Translations under genes and position numbers: made by a program
Shown here: in pieces, positions 1-41,134 of the stretch
Layout of the letters: every line of letters starts with the position of its first letter
How positions within the stretch are numbered: the first letter of the stretch is position 1
The notes under the pieces: model-generated
Told to the model about the DNA's origin: nothing
Database searches by the model: none
Seen by the model: only the letters and a program-made list of their open reading frames with translations
DNA from: Nitrospirota bacterium
GTDB taxonomy: Bacteria > Nitrospirota > Thermodesulfovibrionia > UBA6902
Length of the DNA stretch: 41,134 nt
Direction of reading: 5' to 3'
Assembly: GCA_016234115.1 (NCBI GenBank)
Contig: JACRHD010000060.1
Location: 1-41,134 of the forward strand

Positions 1-1
1 A

Positions 2-55
2 ACTGACACCGAAGCGATTGAAATTGCGGCAATGGTGAAGACATTCGGCAATTAA
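2..55 (+). CDS. C-terminal end of an unidentified gene (partial)
   Basis: An open frame runs in from the left edge and ends in TAA. Only the last 17 residues are visible (ending AAMVKTFGN), too few to assign a family. A hairpin immediately after the stop supports this being a genuine gene end on the plus strand. Confidence 0.5.
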   Translation, partial: TDTEAIEIAAMVKTFGN

Positions 56-57
56 AC

Positions 58-100
58 AAAGACGTGAAAAGTTCCTTTTCACGTAAAGGGGTGTCTTTTT
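58..100 (+). terminator. Rho-independent terminator of the left-edge gene
   Basis: A perfect 10-bp stem (ACGTGAAAAG / CTTTTCACGT, 3-nt loop) directly follows the partial gene. An outer AAAGAC / GTCTTT pairing leads into a run of five T. The stretch 101-290 after it is AT-rich, with a duplicated AAAAAAATGATT word, and shows no gene. Confidence 0.6.
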
Positions 101-292
101 GCTTGACAACAAGCCTTTAAATGGGTGACCCCATTCACCACACACGAGATTCTCCCCGATAACTGCAGATTCAAAAAAAGGAAAGTTAACTTAACGCCCT
201 AAGTGAAAAAATTATATCCTTTTGAAAAAGAGACTGTCAAGAAAAAAATGATTATCTGAAAAAAATGATTTCTTTGAAAAAGGCCGGGACGG

Positions 293-334
293 AAAATAAA
301 AAGCGCCCACTGTCCGCATACGGTCAATGGGCGC
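293..334 (-). terminator. Terminator of the PEP-CTERM FG-GAP gene
   Basis: On the minus strand a long hairpin (7-bp GCGCCCA / TGGGCGC base, further pairs inside, TATG loop) is followed by TTTTTATTTT. It lies about 30 nt past the stop of the gene at 365-1432, so that gene has its own complete transcription end. This argues against the gene being a decayed remnant. Confidence 0.8.
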
Positions 335-364
335 CTTTACGAAGCTCGTTATTTATTAATTCTC

Positions 365-1432
365 TTATCTGTCCCCTTTGTTAAACTTTCTTCTCAATCC
401 TGAAAAGGCCAGCACACCGCCGCCTAAAACAAACAGGACCGAAGACACCGGCTCCGGGGCCACGGCGGCATACAGCATGACCTTCCCGTCCGAGCCGCCC
501 GAGATTATATCGGCATATCCGTCATTGTTCCAGTCGGCCACGGAGAAGCGGGAGCGCGGGGACGCGCCGGGATACGTAAGGGTCTCGCCGTTAATGAGCA
601 AGAGCTGTTCAGAGCTGTTGAAAACAGGGGCCGTGCTCGTCCCCTCGTTCCTCAGATAATAGATACCGCCGTTTAATTCGCCGACCAGAAGGTCCTGCAG
701 ACCGTCCGCGTCCCAGTCATACATCCTCGGGGCGGACCTGTCATATCCGGCCGTAAAATCGAAATCGCTGCCTCCCATCTGTACGTTGAAAAATGTATCA
801 AAGCCCGGAGAGGCGTCTGTGTTGCCGTTTATATATACCTGGATCGTTCCCATCAGTGTGCCGACGACCAAATCTTTATTCCCGTCTCCATTCCAGTCGC
901 CGACCTCGACCGACGCCCTGTCGCCTCCCGTATTTAAAATAAAAGTGCCTCCGTCCAGCACGGGATTTGAATTGTCGTTTGTATTCTGGTAAACATAAAT
1001 ATCGCCGCTCGTGTTCCCTACCAGTAAATCATGATATCCGTCATTGTTCCAGTCCACGACCGTGGGATATGAGCCCAGTCAGCCGCCTGCCGCGGCATCT
1101 ATCGCGGAACACGTCTGAGTGCAGGCCTGGAGGAATGATGAGCCGCTGAAGGACGGCGAACTGTCTGTGCCGGTATTCTCAAAAAAATTGACGTAACCAT
1201 GGAAGGAAGGGGACGTCCCCGTTCTCGACCCGACTATCAGATCTTTCATGCCGTCATTGTTCCAGTCATAAACCTCCGGGACGGAATACTCTCCGACATC
1301 GATGCCCGTGATATAAACTCCGGCTGAAAGGTTGGTTTGATAAGCCGCCTGCGCGTCAAGAGAAAAAAGCACAAGAAAAGAAAAAACAAGCGCAAGAGCT
1401 ATCCCCCTAACTATATATGGTTTTTTGCTCAT
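365..1432 (-). CDS. Exported FG-GAP/VCBS repeat protein with PEP-CTERM signal, probable selenoprotein (Sec118)
   Basis: Reading through one TGA (1081-1079) gives 355 residues. Residues about 5-28 form a signal peptide, followed by several FG-GAP/VCBS units with the calcium-type DWNNDG / DWNGDG core, and a C-terminal PEP-CTERM tail (PEP, a hydrophobic helix, then LRRKF) for exosortase sorting. The chosen start has a GGAGGTGGAGG ribosome site; the longer upstream frame lacks one. The TGA follows two cysteines (C104, C108) in a short linker and is followed by a new DWNNDG repeat in the same frame. A SECIS-like hairpin with a GGTC loop sits 17-28 nt from the start of the TGA. A sigma54-like promoter and a strong terminator flank the gene. 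The alternative is a nonsense mutation. The role is unknown, probably surface or matrix associated. Confidence 0.75.
1054..1065 (-). promoter_or_regulatory. Candidate SECIS hairpin, PEP-CTERM gene
   Basis: CCAC-GGTC-GTGG is a perfect 4-bp stem with a GGTC loop, beginning 13 nt after the TGA. In E. coli fdhF the loop GGUC lies at nearly the same offset. The other repeats of this gene that encode the same DWNNDG motif use different codons and form no such palindrome. Confidence 0.65.
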
Positions 1433-1540
1433 ATCCTCCACCTCCTGTCTTTTAGTGAGCCCTACTTTACCATAAAATTGTCGATTGCTGCAGGCTAACT
1501 TCGGGAGCAATTGATTGGTCCCAACTTTATAACACGTTCA

Positions 1541-1556
1541 TGCAAAATGCATACCA
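1541..1556 (-). promoter_or_regulatory. Sigma54-like promoter of the PEP-CTERM gene
   Basis: TGGTATGCATTTTGCA on the minus strand matches TGGCACG-N4-TTGCW, with GG and GC exactly 10 nt apart. It predicts a start near 1530 and a leader of about 98 nt. PEP-CTERM genes in other bacteria are known to be under RpoN and PrsK/PrsR control, which fits. Confidence 0.55.
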
Positions 1557-1628
1557 TCATAAAGGAAGTTTATAATCTTATTTATTTAATTTAAAAATCA
1601 GGTGTTATGTCGGACACTTCTTAAAACA

Positions 1629-1675
1629 CAGGTCCCCGCTCAGGCCCATAAGCGGCGCTTTCACCGCGCTACCTG
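1629..1675. other. Compact three-helix palindromic element, strand unknown
   Basis: CAGGT (1629-1633) pairs with ACCTG (1671-1675). It encloses two hairpins: CGCT/AGCG with a 10-nt loop and GCGC/GCGC with a 7-nt loop. Four T follow on one side and four A precede on the other. It lies in the 243-nt gap downstream of the sulfur operon and upstream of the PEP-CTERM promoter, and could end the sulfur-operon transcript. I could not match it to a known riboswitch. Confidence 0.35.
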
Positions 1676-1752
1676 GTGCTTTTCCATATTTGGGGGGGGC
1701 ATGCGGTCCGGATTATTCATCGTACTGCGGGAGGTATGATTGCCCCAACGAT

Positions 1753-2508
1753 TCAGAATAACCCGAATTTCTTAAGCCTGAACGGCAGGTCTGTGATCGT
1801 CATGTCATGAATATCTTTTTGAAGCAGCTCAAAGCCTGCTTCTATGATTTTTCTCTGCATATCCTTATCTCCGGGATTTCCAAGAGGCCTCCCCGGAGCA
1901 AATTTCATGGACAGTACCCTCGGCGGCCTGACGAGTTCAATAATGTCCCTGCGGAATGTAGTGCATACCGTGCTTATGCCCGCTTCTTCAACCCCCCTTG
2001 CCACCAGTCCGACCGACTGATTGCAGATAATTCAGGTAGGCGTCAGGAAGGCAATGTCCACGCCTGACTCCTTCAGGCGACGTCCCGCTGTTCGTGAATT
2101 TTCAAGCAGCGGACCGGCAGCGAAGATATGACCCATGAAGCTGTAATGCTCATCGGAAAGAGAACCGATTTTCCCCTCCTTCACATATTCCCTCATCCTG
2201 TCGATGGGGAAAACGCAGTTAAGGTCTTCATTGATGAACCGGTGGTCATAGGACTCGTGGGTCACCATTATGTCCTCGCGTCCGACCGCTCCCGGAAGCA
2301 CCCTGTACGAACAATCGCCGTCGAGAAATTTTGTATCGAAAGGCGTGTCTGTTTTCAGATGAAGTCCGCCTGTAGTGAGCAGGGCCAGTTTGCATTCGCG
2401 CAAAGGCTTTTTCAGGGGCGCGACCGGCGTATCGCTAAAAACCGCGTACTCGAAAGACGGATACTTTGTTCGGATCAGTTTCTTTGTTAAGGCGAGAGAG
2501 TTAAGCAT
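1753..2508 (-). CDS. GrdB-like selenoprotein B of the glycine/sarcosine/betaine/proline reductase family (Sec159)
   Basis: Reading through TGA at 2034-2032 gives 251 residues. The sequence around it is FLTPT-U-IICNQSVG, the active-site region of GrdB/PrdB-type reductases, where Sec is the known catalytic residue. The resulting U-x-x-C pair (U159, C162) fits a redox centre. Start has a GGAGGA ribosome site. A 5-bp hairpin with a GGTCG loop follows the TGA. No GrdA, GrdC or PrdA partner is nearby, so the substrate is probably not glycine; stand-alone homologues are usually annotated only by family. It is the last gene of the sulfur operon, 128 nt after tauE, with a repeat in between, so it could also be transcribed separately. 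Confidence 0.88.
2005..2019 (-). promoter_or_regulatory. Candidate SECIS hairpin, GrdB-like gene
   Basis: CAGTC-GGTCG-GACTG: a perfect 5-bp stem with GGTC at the loop start, 15-29 nt from the first base of the TGA. Confidence 0.75.
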
Positions 2509-2546
2509 GAATATTCCTCCAATTTCTTATACACAGAGAACGTGGA

Positions 2547-2625
2547 GCGCAACAGAGCAGTAGTGCAACAGTAAAATACCTGGGTCTTTCTGCTTCTGCG
2601 CTTCTGCTCTCTGTACTGTTGCGCT
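2547..2625. repeat. Intergenic imperfect palindrome built from short words
   Basis: Left half carries GCGCAACAGAGCAG and GCAACAGTA; right half carries their near-complements CTGCTCTCTG and TACTGTTGCGC. It fills the gap between tauE and the grdB-like gene. No gene is visible in it. Confidence 0.6.
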
Positions 2626-2636
2626 TCAACATTATA

Positions 2637-3425
2637 CTAATTTCCCGTAAGGACCTGATACCACATCCTGATGCCCGTGACCGCGATAATCAGCGCGATG
2701 GCGAGTCTCAGGTATTTTGTATTTATCTTCTTGCTCGCCCTCCCGCCTATCTGCGCTCCCGGTATGGTCCCTATGACCAGGGCTATCGCGTACGGCCAGA
2801 TTATCTGGCCGGTCGCCATCTTGCCTATGGTGCCTGTAAGCGCACCCAGGAAGACAATCCCGAGGGTGCTGCCGATGACGATCCGCGTCGGGATATTCAG
2901 CAGATAGATCATGACAGGGATATATATGAATGCGCCGGGCGCCCCCACCATCCCGCCGAATAAACCTATCGCGAGGCTTACCAGCATTGCAAGCTTCTTA
3001 TTATATCGGATGCCTTCAGGACTGATATCTCCGCCCTGCTCCCTTTTAGGGACAAACATGACTATGGACGCTATGACCGCCATCGTAGCGAAGATCGCCA
3101 GCAAAAAGTCGCTTTTTGTGTGCTTTGAAAACAACGAGCCCGCAAGGTTTCCGACCGCATTGCAAATCCCCATATAGAGGAGAAGCGACTTGCTGACAAA
3201 CCGGTTCTTGTGATGAACGATCAATCCTGAAAGAGAAGCTGAAAGGACCTGCACCATGCTGACTGCGGCCACCTGTTTCATGTCTAACTGCCCGACGCCG
3301 AGAAGGGGCGGAACGTACAGGAGCAGGGGGATCATGAAGATGGCCCCGCCAAGTCCGAGAAGGCCGGAAAGAAAACCGCCGCCGAGACCTAATGCAACAA
3401 GAGTAATCAGGAAAGATAAATCCAT
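2637..3425 (-). CDS. TauE/SafE-family anion exporter
   Basis: 262 residues, strongly hydrophobic, with about eight membrane segments in the two-repeat arrangement of TauE/SafE (Pfam family of sulfite, sulfoacetate and taurine-related exporters). The glycine-rich GLGGGFLSGLLGLGG near the N-terminus and GLFGGMVGAPGAFIYIP in the second half are the characteristic repeats. Twelve nt separate it from sqr upstream, so it is co-transcribed. In this operon it most likely exports an oxidised or sulfane sulfur product such as sulfite or thiosulfate; the substrate is inferred from context only. Confidence 0.85.
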   Translation of the reverse strand: MDLSFLITLVALGLGGGFLSGLLGLGGAIFMIPLLLYVPPLLGVGQLDMKQVAAVSMVQVLSASLSGLIVHHKNRFVSKSLLLYMGICNAVGNLAGSLFSKHTKSDFLLAIFATMAVIASIVMFVPKREQGGDISPEGIRYNKKLAMLVSLAIGLFGGMVGAPGAFIYIPVMIYLLNIPTRIVIGSTLGIVFLGALTGTIGKMATGQIIWPYAIALVIGTIPGAQIGGRASKKINTKYLRLAIALIIAVTGIRMWYQVLTGN

Positions 3426-3437
3426 ACGGGTTCTATT

Positions 3438-4640
3438 TCAGTACTTTCCCTTTAAAATTCTGTTCCAGTAAAGCCAGGGCATGACATACTTTATCAGCAG
3501 CCACATACTGTAACGCTCCTTGGCCGGGTCCAACGGGAAGGTGGGCAGCAGTTTATTGTCATGGTCGAATTCGGCCAGGACGAGTTTGCCGTATCCTGTG
3601 ATAAGCGGGCATGAGGTGTAGCCGTTATACTTATCAGGTAAAGATTTCTTGTCGATGGCGGACAGCAGATTGTCGACCAGGACCGGGGTCTGCTTATGTA
3701 CTGCCGCCCCTGTTTTCGTATCACCCGTATTTGCGACATCTCCCAGACTGAAGATATTTTTATACCGGTTGTGCTGAAGGGTCGCTTTATCGACGTCGAT
3801 CCATCCGAAGGGATCGTCTTTGACCGCAAGCGGGCTGTTCTTGATAAAATCCGGGGCCGCCGCCATCGGCGATACGTGCAGCATATCATATTGGGCCGTG
3901 ACCCGCTCTTTGCTTTCGCCTTTAGTCACTTCGAAGACAGCTTCTTTGGCGTCACCCCTTATTTCAACTAATGTGGACATGTAGGTCACTTTGATGCCAT
4001 ACCGCTTGACTACTTTCAACAGTAATTCATTGATCTCCTTCACTCGCAGCATCCCCGGCTTCCCGGTGAAGAAAGAAATATCCGCTTTGTCCAGTATGCC
4101 CCTTCTTCTGAAATTGTCCGCCGCGAGATACATTATTTTTTGCGGGGCGCCGCCGCATTTATTGAACCCCCCCGGCTGAGTAAATACGGCCTTGCCGCCC
4201 TGAAAGTTCTTAATGCATTCGTAAGTGTAGGGCGCCGTATCGAAGCGATATATCGAGCAGACCCCGTTTTTCCCCAGCGCCTCGGGCAGGCCCTTCACGG
4301 CGTTCCATTTAAGCTGCGCCCCGCAGCAGACGACCAGGAAATCATAAGTGATCGAGTCGCCTGATTTGGTCATAATCATATTGTTATCGGGGTCGAATTT
4401 ATCAGCGCCGTCTTTTAACCATTTCACCCCTGAAGGAATGTAATCGGCCTCGTCCCGGACGGTGCTGTTGATGTCGAAGACCCCCCCGCCCACGAGTGTC
4501 CAGCCCGGCTGGTAGTAATGTTTATCCGAAGGCTCGACGATTGCGACATTAAGAGACGCATTTCTGCGTAACAACTGCGCCGCGACCGAGAGTCCCGCAT
4601 TCCCTCCCCCAATGATGAGGACCTGATAATGTGATTTCAT
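3438..4640 (-). CDS. sqr: Sulfide:quinone oxidoreductase, type II-like
   Basis: 400 residues. N-terminal FAD-binding GGGNAG (residues 11-16), later LGDVANT for the flavin. Two cysteines, C162 in KCGGAPQK and C344 in TSCPLITGYGKLVLAEF, sit in the contexts seen in the type II (mitochondrial SQOR-like) family, where they form the sulfane-sulfur-carrying redox pair. A hydrophobic helical C-terminus (WLLIKYVMPWLYW) fits membrane attachment near the quinone. The start is the Met immediately before the Rossmann fold; the longer frame overlaps a repeat. It should oxidise sulfide and pass a persulfide to an acceptor while reducing quinone. Neighbours tusA and dsrEFH could be the acceptors. Unlike them, it keeps ordinary cysteines. 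Confidence 0.9.
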   Translation of the reverse strand: MKSHYQVLIIGGGNAGLSVAAQLLRRNASLNVAIVEPSDKHYYQPGWTLVGGGVFDINSTVRDEADYIPSGVKWLKDGADKFDPDNNMIMTKSGDSITYDFLVVCCGAQLKWNAVKGLPEALGKNGVCSIYRFDTAPYTYECIKNFQGGKAVFTQPGGFNKCGGAPQKIMYLAADNFRRRGILDKADISFFTGKPGMLRVKEINELLLKVVKRYGIKVTYMSTLVEIRGDAKEAVFEVTKGESKERVTAQYDMLHVSPMAAAPDFIKNSPLAVKDDPFGWIDVDKATLQHNRYKNIFSLGDVANTGDTKTGAAVHKQTPVLVDNLLSAIDKKSLPDKYNGYTSCPLITGYGKLVLAEFDHDNKLLPTFPLDPAKERYSMWLLIKYVMPWLYWNRILKGKY

Positions 4641-4668
4641 GTTTGCACCCTTGACCTTTCCGTTAATA

Positions 4669-4706
4669 GTGTCCGTTGTCCGTGTCAGTCCACGGTTGCC
4701 GGACAC
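4669..4706. repeat. Intergenic palindrome between tusA and sqr
   Basis: GTGTCCG pairs with CGGACAC and, inside, CCGTG pairs with CACGG. It fills the 75-nt gap and could stabilise or attenuate the message between the two genes. Confidence 0.55.
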
Positions 4707-4715
4707 GGTTCACCT

Positions 4716-4949
4716 TTACTTTTCCGCCCTTATTCTGTATTCTCCGTCCGCGACCTGGGTCGTATTTACCGTGTATCCTTCCCCGCTTAAAATCCCCGGA
4801 ATCTCATCTATTGCGGACGGACAGTCCACAAGCACGTCTACTACGGTGCCCTTCTCCGAATTTGCAAGTTTTTCCAAAACTTGTGGAATTACATATTTCG
4901 GATAAGGTCACATCGTGTTTCTTATATCTACTTCAAAATGCTCAGCCAT
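4716..4949 (-). CDS. TusA/SirA-family sulfur carrier with Sec in place of the CPxP cysteine (Sec14)
   Basis: Reading through TGA at 4910-4908 gives 77 residues with an ATG start. The motif becomes DIRNTM-U-PYPKY, the TusA signature C-P-x-P with selenocysteine at the first position. That cysteine (Cys19 in E. coli TusA, as I recall) carries the persulfide, so Sec would form a perselenide-type S-Se carrier. The rest follows the short beta-alpha TusA fold, with a second cysteine in VDVLVDCPSA. It lies 16 nt after yeeE, like the YeeE-YeeD and YedE-YedF pairs. A hairpin 22-38 nt past the first base of TGA fits a SECIS. With the in-frame TGA it is invisible to ordinary gene finders. Confidence 0.88.
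4872..4888 (-). promoter_or_regulatory. Candidate SECIS hairpin, tusA
   Basis: TTCCA-CAAGTTT-TGGAA: 5-bp stem with a 7-nt loop containing AGUU. It starts a little further from the TGA (offset 22) than in the other five genes, but within the range described for bacteria. Confidence 0.6.
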
Positions 4950-4965
4950 TTGTTACCCTCCTTTC

Positions 4966-6168
4966 TTACTTTTTTCCGACTTTTTTCTTTCTGAATTCAA
5001 TCCAGGCCACAAAGAAATAAAAGGCTGTAAGCGCCGACAGTGTAATGATCAGGGCGCCGCCCCACCCGAATTTGTCGGGTAAAAATACAGACGGTCCGTA
5101 AAGCCCGCCTGTCCCGACCTGAGCGCCGTAAATCGGCACCCATAAGCCGGCAACGAGCATTGCGCCCAATACTGCAAACCAGTGCCTGATATATCCCTCG
5201 GCAGACCTGCCGATTATCCCGACTGCTCAGCCGCCTGTTATCACCATGCCGAAACCGAATATCGCCCCCCCGATTATACTGTGCCATCCCAGGGGCAGTA
5301 CGAACATCTCTGCGGACCTGAACCCGTTTGCCTTAATAATCGTAAATCCGACTACCCCGATAGCGAGACTTATCATGAGAGAACGCATGGTCTCATTTTT
5401 CTTTGTAGTAAATATTTCCCTGAAGGCGCCGCAGAGACAAAAAGCGGACCGCTGAATGACAAGACCAAAGGCCGCGCCGAAAAGGATTATCCCTCCGAAG
5501 AGGTTCTTCCCCATCAGAAAATAGATTGATGCCGCGGCAAACAGGACAATCAACATAAAAGTCCCTATCATTGGCTGCCGGGATTTGTATTCTTTCTCTA
5601 CGCCGACGGACGTCTTGGGCAGTATCTTTAATTCAGCTACTAATTTCCGGGCCTTTTTCCGGCCCTGCCACATCAATACCCTGCCGCCGAAATATCCGCC
5701 GATGATCAGTCCCCCCATCATATAGAATCCGCTCAGAGACAGGGACATAATCGCCGAATAAAACCCTCCGATAATGCAGGCGCCGACCATAAAGCTGCCG
5801 ATGCCCATCAGCGCCCCTCCGATAAACCCCTGGAGATAGCCTGCGGCAGTATCTTTTCTGATCTTGAATTGTCTGGTCAACAGCGCTGCCGAAAGAAATC
5901 CCAGGATCAGGCCGAAATTCAGGACACTGATTATGCTTTTATGGGGCAATTCCAGCGAACCCCACGGCGGCTGTATATTCAGTCCGAGGAGCCTGTACGT
6001 CCATATACCCCAGTCTGCCATGGCAGGATAAACTCCGCCTATCGGCATAATGAATAAAAACAGCAATATGTTCAGAAACGCCAATAATACTCCGCCTCTA
6101 AGCTTGGACCACGTCTTACCGAAGTTTTTTTTATAAATATTTTCATACAGGTATTCGGACAGTGTCAT
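4966..6168 (-). CDS. YeeE/YedE-family sulfur (or selenium) compound transporter with Sec314
   Basis: Reading through TGA at 5229-5227 joins two frames into 400 residues, full length for the family, with about ten membrane helices. The internal duplication is visible: GGALMGIGSFMVGACIIGG (C131) in the first half and GGAIFGFGMVITGG-U-AVG in the second. In the thiosulfate transporter YeeE, three pore cysteines are needed, and Sec314 appears to take the place of the last one. C244 and C246 form an additional CLC pair. ATG start with an upstream GGGGG stretch as ribosome site. Next to tusA it resembles YeeE-YeeD (thiosulfate uptake) and YedE-YedF (selenium metabolism). The SECIS-like hairpin is the best of the six. 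Confidence 0.9.
5198..5213 (-). promoter_or_regulatory. Candidate SECIS hairpin, yeeE
   Basis: TCGGC-AGGTCT-GCCGA: perfect 5-bp stem with loop AGGTCT, the same loop as in E. coli fdhF and at nearly the same distance (offset 16 nt from the first base of TGA to the stem). Confidence 0.82.
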
Positions 6169-6200
6169 GTTTTACCCCCATTAAAACTGATTTGCACGGA

Positions 6201-6464
6201 TTAGAATATTCCGACTACCTTATCGCTGTTTGTCATTAAATCAATAAGCTCATGGTAATCGATCGGCTTGCCTGATATCTCATTTTTATCAATGCCTCTC
6301 ATCTGAAGTTCATCGCCAAGCAGGTACAGGCTGCCGTCATTCAGGTCTCTCGACGCATAAACCGCATTTTGCATCAGGCAAATGTCGGCGTTCATATCTT
6401 TTGCCAGCTTGTAGGCCGTCTTAAATTCCTTTGTGTCCGGCGAGCTTGAGATAAGGAACAACAT
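6201..6464 (-). CDS. DsrH/TusB-family sulfur relay protein
   Basis: 87 residues, the usual size for DsrH/TusB. The motif ICLMQNAVYAS in the middle matches the LMQDGVY region around the single conserved cysteine of the family. It is the smallest member of the DsrEFH/TusBCD heterohexamer, which moves persulfide sulfur in the cytoplasm. Gene order dsrE-dsrF-dsrH is that of sulfur oxidisers and of the tus operon. It is 55 nt after dsrF and 32 nt before yeeE. Confidence 0.8.
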   Translation of the reverse strand: MLFLISSSPDTKEFKTAYKLAKDMNADICLMQNAVYASRDLNDGSLYLLGDELQMRGIDKNEISGKPIDYHELIDLMTNSDKVVGIF

Positions 6465-6519
6465 GCTTACCTCCTGTTAGCTGTGTAATCGTCTTTTAAA
6501 ATCTGTGCAATCATTTTCT

Positions 6520-6870
6520 TTAGAAAATCATTACCGCCTGCGCTTCCCTTAATGCCTGTTTCAAAACCGGGCCGTCATCGATCCTGACGCCCTCGACGAG
6601 GTCGTCTTCGTTGAGCTTGTATTCTCTCAGGGAAGCTTTATCGGCATAGATCTCCATTTCCCCTGACAGAAGCTCAAGACTTTCACCAAGACCCGTGAAG
6701 CCTGTATCGCCGGCCTCCTGATTTTTCTTTGCCGTCAAGACGCCGCTGTCTATTAAAAATAATGTAGCCTTATAGTCCGCGCTCGAAGCGCCTCCTGCAT
6801 GCCGCACCGCTTCTGCCGCCTCGACTGTGCCGTAGGGCGATTTTCTTAAGATGACGAGAAGATTATCCAT
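6520..6870 (-). CDS. DsrF/TusC-like DsrE-family protein, cysteine-free
   Basis: 116 residues of the DsrE/TusCD alpha-beta fold. It begins MDNLLVILRKSPYGTVEAAEA, like TusC/DsrF starts, and ends in a hydrophobic strand. It contains no cysteine at all, so it should be a structural partner in the DsrEFH complex and not a sulfur carrier. ATG lies two nt after the dsrE stop, so translation is probably coupled. Confidence 0.78.
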   Translation of the reverse strand: MDNLLVILRKSPYGTVEAAEAVRHAGGASSADYKATLFLIDSGVLTAKKNQEAGDTGFTGLGESLELLSGEMEIYADKASLREYKLNEDDLVEGVRIDDGPVLKQALREAQAVMIF

Positions 6871-6872
6871 AA

Positions 6873-7232
6873 CTACATCCCGAGATTAATAAAAATATCC
6901 GACTCTTTCATTAACGTAAACAGGCCCTTCAGGGCGCCCTTCCCGGCGCCTTCAATATAATTTTCTCCCGCGATACAGCGGAAGTTCACGCAGCCTCCTC
7001 AGAGGTCGACTTTCAGTCCCTTGTCCATGAGGGCCCTGAAACCGTCTGATGCATGAGGCAGTCCTTTTCCTTTCTGTCCTTTAAGAAAGTTATATACGCC
7101 GTCCGCCGAGGCGACAAGGTGAGTTTCGAGCCCTTTATCAAGGGCGGCCCCGGCAAGCTTCATGGCAGTGTACGTATTTTCATAACTGTATGGAGAGGTA
7201 TTCAGAAACAACGTAATTCTTTTTGACATCAT
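6873..7232 (-). CDS. DsrE-family sulfurtransferase with Sec78
   Basis: Reading through TGA at 7001-6999 gives 119 residues. Start ATG (7232) overlaps the arsR stop as ATGA and has a GGAGAGAGGAA ribosome site. The N-terminus (ITLFLNTSPYSYENTYTAMKLAGAAL) is typical of DsrE/TusD. The region KVDL-U-GGC places Sec at residue 78, the number of the active cysteine in E. coli TusD and A. vinosum DsrE as I recall, in a U-G-G-C redox pair with C81. The frame after TGA continues the fold to a TAG, ending IFINLGM. A 6-bp SECIS-like hairpin follows. It should accept or donate sulfane sulfur with TusA and DsrF/DsrH. Confidence 0.9.
6966..6983 (-). promoter_or_regulatory. Candidate SECIS hairpin, dsrE
   Basis: TTCCGC-TGTATC-GCGGGA: 6 base pairs including one G-U, loop TGTATC with a G near its start, 18 nt from the first base of TGA. 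Confidence 0.7.
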
Positions 7233-7570
7233 TTCCTCCTCTCTCCGGGATACTTTCCCTTCTTTGTTACAGGGCAACATTCGGGCGCCGGTAATTCCAG
7301 GGGATAATCTTTCTTCAGGATTTCAAGCAAATCAGGCACCATCGCATTTCTCAGAAAATAGCAGCGCAATCTCCCGTCTACAAAGTAATCAATAAGCCCT
7401 GCAAGTCTTAACGCCGATAGATGCTGAGAGATATTGGATTGTCTCAGTTCGAGAAATTCTTCAAGATCGCTGACGCATTTCACCCCTTTTGTCAGCTCCC
7501 CGAGAATAGCAATTCTTGCAGGGTGGGCTATTAATCTGAGGATATCGATACGATCCGCCACATCTCTCAT
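7229..7570 (-). CDS. ArsR/SmtB-family repressor, SqrR/BigR-like thiol sensor
   Basis: 113 residues from ATG 7570 (115 from ATG 7576). Winged-helix core: HPARIAILGEL, then the recognition helix RQSNISQHLSALRLAGL, then the wing VDGRLRCYFL. Two cysteines, in VKCVSDL and in PECCPV, lie 66 residues apart, the same spacing as the C41-C107 pair of the persulfide sensor SqrR. It heads the sulfur operon and overlaps dsrE. Its likely operator, ATTC-N8-GAAT, covers the operon's -10 box and both candidate start codons. I prefer ATG 7570 because the predicted transcript starts there. It should therefore repress its own operon until sulfide or persulfide oxidises the cysteines. Confidence 0.85.
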   Translation of the reverse strand: MRDVADRIDILRLIAHPARIAILGELTKGVKCVSDLEEFLELRQSNISQHLSALRLAGLIDYFVDGRLRCYFLRNAMVPDLLEILKKDYPLELPAPECCPVTKKGKYPGERRK

Positions 7571-7605
7571 ATTCATATATTAGAATATGTGTATCTAAAT
7601 ATCAA
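7568..7605 (-). promoter_or_regulatory. Promoter and operator of the sulfur operon
   Basis: -35 TTGATA (7605-7600), 17-nt spacer, -10 TAATAT (7582-7577), predicted start at 7570. The 22-bp palindrome CATATTC-N8-GAATATG (7568-7589) holds ATTC-N8-GAAT, the SqrR/BigR-type box, and encloses the -10. Bound ArsR would block polymerase directly. Confidence 0.7.
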
Positions 7606-7667
7606 TGGCTATTTCCCGTTTATTTAAGAGAGCATGAAGTCTACTCTGCCAAAACATATCTAACTAT

Positions 7668-7946
7668 TTGCGCAATACGGATGCTGATGACGCTTCGACG
7701 CTGACATGCCTCTGGACAATAGACGGGGTCCCGCAGCCGGAGTGGAGCCCTGCCGTCCTTAACGAGACGACCGGCGCATTTGATTGCCCTTTGAATTTAG
7801 GCGCACTCTCTCTCGGCATAGGGGACCATACCCTGTCGCTTGAAGCGTTCGACGGAGAAGCAGCGTCATTTCCGGACGAGATGATATTAACAATAACCAA
7901 CACGGCCCCTCATGCCAATGCCGGACCGGATGTCATCATCACATAA
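7668..7946 (+). pseudogene. Orphan fragment of a PKD/Ig-like domain protein
   Basis: About 92 residues resembling part of a multi-domain surface protein: TCLWTIDGVPQPEW, then GDHTLSLEAFDGE, then ANAGPDVIIT, the usual start of a following PKD domain, cut off by TAA. There is no signal peptide, and the only start is a TTG without a ribosome site. The frame upstream closes after 11 codons. It is best read as a leftover of a larger gene. The rest of 7606-8089 shows no gene. Confidence 0.55.
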
Positions 7947-8089
7947 ACATGCCCCCCCTTTTTTTATGTATGCGGGCCGACGGGAAAAACTTTCCCTGAC
8001 ATGAAATATTTTCTTCAGAAAATTCTCCCCGAAGCATGCGATCATCGATAATCTCAAAGAAATCAAACACGTTTCAGCCTGACGACAAC

Positions 8090-8105
8090 TGGCATACCGA
8101 TTGCT
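8090..8105 (+). promoter_or_regulatory. Sigma54 promoter of fliK-flgD-flgE
   Basis: TGGCATACCGATTGCT matches TGGCAC-N5-TTGCW at all but one conserved position. The predicted start is about 8116, only 2 nt before the fliK ATG, so the message would be almost leaderless. Confidence 0.75.
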
Positions 8106-8117
8106 TTTCAGGACAGC

Positions 8118-9587
8118 ATGGAAATACCGACGGCATGCATCCCCGGAATAAATTCCGTCCAGCCGGTTAATGACCCCCCTCTTCCTGACCGTACGGAAGG
8201 TGTGCCGCCGGTCAGGTCCGAATTCACGTCTCTCCTGGACCGGGAAATAAATAATACCGGCGATAGTAAAGTCCCGGAAAACCCCGTTGACGAAACCGGC
8301 CCGCCGATTAATCAAAAAACAGTCAATGAGGCCTCAGAAGAGACGGCGGGCAATTCAGAGGGCCCTCCGAGTGTATCCCATTGTATGGTAAGCGAAAATG
8401 AAGACGGTGAAGATACGGAAGTGCCTGATTCCGGCGCCGGGTCCCCGATGAAATCAGGTCCGACTCATGAAGATGAATTGAAGATGGGGGAATTATTGTT
8501 CAAGATGTTAAATGCCATTGCGGAGGCTGATGAGGCTGATATTGAAGACCTGCCGGATGACCTGTTCGCCGAAGCTGAAAACTGCGAAATGTTGGAAGAA
8601 TCATCCGCCGCGCCTGTGGCCCCCCCTGCCCCGGAACTGCCCTCAGAAGACGGACTGAAAACAAGGGCGTTGTTATATGAGCTGTCAAATGCCTCTCAGA
8701 CGGCGAATAATATTAACCCGTTTGATAACCTGTCAGGTGAAAAGGACTTGCCCGCTGCCAAGCTGCCCGCAGAAAACGGATTAAAAACAGGGGCGTTATT
8801 ATATGAGCTGTTAACTACCTCTGAAGAATCAGATAAAGATGGTCCCCAGCCCGGTCAGACGGCCGACAACAGGCAGGTTGATCGCGCGGCGGATGAAGAC
8901 AGTTTCATGACAGCCTTAACGCAAAACACAGATGATGAAACAGAGGGGGCGGACGCGGGCAATACAGACACCCCGGGGCAAACTGATAAGCATATGAATC
9001 AGTTTAAAGCGGTCCTCCCGCCGGAAGGGAATATTGAAGCGGCGAAGAAAAGCTCCGATGCCGAAGGGCGGCAGACCACGCAGCAAGGTCCTGAACAAAA
9101 TCTGAAGGTGGAAACGACTTCCGACAGCGGAAATCAGGTAAGCCAGCAAAACGTTTGCCTGCAAAGCGGGAAGGCGGCAGACGGACCGATACCAGGACAG
9201 ACGGCGAGACCTGCCGGCTTTACTCAGGTCCTGGACAACGTCGTTTATGTCTTAAAAGGGAACAACCGACTCGCCGTATCCGTTGAGCATGACATCCTCG
9301 GAAAACTCGACATCAGCCTGAGCATGGAAAAAGGCGCGCTGAACGTCCAGATCAACACCTCCGAGAGGCAGACAAGGGAATTCATAGAAAACAATATTCA
9401 GTCCATCATGGATTCTCTTGCAAAAGAGGGTGTAACCATCGGCGGCTTTTCAGTGGCCCTGAAAGAGCGCCGGGACCATGAAAGACCTGTTTTTGCTCAG
9501 GGCGGCGACGGTTATCGGGAAAAAGAGATTATCCGGACAGAGGAAATAAACAGCGGCAAGAGAGGTCTCGTAAATGTGTTCGCATGA
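8118..9587 (+). CDS. fliK: Flagellar hook-length control protein FliK
   Basis: 489 residues. The N-terminal part is acidic and low in complexity, with FTSLLDRE near the start, a common FliK opening. It contains three degenerate repeats around (D/N)xLKxxxLLYEL (residues about 117-130, 180-190 and 218-230). The C-terminal 110 residues form the Flg_hook domain: LAVSVEHDILGKLDISLSMEKG, then VQINTSERQTREFIE. FliK measures the hook and switches the export gate to late substrates. It leads a fliK-flgD-flgE operon. ATG 8118 lies just 14 nt after the sigma54 -12 element; either the mRNA is leaderless or a later start is used. Confidence 0.88.
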   Translation: MEIPTACIPGINSVQPVNDPPLPDRTEGVPPVRSEFTSLLDREINNTGDSKVPENPVDETGPPINQKTVNEASEETAGNSEGPPSVSHCMVSENEDGEDTEVPDSGAGSPMKSGPTHEDELKMGELLFKMLNAIAEADEADIEDLPDDLFAEAENCEMLEESSAAPVAPPAPELPSEDGLKTRALLYELSNASQTANNINPFDNLSGEKDLPAAKLPAENGLKTGALLYELLTTSEESDKDGPQPGQTADNRQVDRAADEDSFMTALTQNTDDETEGADAGNTDTPGQTDKHMNQFKAVLPPEGNIEAAKKSSDAEGRQTTQQGPEQNLKVETTSDSGNQVSQQNVCLQSGKAADGPIPGQTARPAGFTQVLDNVVYVLKGNNRLAVSVEHDILGKLDISLSMEKGALNVQINTSERQTREFIENNIQSIMDSLAKEGVTIGGFSVALKERRDHERPVFAQGGDGYREKEIIRTEEINSGKRGLVNVFA

Positions 9588-9632
9588 TCACCGGGCTGAA
9601 GGACCCGGCCGTGATCGCGGAAAGGAGAATGT

Positions 9633-10274
9633 ATGGAAGTAGCAGGTGTAACCGGTACCGGCAGCAGTCCCCAGTTGGTGTCGGAGAAGACGCTGGGCAA
9701 GGAGGATTTTATGATGCTCCTGCTGAAGCAGTTAAGTTATCAGGACCCGTTAAGTCCTATGGACAGCATGCAATTTACGTCTCAACTGACCCAGTTCAGC
9801 ACCCTGGAATCTCTCACCAATATCGACGGCACGCTAAATGACGTCCTCGCGTTTCAGCAATCCATGCAAAACGCGTCGGTCGCCGATCTGATCGGGAGGT
9901 CGGTAACCGTCTCGGGCAATTCGACGTATCTGAGCGACAAGGCAAACATCAGTTATGAGCTCCCCAAAGACGCTTCATCAGTAAAGGTCCTGATATACGA
10001 CGGAGCGGGAAAACTCATCGCCACGAAAAATGAGGGCTCGCAAGTCGCAGGAGACAACAGCATAGTATGGGACGGCAGGGACGATGCGGGAAATCAAATG
10101 CCGCAAGGGACTTACACGTATGAGATTGAAGCGACGGATTCAGCGGGCAGTATGGAGGCCCTGACGAATTCTACGGGGACCGTCACGGGCGTTGTTTTCG
10201 AAAACGGCTCCACGTATCTCGTCCTGGACGGCGACAGGAACATTTATCTCAGTGATATAGTGTCGATACAATGA
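9633..10274 (+). CDS. flgD: Flagellar hook-capping protein FlgD
   Basis: 213 residues. The FlgD N-terminal motif KEDFMMLLLKQLSYQDPLSPMDS is followed by the LTQFSTLESLTNI helix. The C-terminal half holds the FLG/FnIII-like hook-cap domain with VWDGRDDAGNQMPQGTYTYEI. Ribosome site AAAGGAG. It acts as the scaffold at the tip of the growing hook, directly upstream of the hook gene it serves. Confidence 0.95.
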   Translation: MEVAGVTGTGSSPQLVSEKTLGKEDFMMLLLKQLSYQDPLSPMDSMQFTSQLTQFSTLESLTNIDGTLNDVLAFQQSMQNASVADLIGRSVTVSGNSTYLSDKANISYELPKDASSVKVLIYDGAGKLIATKNEGSQVAGDNSIVWDGRDDAGNQMPQGTYTYEIEATDSAGSMEALTNSTGTVTGVVFENGSTYLVLDGDRNIYLSDIVSIQ

Positions 10275-10308
10275 AAATAACAACAGCCAAGCAAGGAGGA
10301 AAAACAAT

Positions 10309-11625
10309 ATGCTGACTTCTCTATTCAGTGCAGTAAGCGGAATGAACGCAAACGGCGTGGCCCTGTCCGTTATCGGTGACAATGTCGCCAACATGAACAC
10401 CACGGGCTTCAAATCAAGCAGGGCGTCCTTCGGCGATATCCTGAGCCAGCGGCTGGGGACTTCGCAGATAGGAAGAGGAGTTGAAGTAAGCGCGGTAACT
10501 CCGATGTTTACACAAGGCTCATTTGAAAACTCGACAAACGTCCTGGACATGGCCGTTGACGGCGACGGCCTGTTTATCGTAAGCGATTCGAGCGGGACCT
10601 TCTATACGAGGGCGGGACAGTTCACACTGGACAAGGAGGGGTATGTCGTCAACCCGAGTGAAATGCGCCTTCAGGGTTATCTGTTCTCGGCAAATGGAAC
10701 AACGTCAAGCGGTCTGGGAGACATCAACCTGTCCACTTTGAACAGCGCCCCTAATGCCACCACCGAAGTTGATATTTCCGCCAATCTCGATTCAAGAGAA
10801 CAGATACTGTCTTCCGATTTCGATGAAACGGACCCTGACAACACATCCAATTTTTCGAGCTCCGTTACCATTTACGATACATTAGGCAACGGCCATGTGA
10901 TCAATGTCTACTTCAGAAAAGACGCTGAAGACGCCGTGGCTGGAAATACATGGCAGTGGTTTGCCGTGGTCGGGGCGTCGGACACGGCATCCGGAAGTAC
11001 CGAGATACAGGCGGCAGGCACGCTTGTATTCAACAATAACGGTCTTCTTGACCAGGAGACCGATATGGCGGCGTATAACGATTCCCCGAGCGGGACCGAT
11101 TTTACATTTTCCGGCTTTAATTTCTCCGGCGGGGCCGGGGCCAGCCAGTCAGTGGCCTTTGATTTCGGTGATTCCATTACGACGAACAGCGGCACGGGGG
11201 CAGACAGCACTTCCCAGTTCGCGGTCGATTCCTCGACCTCATTTCAGAACCAGGACGGATATTCTTCAGGGTCTTTAAGAAGCATAACCATCGACCAGGA
11301 CGGCACCATAACAGGTATCTTTACCAACGGTCAGACCCGTTCCGTGGGACAGATCGCTTTGGCCAAATTCGTCTCGCCTACGGCGCTTACCAAGATGGGC
11401 AAGAATATTTATGCCGAATCTACGGATTCAGGGCAGCCGATCATAAGCACTCCCGGGACGTCCGGAACAGGGCAGGTGTTGTCCAACACACTTGAGCTCA
11501 GCAACGTGGACCTCGCCGAAGAGTTTGTAAAAATGATCATCTCCCAGAGGGGCTTTCAGGCCAATTCAAGAATAGTCTCGACATCGGACGAGCTTATGGC
11601 AGAGCTTGTCAACCTGAAGAGATAA
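10309..11625 (+). CDS. flgE: Flagellar hook protein FlgE
   Basis: 438 residues. The N-terminal rod/hook motif LFSAVSGMNANGVALSVIGDNVANMNTTGFK and the C-terminal ELSNVDLAEEFVKMIISQRGFQANSR bracket a variable middle rich in Ser, Thr and Asp. AAGGAGG ribosome site. The protein polymerises into the curved hook. It ends the operon, and a strong bidirectional hairpin follows. Confidence 0.96.
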   Translation: MLTSLFSAVSGMNANGVALSVIGDNVANMNTTGFKSSRASFGDILSQRLGTSQIGRGVEVSAVTPMFTQGSFENSTNVLDMAVDGDGLFIVSDSSGTFYTRAGQFTLDKEGYVVNPSEMRLQGYLFSANGTTSSGLGDINLSTLNSAPNATTEVDISANLDSREQILSSDFDETDPDNTSNFSSSVTIYDTLGNGHVINVYFRKDAEDAVAGNTWQWFAVVGASDTASGSTEIQAAGTLVFNNNGLLDQETDMAAYNDSPSGTDFTFSGFNFSGGAGASQSVAFDFGDSITTNSGTGADSTSQFAVDSSTSFQNQDGYSSGSLRSITIDQDGTITGIFTNGQTRSVGQIALAKFVSPTALTKMGKNIYAESTDSGQPIISTPGTSGTGQVLSNTLELSNVDLAEEFVKMIISQRGFQANSRIVSTSDELMAELVNLKR

Positions 11626-11648
11626 CATAAGTCAAAGCTGAAAAGCGG

Positions 11649-11696
11649 GCACAAAAAAAGGACACATCCGCAGGGATGTGTCCTTTTATTTTGTGC
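11649..11696 (+). terminator. Terminator after flgE
   Basis: A 14-bp stem (AAAAGGACACATCC / GGATGTGTCCTTTT, 4-nt loop) nests in a GCACAAAA / TTTTGTGC arm. It has T-rich flanks on both strands. Confidence 0.9.
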
Positions 11697-11751
11697 GTCC
11701 GGCGCGGGCGAGAAAGCCTGTTAAAGAGGGAGCATTTTCGGTAATTTTACC

Positions 11752-11781
11752 TTTACAGACAGATTGATCAAATATTATAAT
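11752..11781 (+). promoter_or_regulatory. Sigma70 promoter of the barrel/FecR/lipoprotein cluster
   Basis: -35 TTTACA (11752-11757), 18-nt spacer, perfect -10 TATAAT (11776-11781). Predicted start is about 28 nt ahead of the ATG at 11817. Confidence 0.75.
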
Positions 11782-11816
11782 AGACCCTCGCAAATAACAA
11801 ACCCAAGGGAGCTGAC

Positions 11817-13109
11817 ATGAAAAGAAGCGTTGTTCTGTTCGCAGTAGGTATATTGTTGTTTTCCGCTATAGCGTATGCAGATGAAGCAGGATATCAGAAA
11901 CACGTTGCAAAGGGAGTATTGGGCCTTGAAAAAGGCGGCTATTCCGACGCAGAAGCTGAGTTCAGGTCGGCGCTTAAAGAGAAGCCGGGGGACCGCGTGG
12001 CGACTCTTTATCTCGGCATAGCCCTCAGCCGTTTAAACGACAAAAGGGCCGAGACCGTCCTGTTGGAGGCGCTTTCATACGACCCTCATGAGGCGAGGAC
12101 GAATCTTGAACTCGGCATCCATTATTTCAACAGGGGCGAATATGACGCGGCTGAGGATTATTTTGAGAACGCAATAAAATATGCCCCGGACACGGAGTAT
12201 TCGGAAAAAGCGGAGAAATACCTCCGTGCCGCTGAAAAGACGGGCGTCCCAAGGAAATGGGCGCTGGGGATCTCGCTCGGCGAACAGTATGACAGCAATG
12301 TGGTCCTGGGCCCCGAAAACGGCGAGTTATCGGCCAACATATCGAGGAAGTCGGACTGGAGAACGGTATTTTACGTCAAAGGCAAATATGATATTTTCAA
12401 AAATCAGAAAGCGGACGCCGTGGCCGGGTACAGTTTTTATCAGAGCCTGCACAACAGGCTGAATGAATTTAACGTGACCCATCACATCCTCGAACTGAAA
12501 GGCTCCTACAGGATATCGCCAGCGCTGACCCTCAATGGGTCCTCTTCCGCGGAATACGCGTACGTAGACAATAATGACTATGAGTATGCGCTTTCAGTGT
12601 CGCCTTCCCTTGTAGTTTCCGAAGGCACGGGTCTTTCGACCGAGATTGAATACGGATATAAGCGCACCCACTTTATGAATTCCGACTTTTTTACGGACAA
12701 CTCCGACAGGACGGGAAGAGATAATAGTGTCGGCATAACACAGAATGTCCCCCTCAATGATTTTATCTCCGCGAAGGCGGGTTACTTCTATAACGAAGAC
12801 CGCACGGCAACGACATTATGGGATTACAGGGGCAACAGGGTGTTTACGGAATTAAGGTTCCGTTTTCCCGCGGCCGTATATGCGGGCCTTAACGGAGAAT
12901 ACTACAGCAAGAAGTATAAAGACTCCGCAAGCGCAACGGGTGACGACCGGAAAGACAGGATATACACTGCCTCCGTCTCCGCCTCAAAAATATTCATGGA
13001 GAGATACAGCGTGACGGCGGCGCAGCATTATATTAAGGACGATTCAAATACTGAGGCGTTTGCTTACAAGCGCCGGGTGACCAGCTTATTTCTGAATGTC
13101 AGATTTTAA
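11817..13109 (+). CDS. TPR plus outer-membrane beta-barrel protein
   Basis: 430 residues. A signal peptide (cleavage after AYA) is followed by three or four TPR units (residues about 22-145, e.g. ARTNLELGIHYFNRGEYDAAEDYFENAI). From about residue 147 come alternating amphipathic strands ending in a C-terminal Phe (LFLNVRF), the outer-membrane barrel signature. This resembles the TPR-barrel arrangement of surface-lipoprotein-assembly-modifier-like and DUF560 proteins, but the match is by architecture only. GGGAGCT ribosome site. It heads a set with a FecR-domain protein and a lipoprotein, which could be its clients. Confidence 0.75.
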   Translation: MKRSVVLFAVGILLFSAIAYADEAGYQKHVAKGVLGLEKGGYSDAEAEFRSALKEKPGDRVATLYLGIALSRLNDKRAETVLLEALSYDPHEARTNLELGIHYFNRGEYDAAEDYFENAIKYAPDTEYSEKAEKYLRAAEKTGVPRKWALGISLGEQYDSNVVLGPENGELSANISRKSDWRTVFYVKGKYDIFKNQKADAVAGYSFYQSLHNRLNEFNVTHHILELKGSYRISPALTLNGSSSAEYAYVDNNDYEYALSVSPSLVVSEGTGLSTEIEYGYKRTHFMNSDFFTDNSDRTGRDNSVGITQNVPLNDFISAKAGYFYNEDRTATTLWDYRGNRVFTELRFRFPAAVYAGLNGEYYSKKYKDSASATGDDRKDRIYTASVSASKIFMERYSVTAAQHYIKDDSNTEAFAYKRRVTSLFLNVRF

Positions 13110-13133
13110 ATAAAAATAAACGGAGGATGCACA

Positions 13134-13937
13134 ATGGGAACAGGATGGAAGGCAGCGCTGGTTTTAATGATGCTTGTCATGTTTTTTTCCGGAGCGGCGT
13201 CTGCCGGCAGCGATGTCGGCGCAGTGGTCGCGGTAAAAAACAGGGCGATCATCGCAAGGGAGAAACAGGAGTTTGACGCAAAGGTGAAAGACGGCATATT
13301 TTCCATCGACACGGTCACGACCCTTGAGGCCTCGAGGGCCAAGATGCTTTTTAGAGACGACAGCGTGCTTACGCTCGGCGAGAAATCGAGACTGGTCGTA
13401 AAGGAGTATGTCTACAACGAAGGACAAAGGGGCGCGTCGGTATTTAATCTCATCGACGGCAAGATGAAGGCGATTGTAGGCAATACAAACTTTGAAGTCC
13501 ACACACCCACTGCGCTGGCAGGGGCAAGGGGGACGGTAATACTTTTTGAAAACGGCGTAGTGGCGGGGCGGCGGCGAACGACGATTATCAGCGAGGAAGG
13601 CAGTGTCGAGATAAAAAATATAGACTCAAATATACCCAAAAAAATAATTCTCGAGCCTCACTGGATGACTACAGTATGGGAGGGAGAGGCCCCGACAGAA
13701 CCGGAGCCCGCCCCGCTGGAGCTTATCGTGCGGCTTTCCGGGCAGACGGACATGGGATATCAGGAGATTACCGTTATCGACCCTGTTGTCACAGAGACCG
13801 GCCTGCTTTACACTCCTGACTTATCGGCCGGGTCTCCGGCGGGCCTTCCCCCGATAAATCAGCAGCCGCCTGCGCCGGAGACTGCGGCATCAACATCAAC
13901 ATCATCACCGGTAAACGTCAGGGTGGTATTTCCATAA
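13134..13937 (+). CDS. Periplasmic FecR-domain protein
   Basis: 267 residues with an N-terminal signal peptide ending in AASA. FecR core at about residues 55-140: DSVLTLGEKSRLVVKEYVYN, then LIDGKMKAIVG, then VHTPTALAGARGT. The C-terminal tail is rich in Pro, Ser and Thr. There is no membrane anchor and no sigma/anti-sigma domain, so it is not a classical FecR regulator. Proteins with this domain often sit next to CHASE2 cyclases and outer-membrane barrels. It is 24 nt downstream of the barrel gene. Confidence 0.82.
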   Translation: MGTGWKAALVLMMLVMFFSGAASAGSDVGAVVAVKNRAIIAREKQEFDAKVKDGIFSIDTVTTLEASRAKMLFRDDSVLTLGEKSRLVVKEYVYNEGQRGASVFNLIDGKMKAIVGNTNFEVHTPTALAGARGTVILFENGVVAGRRRTTIISEEGSVEIKNIDSNIPKKIILEPHWMTTVWEGEAPTEPEPAPLELIVRLSGQTDMGYQEITVIDPVVTETGLLYTPDLSAGSPAGLPPINQQPPAPETAASTSTSSPVNVRVVFP

Positions 13938-13952
13938 ATACGGAGGATAGGC

Positions 13953-15896
13953 ATGAAAAGATTATTGATAACAACTGCTTTCATCACAGCGATAATAAGC
14001 CTCTTTGCCTGCAGCAACGGCGGGGGCGGCAAGTCGGGCGGCGGCACATCTCTCGTGACGCTGAAAGTCGACGCCGGCGGAACGACCGCGAGAATGACGA
14101 TTGAAAAGAACACTTTTTTCGCGCAGGCTAAAATATTATTCGAAGGACTGATAAAATCCGATGAAGCGTTCGCCGCGATACCTTCGGGCGTAACGAAAAT
14201 CTCTTTCGCCGTCAGCGCTTCCGACATGACGACGATGACGCGGGATGTTACATCATGGCAGGGCGACATAGAGGAGTCATTTGACGTCCCTAACGGCCTC
14301 CGGAGGCTTTTTCAGGTATCTGCGTATGACGACGACAATACGCTGCTTTACAGAGGGGAATCATATGAAGACCTCGACGGCAGCAGCAGGACCGTCTCCG
14401 TAAATATGGTAGCCGTTGCCTCAGAGTCGGAGGAATGTACGTTTGAGGAGATTTCGTATTCCTGGGACGGGGTCGCCGATGATGAAGCTGAACTGGAGCA
14501 GTCAGGCGATGATGAATATTCCGAATATGACTTCTCCGAGCACGGCATTTCATGGTCGTTTCCATTTTACGGCGGTTCTTACGACAAGATAACAGTTGAT
14601 ACAAACGGCAATATCTGGTTTACATACGAATATTCAATCGTAAACAATGACTATGAATACGACCTTGCCACAGGCAGCGGTCAAGGCCCTGTGATAGCGG
14701 CGTGGAACCTTGATTTGAGTTCAGATTCTTATGGATTTGGATACAGGGTGCAGCACAAGACGTCGCCCGAAAGGATTGTAATTGAATGGGAGACGGAGAC
14801 TTATAATGACGAAGACAGTGATAATTACAACAACTTTGAGGTAATTCTTTACCAGGACGGAAGGATACAGATGGATTACGATGACTTTGATTGCTCAAAT
14901 TGCGGCGATTTCGGCTCGGGAATAAGCAAAGGCGACGGCGTCAATTATCAGAGCATCACTGACCCATACGGCAGCGTCTACACGCTTGGAGGCAGGAGTT
15001 TTCTTTTTACCACAACCGACGCCTGCGCCCCAACGATGACGTGCGGTCTTTACGTTGACGAAAATGCCGGCAGCGATGGAGAAAACAACTGCGCAAACCC
15101 GGGCTTTCCCTGTCAATCGATCACCTATGCTCTCACACAGACAGAGGGCAATGAGACGGTCTGTGTGGCTGAGGGATATTACCATGACGGAACTGAGATG
15201 AACGGTCATGAATCCTTCCCCCTTCAGCTTAATACCGGGACAAGGCTCTACTGCCAGGGGGCAAATCATTCAACAGTAATTGAAAATGACTGGCTTGAGT
15301 GGCAAGGCGCAATTGTCGGCGCGGAAGGGGCCTCCGTAGAGGGTTGCGGGATAACAAACAGCAGCCCGGCCATAAACGACGACGAGCATGTCATGACAAT
15401 CGACAACAACCTGATTGACGGCGGCTGTTTGGGAATATGGATCAGCAACGATTCAACGGTAACCAATAATACCATACGGAACATGGACGAGAGCGAATGT
15501 TATAACGCCGGGATACGCATCAGCGGCGGCAGCCCGAATATATCCGGCAATACCATAACCGACAATGATGGTATTATAGGCATCACAATCAGGAGTAATG
15601 CTACCCCTGCGATAACAGGCAACACGATTACCAATAACGATACCGGTATCAGCATAGAAAACACCGCCAATCCCGTAATCAACAACAACGTACTGAGCTG
15701 CAATAACCAGGGCTGGCAGGCAAATCTGGAAAACGATACCGCCAATACCATAGACGCCAGGAACAACCAGTGGGACTATGCGCCGCCTGCTCTTGGGGAT
15801 GACGACCAGTGCTATTATGATGACATCTGTAATCTTTCAGGAGGCAGCGTAGACTCTACCGGCAGCTCGGTGGCGCCGTCCCCTTGCACGGATTAA
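13953..15896 (+). CDS. Large lipoprotein with nidogen-like and right-handed beta-helix domains
   Basis: 647 residues. A type II signal peptide has lipobox LFAC (Cys20), followed by a Gly/Ser linker. Residues about 190-360 form a nidogen-like region (SWSFPFYGGSYDKITVDTNGNIWF, then GPVIAAWNLDL). Residues about 365-620 are a right-handed beta-helix with a DUF1565-like opening (GLYVDENAGSDG, then ITYAL) and regular N-T-I coils such as ISGNTITDN and ITGNTITNN. Many paired cysteines suggest an exported, disulfide-bonded protein. It is probably surface anchored and binds or cleaves a polysaccharide; no catalytic residues can be assigned. Sixteen nt after the FecR gene. Confidence 0.8.
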   Translation: MKRLLITTAFITAIISLFACSNGGGGKSGGGTSLVTLKVDAGGTTARMTIEKNTFFAQAKILFEGLIKSDEAFAAIPSGVTKISFAVSASDMTTMTRDVTSWQGDIEESFDVPNGLRRLFQVSAYDDDNTLLYRGESYEDLDGSSRTVSVNMVAVASESEECTFEEISYSWDGVADDEAELEQSGDDEYSEYDFSEHGISWSFPFYGGSYDKITVDTNGNIWFTYEYSIVNNDYEYDLATGSGQGPVIAAWNLDLSSDSYGFGYRVQHKTSPERIVIEWETETYNDEDSDNYNNFEVILYQDGRIQMDYDDFDCSNCGDFGSGISKGDGVNYQSITDPYGSVYTLGGRSFLFTTTDACAPTMTCGLYVDENAGSDGENNCANPGFPCQSITYALTQTEGNETVCVAEGYYHDGTEMNGHESFPLQLNTGTRLYCQGANHSTVIENDWLEWQGAIVGAEGASVEGCGITNSSPAINDDEHVMTIDNNLIDGGCLGIWISNDSTVTNNTIRNMDESECYNAGIRISGGSPNISGNTITDNDGIIGITIRSNATPAITGNTITNNDTGISIENTANPVINNNVLSCNNQGWQANLENDTANTIDARNNQWDYAPPALGDDDQCYYDDICNLSGGSVDSTGSSVAPSPCTD

Positions 15897-15922
15897 AGAG
15901 ATATAGCATCAGCAGCGTAAAG

Positions 15923-15959
15923 ACAGGGCAGGCGGCTTGTCTGCCCTGTTTCCTGTTTT
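15923..15959 (+). terminator. Terminator after the beta-helix lipoprotein
   Basis: ACAGGGCAG / CTGCCCTGT (9-bp stem, 9-nt loop) followed by TTCCTGTTTT. It would reduce but perhaps not abolish read-through into the cyclase 17 nt further on. Confidence 0.75.
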
Positions 15960-15975
15960 ATCGGGGCATCGGCTC

Positions 15976-17955
15976 ATGATTAAACTTGCAGGTAAAGCCG
16001 CCTTAATCGTACCCCTGCTTATCACACTTGTCTTCATCGTCCTTGCCGCCAAAAGCCCCCCGATCATAGACGACTACATTGAGACCCTTCTGGTTGACTA
16101 CAGGTTTAAGACAAGAAATATTCTTATACGGCCTTCCATACCTGAAGACATTCTCACCGTCATGATCGACGAAAAGAGCCTTCAGGAATTCGGCAGATGG
16201 CCCTGGAACAGAGGGCTTCAGGCGGAGCTGATTAATAAGATATTTGAAGGACAGCCGAAAGTGGTGGGGATCGATATCTTCTATCCCGAGCCTGAATCTC
16301 CCGAGTCCGACCGCGCCCTTGCGGAAGCCATGAGCAAACATAAAGACAGACTGGTTGTCGCCCTGGGTTTTGACGTGGAAGGAGGCAAGGCTTTCAAAGG
16401 CGAAGTGGACAATATCGTATTTGAAAACGCGGTCGCCGGCATTAAGGAGCTTAAACGGGTCAGGGCGCTTGAGGCCGGACGGGCGCTTCTGCCTCCAGGG
16501 CCGATAGCAGGTGCGGCGACCTTCGGTCATGTCTATTCACTTGCGGACCGGGACGGAAAACTGAGGTGGGAAAACCTCTACATCAAATACGGCGATGAAT
16601 ATATTTTCTCTCTGGCCCTGAAGACGGCTGCGCTGGCGCAGGGAATCGCCCCTGACAAGGTAAGCATTATCGGCGGGGCCGGGGTCGATCTGGGAGGGAC
16701 ATTAATACCGTCGGACGACTTCGGCAGGCTTCATATAAATTATATCGGCAAAGAAGGAAGCATCGTTCACAAATCGGCGGCAGACGTCCTTCGGGACCGC
16801 GTTGCCGAAGATATATTCAGGAACAAAATCGTATTAGTCGGGACGTCGGCGATTTCGACCTATGATTTAAAGGTCACGCCTTTTTCGGCAAATATGCCCG
16901 GCGTTGAAAAGAACGCCACGGTCATCTCAAATATAATTAACGGCAATCCCATCAGGAAGGCCCCTCTGCTCATCGATCTCCTGTCCGTATTGTTTGCAGG
17001 CGCGGCGGCATTTTTCATTGCCCCCAGGAAGAGGGCCCTTTACGCTTTTCTTTACTATATTTTTCTGACCGGGCTGATCGTAGTCGCCAACGTGTATGTC
17101 TTTATTTTTTTCAACACGCGCGTTAATATGATTTATCCCCTCCTGACGGTATTGAGCGCCGGGACCTTCGTCATCAGTTACGGGTATTTCATAGAGGAGA
17201 AGAAGGCGAAAGAGATCAGGAAGATGTTTTCAAGTTATGTCACCGAGAGGGTGGTGAATGAGCTGATCCGTGACCCCGGTTTGGCGAAGCTCGGCGGCGA
17301 GCGCAGGGAGATAACCGTGCTGTTTTCGGACATAAGCGGGTTCACGGCGTTTTCCGAAAAACACGAGCCCGAGGAGGTCGTCGCGATGCTCAATGAATAT
17401 CTCGGGGCGATGACGGACGTCATTTTCAGATGGGAAGGCACCCTGGACAAATTTATCGGCGACGCGATCGTGGCCTTCTGGGGCGCGCCGCTGAGGCAGG
17501 AAAACCACGCGGAGCTTGCCGTGCGCTGCTCGCTTCACATGATCAGCCGCCTCGAAGAGCTCAGACGGAAGTGGCTCTCCGAAGGCAAGACACCTCTTTC
17601 GATCGGGATAGGGTTGAATACGGGAGAGGTCATCGTGGGGAACATAGGCGCGGAGGGAAAGAAGATGGATTACACCGTTATCGGCGATCACGTGAATATC
17701 GGGGCGAGGGTCGAATCGCTGACGCGGAAATTCAACACGAATATTTTAATAACAGAGTTGCCCTTCAGAAAAATCATAGAGCTTGTAAAGACAAGCAGGA
17801 TCGGCCATGTCTCTGTCAGGGGCGTCGGGAACGTGGTCGTCAAGGGCAAGGAGAAGCCTATAAGGGTTTACGAAATAAAGTCCCTGCCCCCCTCGGAGCA
17901 GTCGGTAATTGCCGACTGCAGTGATGAGACGATCTTGCATCTGAAAGAGAAATGA
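15976..17955 (+). CDS. CHASE2-domain adenylate/guanylate cyclase
   Basis: 659 residues. An N-terminal membrane helix (about 8-27), a periplasmic CHASE2 sensor (about 30-310, with FGRWPWNRGLQAELI and VGIDIFYPEPE), three membrane helices (about 325-400), a linker helix and a class III nucleotidyl cyclase domain (about 440-625). Catalytic signatures: LFSDISGFT (metal Asp), LDKFIGDAIVAFWGAP (base-reading Lys and second metal Asp), DYTVIGDHVNIGARVE (Asp and Asn-x-x-x-Arg). I start at ATG 15976; a longer frame would run through the preceding terminator. It should turn a periplasmic signal into cAMP. A Crp-like protein is encoded at 22049-22753, though no link is shown. Confidence 0.92.
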   Translation: MIKLAGKAALIVPLLITLVFIVLAAKSPPIIDDYIETLLVDYRFKTRNILIRPSIPEDILTVMIDEKSLQEFGRWPWNRGLQAELINKIFEGQPKVVGIDIFYPEPESPESDRALAEAMSKHKDRLVVALGFDVEGGKAFKGEVDNIVFENAVAGIKELKRVRALEAGRALLPPGPIAGAATFGHVYSLADRDGKLRWENLYIKYGDEYIFSLALKTAALAQGIAPDKVSIIGGAGVDLGGTLIPSDDFGRLHINYIGKEGSIVHKSAADVLRDRVAEDIFRNKIVLVGTSAISTYDLKVTPFSANMPGVEKNATVISNIINGNPIRKAPLLIDLLSVLFAGAAAFFIAPRKRALYAFLYYIFLTGLIVVANVYVFIFFNTRVNMIYPLLTVLSAGTFVISYGYFIEEKKAKEIRKMFSSYVTERVVNELIRDPGLAKLGGERREITVLFSDISGFTAFSEKHEPEEVVAMLNEYLGAMTDVIFRWEGTLDKFIGDAIVAFWGAPLRQENHAELAVRCSLHMISRLEELRRKWLSEGKTPLSIGIGLNTGEVIVGNIGAEGKKMDYTVIGDHVNIGARVESLTRKFNTNILITELPFRKIIELVKTSRIGHVSVRGVGNVVVKGKEKPIRVYEIKSLPPSEQSVIADCSDETILHLKEK

Positions 17956-18069
17956 CCTGCGCGGCAGGCAATCCGGTCTTTGACCTGAGGTTGCCGATCA
18001 CCAGGGGAAGCATTATACTACGTTAAGCAGAATATACTAAGATATGCATTAATAAAGCCATATTGTTTG

Positions 18070-18160
18070 TCATTCCCGCAGTCAGTAAGCGGGAATCCAT
18101 GGTTCGACATGCTCACCATGACAAGCTTGTCACCCTGAGGCCCTGGGCTATGAGGCTTTA
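18070..18160. repeat. Dispersed intergenic palindromes
   Basis: ATTCCCGC / GCGGGAAT (18072-18096) forms a perfect 8-bp stem of the widespread cattcccgc...gcgggaat type. It is followed by a TTCGACATGCTCACCATGAC word and a TGTCACCCTGAGG word that are typical of repeated intergenic elements. No gene is seen in 17956-18219. Confidence 0.65.
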
Positions 18161-18219
18161 CAAATGACAATATTAGTATATAAGCAACAGTCTGAAATTA
18201 ATGACCCGACACCGGTGAA

Positions 18220-19062
18220 ATGAACAATCTGATACATAACTGGCAGCATCTGCCCGGGCATATGAAGCCGTATATTTTCCAGATAGGGGACTTCCAGCTC
18301 CGCTATTACGGGCTGATGTATATCGTCGCGTTCGCAACCGTCTACCTCCTTTCCGTATACAGGTTGAAGCGCGAAGACTTCCCCTACTCGAAAAACGATG
18401 TGGAGAATTATCTCATGTGGGCCGTCATCGGTCTTTTGCTGGGAGCGAGGCTGGGATATGTGCTGTTTTATAATTTCAGTTATTACGCGGCTTATCCGCT
18501 GGAAATCATCATGCCTTTCAGTCTCAGGGGCGGGTTCCATATCACGGGACTTGCCGGGATGTCGTATCACGGCGGACTGATCGGGGTCGTCATTGCCGGC
18601 GCCTTATTTTGCCGCAAATATAAAATTAATATCTGGCAGTTCAGCGAATTTCTCATTCCGTCCATTCCTTTGGGGTATACCTTCGGCAGGCTCGGCAACT
18701 TCATCAACGGCGAGCTGTACGGACGGGCGACAACAGTGCCGTGGGGCATGTATTTTCCCCTTGACGCGGCCCGTCAGCTCAGACACGCTTCACAACTCTA
18801 TGAAGCGTTATTGGAAGGCGTCCTTCTTTTTATCATTCTCTGGGGCCTCCGCAGGAAAAGCCCTTTCGACGGCTTCCTGCTTTCCCTGTATCTTGCCGGA
18901 TACGGACTCGTGAGGTTCTTCATCGAATTCTTCCGCGAGCCCGACGCCCAGATAGGGTTCCTTTTCGGTATGGTGACGATGGGGCAGGTCCTCTGCCTGC
19001 TCATGATGCTCATCGGCGCCGCGGTCTTTTTTGTGAGAAGGAACAAAATAAGTCATTCATGA
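18220..19062 (+). CDS. lgt: Prolipoprotein diacylglyceryl transferase
   Basis: 280 residues, about seven membrane helices. Lgt signature FGRLGNFINGELYGR, plus MSYHGGLIGV (the essential His region) and RYYGLMYIV near the N-terminus. It transfers diacylglycerol from phosphatidylglycerol to the lipobox cysteine of exported lipoproteins, such as the one encoded at 13953-15896. Both ATG 18220 and ATG 18262 (MKPYIFQIGDF) are possible starts and neither has a strong ribosome site; family alignments favour a start close to the second. Confidence 0.95.
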   Translation: MNNLIHNWQHLPGHMKPYIFQIGDFQLRYYGLMYIVAFATVYLLSVYRLKREDFPYSKNDVENYLMWAVIGLLLGARLGYVLFYNFSYYAAYPLEIIMPFSLRGGFHITGLAGMSYHGGLIGVVIAGALFCRKYKINIWQFSEFLIPSIPLGYTFGRLGNFINGELYGRATTVPWGMYFPLDAARQLRHASQLYEALLEGVLLFIILWGLRRKSPFDGFLLSLYLAGYGLVRFFIEFFREPDAQIGFLFGMVTMGQVLCLLMMLIGAAVFFVRRNKISHS

Positions 19063-19082
19063 TCTATAAGACTTATTGAAAA

Positions 19083-19091
19083 TGTTATAAT
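19083..19091 (+). promoter_or_regulatory. Extended -10 promoter before the SlyD-like gene
   Basis: TGTTATAAT combines a perfect TATAAT with the upstream TG of an extended -10. No good -35 is seen. It lies 95 nt before the GTG start. Confidence 0.5.
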
Positions 19092-19177
19092 TATGCATCT
19101 TAAAAATTCATTGTGAGCGCGGCAAAGCAGGCAGTGTCACATCCGGACCGCCGACGGCTCTCTTAAGGAGGAAATAC

Positions 19178-19606
19178 GTGCAGGCAAAACAGGGAAACAG
19201 GGTCAAAGTTCATTATACGCTGAAAGACGCCGGGGGCAATGTGGTCGAGACCTCAAAGGACATCTACCCCCTGGAATTTACAATCGGTGAAGGGAAGATG
19301 ATACCGGGTTTTGAAGACGGGGTCATCGGCATGAAACAGGATGAAAACAAGACCATCTCAATCGCGCCGGAAAATGCTTACGGGCTTCGCGACGAGAAAA
19401 AGGTTTTTGAATTTGAGAGAAAAAACGCCCCCTCGGATTTTGATCCCAGAGTCGGAGACACGGTAAAGATGCACAGGTCCGACGGTAAAGCGGTTGCGGT
19501 CACTGTATTGTCCGTTACCGAAAAGGGCTTTATGATGGACGCCAATCATCCCCTTGCGGGAAAAGAGCTTATATTCGATCTGGAATTGGTGGAGATCGTT
19601 AAATAA
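19178..19606 (+). CDS. SlyD-like FKBP-type peptidyl-prolyl isomerase
   Basis: 142 residues from a GTG start with a TAAGGAGGA ribosome site. FKBP half: VKVHYTLKDAGGNVVETS, then GEGKMIPGFEDGVIGM. An inserted chaperone flap (IF) domain covers about residues 65-120. It ends with MDANHPLAGKELIFDLELVEI, the SlyD signature. The His-rich nickel tail of E. coli SlyD is absent. It folds proline-containing chains in the cytoplasm. Confidence 0.93.
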   Translation: MQAKQGNRVKVHYTLKDAGGNVVETSKDIYPLEFTIGEGKMIPGFEDGVIGMKQDENKTISIAPENAYGLRDEKKVFEFERKNAPSDFDPRVGDTVKMHRSDGKAVAVTVLSVTEKGFMMDANHPLAGKELIFDLELVEIVK

Positions 19607-19633
19607 ACAGTTCAAAATTGTTCGGAGACAGCA

Positions 19634-19731
19634 GTTCAAAAGTTGCTCAAAGATAGTTCAGGGGTTGCTTAACAATTGTCGTAAAGTAAACTTCAGCTAT
19701 TGTTGAGCTACTTTTGAACAAAGGTTTTTTT
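19634..19731 (+). terminator. Long palindrome with T-run between slyD-like gene and panB
   Basis: Arms 19634-19656 and 19697-19719 match in 20 of 23 positions. A run of seven T follows at 19725-19731, ending 4 nt before the panB ATG. It may end the SlyD-like transcript, or act as an attenuator, since panB has no clear ribosome site outside it. Confidence 0.55.
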
Positions 19732-19735
19732 ATAT

Positions 19736-20536
19736 ATGCCGACCGTTACAATCCACGATTTTCTGAAGAAAAAGAAAGAAGGCGGAAAGATCACGATGAT
19801 CACCGCTTATGATTATCCTTTCGCGCGCATAGCGGATGAGGCGGGCATTGACTCCATTCTCGTCGGCGATTCCCTCGGCATGGTTGTCCAGGGACTGGAA
19901 AATACGCTGCCCGTAACGATGGATGAAATGATATACCACACAAAAATGGTCACCCGCGCCGTGAAGAACGCCATGGTCATAGGAGACATGCCTTTCCTGT
20001 CCTATCAGACAGGCATTGCCGAGGCCGTTAAAAACGCGGGCAGGTTCTTAAAAGAGGCGGGCGCCGCCGCGGTCAAGATGGAAGGCGGCGCTGAAATAGC
20101 GGGGCATATCAGGGCCATGACCAAATCGGACATACCGGTAATGGCGCATATAGGTCTCACGCCCCAGTCCATCCACCGCATGGGGGGATACAAAGTCCAG
20201 GGCAAGACCGAGGAATCCGCTAACAGGCTGCTTGAAGAAGCGCATATTGTCGAAGACTCCGGCGCCTTTTCATTATTGCTGGAAGCTATACCGATAGGCC
20301 TTGGAAAGAAGATATCGGAGGAGCTTTCCATCCCCACTATAGGCATCGGCGCTGGTCCGCACTGCGACGGGCAGATCCTTGTCCTGCATGACGTTATCGG
20401 ATTGTTCGAGAGATTTGTGCCGAAATTCGTCAAGCAATATATAAATATGAAAGAAGAGGCCATGAAGGCGATCAGGACCTACAGGGACGACGTAACAAAA
20501 GGAATATTCCCCTCGGAAGACCAAAGCTTCAAATAA
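19736..20536 (+). CDS. panB: 3-methyl-2-oxobutanoate hydroxymethyltransferase
   Basis: 266 residues, full length. PanB motifs: [17 protein letters not shown], the metal-binding [27 protein letters not shown] and LLLEAIP, then [17 protein letters not shown]. It makes ketopantoate from alpha-ketoisovalerate and methylene-tetrahydrofolate, the first committed step of pantothenate and CoA synthesis. panC is not adjacent. Translation begins only 4 nt after a T-run, with AAAGG as the only candidate ribosome site. Confidence 0.97.
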
Positions 20537-20541
20537 TTTAT

Positions 20542-21813
<1,272 letters not shown>

Positions 21814-21874
21814 CTACCTCCTAAACTGATCCGGATTTCGTTCATTTTCCAGAATCAACGCAATTTGTAAATAC

Positions 21875-21902
21875 TTATCGGCATCTTATGGTGGAAACCT
21901 TA
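21875..21902 (-). promoter_or_regulatory. Sigma28 (FliA) promoter of the chemotaxis receptor gene
   Basis: TAAGGTTT (21902-21895), 12-nt spacer, perfect GCCGATAA (21882-21875). The consensus is TAAAGTTT-N11-GCCGATAA. It is 62 nt upstream of the start codon. Confidence 0.75.
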
Positions 21903-21908
21903 GGGCGA

Positions 21909-21950
21909 AGAGCATAGAGCATAGAGCATAGAGCACAGGGCATAGGGCAT
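21909..21950. repeat. Tandem 7-bp repeat, six copies
   Basis: Three perfect AGAGCAT units, then AGAGCAC and two AGGGCAT. It ends in a G-rich tract. It lies just upstream of the sigma28 promoter in the 235-nt gap between the receptor and Crp/Fnr genes. Confidence 0.8.
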
Positions 21951-22048
21951 AGCGTCGGGGGGGGTTATCCAAGGCGGAAAGGGCGCTGCCGGCAAATGAG
22001 GGCGATACGCAGCAGAAAGAAGATAAGAGAGGAAACCGGAGCGGTCCT

Positions 22049-22753
22049 CTATTCCTCAAGAAATCTCTGCATGGAAGCGGCCTTGATAGATATCCTGCCG
22101 TCTGACGATTTTACCATGCCTTTTTTCTGGAATTTGCTTATGGTCCTTATGCAGGTCTCCACGGTCGTGCCCACCATCTCGGCAATCTCCTGCCGGGTAA
22201 GGGGGAAATCTATTTTCCTGTAACCGTCGTCATCGACGCCCACCTTTTCTGAAAGCTTGAGCAGCAGTGACGCGATCCTCTTTTCGACCCTTTCCGTAGC
22301 TATATTCTTCAGCATTTCATGAGCGTCTCTCAGTTTGTCGCTGAAGTATCGCACAATTTCGAGTTTCAGGATGGGATATTCTTCCATTATCTTCAGCAGG
22401 TTTTGACGGCTGATGCGCATGGCCGTTGTGGATTCCATGGCCTGGGCGGAGGCAGGATAGGGCTTTTTATCAAGGACCGCGACGCCTCCGAAGATATCGC
22501 CCGGCGACATTATCTCAAGGATAATGTCCTTGCCCATCAGCGTATGCTTGAGAATCTTCACGTTCCCTTCGACGACGATATAAAACCTGTCGGACGGGTC
22601 TCCCTCGGAAAAAATTGTCTCATTGTTTCTGAAGGTAAGGTTCTCAAAAAGAGGACTTATCTTCCTTATTTCCGCTTCCGTAAGGGATGAAAATATCTCG
22701 CTCTTACTGAGGGTTTCGGAAATTACACTGCCTGTCTCGGCTGTCTTTTTCAT
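22049..22753 (-). CDS. Crp/Fnr-family transcription regulator
   Basis: 234 residues. Cyclic-nucleotide-binding fold at about 20-140 (GDPSDRFYIVVEGNVKI, then MSPGDIFGGVAVLDKKPYPASAQAME). C-terminal HTH at about 165-225 with LTRQEIAEMVGTTVETCIRTISKFQKKG. The N-terminal cysteine cluster of Fnr is missing, so it is not an iron-sulfur oxygen sensor of that type. The PYPASAQA stretch aligns with the effector pocket but differs from the classical cAMP-binding RxS. Divergent from the flavoprotein gene at 22912, which it might control. Confidence 0.92.
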   Translation of the reverse strand: MKKTAETGSVISETLSKSEIFSSLTEAEIRKISPLFENLTFRNNETIFSEGDPSDRFYIVVEGNVKILKHTLMGKDIILEIMSPGDIFGGVAVLDKKPYPASAQAMESTTAMRISRQNLLKIMEEYPILKLEIVRYFSDKLRDAHEMLKNIATERVEKRIASLLLKLSEKVGVDDDGYRKIDFPLTRQEIAEMVGTTVETCIRTISKFQKKGMVKSSDGRISIKAASMQRFLEE

Positions 22754-22772
22754 GGGCTGTTCGGTTGATGAA

Positions 22773-22799
22773 ATTATAGCACATTTTATATTTTTTCAA
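22773..22799 (-). promoter_or_regulatory. Extended -10 promoter of the Crp/Fnr gene
   Basis: Minus strand TTGAAA (22799-22794), 15-nt spacer, TGCTATAAT with perfect -10 (22778-22773). The short spacer is compensated by the TG extension. Confidence 0.55.
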
Positions 22800-22911
22800 T
22801 TTTATCACCATAATCTTTTCAGATAATTCCCTTCCGCCGGGGTTTTCCGGTAAACTTACAAATGGGGAAGCCTTTTCTGTAAAATAACCTTCATGAAATA
22901 CAGGAGCATGG

Positions 22912-23868
22912 ATGACTGACGACCTTTATGACGTTATAATTATCGGCGGAGGCCCGGCGGGCCTGAGTGCGGCCCAATATGCCTCGCGCGCAAAACTCAA
23001 AACGGTAGTGCTCGATAAATCACCCTCGGCAGGGGCGCTGTCATACTCGCGTAAAATTGAAAACTACCCCGGCATATTCGAGCCTCTTACGGGGAAAGAG
23101 CTGCTTGATATCTTCCGCGAACAGGCGATAAAATTCGGGGCCTCGTATGTAGAAACAAAAGTCATAGGAGTCAAACCGGATAGTGAGATCAAGGAAATCT
23201 ACGCGCTGGACAAGACCTACTTCGGGAAAACGGTCATTATCGCGACCGGCTCGATGGGAAGGTCCGCAAGCATTTCCGGAGAGAAAGAGTTTATCGGCAG
23301 GGGCGTAAGTTATTGCGCGGTCTGCGATGCCGCATTCTTTAAAGACCGGACGGTCTGCGTAATAGGCGACAATGAAGAGGCCCTGAAAGAGGCCCTGACT
23401 ATTGCGAACTTCGCTTCAAGGGTGCTTCTTGTCTCACCTTCGAAAACAATCAGGATTTCCGACGGGCATCCGGCTGCTGAAAGCCCGAATTTATCTCTGA
23501 TGACAGGATACCGGGCCTTGTCGATTGAAGGCGCCGGCCTGGTCGAAAAGCTGCGAGTCAGAAGCATCGATTCAGACGAGGAACAGGTCATACAAACAGA
23601 CGGCGTCTTCATATATCTCCACGGCAATCAGCCTGTCGTGGATTTTCTGGGACAGACGGTCTCGACAAGCAGTGAACTCTGTGTAGAGACGAACAGGATG
23701 ATGGAGACGTCGGTTAAGGGAGTATACGCGGCAGGTGATGTAACGTGCGTGGAAGTAAGGCAGGTCGTCATTGCAGCGGCCAACGGCTGCATCGCGGCCC
23801 TATCCGCGGAAAAATACATTCACCATAGAAAACGCATGAAGCACGACTGGGCCAAGACGTCCGAATAA
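22912..23868 (+). CDS. Thioredoxin-reductase-like FAD/NAD(P) oxidoreductase
   Basis: 318 residues. FAD site IIGGGPAGLSAAQYASRA (residues 10-27), redox disulfide C135-A-V-C138, and C-terminal GVYAAGDV with ANGCIAALSAEKYI, all as in low-molecular-weight TrxR. The second Rossmann motif is altered (VIGDNEEALKEAL where TrxR has GGGDSA-like), so cofactor preference may differ. It could serve thioredoxin, glutaredoxin-like or Sec-containing substrates. Start ATG 22912 has a CAGGAG site. The gene stands alone, divergent from the Crp/Fnr gene. Nothing obvious lies in 23869-24063. Confidence 0.88.
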   Translation: MTDDLYDVIIIGGGPAGLSAAQYASRAKLKTVVLDKSPSAGALSYSRKIENYPGIFEPLTGKELLDIFREQAIKFGASYVETKVIGVKPDSEIKEIYALDKTYFGKTVIIATGSMGRSASISGEKEFIGRGVSYCAVCDAAFFKDRTVCVIGDNEEALKEALTIANFASRVLLVSPSKTIRISDGHPAAESPNLSLMTGYRALSIEGAGLVEKLRVRSIDSDEEQVIQTDGVFIYLHGNQPVVDFLGQTVSTSSELCVETNRMMETSVKGVYAAGDVTCVEVRQVVIAAANGCIAALSAEKYIHHRKRMKHDWAKTSE

Positions 23869-24063
23869 ACAACTATTTGCGCAATCAGGCCTCTTTTATT
23901 TCCGCAGGTCCACAACGTCAATAAGGATTTTTCCGCCGGTTCATAAGCACAGCATATACTGTTCGACTTATGTTTATAAAACAATCTTTCAGATTGAAAT
24001 TCCCTGAATAAGTGATAGTCTTAAAGTAAGAGGAAAAAGGGGGAGACTGTTTCGAAGAACAAA

Positions 24064-25824
24064 ATGCAAGCGAAGAACCAAAGAAATAATTGCCCTACAC
24101 TGTCTTCACAACAGCGTTTTAAAAGAAGACTGTCTCCTCTGAAAATCACGCTATTATATATGTCGATAGGAGGGGCCTGGATCCTTTTTTCCGATGCCGT
24201 CATAGCCTGGATGGTTAAAGATCCGGCGGGCATAACACAATTACAAACATATAAGGGGTCCTTATTTATCGTTGTCACTTCTGTAATACTTTTGGCGCTT
24301 ATTCGCGGCTATGGGGCCGAGTATTCACGCACCGAAGAGGCGCTGCGTGAGAGCGAGATACGGCTTCGTGGGATCGCTTCGGCGGCCCTGGACGCGGTCA
24401 TCCTGATCAATAAGGATGGAAACGTCTCCTTCTGGAATAACGCGGCTACAAGGATATTCGGCTATTCAAGCGAGGAAGTCGAGGGCCGGGACCTTCACTC
24501 TTTTATCATGCCGGAGCGGCATATCGATACATATAGAAAAGGTTTTGCCGCCTTCCAGTCGACCGGAGAAGGCCGGTTTGTAGGGGACGTATACGAAATC
24601 GAGGCAAAAAGAAAAGACGGAACGGAATTTCCGGTGGAGCTTTCTCTATCGGCGTTAAAGCTCAACGGCGAATGGAGCGCGGTAGGAATTGTACGGGACA
24701 TTACTGATCGTAAGCGGGCCGAAGGAGAGCTCAGGCGTTCTTATGAGCTCACAAATACCATTCTTAACAGTATGAATGACGCCATCTCGCTTATAGATGT
24801 CCGGGATTTCAGGATCATGGCGGTAAATAACGTCTTCCTGAACAAATACGGCTATCCGGACGAATCCGGGGTGACAGATAAACATTGTTATGAGATAACC
24901 CATCGCAGGACCGACGTCTGTTCGCCCCCGGATGACGTATGCCCGCTTAAGGAGACGGTGAAGACGGGAGAACACTTCTCGGTCGAGCATGTGCATTACG
25001 GCAAACAGGGGGAGAAGATATATGTAGAGGTCTCCACCTCGCCCATAAAAGATGAGGACGGAAATGTCGTACAGGTCGTGCACGTGCAAAGGAATATTAC
25101 TGAGCGAAAACATACCGAGCAGCGGCTTACGGCGCTCATGGAAGACCTCAGAAAATCAAATGAAGACCTTGATCAATTCACCGCCGTCCTTGCCCATGAC
25201 CTGAAGAACCCCCTCATAACGATTACTAATTTCGCCCGTCTTTTGCATAAAAAATACGCCGGCGCCATTGACGAGAAAGGGACCGATTTCCTGCGCATAA
25301 TCAAAGAAAGCTCGGAAAGAATGATCGCCCTGATCGAAGAACTCCGGGACTTCGCCAAGATCGGGGCGGTTTCAAAAGAGTATGAGACGCTGAATATGGA
25401 AAAGGTAATCAGGAAGGCCATCGAAAATATGGACAGCGAAATCAAAAAGTCCTCTGTAGATATCAGAATCAGCGCGATGCCCGCCGTCAGGGGCAAAGAA
25501 GTGCTGATCATTCAGTTGATCCAGAATTTATTAGGCAACTCGATCAAGTTCCGGCGTGAAGATGTGCAACTGAGCATATCCGTCTCCGCGGAACTCCGGG
25601 ACGGCCTGTGGGTCTTCAGGTTTAAAGACAATGGAAGGGGGATCGAGACGAGCGATATCAGGAATATCTTTATTGCATTCAGGCGTGGAGCTACCCAGGA
25701 AGAGGGACTGGGACTCGGCCTGGCCATATGCAAGAAGATTGTCGAATGGCACGGCGGAAGTATCCGGGGCAATTCAAAACCGGGAAAGGGCACTACGATT
25801 TATTTTTCAATCCCATCCGCATAA
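24064..25824 (+). CDS. Membrane PAS-PAS histidine kinase
   Basis: 586 residues. Two membrane helices (about 28-48 and 64-82). PAS1 (about 98-218) ends in VRDITDRKRAE. PAS2 (about 225-350) contains CYEITHRRTDVCSPPDDVCP, a cysteine-rich loop known in a subset of PAS domains. HisKA has LAHDLKNPLITITNFARLL (phospho-His) and HATPase has GNSIKF and FKDNGRGI, then GLGLGLAICKKIVEWHGG. There is no response regulator next door, so its partner is unknown. The ribosome site is weak. Confidence 0.92.
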   Translation: MQAKNQRNNCPTLSSQQRFKRRLSPLKITLLYMSIGGAWILFSDAVIAWMVKDPAGITQLQTYKGSLFIVVTSVILLALIRGYGAEYSRTEEALRESEIRLRGIASAALDAVILINKDGNVSFWNNAATRIFGYSSEEVEGRDLHSFIMPERHIDTYRKGFAAFQSTGEGRFVGDVYEIEAKRKDGTEFPVELSLSALKLNGEWSAVGIVRDITDRKRAEGELRRSYELTNTILNSMNDAISLIDVRDFRIMAVNNVFLNKYGYPDESGVTDKHCYEITHRRTDVCSPPDDVCPLKETVKTGEHFSVEHVHYGKQGEKIYVEVSTSPIKDEDGNVVQVVHVQRNITERKHTEQRLTALMEDLRKSNEDLDQFTAVLAHDLKNPLITITNFARLLHKKYAGAIDEKGTDFLRIIKESSERMIALIEELRDFAKIGAVSKEYETLNMEKVIRKAIENMDSEIKKSSVDIRISAMPAVRGKEVLIIQLIQNLLGNSIKFRREDVQLSISVSAELRDGLWVFRFKDNGRGIETSDIRNIFIAFRRGATQEEGLGLGLAICKKIVEWHGGSIRGNSKPGKGTTIYFSIPSA

Positions 25825-26043
25825 TGCGTCCCTTAACCTGATTACTCATAAACTCAGGGAGGTATGACTGAAAAACATCTTGCTGCAATCCCTTATCCGG
25901 AATTTTCGCGCGGTAAAAAAGCACACTCTGTAAAAGCAACAACTTAAAGAGCGAAAAGTCCTTACAAATAATCTCATTGCTTTCAAGATATTTTTCAATC
26001 ATGCCTCCCTGAGTACGATATTTGTGAATAATCCGGGTTGATC

Positions 26044-26076
26044 AAAAAAAATCCTCCCCCCTTTCAGGAGGAGGAT
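26044..26076 (-). terminator. Terminator of the flgB-motE flagellar operon
   Basis: Minus strand ATCCTCC / GGAGGAT stem followed by eight T. It lies 30 nt past the motE-like stop. The rest of 25825-26043 holds no convincing gene. Confidence 0.85.
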
Positions 26077-26105
26077 GTTAAGGAGGAGGTATTGTACTGC
26101 AACTG

Positions 26106-26615
26106 CTACAGTTTCAGCTTCGCTAACTCCTTTGTCAGCATCGTCGCCTTTTTTGAATCCATCATGCCGATTACGAGCCCCGCCTTTTTGCTCTCCATTT
26201 TCAGCAGGACCTGGACGGCTGTTTCGTTATCGAGGCCGACAAGCCTTACGGCCGCGTCTTCCGGCGCCATGGCTTCATATGCCTTCGCCACATGTCTCAG
26301 TCTCTTACCCGCTGTTTCCTCTACCTGCTGGAGGGACTTCTCTATCTGCTGGAGAAGGCCCGTATACTTTGCTATATCATCCTCGACTTCCTTCTTCAGG
26401 GTCTTGAGTCTCTCTGTTTCCTGTCTGATGACTTCTTCCTTTTTCGCAAGTTCGAGCTTCTGTTTTTCTATTGATACCGTCGCGTCATCCAGCGCGTGCG
26501 CTGAGACGGATGCGAACATCAATGCCAGCATACAGAATATGCTGCCCGATTTTTTAAAAAATCCCCCCTTGCCCCCCTTTTTCAAAAGGTGGTATGTAAT
26601 GCATGCTTTTTTCAT
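26106..26615 (-). CDS. MotE-like protein (coiled coil plus MgtE N-domain fold)
   Basis: 169 residues. An N-terminal signal or anchor helix (about 24-42, ending VSAHA), a long coiled coil (about 50-105) and a C-terminal MgtE-N-like domain (EAMAPEDAAVRLVGLDNETAVQVLLKME). This architecture, placed right after fliJ, is that of MotE, a periplasmic flagellar motor-associated chaperone. The n-region (residues 8-20, HLLKKGGKGGFF) is encoded by a dispersed repeat also present at 38201-38236. ATG overlaps the fliJ stop by 4 nt. Confidence 0.75.
   Translation of the reverse strand: MKKACITYHLLKKGGKGGFFKKSGSIFCMLALMFASVSAHALDDATVSIEKQKLELAKKEEVIRQETERLKTLKKEVEDDIAKYTGLLQQIEKSLQQVEETAGKRLRHVAKAYEAMAPEDAAVRLVGLDNETAVQVLLKMESKKAGLVIGMMDSKKATMLTKELAKLKL
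26556..26593 (-). repeat. Dispersed repeat, copy 1, inside the motE-like gene
   Basis: On the minus strand CACCTTTTGAAAAAGGGGG, then a GCAAGGGGGGATTTTTT tail. Nearly the same as copy 2 at 38201-38236 on the plus strand. Confidence 0.75.
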
Positions 26616-27049
26616 CTCGGCCTCCTTGAGAGCGCAAAAAAATCATTCTCCTTCTGTTCCACGTCCAGTCTTTCCCTGTGCTCCTTTTTTACGGCTTTGT
26701 CCTTGAGTATCTCAAAGACCTTTTTCTCCTTGTGGGCGATGACAAGGTCGTCCTTCCTGCAGGCCAGCTCGTCCTGGCATAGGGTGTGGACTTTTTTCTG
26801 TTCGGTTATTTTACCGTTGATGCGGGAGAAGAAATCATAACAGGAGATAAGGTTGTTTATGTCCATGGCGCCCTCTTCCTGCTTCTCCCTGAAGTATCTG
26901 ATCGTTTTGAGATAATCATCTTCAAGAGACTGGAGTTTCGTCCTCTCCTCGTCCGCCCTGTCCGAGGCCTTTTTCACTTCGAGCTCGGCCTCCGTTTTCC
27001 TGTTGTCTTTTAACTTCAGAATTTTCGTGATGGTCCTGTTCTTACTCAT
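26612..27049 (-). CDS. fliJ: Flagellar export protein FliJ
   Basis: 145 residues, almost entirely charged coiled coil, starting MSKNRTITKILKLKDNRKTEAEL, which fits FliJ. The ATG at 27049 overlaps the fliI end by 8 nt; a longer frame would begin inside fliI. FliJ is the central stalk-like subunit that works with the FliI ATPase in flagellar export. Sequence similarity in this family is low, so position between fliI and motE carries part of the weight. Confidence 0.85.
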   Translation of the reverse strand: MSKNRTITKILKLKDNRKTEAELEVKKASDRADEERTKLQSLEDDYLKTIRYFREKQEEGAMDINNLISCYDFFSRINGKITEQKKVHTLCQDELACRKDDLVIAHKEKKVFEILKDKAVKKEHRERLDVEQKENDFFALSRRPR

Positions 27050-28379
27050 TGCCTTTCTCCATTTCTTCAAAAATAAAATATAAACTCTGTATGCTGTCGG
27101 CGAAATCAATGTGCAGGTTCATGTCCTGCCGCAGGTAATTCTTCAGTTTGTCGATCAGCCTGATGGCATAGTCGACCTTGAAATTAGAACCGTGCTTGTA
27201 AGCCCCGAGGTTTATCATGTCCTCGAATTTCCTGTAAGTTGAAAATATCTCCATAAATTTTCCGGCGTATTCCCTGTGTCTCTTGTCGATGACATGTGGC
27301 ATTACGCGGCTGATGGACTGCAGTATGTCGATGCAGGGATAATGATTGTCCATGGCAAGCTCTCTCGAAAGGACAAAATGCCCGTCAAGTATCGACCTCG
27401 ACATGTCCGCGACGGGGTCCAGCATATCGTCCCCTTCCACAAGGACCGTATACAGCCCCGTGATGCTGCCCTCGCCTTCGGAGGTGCCGACTTTTTCAAG
27501 CAGCTTCGGCAGCAGCGCAAATACCGACGGCGTATATCCCCTGGTGGTAGGCGGCTCTCCGACAGCAAGCCCTATCTCCCTCTGGGCCATTGCAACGCGA
27601 GTCAGGGAGTCCATGAGAAGCAGGACGTCCTTCCCCCTGCTCCTGAAATAATCCGCTATGGCGGTGGCGGCGAAGGCGCCCCTCACTTTCGCAAGCGGGG
27701 TCTGGTCCGAGGTCGAGACCACGACAACTGATTTTTTTAATCCCTCAGCCCCGAGATTTCTTTCAATAAATTCCCTAACCTCGCGGCTTCTTTCACCGAT
27801 CAGCGCTATTACATTTACGGGGGCCTCCGAATATTTGGCGATCATGCCGAGGAGAACGCTCTTGCCCACGCCGGAGCCCGCCATAATTCCTACCCTTTGT
27901 CCCTTTCCGCACGTAAGAAGTCCGTTGATGGCCCTGATGCCCACATCTATCGGCTCTTCTATCGTCTGTTTATTCATCGGATTGATCGAAGATACAAGAA
28001 GCGGATAATCTTCACCCTCTATCGGCCCTTTTCCGTCAATCGGGTTTCCGGCCGCGTCTATCACCCTTCCTATAAGCGCATCGCCGACCCTTACGGAGAT
28101 GTTTTTACCCAGAGGCAGCACCCTGCTGCCGTGTCTTATGCCGGACACCTCTCCGGTCGCCATAAGGATAATTTTCCCTTCCTTGAACCCGACGACCTCC
28201 GCGTCCACCGGGACGGCGCAATCGGAATATATCCTGCACGCCTCGCCGATGCTGACGTCAATGCCGGTCGCTTTGATAGTGAGACCGGTTATCTCTACTA
28301 TCCTTCCGTACACCTTGAGCGGCTCAGCGTCTTCAACCGCCTCTATATATGGACTAAGATCAATTCCGGTCATATTCAT
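27042..28379 (-). CDS. fliI: Flagellum-specific ATP synthase FliI
   Basis: 445 residues. Walker A AGSGVGKSVLLG, Walker B VLLLMDSLTRVAMAQREIG, and the family signature GEPPTTRGYTPSVFALLPKLLE. It energises and organises type III export of flagellar parts, with FliH and FliJ. ATG overlaps the fliH stop (ATGA). Confidence 0.97.
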   Translation of the reverse strand: MNMTGIDLSPYIEAVEDAEPLKVYGRIVEITGLTIKATGIDVSIGEACRIYSDCAVPVDAEVVGFKEGKIILMATGEVSGIRHGSRVLPLGKNISVRVGDALIGRVIDAAGNPIDGKGPIEGEDYPLLVSSINPMNKQTIEEPIDVGIRAINGLLTCGKGQRVGIMAGSGVGKSVLLGMIAKYSEAPVNVIALIGERSREVREFIERNLGAEGLKKSVVVVSTSDQTPLAKVRGAFAATAIADYFRSRGKDVLLLMDSLTRVAMAQREIGLAVGEPPTTRGYTPSVFALLPKLLEKVGTSEGEGSITGLYTVLVEGDDMLDPVADMSRSILDGHFVLSRELAMDNHYPCIDILQSISRVMPHVIDKRHREYAGKFMEIFSTYRKFEDMINLGAYKHGSNFKVDYAIRLIDKLKNYLRQDMNLHIDFADSIQSLYFIFEEMEKGNE

Positions 28380-29059
28380 TCCTGCGCAATACAGGGTCCA
28401 AGGGTTCCAGGGTCCGAGGGGAGCTTCCCTTGCCCCCTTGAACCCTCGGCCCCTGGAACCCTTACAGTGCTCTTTGCGCTTTGCATCTCTTCCACGACGT
28501 TCGACAATAAAGACTCGATATCGGTGACCACTTCCTCTATATCGCTTATTACGAGCGGACCGGTCACAGGCACATTCGAGTTGACGTCAAAAACGATATC
28601 AGGGTGTATGTCCGTCAACTGCCGCCTGTTTCCGGTAAACAGCTCTTGCAGCGCCGGATTCAGTTTTATTGTTATGGTCCCCGTTCTCTGCAGCTTCTTA
28701 AGGGCCTCCCTGACCATTGTTACGATGACTTCCGGCCGTGTGTTCACTTCTTCAACTATTACTTTTCTCGCTATCGCAATTGAGAGGCCGACCACCTGCG
28801 GCTCAAGGCACCTGACCAGCTTTTCCTTGACCTCCGCTATTTCTTTAATTATCTTTTCAAGCCGGTCCACCAGGACCATCGCCTTCAGCTCGCCCGCCTC
28901 GTACCCGCTCCTCTCACCTGAGGCAAAACCTTCCTCATAGGCCTGCCTCTGTATCTCCTCCGCTTTATCGACCAGCTTGTTTACGCACCTCTCTTCATCG
29001 AGGTCCGGCATATTAAAAAGCACGGCTTCGCACTGTTTAAGGATCCTCCTGTCAGACAA
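28376..29059 (-). CDS. fliH: Flagellar assembly protein FliH
   Basis: 227 residues, TTG start overlapping the fliG end by 8 nt, with an upstream GGAGG. FliH features: AYEEGFASGERSGYEAGE with glycine-spaced repeats (about 42-60), then the VVGLSIAIARKVI helix and the C-terminal domain (LNPALQEL, then DINSNVPVTGPLVISDIEEVVTDIE-like strand; actual first word is VFDVNSNV). The last 30 residues (from about 197) are not FliH-like: they are encoded by an inverted repeat (28401-28462). Confidence 0.9.
   Translation of the reverse strand: MSDRRILKQCEAVLFNMPDLDEERCVNKLVDKAEEIQRQAYEEGFASGERSGYEAGELKAMVLVDRLEKIIKEIAEVKEKLVRCLEPQVVGLSIAIARKVIVEEVNTRPEVIVTMVREALKKLQRTGTITIKLNPALQELFTGNRRQLTDIHPDIVFDVNSNVPVTGPLVISDIEEVVTDIESLLSNVVEEMQSAKSTVRVPGAEGSRGQGKLPSDPGTLGPCIAQE
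28401..28462. repeat. Inverted repeat within the 3' end of fliH
   Basis: Arms 28401-28420 and 28443-28462 match in 19 of 20 positions (AGGGTTCCAGGG... against ...CCCTGGAACCCT). It encodes FliH residues about 200-220. Confidence 0.8.
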
Positions 29060-30038
29060 ACTCCTCCTTCCCGCGTCCCGCGATGGCTATCTTGCCCTCC
29101 TCATCCAATTTTCTCGCGATCTTCACTATGTTCTGCTGTGCCTTTTCAACATCGGACACCTTCACCGGGCCCCTCGATTCCATTTCCTCTTTCAGTATCT
29201 GGACAGCCCTCTGCGACATATTCTTGAATATCTTCTGCTTCAGGGTATCGGATACCGTCTTCAGGGCAAGCGTCAGGTCTTCTGTGCTGATCTCTTTCAG
29301 GATAAGCTGTATGCCCCTGTCATCGACCTTTTCGAGGTCGTCGAACACGAGCATCAGCTCTCTTATCGAATCCGCCATTGCCGTGTTATGGCCGTCTATT
29401 TTCTCAAGTATCTTTTGTTCGGTGCTCCTTTCACAATGGTTCAATATCTCCGCCAGGACCTTTGTTCCCTGGAAGGTCTTCCCGTGACTGCTCTTTCCCA
29501 TGTCCAGAGATATCTTCAGCACCTCCTCGATTTCTTCCAGCGCGCGGTCCGGTATCCTTTCGGTCGTCGCCACTCTCATGGAAACGTCGGCCCTTACGTT
29601 GTCCGGAAGCGACTCAATGACCGCGGCCGCCTGCTCGGGCTCAAGGAGACAGAGGATCAGGGCAATCGTCTGCGGATGTTCCACAACGAGAAAACTTGAA
29701 AGGGTCTTCGGATTGACCCATTTCAGGGAATCCAGGGGACTTTCCTTGGAGACCATTTCGAGTATCTTCTCGGCGTTTTCATTTCCGAGCCCCTTGGTCA
29801 GTATCTTTTTAACATAATCCTCTCCGCCGCCTTTCATGATATCGCCGCTTATCACCTTTTCCATGGTCTCTTTGAAAACGCTTTCCACCTTGTTTCTGTC
29901 GCTCCTTCTCTCGCGCGCCATTACCGATGTGATCTTACCGATGTCCTGGGGATCGAGACTTTTCAATATCTGGGCGGCGGTCTCCTCGCCCACCGCGCTC
30001 AGGAATATTGCCGCTTTTTCAAAGCCGTTGAGCGCCAT
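29052..30038 (-). CDS. fliG: Flagellar motor switch protein FliG
   Basis: 328 residues. The N-domain contacts FliF (GFEKAAIFLSAVGEETAAQILKSL). The middle domain has the EHPQTIALILCLLEPEQAA signature. The C-domain, with charged torque helix (FDDLEKVDDRGIQLILKEI), faces the stator. The ATG directly follows the fliF stop, so the two are translationally coupled, as befits a complex formed in fixed ratio. Confidence 0.97.
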   Translation of the reverse strand: MALNGFEKAAIFLSAVGEETAAQILKSLDPQDIGKITSVMARERRSDRNKVESVFKETMEKVISGDIMKGGGEDYVKKILTKGLGNENAEKILEMVSKESPLDSLKWVNPKTLSSFLVVEHPQTIALILCLLEPEQAAAVIESLPDNVRADVSMRVATTERIPDRALEEIEEVLKISLDMGKSSHGKTFQGTKVLAEILNHCERSTEQKILEKIDGHNTAMADSIRELMLVFDDLEKVDDRGIQLILKEISTEDLTLALKTVSDTLKQKIFKNMSQRAVQILKEEMESRGPVKVSDVEKAQQNIVKIARKLDEEGKIAIAGRGKEEFV

Positions 30039-31604
30039 TTATTTTTCCTCGACCCATCCTTTTACAAGGTCCGCGGCCTGCTGGGGGTTCTTGTTCGCCC
30101 AGTCGATGACCTGACGCTCAAGAGGGATTTCCTTCGGCTGCATGAAACCCACCTGGTCCGCCGCCGTCCCTTCGGCCATAGCGGCGGTAACAACAGTCTG
30201 GGTCCTGCCCTGCGGGGCCGCGGTAAGCGTCTTGAGCAGCGGCTTGACAACGAAAAGGAAAAGCAGCAGCATCACAATTACAGGAACGAGATATTTCAGG
30301 ACACTGAGAATGACCGGCAGATATTCCTTCGGGGCCTCTTCTGCCGGCCCTTCGGTTGCCATCTCCCTGAACGGCATTACCTTTACGCTGATCTCGTCTC
30401 CACGGTCCTGGGTAAAGCCTACTGTCTTCTTTATAATGTCCTCATAGTATCTTACGTCTTCCTCCGAACGCTGAACGTACTGCTTCGCATTTTCGACGGA
30501 ACCCTGCTGGGAGGGGAGCAAGCCGTCAATAAGTATCGCGACGGTCAGGCGTTCGAGTGAAACCGGCGATTCCACCACGCGCGTCACTGTCTTGCTCGTT
30601 TCATAGTTTATCGTCTCATCCTGCTTCTGTGATTGCCCCTGCGTTGAAGCAACCTGCTGCGCGCCGCCGCCCGGCAGGTTTGACGCGACCCCGGGGACGC
30701 CCGCCGGGGCGCCCGTAGTCGATTTCTCCGTGCTCTTTTGTTCGCTCCTTACGACTACCCCTTCAGGGTCGAACTTCTCTTCCGTCCTCTCACTCTTTGT
30801 GAAATCGAACTCCGCGGACACCTTTGCCTTTACCTTGCCCCGCCCAACGACCGGCTCCAGGATGCTGAGGACCTTGGATGCCAGGTTCACTTCATAATCA
30901 TGCTGAAACTCCATTTGCGAACCGCTGAGACTCAGCAGGCCGTCGTCATTGGGTTTCTGCAGCAGCTCGCCCTTGTTGTCGACTACGGTAATATTTTTCG
31001 GACTCAGGCCTTCCACGCTGCTCGCCACGAGATGGATTATCCCGTCCACCTCGCTGCCGCTGAGTTTTCTGCCCTGCCTCAGCGAGACAAATATCGCCGC
31101 AGTGGCCTCCTGGCTGTTTTCCGGGAGCATGAATATGGATTTGTCGGGGACGACAAGATGCACCCTGCATTGCTGGACGCCGGCAAGGGACCGTATCGTC
31201 CTGGACAGCTCCCCTTCGAGGGCCCTTCTGAAGTTGAGTTTCTGTACAAATTCGCTTGCGGTGAAATTCGTATTGTCGAAGATCTCAAAGCCCACTCCCC
31301 CGCCCTGCGGGAGCCCCTGCGACGCGAGTTGGAGTCTCACGTCATATACTTTGTCCGCAGCCACGAGGATCGCCCCGCCTGCCCCGGCCTTATACGGTAT
31401 TTTCCTTTCCTGCAGTTCCTGCAGTATCTTCCCCGCGTCTTCTTCCGACAGGTTCGAATACAAGACCTGGTAATCGACCCTCTGCGTCCATGAAACCAGA
31501 AGCAGCACCCCGGCTATGGTCACGACGAGCACTGCCAGGACGGCGGTCTTTTTACTTGCCGGCCACTGCATCAGGTTCTGAATGATATTGTCTATTGCCG
31601 CCAT
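30039..31604 (-). CDS. fliF: Flagellar MS-ring protein FliF
   Basis: 521 residues. Membrane helix 1 (about 18-37), the periplasmic ring-building domains (VLYSNLSEEDAGKILQEL, then FRRALEGELSRTI, then VRVHLV-like CRVHLVVPDKSIF), a Gly/Gln-rich loop (about 285-325), membrane helix 2 (about 428-448) and a C-terminal FliG-binding tail (VIDWANKNPQQAADLVKGWVEE). It forms the base of the motor and houses the export gate. Confidence 0.97.
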   Translation of the reverse strand: MAAIDNIIQNLMQWPASKKTAVLAVLVVTIAGVLLLVSWTQRVDYQVLYSNLSEEDAGKILQELQERKIPYKAGAGGAILVAADKVYDVRLQLASQGLPQGGGVGFEIFDNTNFTASEFVQKLNFRRALEGELSRTIRSLAGVQQCRVHLVVPDKSIFMLPENSQEATAAIFVSLRQGRKLSGSEVDGIIHLVASSVEGLSPKNITVVDNKGELLQKPNDDGLLSLSGSQMEFQHDYEVNLASKVLSILEPVVGRGKVKAKVSAEFDFTKSERTEEKFDPEGVVVRSEQKSTEKSTTGAPAGVPGVASNLPGGGAQQVASTQGQSQKQDETINYETSKTVTRVVESPVSLERLTVAILIDGLLPSQQGSVENAKQYVQRSEEDVRYYEDIIKKTVGFTQDRGDEISVKVMPFREMATEGPAEEAPKEYLPVILSVLKYLVPVIVMLLLFLFVVKPLLKTLTAAPQGRTQTVVTAAMAEGTAADQVGFMQPKEIPLERQVIDWANKNPQQAADLVKGWVEEK

Positions 31605-31631
31605 ATCGTCTCCCGTGAATCATTATAATTC

Positions 31632-31699
31632 AGTAACAAGTAACGAGTGACAAGTAGCATGAAAACGCAGGCGTAGCTTGTTACTCGTCACCTGTAACT
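31632..31699. repeat. Intergenic palindrome between fliE and fliF
   Basis: Arms 31632-31654 and 31677-31699 agree in 19 of 23 positions. Each is made of the word CAAGTAACGAGTGAC or its complement. Confidence 0.7.
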
Positions 31700-31703
31700 T
31701 TCT

Positions 31704-32006
31704 TTAAACCGGCATCCGCATGATTTCTTCATAAGTGGACAACAGCTTGTTCCTTATCTCTACCATGAGCTGAAATGACATATCGGCCTTTTCAACCGCT
31801 AAAATCGCGCTCGTGACGTCTCCGCCCTTGGCCAGCTCTCCGACCGCCTTGTCGGCGTCGTTCTGCACCTGCGAGACCTTGCTCATCGCTTCATTTATAA
31901 CATCTTCGAAACTGCTTTCAGGGACCTGCCGGGACGCCGGGTTCTTCGGCGCAATGTTGTTGGCGTTGACAGCGCTGCCTATATTTTTGACCGGTATATC
32001 AGCCAT
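31704..32006 (-). CDS. fliE: Flagellar hook-basal body protein FliE
   Basis: 100 residues. SFEDVINEAMSKVSQVQNDADKAV and the C-terminal MSFQLMVEIRNKLLSTYEEIMRMPV are standard FliE. It joins the MS ring to the rod. Its ATG shares one base with the flgC stop. Confidence 0.94.
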   Translation of the reverse strand: MADIPVKNIGSAVNANNIAPKNPASRQVPESSFEDVINEAMSKVSQVQNDADKAVGELAKGGDVTSAILAVEKADMSFQLMVEIRNKLLSTYEEIMRMPV

Positions 32007-32413
32007 TATACCCTCCCAAGTTCAAGGGCCTTCTGGAACATCCCTTTCGAGGTGTTAAAGGCCCTGACGTTCGCTTCATAGGCGCGCAGCGCCATCATCA
32101 TGTTTACCATCTCTTCTATAACATTTATATTGGGCATGGAGACATATCCGTTTTCATCGGCGTCGGGATGCCCGGGGTCGTAGATTGTTATCGGCGGTTT
32201 TTTATCTTCCACAATTTCGCTGACCCTTACGCCGTCGAGTTTTTCAGAGCGCTTTGAGCTTACGGGCATGGTCGAAAAAACAACGTCCTTGCGGACATAC
32301 GGGCCTCCGCTTTCCGTTTTTGTCGTCTGCGCGTTTGCCATGTTGGAGGCTATCGTATTCATCCTTACCCGATGCGCCTCAAGCGCCGAAGCGCTCACCT
32401 TGAAAATATCCAT
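32006..32413 (-). CDS. flgC: Flagellar rod protein FlgC
   Basis: 135 residues. The N-terminal motif SASALEAHRVRMNTIASNMANAQTT and C-terminal INVIEEMVNMMMALRAYEANVRAFNTSKGMFQKALEL are those of FlgC. Part of the proximal rod. Confidence 0.95.
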   Translation of the reverse strand: MDIFKVSASALEAHRVRMNTIASNMANAQTTKTESGGPYVRKDVVFSTMPVSSKRSEKLDGVRVSEIVEDKKPPITIYDPGHPDADENGYVSMPNINVIEEMVNMMMALRAYEANVRAFNTSKGMFQKALELGRV

Positions 32414-32480
32414 CTCTTACCTCCCCTTACTTCCATTGCTCCGTCACTGCTGCACTACATCACTTCTTCCCTCTGCGCCG

Positions 32481-32852
32481 CTATCTCCCTCTCGTTATCG
32501 CCATCTTGTACATCCTTATCTTCGACGAAAGTATCGTCACCGCGGTGTCATGCAGCAGGGCGTTTTCCGTCATCTTGGCGACCTCGACGTTCAGCTCCAC
32601 GTTATTACGGTCTTCCCAGGACAGGTTTTCTTCAATCGACGTCTTCCCGCTCGCCCCGCCGGAACCGGACCCTCCAATATGTTTTGCGTCCGTAGTGAGC
32701 AGCTTCATCTCTTTACCGAGGAGATTGTCGAATTTCACGTCCTTCGCCTTATAACCGGGCGTGTCCGCGTTTGCAATATTGGAGGTTATGACCTTCTGCC
32801 GTATATTGGCCGCCTGGACTATTCTCTCAAGTGTCTTGAATCCTTTATCCAT
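32481..32852 (-). CDS. flgB: Flagellar rod protein FlgB
   Basis: 123 residues. RQKVITSNIANADTPGYKAKDVKFDNLL near the N-terminus and a C-terminal helix with VEVAKMTENALLHDTAVTILSSKI. First gene of the basal-body operon and a proximal rod component. A weaker sigma54-like site lies just upstream. Confidence 0.95.
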   Translation of the reverse strand: MDKGFKTLERIVQAANIRQKVITSNIANADTPGYKAKDVKFDNLLGKEMKLLTTDAKHIGGSGSGGASGKTSIEENLSWEDRNNVELNVEVAKMTENALLHDTAVTILSSKIRMYKMAITRGR

Positions 32853-32871
32853 ATATTCTCCGGTCCTTTAT

Positions 32872-32887
32872 ATCAAGAACTGTGCCC
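32872..32887 (-). promoter_or_regulatory. Weak sigma54-like site before flgB
   Basis: GGGCACAGTTCTTGAT fits TGGCAC-N5-TTGCW except for the first base and GA instead of GC at -12. It would give a leader of about 9 nt. Confidence 0.35.
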
Positions 32888-32899
32888 ATATAATTAAGT

Positions 32900-32923
32900 G
32901 ATGAAGCGATGAAGCGATGAAGT
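32900..32923. repeat. Tandem 8-bp repeat
   Basis: Two copies of GATGAAGC and one GATGAAGT in the 160-nt gap between the response regulator stop and flgB. Confidence 0.7.
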
Positions 32924-33012
32924 GAACCTGCTGTTTTTTATCATTTTCTTTTTTTTCTCACTTTCTGCCTTCCTCGCTTCTTTGACTTCAATCTGTTCGC
33001 CCGTCAATTTTT

Positions 33013-34320
33013 TTACACTGCGGGAAAATTTTTCCCGCATTCCTGGAGCTTGTTTCTGATAGTCCTGACGCTGACGCCTAATATCTTTGCGGCCCTGGTC
33101 TTGTTTCCGTTCGTTTCTTCGAGCGTTTTCATTATCAGGTCCATTTCCATTTCCTTTAAGCTGCCGTTCATGGGATTACTGAAATGAGCGTCGCCCTCAA
33201 TCATAAAATCGTCCGCGCCGATAAAATCCGATCTCGCGATGAGGACAGAGCGATGAACGGCATTCTCCAGCTCGCGTATGTTCCCTTTCCAGTGGCCGGT
33301 TGTCAGCAGCTCCTCCGCCTCCCTCGTAAACCCTTTGATCGTTTTGTTCAACTGCCCCGCGAACTTTTTCACAAAATGCTCTGAAAGCGGCAGGATGTCT
33401 TCCGGCCTTTCCCTCAGGGGAGGCAGATGCACCGGGAATACGCTCAGACGGTAATACAGGTCCTCCCTGAATCTTCCTTCGCTGATCTCTTTCTTCAGGT
33501 CCCTGTTGGTTGTGGCAATGACCCTGACGTCAACGGGCACCGGTTGCCTACCCCCTACCCTGTCGATTTCCCTTTCCTGCAGGACCCTCAGCAATTTCGC
33601 CTGAAGGGTAACGGTCATCTCTCCGATTTCATCTAAAAGTATTGTGCCTCCATGGGCGAGCTCAAACTTGCCGGTCTTTCTTTCCATCGCCCCGGTAAAG
33701 GCCCCTTTTTCATGACCGAAAAGCTCCGACTCAAGGAGGTTGTCGGGAATAGCGGCGCAGTTGACGGCTATAAGGGGTTTTTTGCTCCTGCGGCTCGCCT
33801 TGTGAATGTACCTGGCCAGGAGCTCTTTTCCCGTGCCGCTTTCGCCGAGGACAAGCACAGTCATATCGCTGACGGCAACGCTCCTGACAAGATGAATAAG
33901 ATTTTTCATGCCCTCATTGTCCGTCAACAGGTCTTCATGCGCGCAGGACATCCCCGACATGACGGTTTCTATGGCCCTTGTCAGCGCTTCATAGGAGAAC
34001 GGCTTCATAAGATAGTCACAAGCCCCTTCCTTCATCGCGTCCACCGCATTTTCAATCGTTGCGTATCCGGTTATGACGAGGATCGGGAGGCACCCGGTCT
34101 TTTTTCTCGCCTCCCTGATGAAAGATACGCCGTCCATCCCCGGCATCTTCATGTCCGTAACGATCATCGACACCGGCGTGTCCTCGAGTTTCCTGAGCGC
34201 GTCGAGGGGGTCTTCAGCAAGGACCACTGTGTGACCCATCCTGCAAATGGCCTCCTTCAGCGCGCATCTCAACTGCGGATCGTCATCAACCACAAGTATG
34301 TTATTCATCTGTTCATGCAT
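33013..34320 (-). CDS. Sigma54-dependent response regulator, FlrC/FleR-like
   Basis: 435 residues. Receiver domain with VVDDDPQ and phospho-acceptor D56 in [14 protein letters not shown]+ domain with Walker [15 protein letters not shown] loop for sigma54 contact and [12 protein letters not shown] Walker B. C-terminal Fis-type HTH with [22 protein letters not shown]. Start ATG 34320 has a GGGGAAG site. Paired with the kinase just upstream and directly preceding the basal-body operon, it is the natural activator of the sigma54 promoters seen before fliK and the TPR gene. Confidence 0.9.
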
Positions 34321-34348
34321 AAGACTTCCCCTTTTTAAATTCAAAATA

Positions 34349-34392
34349 GTTCAAGCTGTTCAAGCGGTTCAAGCTGTTTGAACGGCTTGAAC
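34349..34392. repeat. Intergenic repeat of GTTCAAGC words and their complements
   Basis: Three GTTCAAGC words with 9-nt period are followed by GTTTGAAC and GCTTGAAC, giving a palindromic cluster. It runs from the kinase/regulator gap into the last codons of the kinase gene (stop at 34369). Confidence 0.65.
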
Positions 34393-35541
34393 TTCTTTAT
34401 TAACCCTCGGGAAATAAAGACGGAAGGCGCTGCCCCTGGATTCATTAGCAAAGGCCTTTATAAACCCTCCGTGGCACTGCATGATCTTGTGGGCGATAGT
34501 AAGACCCAGACCCGTCCCTTTGTCCTTGGTGCTGAAGAAGGGGTCGAATATCTTCTCTATGTTTTCAGAGTTGATGCCCTCCCCTTCGTCAATGACGGAG
34601 ACAGAAAGGAATTCGTCTTTTGCTTCCATTAAGACTTCCAGCTTTCCGCCGCCGGGCATGGCCTGGATGGCGTTCATGAATACATTCATAAACACCTGTT
34701 TCAGCAACTCCGGATCGCCGCTTATTTCCTCGCCGGTCAACGATTTCGATACACCCACTTCCCTGATCTGCGCAAGAGGAGACAGGATATTAATCGATTC
34801 GTCGATAACATTATCGAGCTTCACGTCCCGCAAAGCGGGTTTCTGGTTTTTGGCAAACAGCAGCATATTCGTAAGAATATTGTTGAGACTCTGAATGCCC
34901 GTGGAGATGCCTTTTGCCATTTCAAAATGGGAGGTCCCTTCAAGGTCCTTTGCGAGCATGGTGGAAAACAGCTCAATGCTGCACAGGGGGCTCCTTATTT
35001 CGTGCACTATCTTTGCGGCCATCTCACCCATGGCGATGAGCCTTAAGTTTCTCTCCTGACGCCTCTCGGATTCTCTTAATGCCGTAATGTCCTTGATCAG
35101 GATAACGTGCCCGCGGACGGCGCCGAGGGAATCACATACTGTGGACTGTGACCGGATTACGTCATATCTCTTTCCTTTTACGGACAAATTCATGCCCCCC
35201 GTCCCCTGTTCGAAGGAGGCCGGCAGTTCCTCAACCGAAAGTCCCACGGCCTTCCCGGCGCCAAGGCAAAACAGCTCCTCCGCGGCCCTGTTGGTCATTG
35301 TAATCCGCTCATCCTGATCAAGCACAATCACCGCCTCTCCTATGCTCTGCAGGACGGCCTGGAGAAAATCTTTTGATTCACTGAGCCTTGAAACCGCGTC
35401 TTTGAGCTGCGCATTCTTCTCTTCGAGCTCGTGCGTAAGGTGCTGCACCCTGTCGCTCAGTTTCGCGTAGTACGCTTCAAGGCTCCTCGACGCCTGCGTA
35501 AAGCTGTGAAAGGCCTCGTTCAGCCTGACCTGTTTGTCCAC
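34369..35541 (-). CDS. Cytoplasmic PAS histidine kinase, FlrB/FleS-like
   Basis: 390 residues, no membrane helix. N-terminal coiled coil (about 20-60), PAS domain (about 62-165, VLQSIGEAVIVLDQDERITMTNRAAEELF), HisKA with KIVHEIRSPLCSIELF and HATPase with MNAIQAM, IDEGEGI and KGTGLGLTIAHKIMQCHGG. Soluble kinases of this layout beside FlrC-type regulators time the middle flagellar genes. GTG start directly after the TPR gene stop. The C-terminal residues come from a repeat. Confidence 0.9.
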   Translation of the reverse strand: MDKQVRLNEAFHSFTQASRSLEAYYAKLSDRVQHLTHELEEKNAQLKDAVSRLSESKDFLQAVLQSIGEAVIVLDQDERITMTNRAAEELFCLGAGKAVGLSVEELPASFEQGTGGMNLSVKGKRYDVIRSQSTVCDSLGAVRGHVILIKDITALRESERRQERNLRLIAMGEMAAKIVHEIRSPLCSIELFSTMLAKDLEGTSHFEMAKGISTGIQSLNNILTNMLLFAKNQKPALRDVKLDNVIDESINILSPLAQIREVGVSKSLTGEEISGDPELLKQVFMNVFMNAIQAMPGGGKLEVLMEAKDEFLSVSVIDEGEGINSENIEKIFDPFFSTKDKGTGLGLTIAHKIMQCHGGFIKAFANESRGSAFRLYFPRVNKEVQAVQTA

Positions 35542-38067
35542 TTACTTATACACCTCTTCTATCTTGCTTACCAGCCTGATCTCCTGGAGTTTCGTCTTTG
35601 CCAGGCGGCTGACAAGGGAATCACTCTTCTGCAATTTTTCCAGCATTTCGCCTGTCTCCGGCATATCCACGATCATGCCGATCCTGTAAATGGCCCACTC
35701 GTTCTCCGGGTCTTTTTCATGCGCGTCCCTGTAATACGCAAGGGCCTTCTCTTCATTATGCTCATAAATAATATCGGCCAGGCCGATATAGTCATCCGCG
35801 TCTCCGCCGGCCCTGTTTATCATTTTTTCATAGAAGGCCGTGGCCTGCCGAATGTCCGCCCCCGACTCTTTCAGACCGGTAATGATCCTCCTGAGAAGCG
35901 CGAAATCCCTGCTGTCGAAATCTCTTGCCGACATCAGACGTTTCAGAGCCGCTTCATTATTTTTATTGATATTGTTTATTCTCGCCTCGATCCTCGGCGT
36001 GACGTCGTATGTCTCTTTTATCTTTGAATCCCTGCCCGCTTCTCTCGCGACGCCTATGTATTTTTCCGCGGTCGCGGCGTTCTCTAATCCCGAGTAATAG
36101 TCCGCGAGCTCTATGGCCGCGGCGATCTTCGTCCTACCCGTCGCGTTGTCGGCAAGCCACGCGCACAATTGTAAAAACGGCTTCCCCTCGGGTTTCAGCT
36201 TTGCGGCAATCTTTATCAGGAATTCGCCCCTTGATTCATCAAGCATCCAATGCCCGACCTCCCTCCATAAATCCGTAAATCTGACTTCGCCTTCAGCGCC
36301 GGTTTCCCTCCTTTCGGACGCCTCCATCAGGATTTCCTCGAGTTCGTCGAAGGCCTCCTGCGGGGGACGGTAACCGTAGACAAGCTCCTTGAGCATGGCC
36401 ACGGATTCCTTTATCCTTCCTTCCTGGCGGTAAAGTTTGGCAAGGACGAGGAGCGCCTCATCATACATGGAAGAATCTGGATAGCTCTTTCTTATCTGTT
36501 CGAGGGTCGAAACGGATTCCTTCAGTTTTCCCGCTTTTAAATACGCGAGGGAAAGATTGAACAGCGCCTTCACCTTCACCTTCATGTTCCTTGAAAATGC
36601 CACGGACTCGAAATAATCAATGGCCTCGTTGATACCCTGCTCATCCATTGCGATAAGTCCGAGGCTTATCCTTGCGCTGTCCCTGAACGGCCCGCTTTCG
36701 ACGGCTATTAGAAGCTTCTTCGCTTCCGCCGTTTTCCCGGACGTTCGCAGATTTTCCGCAAAGAGAAAATATGTTTCCGGAGATTTATCAAGATAGGAGT
36801 TGCCGGTAAGCATCGCGTTCGCATACGCCTTACGGGCCTCATCCACCCTTTCAAGTTTCTGCAGGGCGTTGGCCATGTTAAAAAGGGCCTCCGGGTCTTT
36901 CCCGGCATTTTCATAATGCTCTACCGCTTCATCAAAAGAACCCGTTTCAGACAAACTGTTGGCCAGGCCGAGGTGCGCCCTGGTAATGAATTTTGAATTC
37001 GGGAAATCTTTTATAAAGACGGAATAGTTTAATTTGGCTTCGTGGAAGAAGCCCATGTTCATGTATATCCCGGCCCTGCGAAACAGCGCGACCTCCTTCA
37101 ATCGCGCATTCGTTGAATGTACATACGCCAGCCTGAATTGCTCGATAGCGGCCAGATATTGTTTTGAGACGGCCAGCGCCTCTCCGTATATAAAGTGATA
37201 AGCGCCTAAAGACGCGGCGTCCGCGGGCTTGCGCGCGGAAAATTCCGTTATACTCCTGAAGGCGTTATTGTCTTTTTTCAGGGTGTCCCATGCCTTTATA
37301 TACTTGTCGGGGAGAAAATCGCTATCGTCGCCGGTTACGCTCGCGGGGACTGCTTCACTTTTGATGTCTGCCGCGGACGCGGGTACATCCTTCTCAGGCG
37401 CTGTCGAGGCCTCAGCCGCAGTCACGAAAAATGATGACCTGGACGGCCTGTCTGCAACCTGTTTATATGCCGCGGGAAAAACCTTATACTGCGTGTCCTT
37501 CCGCAGCCGCCCTGAATTCTGAAGGGGCAACGCTGCGCGACTGACCTTGGCAATGGCAGGCTCCGCAGTTGCAACTGCATTGTCCCTGACCGGGGGTTTC
37601 TGTTCCCTGATGACCGGGGTCGCCTTTGCGGTCAACTTTGACGGGGTATCATGCGCCGCTGCAGCCCGCTCGGCCGGCGCGGTCTCTCCTGTATCGCCTT
37701 TCCCCGCCCTGTAAACATCAATCACGAGCCTGCTCGGGTCATCCATTGAAAAGACCTTCAATTCTCCTGCCGCCTTCACTGTAAATACGAGCGTGTTGCT
37801 GTTTCTCCGGACCGGGATTTTTAATTTTTCCCCCTCAACGGTAAAGTCCGCCCCTGAAAACCTGACGACTATATCTTTTCCATCCCGCTTCACGCTGCCT
37901 GACGCTATCAGACCATCAGGTCCTTCCAGAACGAGCCGGAAAAAATCGTCATGACTGCCCGCCCTGATCTTCAATTGGGATGGTCCGATGTCCTGAGCAG
38001 ACGCCAATAAAACTGTCTGTGAAAAAACTATCAGAAGAAATGAAACAAAGGCGCGCACAAAATTCAT
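35542..38067 (-). CDS. Exported AMIN-like plus TPR protein heading the flagellar regulatory operon
   Basis: 841 residues from ATG 38067, where a clear signal peptide begins (MNFVRAFVSFLLIVFSQTV, cleavage near ASA). An AMIN-like beta domain (about 30-125: LKIRAGSHDDFFRLVLEG, then FSMDDPSRLVIDVYRAG) could bind peptidoglycan. A Pro/Ala/Ser linker follows, then at least ten TPR units to the C-terminus. The longer open frame upstream lacks signal-peptide logic. A sigma54 promoter ends 13 nt before the ATG. Co-transcribed with a FlrB/FlrC-like pair, it may report basal-body or envelope status to the kinase, or serve as a motor-associated scaffold; this is inference. Confidence 0.8.
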   Translation of the reverse strand: MNFVRAFVSFLLIVFSQTVLLASAQDIGPSQLKIRAGSHDDFFRLVLEGPDGLIASGSVKRDGKDIVVRFSGADFTVEGEKLKIPVRRNSNTLVFTVKAAGELKVFSMDDPSRLVIDVYRAGKGDTGETAPAERAAAAHDTPSKLTAKATPVIREQKPPVRDNAVATAEPAIAKVSRAALPLQNSGRLRKDTQYKVFPAAYKQVADRPSRSSFFVTAAEASTAPEKDVPASAADIKSEAVPASVTGDDSDFLPDKYIKAWDTLKKDNNAFRSITEFSARKPADAASLGAYHFIYGEALAVSKQYLAAIEQFRLAYVHSTNARLKEVALFRRAGIYMNMGFFHEAKLNYSVFIKDFPNSKFITRAHLGLANSLSETGSFDEAVEHYENAGKDPEALFNMANALQKLERVDEARKAYANAMLTGNSYLDKSPETYFLFAENLRTSGKTAEAKKLLIAVESGPFRDSARISLGLIAMDEQGINEAIDYFESVAFSRNMKVKVKALFNLSLAYLKAGKLKESVSTLEQIRKSYPDSSMYDEALLVLAKLYRQEGRIKESVAMLKELVYGYRPPQEAFDELEEILMEASERRETGAEGEVRFTDLWREVGHWMLDESRGEFLIKIAAKLKPEGKPFLQLCAWLADNATGRTKIAAAIELADYYSGLENAATAEKYIGVAREAGRDSKIKETYDVTPRIEARINNINKNNEAALKRLMSARDFDSRDFALLRRIITGLKESGADIRQATAFYEKMINRAGGDADDYIGLADIIYEHNEEKALAYYRDAHEKDPENEWAIYRIGMIVDMPETGEMLEKLQKSDSLVSRLAKTKLQEIRLVSKIEEVYK

Positions 38068-38079
38068 AATCATAAACTG

Positions 38080-38095
38080 AGCAATTAATATGCCA
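38080..38095 (-). promoter_or_regulatory. Sigma54 promoter of the TPR-kinase-regulator operon
   Basis: TGGCATATTAATTGCT, same -24 and -12 elements as the fliK promoter and the same 14-nt distance from the -12 C to the A of ATG. Confidence 0.75.
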
Positions 38096-38200
38096 AAGTT
38101 AACTGCCTGTTTTTTATAAGTCCTGGGGTGGAAAAAGGAGTCATTAAAATGACACTGAAGGAATTCCATCTATTGGGCCCTGCCCTCTTCCAGCACTATT

Positions 38201-38236
38201 CCCCCTTTGAAAAAGGGGGATGAAGGGGAATTTTGT
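38201..38236 (+). repeat. Dispersed repeat, copy 2, intergenic
   Basis: CCCCCTTTGAAAAAGGGGG followed by ATGAAGGGGAATTTT. Matches copy 1 inside the motE-like gene. The rest of 38237-38489 has further CCTCCC/GGAGGG and CGCCATCGGGCGG inverted words and no gene. Confidence 0.75.
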
Positions 38237-38489
38237 AATGAATCTCTCTGCCGTTGAGGGTATCTTAAATTCTCTCCTCCCTTGACGAGAGAGGATTAAG
38301 GCGGAGGGAAATAAAAACCTCTCAGAATTTTCCTTGACCGTAAGGCACAGGATGAATAAAATAGGGGGGGCAGGCCTACACATTTTACTAAAAGCTATGA
38401 GCAACCGTATGAAAAATAATATCCAGCCTTCTTCTTGACCGCCATCGGGCGGTGCCGGGGTGTGCCGACCGGATCAGGACAAAGCGGGT

Positions 38490-39257
38490 ATGCTGAAATC
38501 CGAAGCGGTTTCTGCAGAGAAGTTTAAGGGAATAAGAGACGCAATAAGAAATAAATATGCCGGGGTTTCTGTTTCGGCTGCCGGGAAGTTTCAATACCCG
38601 ACCGGCAAAGAGGGAGCAACTGCACTCGGATATGATCCTGCTGTTATTAAAAGCGCTGCCCCGGGTCTTCTTGAGTCCTTTTGCGGTATCGGCAATCCTT
38701 TTTCCTTAGGCAGGATTCAGAATGGAGACGTTGTATTGGATCTCGGCTGCGGGGCGGGGTTTGATCTGTTCGTTGCAAGCAGATTAGTCGGCGAGACAGG
38801 CCGGGTCTGTGGAGTAGATTTAACGGAAGATATGGCAGCGCGGGCAAAAAAGAACCTTGCCGGCGCAAACATCTCAAACGTCGAGGTGCGGAAAGTGGAT
38901 TCAGAAATCATACCCTGCGAAGACAATACCTTTGATATCGTCATATCAAACGGCGTCATCAACCTTTCTCCCGGCAAGAATACGTGTTTCAGAGAGATAT
39001 ATCGTGTGCTTAAACCGGGAGGAAGACTTCAGTTTGCAGATGTTGTGCTGGAAAATGCGCTGCCGGCCCATTTGTCGGGAAGTATAGAAGCATGGTCCCA
39101 GTGAATCGGCGGAACGGTCCCTGTAGGGGACCAAATTACACTGCTTGAGGAAGCGGGCTTCGTTGAGATTGAATATATCGGAACGACCGGTTTTCATACA
39201 TCAAGATTTACTGTTGGGGCATTGTTCAGGGCCATAAAACCAAAGTACGATAAATAA
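38490..39257 (+). CDS. ArsM/UbiE-like SAM methyltransferase, selenoprotein (Sec205)
   Basis: Reading through TGA at 39102-39104 gives 255 residues. SAM site VVLDLGCGAGFDLF (about 82-95), GVDLTEDMAARAKKN, acidic SNGVINLSPGKN and FREIYRVLKPGGRLQFADVV. It has the FCGIGNPFSLG motif (C65) upstream, as in arsenite-methyltransferase-like proteins. The TGA lies in EAWSQ-U-IGGTVP; arsenite methyltransferases have a C-[IV]-x-G-A type motif here, and that cysteine binds the metalloid. The frame continues with LLEEAGFVEIEYIG to TAA. A 6-bp SECIS-like hairpin follows. A likely substrate is arsenite, or another thiophilic element such as Se or Te. Followed by SRPBCC, DsbB and DsbA genes. Confidence 0.88.
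39116..39132 (+). promoter_or_regulatory. Candidate SECIS hairpin, methyltransferase
   Basis: GGTCCC-TGTAG-GGGACC: perfect 6-bp stem, 5-nt loop with GU, 14 nt after the first base of TGA. Confidence 0.78.
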
Positions 39258-39280
39258 AATTGTCGCTCCATTGCGGAATT

Positions 39281-39745
39281 GTGAAACTCACAGATCAAAT
39301 CCACGTCAACCGCCCTCCCTCAGCCGTCTGGGCTTTCCTTGTGGACCCGGCGAACATGCCGCGCTGGAACCCCAAGGTGAAGCGCGTATCCCCTTCGTCC
39401 TTTTCATCCCCCGGGCCTGGTTACAGATATGCCATAACATATCAGATGCGCGAGCGCGCGAGGGCCTCGGAGTTCTTAGCTGAATTCGTCCGGTTCGAGC
39501 CCTCTTCAAAACTGGTCATTCGTCTCACCGGCGGCCCCGATTCCCATAACAGGGTCATCGAGGAAATATACGACCTGTCCGAACGTGACGGAGGGACCCT
39601 TCTGACGCAGTCAATAATCATCGTCAATTCAGGTATCAATATATTCTTCAGGTTTCTGATATGGCTGATTCAGAAATGGGGTAAACCCACGGGCAAACGC
39701 TATCTGGAAACCTTGCGGGATATCATTGAGGGGGACATCAAGTGA
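39281..39745 (+). CDS. SRPBCC-family (START-like) protein
   Basis: 154 residues from GTG 39281 (161 from TTG 39260). The START/SRPBCC opening (VNRPPSAVWAFLVDPANMPRWNPKV) and final amphipathic helix (KPTGKRYLETLRDIIEG) are clear. These proteins bind hydrophobic ligands in a deep cavity; the ligand is unknown. It lies 23 nt after the methyltransferase and may hold a methylated or lipophilic product. Confidence 0.8.
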   Translation: MKLTDQIHVNRPPSAVWAFLVDPANMPRWNPKVKRVSPSSFSSPGPGYRYAITYQMRERARASEFLAEFVRFEPSSKLVIRLTGGPDSHNRVIEEIYDLSERDGGTLLTQSIIIVNSGINIFFRFLIWLIQKWGKPTGKRYLETLRDIIEGDIK

Positions 39746-39796
39746 TATGCATAGCTGCAGTTTACAAGAGAGCCTCATTTATGGAGAATAAAAAAG

Positions 39797-40270
39797 ATGC
39801 ACCATTCAGATCAAGCGCCCGGCACAGGCTGGAATCTCCTTTTTATATGCTGGCTGATAGCAGTTACCTCTGCACTGGGGAGCCTGTTTTTCAGCGAGGT
39901 AATGAAATTCGCTCCATGTGTTTTGTGCTGGTATCAGAGGATCTGTTTGTTCCCCCTGGTGTTGATATTGACGGTGGGACTCTTTCCCTTTGATAAAAGC
40001 GTTGTTAAATTCGCCCTTCCATTAGCCATAGCAGGATGGTTCGTCGCATTCTACCATAATCTTCTTTATACCGGGATTATTCCTGAAAGCTTGCAGCCCT
40101 GCAGCAAAGGTGTTTCATGCACGGAGGACTATATCAACCTGTTTGGCATTTTCTCAATTCCTATGTTATCGTTAATGTCATTTTCAGCCATAGCAATATT
40201 ACTATTTATGTTAAAGAGGAGATTTCGAAATGAAGAAGCAGAAAGCAATGAAGAAACAGAAAACGATTGA
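39797..40270 (+). CDS. DsbB/BdbC-family disulfide-forming membrane protein
   Basis: 157 residues, four membrane helices. First redox pair C41-V-L-C44 in CVLCWYQR, the DsbB signature; second pair C102 and C108 in the periplasmic loop (PCSKGVSC). It passes electrons from DsbA to quinone. GGAG site 11 nt ahead of the ATG. Its 3' end overlaps the next gene by 41 nt. Confidence 0.93.
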   Translation: MHHSDQAPGTGWNLLFICWLIAVTSALGSLFFSEVMKFAPCVLCWYQRICLFPLVLILTVGLFPFDKSVVKFALPLAIAGWFVAFYHNLLYTGIIPESLQPCSKGVSCTEDYINLFGIFSIPMLSLMSFSAIAILLFMLKRRFRNEEAESNEETEND

Positions 40271-40934
40271 AAAACAGAAACCGGCGAAAAAACAAAATAT
40301 AGTTTTAATTTCGTCGGTCCTCCTGGTAATCGTGTTTGCGCTCGGCGCTTATTTCTATAAAACCCAGCAGTCGGCGAAGCTGAGCTTTATGGCCAGGGAA
40401 AACGCTTCGACGTTTGTCAGAGAATATTCAATGACGCACGGCGGTGCCGACGCGAAAGTTTACATCGTGGAATTTTTCGACCCCGCTTGTGAAACGTGCA
40501 GAGATTTTTATCCTCTCGTTAAAGATATGATTGCCGCCAATCCCGGCAAAGTGAAGCTTGTTGTCAGATACGCCCCTTTTCATGAAGGCTCGGATCATGT
40601 TGTCAAGATGCTTGAAGCCGCAAGAAAACAGGGAAAGTATTGGGAAGCTCTACAGGTCACGTTCAGTAATCAGCCTTACTGGGCAATCCATCATAAGGCC
40701 CAACCCGAATTACTATGGCAATTTCTTCCACAGGCGGGACTTAATATGGAACAGCTCAGAAGTGATATGAATGATCCTGAAATTGCTAAACGTATCGAGC
40801 AGGACCTTGCGGATGCCGCTGCCCTCAATGTCAGAATGACTCCTGAATTTTTTGTAAACGGCAGGCCCCTTCCGAGCTTCGGTTTCGCCCAATTAAAAGA
40901 TTTGGTTGAAAGTGAGATCAGGGATAATTATTAG
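40230..40934 (+). CDS. Membrane-anchored DsbA-like thiol oxidoreductase
   Basis: 234 residues. A very Lys/Gln-rich N-terminus with repeated KKQK words, one membrane helix (about 23-43), then a thioredoxin-fold domain with C87-E-T-C90 in FFDPACETCRDFYP, an inserted helical region and the cis-Pro loop MTPEFFVNG. It is the periplasmic partner of the DsbB-like protein encoded just upstream. Start has a GAGGAG site inside dsbB. The pair would oxidise cysteines of exported proteins. Confidence 0.92.
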   Translation: MKKQKAMKKQKTIEKQKPAKKQNIVLISSVLLVIVFALGAYFYKTQQSAKLSFMARENASTFVREYSMTHGGADAKVYIVEFFDPACETCRDFYPLVKDMIAANPGKVKLVVRYAPFHEGSDHVVKMLEAARKQGKYWEALQVTFSNQPYWAIHHKAQPELLWQFLPQAGLNMEQLRSDMNDPEIAKRIEQDLADAAALNVRMTPEFFVNGRPLPSFGFAQLKDLVESEIRDNY

Positions 40935-40969
40935 GTTTAGATTATCTTCGTACATGTGATACCATGTAG

Positions 40970-40996
40970 CGCCCTCATTTAGTGAGGGCGTTTTTT
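40970..40996 (+). terminator. Terminator after the dsbB-dsbA genes
   Basis: CGCCCTCA-TTTAG-TGAGGGCG stem followed by six T. A second hairpin (GTCGGGG / CCCCGAC) follows, and an outer GTAGCG / CGCTAC pairing encloses both. Confidence 0.9.
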
Positions 40997-41063
40997 CGTC
41001 GGGGATTGACCCCGACGCTACGACTACCGCGAAACCCGGACAGGACCCCAATAAGAAAGACTC

Positions 41064-41092
41064 TTGACAAGCAGTTTCAAATGTGTTAAAAC
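41064..41092 (+). promoter_or_regulatory. Promoter of a gene beyond the right edge
   Basis: TTGACA (41064-41069), 17-nt spacer with TG extension, TAAAAC (41087-41092). A GGAAAGGAG ribosome-site-like stretch appears near 41115, but no start codon is reached before the window ends. Confidence 0.6.
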
Positions 41093-41134
41093 AGGTCTTA
41101 TTTAGTCCTCTTTAGGGAAAGGAGCCGGGTCTTT

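Follow-up and report, generated by a model that had tools for sequence, protein, structure and literature searches.

An in-frame UGA, very likely encoding selenocysteine, in a family of putatively surface-anchored FG-GAP repeat proteins

We analysed a window of 41,134 nucleotides from a Nitrospirota bacterium (assembly GCA_016234115.1, contig JACRHD010000060.1) and find that a gene on its minus strand very likely encodes a selenoprotein in which selenocysteine (Sec) is inserted at an in-frame UGA, an identification made without expression or selenium data. It rests on four observations, each of which is shown below: the UGA codon is conserved, the hairpin behind it is conserved, selection persists past the UGA, and the machinery for Sec insertion is encoded in the same genome. 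The same stop codon and downstream hairpin recur in approximately 95 distinct related genes from at least four bacterial lineages and from independent assemblies. We propose the name surface FG-GAP selenoproteins for this family, which is found in the window's own order, in Fermentibacterota, in WOR-3 and in Binatia. Our confidence extends to selenoprotein identity and not to the chemistry of the site. A preliminary description, made from the sequence alone, had proposed selenocysteine in an exported PEP-CTERM/FG-GAP protein, and this core claim held, as homologues share both the UGA codon and the hairpin that follows it.

The gene and its predicted product

The gene occupies positions 365 to 1432 of the minus strand (355 codons plus TAA, with the ATG at 1432), as originally delimited, although the strand had not been given, and full-length homologues share its frame. 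It is interrupted by a single in-frame TGA (1081–1079), which we take as Sec118 given the TGA at the same codon in own-order members and at the matching site in Fermentibacterota. The product begins with a hydrophobic export signal (approximately residues 1–30; 1343–1432, minus), recognised from the sequence and with a helix predicted at residues 8–24, and continues into five DWNxDG FG-GAP repeats (D56, D127, D179, D239 and D300; 461–1303, minus) that are expected to form a beta-propeller. Support for the repeats comes from Pfam, where the FG-GAP_3 match (E = 1.1e-24; 87.3 bits) passes the cut-off of 26.9, from an AlphaFold model, and from matches to solved structures. The model, built on a three-sequence alignment, is beta-rich (pLDDT 70.7), and its best solved matches in Foldseek are integrin-type and BBSome/KICSTOR propellers, with modest TM-scores of about 0.4. 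Sec is inferred to lie in an exposed loop just ahead of the strand that opens the second FG-GAP unit; the model's pLDDT for this loop is below 50, and residues 115–118 are too poorly modelled to position Sec relative to the C104-x3-C108 motif upstream (1109–1123, minus).

The C-terminal tail (PEPVSSVLF...GLRRKF; 368–460, minus) falls just short of the curated PEP-CTERM cut-offs (TIGR02595, 15.5 against 16; PF07589, 14.0 against 20.7). The PEP-CTERM assignment made in the preliminary description is thus a near miss by these models, supported by two exosortase (EpsH) genes in the same genome and by close homologues that end in the same PEP-CTERM-like tail; the surface location of the protein is inferred. 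Of the two flanking signals that had been reported, the intrinsic terminator 3' of the stop codon held and is strong (299–338, minus; −28.5 kcal/mol, z = −4.63, with a U-run). The sigma54 promoter is not supported: the site at 1556–1541 would be expected 0.67 times by chance in DNA the size of the window, and therefore carries no evidential weight.

Conservation of the UGA, the hairpin and the downstream frame

The comparison of homologues at the Sec position, which the preliminary description had named as its check, showed the UGA kept at the same codon. A search of 100 relatives yielded approximately 23 family members, mostly 46–57% identical to the window protein and nearly all with one in-frame TGA, and 23 of 24 own-order family members have TGA at exactly this codon, within the motif G-U-[LMQ]-G-[SA]-Y-P-x-V-V-D-W or slight variants of it. 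A match is present in 23 of the order's 47 genomes. The sole exception among the 24 (L031, genome G032) has GGA (Gly) at the site, retains the hairpin, and carries a CFI-box-CTERM domain as its tail. The site is never UAA or UAG, only UGA, and FG-GAP relatives outside the family (L074–L078 and L083–L084) are without the stretch containing CxxxC and Sec. In one homologue (L027, genome G022) the frame contains another TGA (DWNND-U-F) and one pair of the hairpin is disrupted; this copy is either decaying or affected by sequencing error.

A bacterial SECIS element (bSECIS) is expected immediately downstream of such a codon, with the published model placing its loop 16–37 nt after the UGA (PMC13188914); the loop should also be 3–9 nt long, with G as its first or second nucleotide, on a stem of at least 4 bp. 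The best-supported hairpin in the window gene (C-R-GUC / GUG loop / GAC-U-G; 1062–1050, minus) has its loop 21 nt after the UGA and is supported by pairing, by RNAalifold and by codon constraint. In the own order 99.2% of its cells are paired, compared with at most 47.5% in slid controls, RNAalifold recovers the helix unaided, and the variation observed is one-sided only (A-U/G-U). The hairpin put forward in the preliminary description, CCAC-GGUC-GUGG, is present (1065–1054, minus; loop 17 nt after the UGA) but is the less conserved of the two options in the own order, where 85.4% of cells are paired. All of the geometric requirements are satisfied, with a loop distance of 21–22 nt. The energetic evidence from the window alone is weaker: its 42-nt stretch folds at −7.7 kcal/mol with the hairpin, and a second small helix, in the best structure, against a published limit of −7.5 kcal/mol or lower, and this is no better than shuffled sequences (z = 0.48), so that only comparison lifts the hairpin above chance. 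An Rfam scan of the window gave no match at gathering thresholds, and the coverage of bacterial SECIS elements by Rfam is not established.

Fermentibacterota supply a clearer structure. There, the alignment of 66 sites yields a stem of 7 bp capped by an A-G-G-Y-Y loop (the AGG loop of the textbook bacterial SECIS). The five core pairs are intact in 66/66, one of them occurring variously as A-U, G-C and G-U, and compensatory change on both sides of the stem is seen in 8 cells, as compared with 2.0 in shuffles (0/500 reach 8). The loop of this hairpin matches the position of CCAC-GGUC-GUGG, and the window gene may therefore use either hairpin form.

Selection on the gene is visible at both the protein and the RNA level. 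Between the two most similar members (L016/L018), dN/dS is 0.146 upstream and 0.155 downstream of the UGA; since purifying selection persists past the codon, the downstream part is translated and useful. Among 100 alignment columns whose amino acid is both conserved and degenerate, synonymous constraint is strongest at the three consecutive codons that form the 1062–1050 hairpin: V125 (GTC, 21/21), V126 (GTG, 19/21) and D127 (GAC, 20/21). Elsewhere in the same genes, GTC, GTG and GAC account for 28%, 18% and 51% of the respective synonymous sets. This constraint indicates selection on the RNA where a bacterial SECIS is expected.

Family members, neighbouring thiols and genomic context

Two Fermentibacteria loci, recovered with the window protein as query, have TGA at the matching site, and homologues are present in 36 of 42 Fermentibacterota genomes. 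Nearly all of these carry exactly one TGA (approximately 90 matches), and a single genome can hold as many as nine matches. The prevailing motif among the 70 distinct UGA sites we examined in this phylum is G-U-C-T-G-A-T-N-P-Q-[VA]-V-D. In three Fermentibacterota paralogues (L166, L167 and L154) the order of Cys and Sec is flipped (C-U-P-K-T-G-A-R-N-P in place of the usual UCTGATNP). A WOR-3 genome and a Candidatus Binatia genome each have one UGA member (GUCQGAA and GUCVGFG, respectively) with a hairpin after the UGA. Sec has been lost in some members, being replaced by Gly in L031, by Glu-Thr in L135 and by Asp-Cys in L136, and is therefore not essential in every member; L136, a paralogue, lacks the hairpin sequence as well, whereas L135 and L031 retain it and appear to be recent losses. 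The tails are interchangeable across the family, comprising PEP-CTERM, CFI-box, T9SS and lipoprotein-like signals (the lipobox of L030 was identified by eye) and plain membrane anchors.

A pair of thiols near Sec had been proposed as its partner, with C108 and C104 lying 10 and 14 residues N-terminal of Sec118. The spacing held and the partnership held in part: both cysteines are kept in 19–20 of 21 own-order proteins but are missing elsewhere. No Fermentibacterota member examined has them; a Cys instead lies directly beside Sec, as also in the WOR-3 and Binatia members, and in Fermentibacterota this residue aligns onto the own-order Sec position. One Fermentibacterota member has U without a neighbouring Cys, and L032 has neither CxxxC nor a neighbouring Cys. 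With the exception of L032, we conclude that the constant feature is Sec with a thiol close by, in an arrangement that differs by lineage. An exchangeable tail combined with this constant feature fits a surface protein centred on the Sec loop. No clean homologue with Cys in place of Sec, as is usual in most selenoprotein families, was found among the own-order, Fermentibacterota and FG-GAP relatives searched.

SelA, SelB and tRNA-Sec (72.5 bits) are encoded in the same genome as the window gene, and SelA is present in both Fermentibacterota genomes tested; one genome that carries the UGA gene (G011) has no SelA that we could find in its 91%-complete draft. A changed genetic code was considered and rejected: TGA also serves as an ordinary stop, terminating 11 of the 28 long open reading frames in the window, and the UGA in this gene is therefore a coded exception.

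Several neighbouring genes in the window are of interest in their own right. One (1756–2508, minus, TGA at 2032–2034) has an in-frame UGA (TPT-U-IICNQSVG) and encodes a PrdB/GrdB-like selenoprotein B, matched by models for D-proline reductase PrdB and glycine reductase selenoprotein B, and another (4967–6168, minus, TGA at 5227–5229) encodes a YedE/FdhT-like sulfur/selenium transporter (VITGG-U-AVGIIG) whose frame is open to 4967; both proteins resemble families catalogued as selenoproteins (PMC13188914). A TauE exporter (2637–3425) and an SQR-like FAD oxidoreductase (3438–4706, minus; NCBIfam 'type III sulfide quinone reductase, selenoprotein subtype', 1e-63, below cut-off) complete this same-strand run, which holds three UGA genes. 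Beside the gene in about five relatives we observe a recurring housekeeping run of what, from reading the sequences, we take to be NnrDE, PgeF, CBS and TsaE; contexts differ in other relatives, and so the neighbourhood does not identify a functional partner.

Interpretation and comparison with known systems

In the mechanism we propose, SelB would insert Sec at residue 118 under the direction of the hairpin immediately after the UGA, and the Sec-bearing FG-GAP beta-propeller would then be exported and anchored on the cell surface via its PEP-CTERM tail, with relatives relying instead on a CFI-box, on T9SS or lipoprotein signals, or on a plain membrane anchor. Three alternatives would deny that the codon is read as Sec. 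The TGA could stem from an error in the assembly or from a recent nonsense mutation in a dead gene, and L027 does resemble a decaying or erroneous copy; however, recurrence of the same TGA in approximately 95 distinct genes from independent assemblies and several lineages, together with purifying selection downstream, refutes this reading and all but excludes it. Equally close to exclusion is the possibility that the UGA is a true stop followed by a translation restart that yields two proteins. In its favour, codon 126 is GTG in 21 of 24 own-order genes, but the same codon is GTT in the other three and no conserved start is seen after the UGA, and a restart would split one propeller and leave a downstream product with a surface anchor yet no export signal. 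Programmed readthrough without SelB, inserting Trp, Arg or Gly, is harder to dismiss, as L031 has Gly at the site and direct evidence for selenium is absent. We nevertheless consider it very unlikely in light of the codon-constrained hairpin at SECIS distance and its AGG loop, the presence of SelA, SelB and tRNA-Sec in the genome, the adjacent known Sec families, and a site that is only ever UGA.

What the selenoprotein does is far less certain. The likeliest chemistry, by inference only, is a reversible Sec-S-Cys (selenenylsulfide) redox site or a soft-metal-binding site at the surface, and we would put the chances of the redox reading slightly below even. Somewhat less likely, though possible, is that Sec instead captures a soft metal (Hg, Cu, Cd or As) without any redox cycle; the adjacent UC/CU pairs recall the CU motifs listed for mercury and metal selenoproteins (PMC13188914), but the neighbours are unrelated housekeeping genes with no metal-resistance gene among them. 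Returning to the selenoprotein reading as a whole, a bolder version to which we lean by a narrow margin holds that these propeller selenoproteins form a sizeable, hitherto undescribed family, with several copies per genome and display on the cell surface, in which the anchor (exosortase, T9SS, lipid or membrane) is swappable and the Sec loop is the conserved heart. With up to nine matches per genome, Sec in Fermentibacterota would then be bulk surface chemistry (an extracellular redox or metal site based on the selenol) rather than a rare catalytic residue. The family also points to an unusually large selenoproteome in Fermentibacterota. The family is widespread, would be split in two at the UGA by annotation, and would place selenocysteine on a surface propeller without a thioredoxin-like fold, raising the testable question of what an uncultured bacterium does with an extracellular selenol.

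The 2026 catalogue of 119 prokaryotic selenoprotein families (PMC13188914) lists nothing under FG-GAP, VCBS, propeller or PEP-CTERM, the family is not one of the nine new families reported by deep-Sep (PMC12013277), and no NCBIfam selenoprotein model (June 2026) matches a family protein with an E-value of 0.01 or below. Within a full-text search limited to open-licence papers, none that links selenoproteins or selenocysteine to PEP-CTERM, exosortases, FG-GAP, VCBS, propellers, Fermentibacter or type IX secretion describes this family, as judged by title and abstract. Being absent from the catalogue, the deep-Sep families and NCBIfam, it is in our terms a new selenoprotein family using a known mechanism. 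The preliminary claim that no selenoprotein of this kind has been described thus held within the resources searched; its accompanying premise, that known selenoproteins are mostly cytoplasmic or membrane proteins, has to be qualified, as exported ones already have precedent in the 2026 catalogue, and the novelty lies in the family and not in export as such. The unusual traits of the family are that it is surface-anchored, non-thioredoxin and multi-copy, with no clear Cys-for-Sec homologue.

The family shares its DWNxDG motif, fold and length with FG-GAP/VCBS (integrin-alpha-type) beta-propellers (PF13517/PF01839), whose family models are not, to our knowledge, known to include Sec. The TonB-dependent receptor of FCYXU type, the GSU2204 MtrB/PioB barrel and the ExtKL multihaem cytochrome (PMC13188914) are likewise non-thioredoxin Sec proteins, with folds and motifs unrelated to those of the window family; all three families are extracytoplasmic. 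The GUxG Sec motif of Hypothetical protein DG (NF049953) resembles the GU[LMQ]G of the window family, but this model matches neither the window protein (E up to 1) nor any alignment member (E up to 0.01). Finally, the hairpin shares with the SECIS of E. coli fdhF type its placement right after the UGA, a small G-containing loop and a spacing within 16–37 nt; in Fermentibacterota it also shares the AGG loop. The hairpin of the window's own order differs in being shorter, with 5 bp and a GUG loop.

Follow-up and report, generated by a model that had tools for sequence, protein, structure and literature searches.

The window, i.e., the entire stretch of 41,134 nucleotides that was analyzed (contig JACRHD010000060.1), originates from a deep-subsurface bacterium of the phylum Nitrospirota and carries on its minus strand an operon in the order ArsR-DsrE(Sec)-DsrF-DsrH-YeeE(Sec)-TusA(Sec)-SQR-like-TSUP. 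Its genes, the UGA codons read as selenocysteine (Sec), and the associated hairpins are located as follows:

7229-7576, minus strand: ArsR/SmtB-family regulator, the first gene of the operon (family profile matches)
6873-7229, minus strand: DsrE-family protein, 118 aa, with Sec77 in LUGGC (PF02635, E = 4.1e-17)
6999-7001, minus strand: UGA codon for Sec77 of DsrE
6965-6984, minus strand: SECIS-like hairpin of dsrE, CUUCCGC-UGUAUC-GCGGGAG (pair counts and recoding test)
6520-6870, minus strand: DsrF/TusC-like subunit (family profile matches)
6201-6464, minus strand: DsrH/TusB-like subunit (family profile matches)
4966-6168, minus strand: YeeE/YedE-family membrane transporter, 400 aa, with Sec at residue 314 (ATG at 6168; PF04143 match)
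5227-5229, minus strand: UGA codon for Sec314 of YeeE (in-frame TGA, codon 314), equivalent by sequence to Cys91 of S. thermophila YeeE
5198-5213, minus strand: SECIS-like hairpin of yeeE, UCGGCA-GGUC-UGCCGA (P = 0.0075 against synonymous recoding; peak of synonymous-site conservation)
4716-4949, minus strand: TusA-family sulfur carrier, 77 aa, with Sec14 in UPYP, the CPxP position (PF01206, E = 2.9e-11)
4908-4910, minus strand: UGA codon for Sec14 of TusA
4865-4883, minus strand: SECIS-like hairpin of tusA, CAAGUUUU-GGA-AAAACUUG (P = 0.010)
3438-4706, minus strand: FAD oxidoreductase, closest to type III sulfide:quinone reductase (NF049943, 215.7 bits, cut-off 525)
2637-3425, minus strand: TauE/SafE (TSUP) family permease (PF01925, E = 5.1e-47)

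Both YeeE (PF04143, Sulf_transp; E = 2.2e-41, 142.9 bits) and TusA (43.5 bits) score above the Pfam cut-offs of their families (27 and 28.6, respectively). Sec314 of YeeE lies in the context GGUAVG in the second half of the internal duplication, and the respective column contains Cys or Sec in 18 of 18 relatives. Sec14 of TusA is the first position of the CPxP motif, aligned with CPYP of E. coli YedF and CPIP of StYeeD, where it matches C17, whereas the column of Sec77 of DsrE is occupied by Cys in the Cys-type DsrE of L121/L127 and in E. coli TusD. The Sec sites are, in other words, the pore cysteine of YeeE, the CPxP cysteine of TusA, and the sulfur-binding cysteine of DsrE.

The unit had originally been described as a pair of YeeE(U) and TusA(U). 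The pair stands, including the Sec-containing TusA next to YeeE, but the description missed the larger operon with a third selenoprotein, DsrE(Sec), and with DsrF, DsrH, ArsR, and the SQR-like protein. Three Dsr subunits, including DsrE with its sulfur-binding position, are syntenic with tusA and yeeE, and judging from its sequence, the operon represents the yeeE-tusA-dsrEFH type II ("YTD") cluster for sulfur transfer in a form that contains Sec. The genome also encodes DsrA and three copies of DsrC. The SQR-like protein has its best score with the NCBIfam model of the selenoprotein subtype of type III SQR, below the cut-off; its gene contains no UGA ahead of the stop, and the protein no Sec.

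Several lines of evidence support the reading of the UGA codons as Sec. A search of Nitrospirota genomes (E ≤ 1e-40) retrieved 11 YeeE matches with one TGA in six genomes (one of these matches also has a TAG) and three further matches that represent Cys forms. Together with two genes from a public assembly, there are 13 distinct YeeE homologs with TGA at the position of codon 314. Bacterial SECIS elements are hairpins located 16–37 nt downstream of the UGA, with a G in the first two loop positions; in the window, an in-frame UGA at a Cys column is combined with a downstream hairpin that fits this rule of spacing and loop. The hairpin of yeeE starts at nt 17 (counted from the U of UGA) and includes AGGUCU, which makes it fdhF-like by its loop, as had been predicted, and GGUC is found at nt 23–26 in 13 of 13 Sec-YeeE genes. 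In the codon alignment, the six most conserved of 388 windows of 12 codons all begin at codons 314–319.

When hairpins were searched irrespective of their position and compared with synonymous recodings, P was 0.0075 for YeeE, 0.010 for TusA, and 0.0225 for DsrE, as opposed to a median of 0.53 for ten Cys homologs. In dsrE, 295 of 322 hairpin pairs are formed over 46 sequences (mean of synonymous recodings, 206), and the yeeE hairpins of the type found on contigs C24 and C21 of the same genome form 58 of 60 pairs if a bulge is allowed; unlike in the position-free search, the structures in this pair-count test (yeeE, dsrE) were picked by inspecting the same sequences. Minimum free energies calculated for the 48 nt that follow each UGA fail to distinguish the majority of Sec genes from synonymous recodings of the same genes. 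The apical-hairpin test separates the genes of the window but fails for most yeeE hairpins of the C24/C21 type because a bulged U interrupts the contiguous stem. Rfam produced no match within the window at the gathering threshold.

If the UGAs were true stops, the parts downstream would have to be separate or decaying reading frames. These parts, however, are conserved and keep the invariant residues of the family, the conservation of the hairpins exceeds what the protein code requires, the UGA aligns with Cys in the relatives, and the genome encodes both SelB (above cut-off) and tRNA-Sec (above gathering score). This leaves the true-stop reading close to refuted and the recoding of UGA to Sec well supported.

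The position of Sec314 in the pore can be derived from the YeeE of S. thermophila. In this protein, Cys293, Cys91, and Cys22 form a line perpendicular to the membrane, and thiosulfate is reported to be captured by C17 of StYeeD, termed the 'fourth cysteine' (PMC11073785); Cys91 and Cys293 are reportedly indispensable (PMC11582611). A phmmer comparison with PDB entry 6leo aligned residues 228–335 of the YeeE in the window with residues 6–112, and residues 85–162 with residues 246–324; in the sequence alignment, C244, U314, and C131 are the equivalents of Cys22, Cys91, and Cys293, respectively. The domain order is of the YedE type, with the halves swapped relative to TsuA/StYeeE. The protein is colinear with E. 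coli YedE (26% identity over 302 positions, E = 2e-23), and its C-terminal half matches the N-terminal half of TsuA with 63 bits, compared to 6 for the other half.

The predicted structure of YeeE (pLDDT 77) reaches Z scores of 20.2–21.9 with four YeeE structure entries, with a next best score of 6.1 among the structures compared, and the model is consistent with a YeeE fold. These values were obtained with a slower structural aligner because Foldseek alone gave weak TM-scores (0.41–0.50). The aligner pairs chains in order and, if read literally, places Sec314 at the symmetry-related Cys293. The colinear superposition differs from the sequence alignment, which leads to Cys91, because the domain halves are swapped; the half-specific sequence match and the presence of the Cys22 motif only in that half favor Cys91. 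Sec314 takes the position of a pore cysteine under either mapping (Cys91 or Cys293); a location outside the conduction path, which the original prediction had named as its point of failure, was not found. In the Sec-YeeE proteins of L057 and L058, the position of Cys22 is occupied by Gly and GGU is replaced by DGU, so the third pore cysteine may be dispensable in this branch, or the function may have shifted.

The trio of Sec-YeeE, Sec-TusA, and Sec-DsrE occurs in three related Thermodesulfovibrionia genomes (those of the window, L014, and L053/L015) and in two gene orders, with that of the last two differing from that of the window. Other loci combine YeeE(Sec) with DsrE(Sec) in the absence of TusA (contig C24 of the same genome and L055) or with TusA(Sec) only (L013 and L052), and YeeE(Sec) stands alone in several genomes, with neither tusA nor dsrE beside it. 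A separate TusA for the copy on C24 was considered and rejected, as the gap contains no TusA-like reading; in a genome-wide search, the TusA of the window was the only one with a TGA. The cluster copies of L035 and L055 are without tusA between yeeE and dsrE. No obvious TusA is apparent in L035 in any of the three frames read forward through the gap (4308-4501), and in L055, the gap (6246-6283) is too short for a TusA.

In the phylogenetic tree, the 13 Sec-YeeE form a single clade (100/99), with support of 80/88 for its join to the neighboring Cys forms of the same family, Desulfobacteraceae, and SAR324. Sec-TusA was detected in two of the 395 Nitrospirota genomes searched and in the DeMMO2_3 assembly. 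DsrE of the type in the window is much more widespread (96 of 395 genomes) and nearly always encoded with a TGA; the sulfur-binding residue is encoded by an in-frame UGA in about 92 of these 96 genomes (including L072-L101), whereas the four DsrE without TGA read ELCGTC. A dsrA gene is present in 85 of the 96 genomes with DsrE but in only 94 of the 299 genomes without it (Fisher p = 9e-24, a value that ignores phylogeny and overstates the independence of related genomes), which says no more than that the cluster belongs to sulfur-metabolizing lineages.

The operon is best explained as a unit for the import and relay of sulfur that employs Sec as the working residue of three carriers, with a probability of roughly 60%. 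In the chain of events that we infer, including its substrate, its direction, and the residues involved, YeeE would conduct a compound with sulfane sulfur, either thiosulfate or polysulfide, across the membrane via C131, Sec314, and C244. In the cytoplasm, TusA would take up the sulfur on Sec14 and hand it over to Sec77 of DsrE within the DsrEFH complex, from where it would enter the pathway via DsrC and DsrAB. There is precedent in cable bacteria, where Cys67 of DsrE is persulfidated by TusA and DsrEFH type II then passes the sulfur to DsrC (PMC13293266), and in another organism, whose YTD proteins are more abundant during thiosulfate disproportionation (PMC9751629).

The sulfur relay is supported by the equivalence of Sec314 with Cys91, of Sec14 with C17 of StYeeD, and of Sec77 with the Cys of DsrE/TusD, by the synteny of the trio, by the co-occurrence with dsrA, and by the presence of dsrA and dsrC in the genome. 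It is weakened by the several genomes in which YeeE(Sec) has neither tusA nor dsrE as a neighbor, by the replacement of the third cysteine by Gly in two Sec-YeeE proteins, and by the higher scores of YeeE and TusA on families named for selenium metabolism. The selenolate had originally been proposed to change the affinity of the transporter. Selenolates are ionized at neutral pH, and for this chemical reason, a covalent Se–S hand-over at Sec314 seems more natural than a hydrogen bond to a thiol. Carried through the entire chain, this would amount to a covalent Sec-to-Sec relay, in which sulfane sulfur travels as a selenenyl sulfide on Sec314, then Sec14, then Sec77, and import is a group translocation that involves no hydrogen-bonded passage, a version of events that we consider doubtful.

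The selenium-related scores raise the question of whether YeeE and TusA form a pair like YedE-YedF (FdhT-FdhU) that imports a selenium compound (e.g., selenosulfate) for selenoprotein synthesis. The shared domain order of the YeeE in the window and E. coli YedE, as opposed to the swapped halves of TsuA, is in line with this function, as are the NCBIfam scores of YeeE (YedE/FdhT, 132.6 bits; TsuA, 96.3 bits) and TusA (YedF, 40 bits; TsuB/YeeD, 20 bits), all of which remain below the cut-offs, and the fact that the best solved relative of TusA is E. coli YedF. YedE has been proposed as a selenium transporter based on genome context, and YedF/FdhU has been linked to formate dehydrogenase in Campylobacter (PMC5322559). 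However, the scores with the selenium families fall short of the curated cut-offs (YedE/FdhT, NF033796, 132.6 vs. 350; TIGR04112, 16.3 vs. 200), and E. coli YedE falls outside the Sec clade, although its placement is unsure (long branch). Moreover, a yedE deletion in Methanococcus maripaludis revealed no requirement of the gene for any selenium source tested (PMC11097638), and the operon contains DsrEFH and an SQR-like flavoprotein but no gene for Sec synthesis. A selenium route has real backing in the resemblance to YedE/YedF but is the less likely function; a role in sulfur transfer is favored because DsrE(Sec), DsrF, DsrH, ArsR, and the SQR-like flavoprotein are part of the operon.

The ArsR gene stands ahead of the cluster in the majority of relatives, and in L013 it is immediately followed by yeeE-tusA, which there have no DsrEFH beside them. 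This arrangement would also fit a sensing unit, in which the sulfur passed on by YeeE and TusA goes to the regulator of the operon and not to metabolism. SoxT1B has been reported to act as such a signal unit for SoxR in Hyphomicrobium (PMC11582611). Yet most loci possess the whole DsrEFH set and a flavoprotein, which is beyond the needs of a sensor, and several copies of YeeE(Sec) have no ArsR nearby, making this function quite improbable.

The YTD cluster of cable bacteria and sulfur disproportionators (PMC13293266, PMC9751629) has the same gene set as the window, and the working cysteines of its TusA and DsrE are at positions that align with Sec; DsrA and DsrC are likewise encoded in the genome. 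It differs in that the window has Sec in place of the cysteines of TusA and DsrE and of the second pore cysteine, and in the addition of ArsR and a TSUP permease. The text of the YTD papers makes no mention of selenium-containing proteins (PMC13293266, PMC9751629). The TsuA/YeeE-TsuB/YeeD systems of S. thermophila and E. coli (PDB 6leo, 8k1r) share the fold (Z 20–22), the pore cysteines, and an adjacent TusA-type gene, but their domain halves are in the opposite order, and Sec is found in the window at the positions of Cys91 and of the CPxP cysteine. The score of YeeE with the TsuA equivalog of NCBIfam (96.3 bits) is far below the cut-off of 400, and the TsuA domain order is absent. E. coli YedE-YedF has a colinear domain order and an adjacent TusA-like gene but only 26% identity, Cys instead of Sec, and no DsrEFH.

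Sec-containing YeeE (motif GUxSG) and DsrE-like proteins (UxxC) are already listed as selenoprotein families (PMC13188914, PMC9312934, PMC2398784). The listed YeeE/YedE selenoprotein (WP_012471001.1; PMC13188914, PMC9312934) also belongs to PF04143 and has its Sec in the GG(C/U)xSG segment; the YeeE in the window has its Sec at the same segment but reads GUAVG in place of GUxSG, whereas its paralog on contig C21 reads GUVSG. The listed DsrE-like family (PMC2398784, PMC13188914) shares PF02635 and the UxxC motif (UGGC in the window), but the DsrE of the window is the DsrE subunit of DsrEFH and shares its operon with Sec-TusA and Sec-YeeE. TusA/SirA was not found in three published selenoprotein lists, and no matching selenoprotein model of TusA was found in the NCBIfam release checked. 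Both Sec-TusA and the combination of Sec-YeeE, Sec-TusA, and Sec-DsrE appear to be undescribed in the open-access literature.

The locus adds a candidate Sec-containing TusA, and the natural Sec at the second pore position and in the next two carriers offers spectroscopic and mutational handles to distinguish hydrogen bonding from covalent sulfur transfer in the YeeE pore. If UGA is taken as a stop, as in standard gene calling, dsrE of this type reads as truncated in many Nitrospirota genomes, which could distort gene surveys that predict sulfur oxidation. Adjoining the operon on the minus strand (1750-2508) is a gene whose GrdB-like (PF07355) product has residue 159 encoded by an in-frame UGA and is probably another selenoprotein.

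Follow-up and report, generated by a model that had tools for sequence, protein, structure and literature searches.

Whether an arsenite methyltransferase (ArsM) can be rebuilt around selenocysteine (Sec) is the question raised by one gene in a 41,134-nt stretch of DNA from a Nitrospirota bacterium, hereafter the window. The original prediction placed the gene at 38490–39257 and described an ArsM-like methyltransferase with Sec at the metalloid-binding position. With TGA read as Sec, this segment is an open 255-aa frame containing a single TGA (39102–39104, residue 205). The same reading continued upstream runs through a further in-frame TGA back to an ATG located 31 codons before the proposed start, and residue 205 becomes residue 236 of a longer protein. 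The relevant features are as follows; related loci are denoted by L numbers.

38397..39257, + strand: whole gene, ATG to TAA, most likely encoding a 286-aa double selenoprotein (Sec14, Sec236), an ArsM-clade SAM methyltransferase (conserved start and N-terminal TGA, 47-row alignment, model, fold)
38397..38399, + strand: start codon ATG, which makes the first TGA codon 14 (start 13 codons before the TGA in 32 of 47 loci)
38436..38438, + strand: in-frame TGA, probable Sec14 in the N-terminal tail PSS-U-PPSGGAGVC (in-frame TGA in 47 of 52 loci; pN/pS)
39102..39104, + strand: in-frame TGA, Sec236 (almost certain) at the CmArsM Cys224 position, motif WSQ-U-IGG (alignment, 39 of 39 orthologs)

The assignment to ArsM-like methyltransferases was borne out by sequence and fold alike. 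In a phmmer search against solved structures ArsM proteins came first, at about 99 bits (5evj, 98.9 bits; CmArsM, 98.8 bits). The AlphaFold2 model, built on a 47-row alignment (A1; 47 of the 52 loci, with L121, L108, L145, L147, and L029 outside) and with Sec modelled as Cys, had a pLDDT of 89.6 and a confident core. Its nearest fold was CmArsM (4fr0, Z 25.5, rmsd 2.1 over 206 aligned residues, 35% identity), followed by 6cx6 (Z 25.0), CrArsM (5evj, Z 23.8), and then a non-ArsM entry (Z 21.0), while further ArsM entries (Z 19.5–20.1) were interleaved with unrelated methyltransferases. In Foldseek, the first 13 rows were ArsM or AS3MT. Among the 25 NCBIfam models listed, none was reached over its cut-off: NF041537 scored 293.7 bits (cut-off 510), NF041536 276.3 (575), NF047649 275.8 (460), and NF008823 210.1 (263), and all four were matched at E ≤1e-5 by 47 of 47 A1 members.

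In the alignment against solved structures, with residues counted on the printed alignment, the residue encoded by the second TGA stands opposite CmArsM Cys224 (WSQ-U-IGG vs. YGE-C-LGG). The claim of Sec at a metalloid-binding residue had been tied to residue 205 lying within the conserved cysteine set; since it occupies the Cys224 position, the claim stands, for this one position only. Of the matches in 295 genomes of the window's phylum, each of the best 17 (E ≤1.1e-71) had a TGA within the frame that matched, and the one ranked next (6e-51) had none; among the 257 genomes in the class of genome G297, all 39 with a match at E ≤1e-55 had the TGA. A scan of genome contigs yielded 11 loci, five of them close orthologs. 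The nearest Cys relatives (L023, L028, and L031) have Cys at this position. The second TGA thus almost certainly encodes Sec. For an arsenite methyltransferase as a verified selenoprotein, PMC9312934 cites Fomenko 2007.

The N-terminal Sec had been missed in the original prediction, and its start at 38490 was not upheld, because both the frame and its conservation reach ATG 38397. An N-terminal in-frame TGA was present in 47 of 52 distinct related loci. The five exceptions were L080, L081, and L082, which are clade members with short N-termini and lack the tail Sec, the outgroup L029, counted here as tail-less, and L108, which lies at a contig edge. An ATG stands exactly 13 codons ahead of this TGA in 32 of 47 loci, the window with ATG 38397 among them, so that Sec is residue 14; the next in-frame ATG, at 38409, would make the TGA codon 10. 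Of 46 chosen starts, 28 have a Shine–Dalgarno-like core ahead of them, compared with 14% of random places. The tail follows the consensus (S/G)(G/S)(G/S/C)-U-(P/A)-P-x-x-x-(A/T)-G-G-(C/R), a GG-U-PP-type motif, in which 45 of 47 loci retain Pro at +2, its third codon position being close to random (entropies of 0.30, 0.25, and 1.97), and 37 of 47 retain Gly at +7. None of the homologs found has Cys at position 14. The protein of the window ends with RAIKPKYDK. One ortholog, L121, has two N-terminal TGAs (GGG-U-GIK and GGG-U-SLP) and is a possible triple selenoprotein.

An annotation pipeline would read the first TGA as a stop, and the start at 38397 itself has no Shine–Dalgarno core; both would suit a short regulatory leader ORF truly terminated by this TGA, with Sec236 as the only Sec. 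However, codons +1 to +10 after the TGA showed a pN/pS of 0.61 in frame compared with 1.19 and 1.22 in the shifted frames (45 loci), indicating that protein-level constraint persists past the TGA in the same frame, and no TAA or TAG lies between the tail and the enzyme in 47 loci. A SECIS-like hairpin also follows the first TGA, and a sister clade carries the same kind of Sec tail at its other end. We therefore consider a leader ORF very unlikely. Taken together, the upstream frame, the conservation of the N-terminal TGA, the codon constraint, and the Shine–Dalgarno signal indicate, by comparative genomics rather than by protein chemistry, that the product is most likely a 286-aa double selenoprotein with U14 and U236.

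Both TGA codons are followed by a candidate hairpin.

38454..38469, + strand: SECIS-like hairpin after the first TGA, four of five consensus pairs forming in the window (stem conservation, 45 loci)
39116..39132, + strand: SECIS-like hairpin after the second TGA, GGTCCC-TGTAG-GGGACC (stem conservation, 52 loci)

The second stem (GGTCCC at 39116–39121 and GGGACC at 39127–39132, enclosing a 5-nt loop) had been called ideal. It is present and kept across the loci, but the window segment alone folds no better than its shuffles (z −0.41), the single-sequence fold pairing through an upstream GGTCCC. Comparison of the loci was more informative: the second stem was paired in 0.97 of cells across 52 loci, with A-U/G-C and C-G/U-A exchanges, while the null maxima were 0.82 in 200 synonymous resamplings and 0.94 in 200 same-residue codon permutations. 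The first stem was paired in 0.78 across 45 loci compared with null maxima of 0.65 and 0.76, respectively, the second margin being narrow; L117 (one-codon gap) and L121 (double tail) were left out of this and the codon test, leaving 45 of 47 rows. The stems were picked as the best ones, and the nulls likewise report their own best stem anywhere, with unchanged maxima. Single-hairpin folding was hardly better than that of shuffles (mean z −0.77 for 47 first sites and −1.10 for 52 second sites), and Rfam gave no match in the window. The genome (G000) has selB over its cut-off, tRNA-Sec (anticodon tca), selA, and selD; its selD (L177, G000:C33:32321-33232) itself contains one in-frame TGA. The codon, Shine–Dalgarno, and hairpin evidence thus supports translation of the first TGA as Sec. 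Two in-frame stops in one gene could in principle mark a pseudogene with two nonsense mutations or a sequencing artefact, but the same two TGA positions recur in dozens of genomes of two phyla, which refutes this explanation for practical purposes.

Identification of the active-site Sec does not make the protein an ordinary ArsM, as seen from the remaining arsenic-site residues.

38682..38684, + strand: Cys96, two residues before the CmArsM Cys72 position (invariant in 47; Cys in 68 of 68 rows of both Sec-tail clades)
38952..38954, + strand: Gly186 at the CmArsM Cys174 position, SNGVINLSP (G in 51 of 51 clade rows; Cys in 19 of 19 conventional ArsMs)

CmArsM binds arsenic by Cys72, Cys174, and Cys224, and its C174A and C224A mutants are inactive while C72A methylates only MAs(III) (excerpt of PMC3877260). 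In the window protein, Cys44 corresponds to G70, Cys72 to I98 (V in most members), and Cys174 to G186. The equivalents of all three are missing in 51 of 51 clade members, which have Val/Ile at the Cys72 and Gly at the Cys174 position and no Cys near the Cys44 position. Instead, Cys is found at position 96 in 51 of 51 clade rows and in none of the 19 conventional ArsMs (8 Sec-type, 11 Cys-type), all of which retain the equivalents of Cys72 and Cys174. The sister set, comprising 17 rows between L156 and L175, shows the same swap, with Cys72 and Cys174 lost and Cys96 present, and four outgroup rows (L023, L028, L029, and L031) show the cysteine losses too but have Ala at 96. Thus, of the four conserved ArsM cysteines a single equivalent, that of Cys224, survives, and it does so as Sec; an arsM survey required at least three of the four (PMC5552862).

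In a tree of 91 rows, obtained by a quick search without bootstrap and with L157, L172, L026, L140, and a few others kept outside by a motif filter, the window's clade (51 rows) had an SH-aLRT of 99 and adjoined a clade of C-tail and fusion proteins (16 rows, SH-aLRT 86), with L170 beside both; the conventional Sec-ArsMs grouped apart in a clade of their own (SH-aLRT 99). These proteins (L136–L139 and L141–L144), which have Sec at the Cys224 position but retain the other cysteines, occur in relatives in the window's phylum. Their existence, the alignment, and the fold agree with the model first proposed, an ordinary ArsM in which Sec replaces one arsenic-binding Cys for higher affinity. The missing C44, C72, and C174 equivalents, the score of 210 bits against the arsenite methyltransferase cut-off of 263, the second Sec, and the separate clade of the true Sec-ArsMs speak against it, and this model was rejected as unlikely. 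As Cys44, Cys72, and Cys174 are gone, "ArsM with Sec for Cys" is an inadequate description, and because loss of Cys174 abolishes CmArsM activity, Gly186 argues against a classical arsenite enzyme. Judged from these residues, arsenite methylation by the classical mechanism appears doubtful.

The neighbourhood of the gene was also inspected.

39260..39745, + strand: SRPBCC/Polyketide_cyc2 protein (PF10604; not next to the gene in the 51 other loci)
39797..40270, + strand: DsbB-like disulfide oxidoreductase (not conserved nearby)
40230..40934, + strand: DsbA-like thioredoxin-fold protein (not conserved nearby)

The genes forming what had been seen as an unusual set with an SRPBCC protein and a DsbA/DsbB pair are indeed there, but they adjoin the gene in none of the 51 other loci (three of which have less than 700 nt of downstream flank), so the arrangement is local to this genome and was rejected as a functional unit. 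The commonest neighbours, named from their sequences, were a PEPCK-like protein (5 loci), TVP38/DedA-like proteins (4), and CopA-like ATPases (4); no conserved ars or metal gene and no clear context clue emerged across the related loci. The genome also holds two conventional Cys-type ArsMs.

Elsewhere in the window, a PrdB-like gene (D-proline/glycine reductase selenoprotein B family; 1753-2508, − strand) has an in-frame TGA as residue 159 (TPT-U-IICNQ); at 115 bits it falls short of the TIGR04483 cut-off (300). A YedE/TsuA-like sulfur or selenium transporter (about 4960-6168, − strand) passes a TGA as residue 314 (ITGG-U-AVGIIG) and ends with TAA after about 400 residues, which adds a third selenoprotein gene candidate to the window. 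In the regions 3438-4706 and 6201-7576 (both − strand), beside this transporter, lie TusB- and TusC-like genes, an ArsR/SmtB regulator, and a protein resembling the "type III sulfide quinone reductase, selenoprotein subtype" model, at 215.7 bits where 525 is the cut-off.

The invariant chalcogen residues of the clade are Cys96 and Sec236, with Sec14 in most members. From these we propose a double-Sec ArsM-clade enzyme with a three-coordinate metalloid site, in which Sec14 would also act as a resolving selenol; on sequence grounds, we give this proposal about even chances. The Gly/Pro-rich flexible N-terminal tail would fold onto the pocket and bring Sec14 to Cys96 and Sec236, and the three residues would together bind a soft metalloid, most likely As(III), with Sb, Te, Bi, or Hg as possible alternatives. 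After methyl transfer the mobile Sec14 could resolve the site through a Sec14–Sec236 diselenide or a selenenylsulfide with Cys96, and thioredoxin-type reductants would then re-reduce the enzyme. ArsM uses a disulfide relay, to which this role of Sec14 can be likened. In the AlphaFold2 model the tail is mostly disordered (pLDDT < 50 for residues 1–10 and 16–32); residues 11–15 around Sec14 are absent from the listed low-confidence segments while both flanks are included, which may be a weak hint of docking.

More tentatively, the binding site may have been rebuilt from selenium, the lost cysteines being replaced by the mobile Sec tail and Cys96 to give a Sec/Cys/Sec site. As the same kind of Sec tail is found at opposite ends, or in fused domains, of proteins in sister lineages, the tail would represent a transferable selenol arm, which may either have moved between the ends or have arisen twice.

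Gly186, the two conventional ArsMs in the genome, the lack of ars or metal neighbours, the disordered tail, and the three tail-less members all weigh against the proposed metalloid site, as do the narrow margin of the first stem over its stricter null and the lack of a Cys homolog at position 14. The same two-Sec protein might instead methylate something other than a metalloid, for instance hydrogen sulfide, hydrogen selenide, a small thiol, or an organic compound, with Sec14, Cys96, and Sec236 serving as a redox switch or trap. Two of the three arsenic ligands are lost in 51 of 51 members, no arsenic gene context is seen, ordinary ArsMs are already encoded in the genome, and Gly186 may open the pocket beside Sec236. 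Nevertheless, Sec236 lies exactly at an ArsM ligand position, which is occupied by Cys in L023, L028, and L031, and NCBI groups the tail-bearing Sec relatives, by name only, with arsenite methyltransferases. A non-metalloid substrate is accordingly a possibility that we take seriously without favouring it.

Whichever the substrate, gene finders would trim this protein at both ends, and dozens of Nitrospirota and Desulfobacterota genomes therefore probably carry mis-annotated fragments of it. If the second Sec is real, the family provides a natural test of a mobile selenol beside a methyltransferase active site, in metalloid binding, delivery, or re-reduction. It also opens the question of whether metalloid methylation in anaerobic bacteria involves enzymes passed over by an arsM survey that required at least three of four conserved cysteines (PMC5552862).

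Among known systems, the double selenoproteins of the methyltransferase/UXPK-star type (NF047649) are like the window protein in their domain, U-x-G-G Sec motif, Cys96, and Gly186, and they also carry the second Sec on a flexible tail, where it is preceded by glycines and followed two residues later by Pro (45 of 47 N-tails, four of five C-tails). In contrast, their Sec tail is at the C-terminus (U-x-P-K-stop) and not at the N-terminus, and the two groups are separate neighbouring clades; five C-tail proteins of the sister clade, of the U-x-P-K kind, reached 488–522 bits, over the NF047649 cut-off (460) and far from the 275.8 bits of the window protein. By analogy, the role of Sec14 may be like that of the C-terminal Sec tail of UXPK-star. 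Over the methyltransferase domain, the HMMs matched best were those of the ArsM/AhpD (NF041537) and ArsM/DUF2284 (NF041536) selenoproteins (294 and 276 bits), which have Sec at the same active-site position, but the window protein has neither an AhpD nor a DUF2284 domain, its match to NF041537 stops at profile position 250 of 345, and it is far under both cut-offs (510 and 575). An NF041537 search of 395 genomes found relatives (16 at E ≤1e-88, four over the cut-off) that include AhpD-fusion-model proteins and proteins ending in CEPGG-T-U-KPK, CPPGG-A-U-EPK, CAPGG-A-U-APK, and similar motifs. Long ArsM-type proteins (L161, L162, and L173) contain repeated PGGG-U-P linkers that hold two or three Sec, so that each protein may have three or four Sec in all; from their sequences, the longer relatives with several such repeats were taken for DUF2284 fusions.

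ArsM/AS3MT enzymes (CmArsM 4fr0, PRK11873) share the fold and, as Cys or Sec, the Sec236 position, but the window protein has an extra N-terminal Sec tail, a much shorter C-terminus than CmArsM, and a score (210.1 bits) below the NF008823 (PRK11873) cut-off. TtArsM of Thermus, an arsenite methyltransferase with one Cys and two His as ligands, sets a precedent that non-canonical ligands suffice, although its ligands differ from those proposed here and no Sec is reported in the excerpt of its description (PMC8649762). The methyltransferase-domain double selenoprotein MduS, listed in the excerpt of PMC13188914 and compared by description only, fits in having two Sec, but its CxxU motif is absent at both Sec14 and Sec236. 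The same excerpt lists the UXPK-star, AhpD, and DUF2284 double selenoproteins, UXPK-star being from Haft & Tolstoy 2025. An arsenite methyltransferase with the motif UxxG (WP_011987699.1) is named among experimentally verified selenoproteins in the excerpts of PMC9312934 and PMC13188914, thus Sec in place of Cys224 has long been on record and is not new. The literature search returned no description of an N-terminal Sec tail in an ArsM-like family; Haft & Tolstoy 2025, which lay outside it, may describe one, for example, as MduS. Since Sec at the Cys224 position and tail-type double selenoproteins are already on record in these sources, what seems to be new here, as far as the sequences indicate, is the form of the family that carries its Sec tail at the N-terminus.
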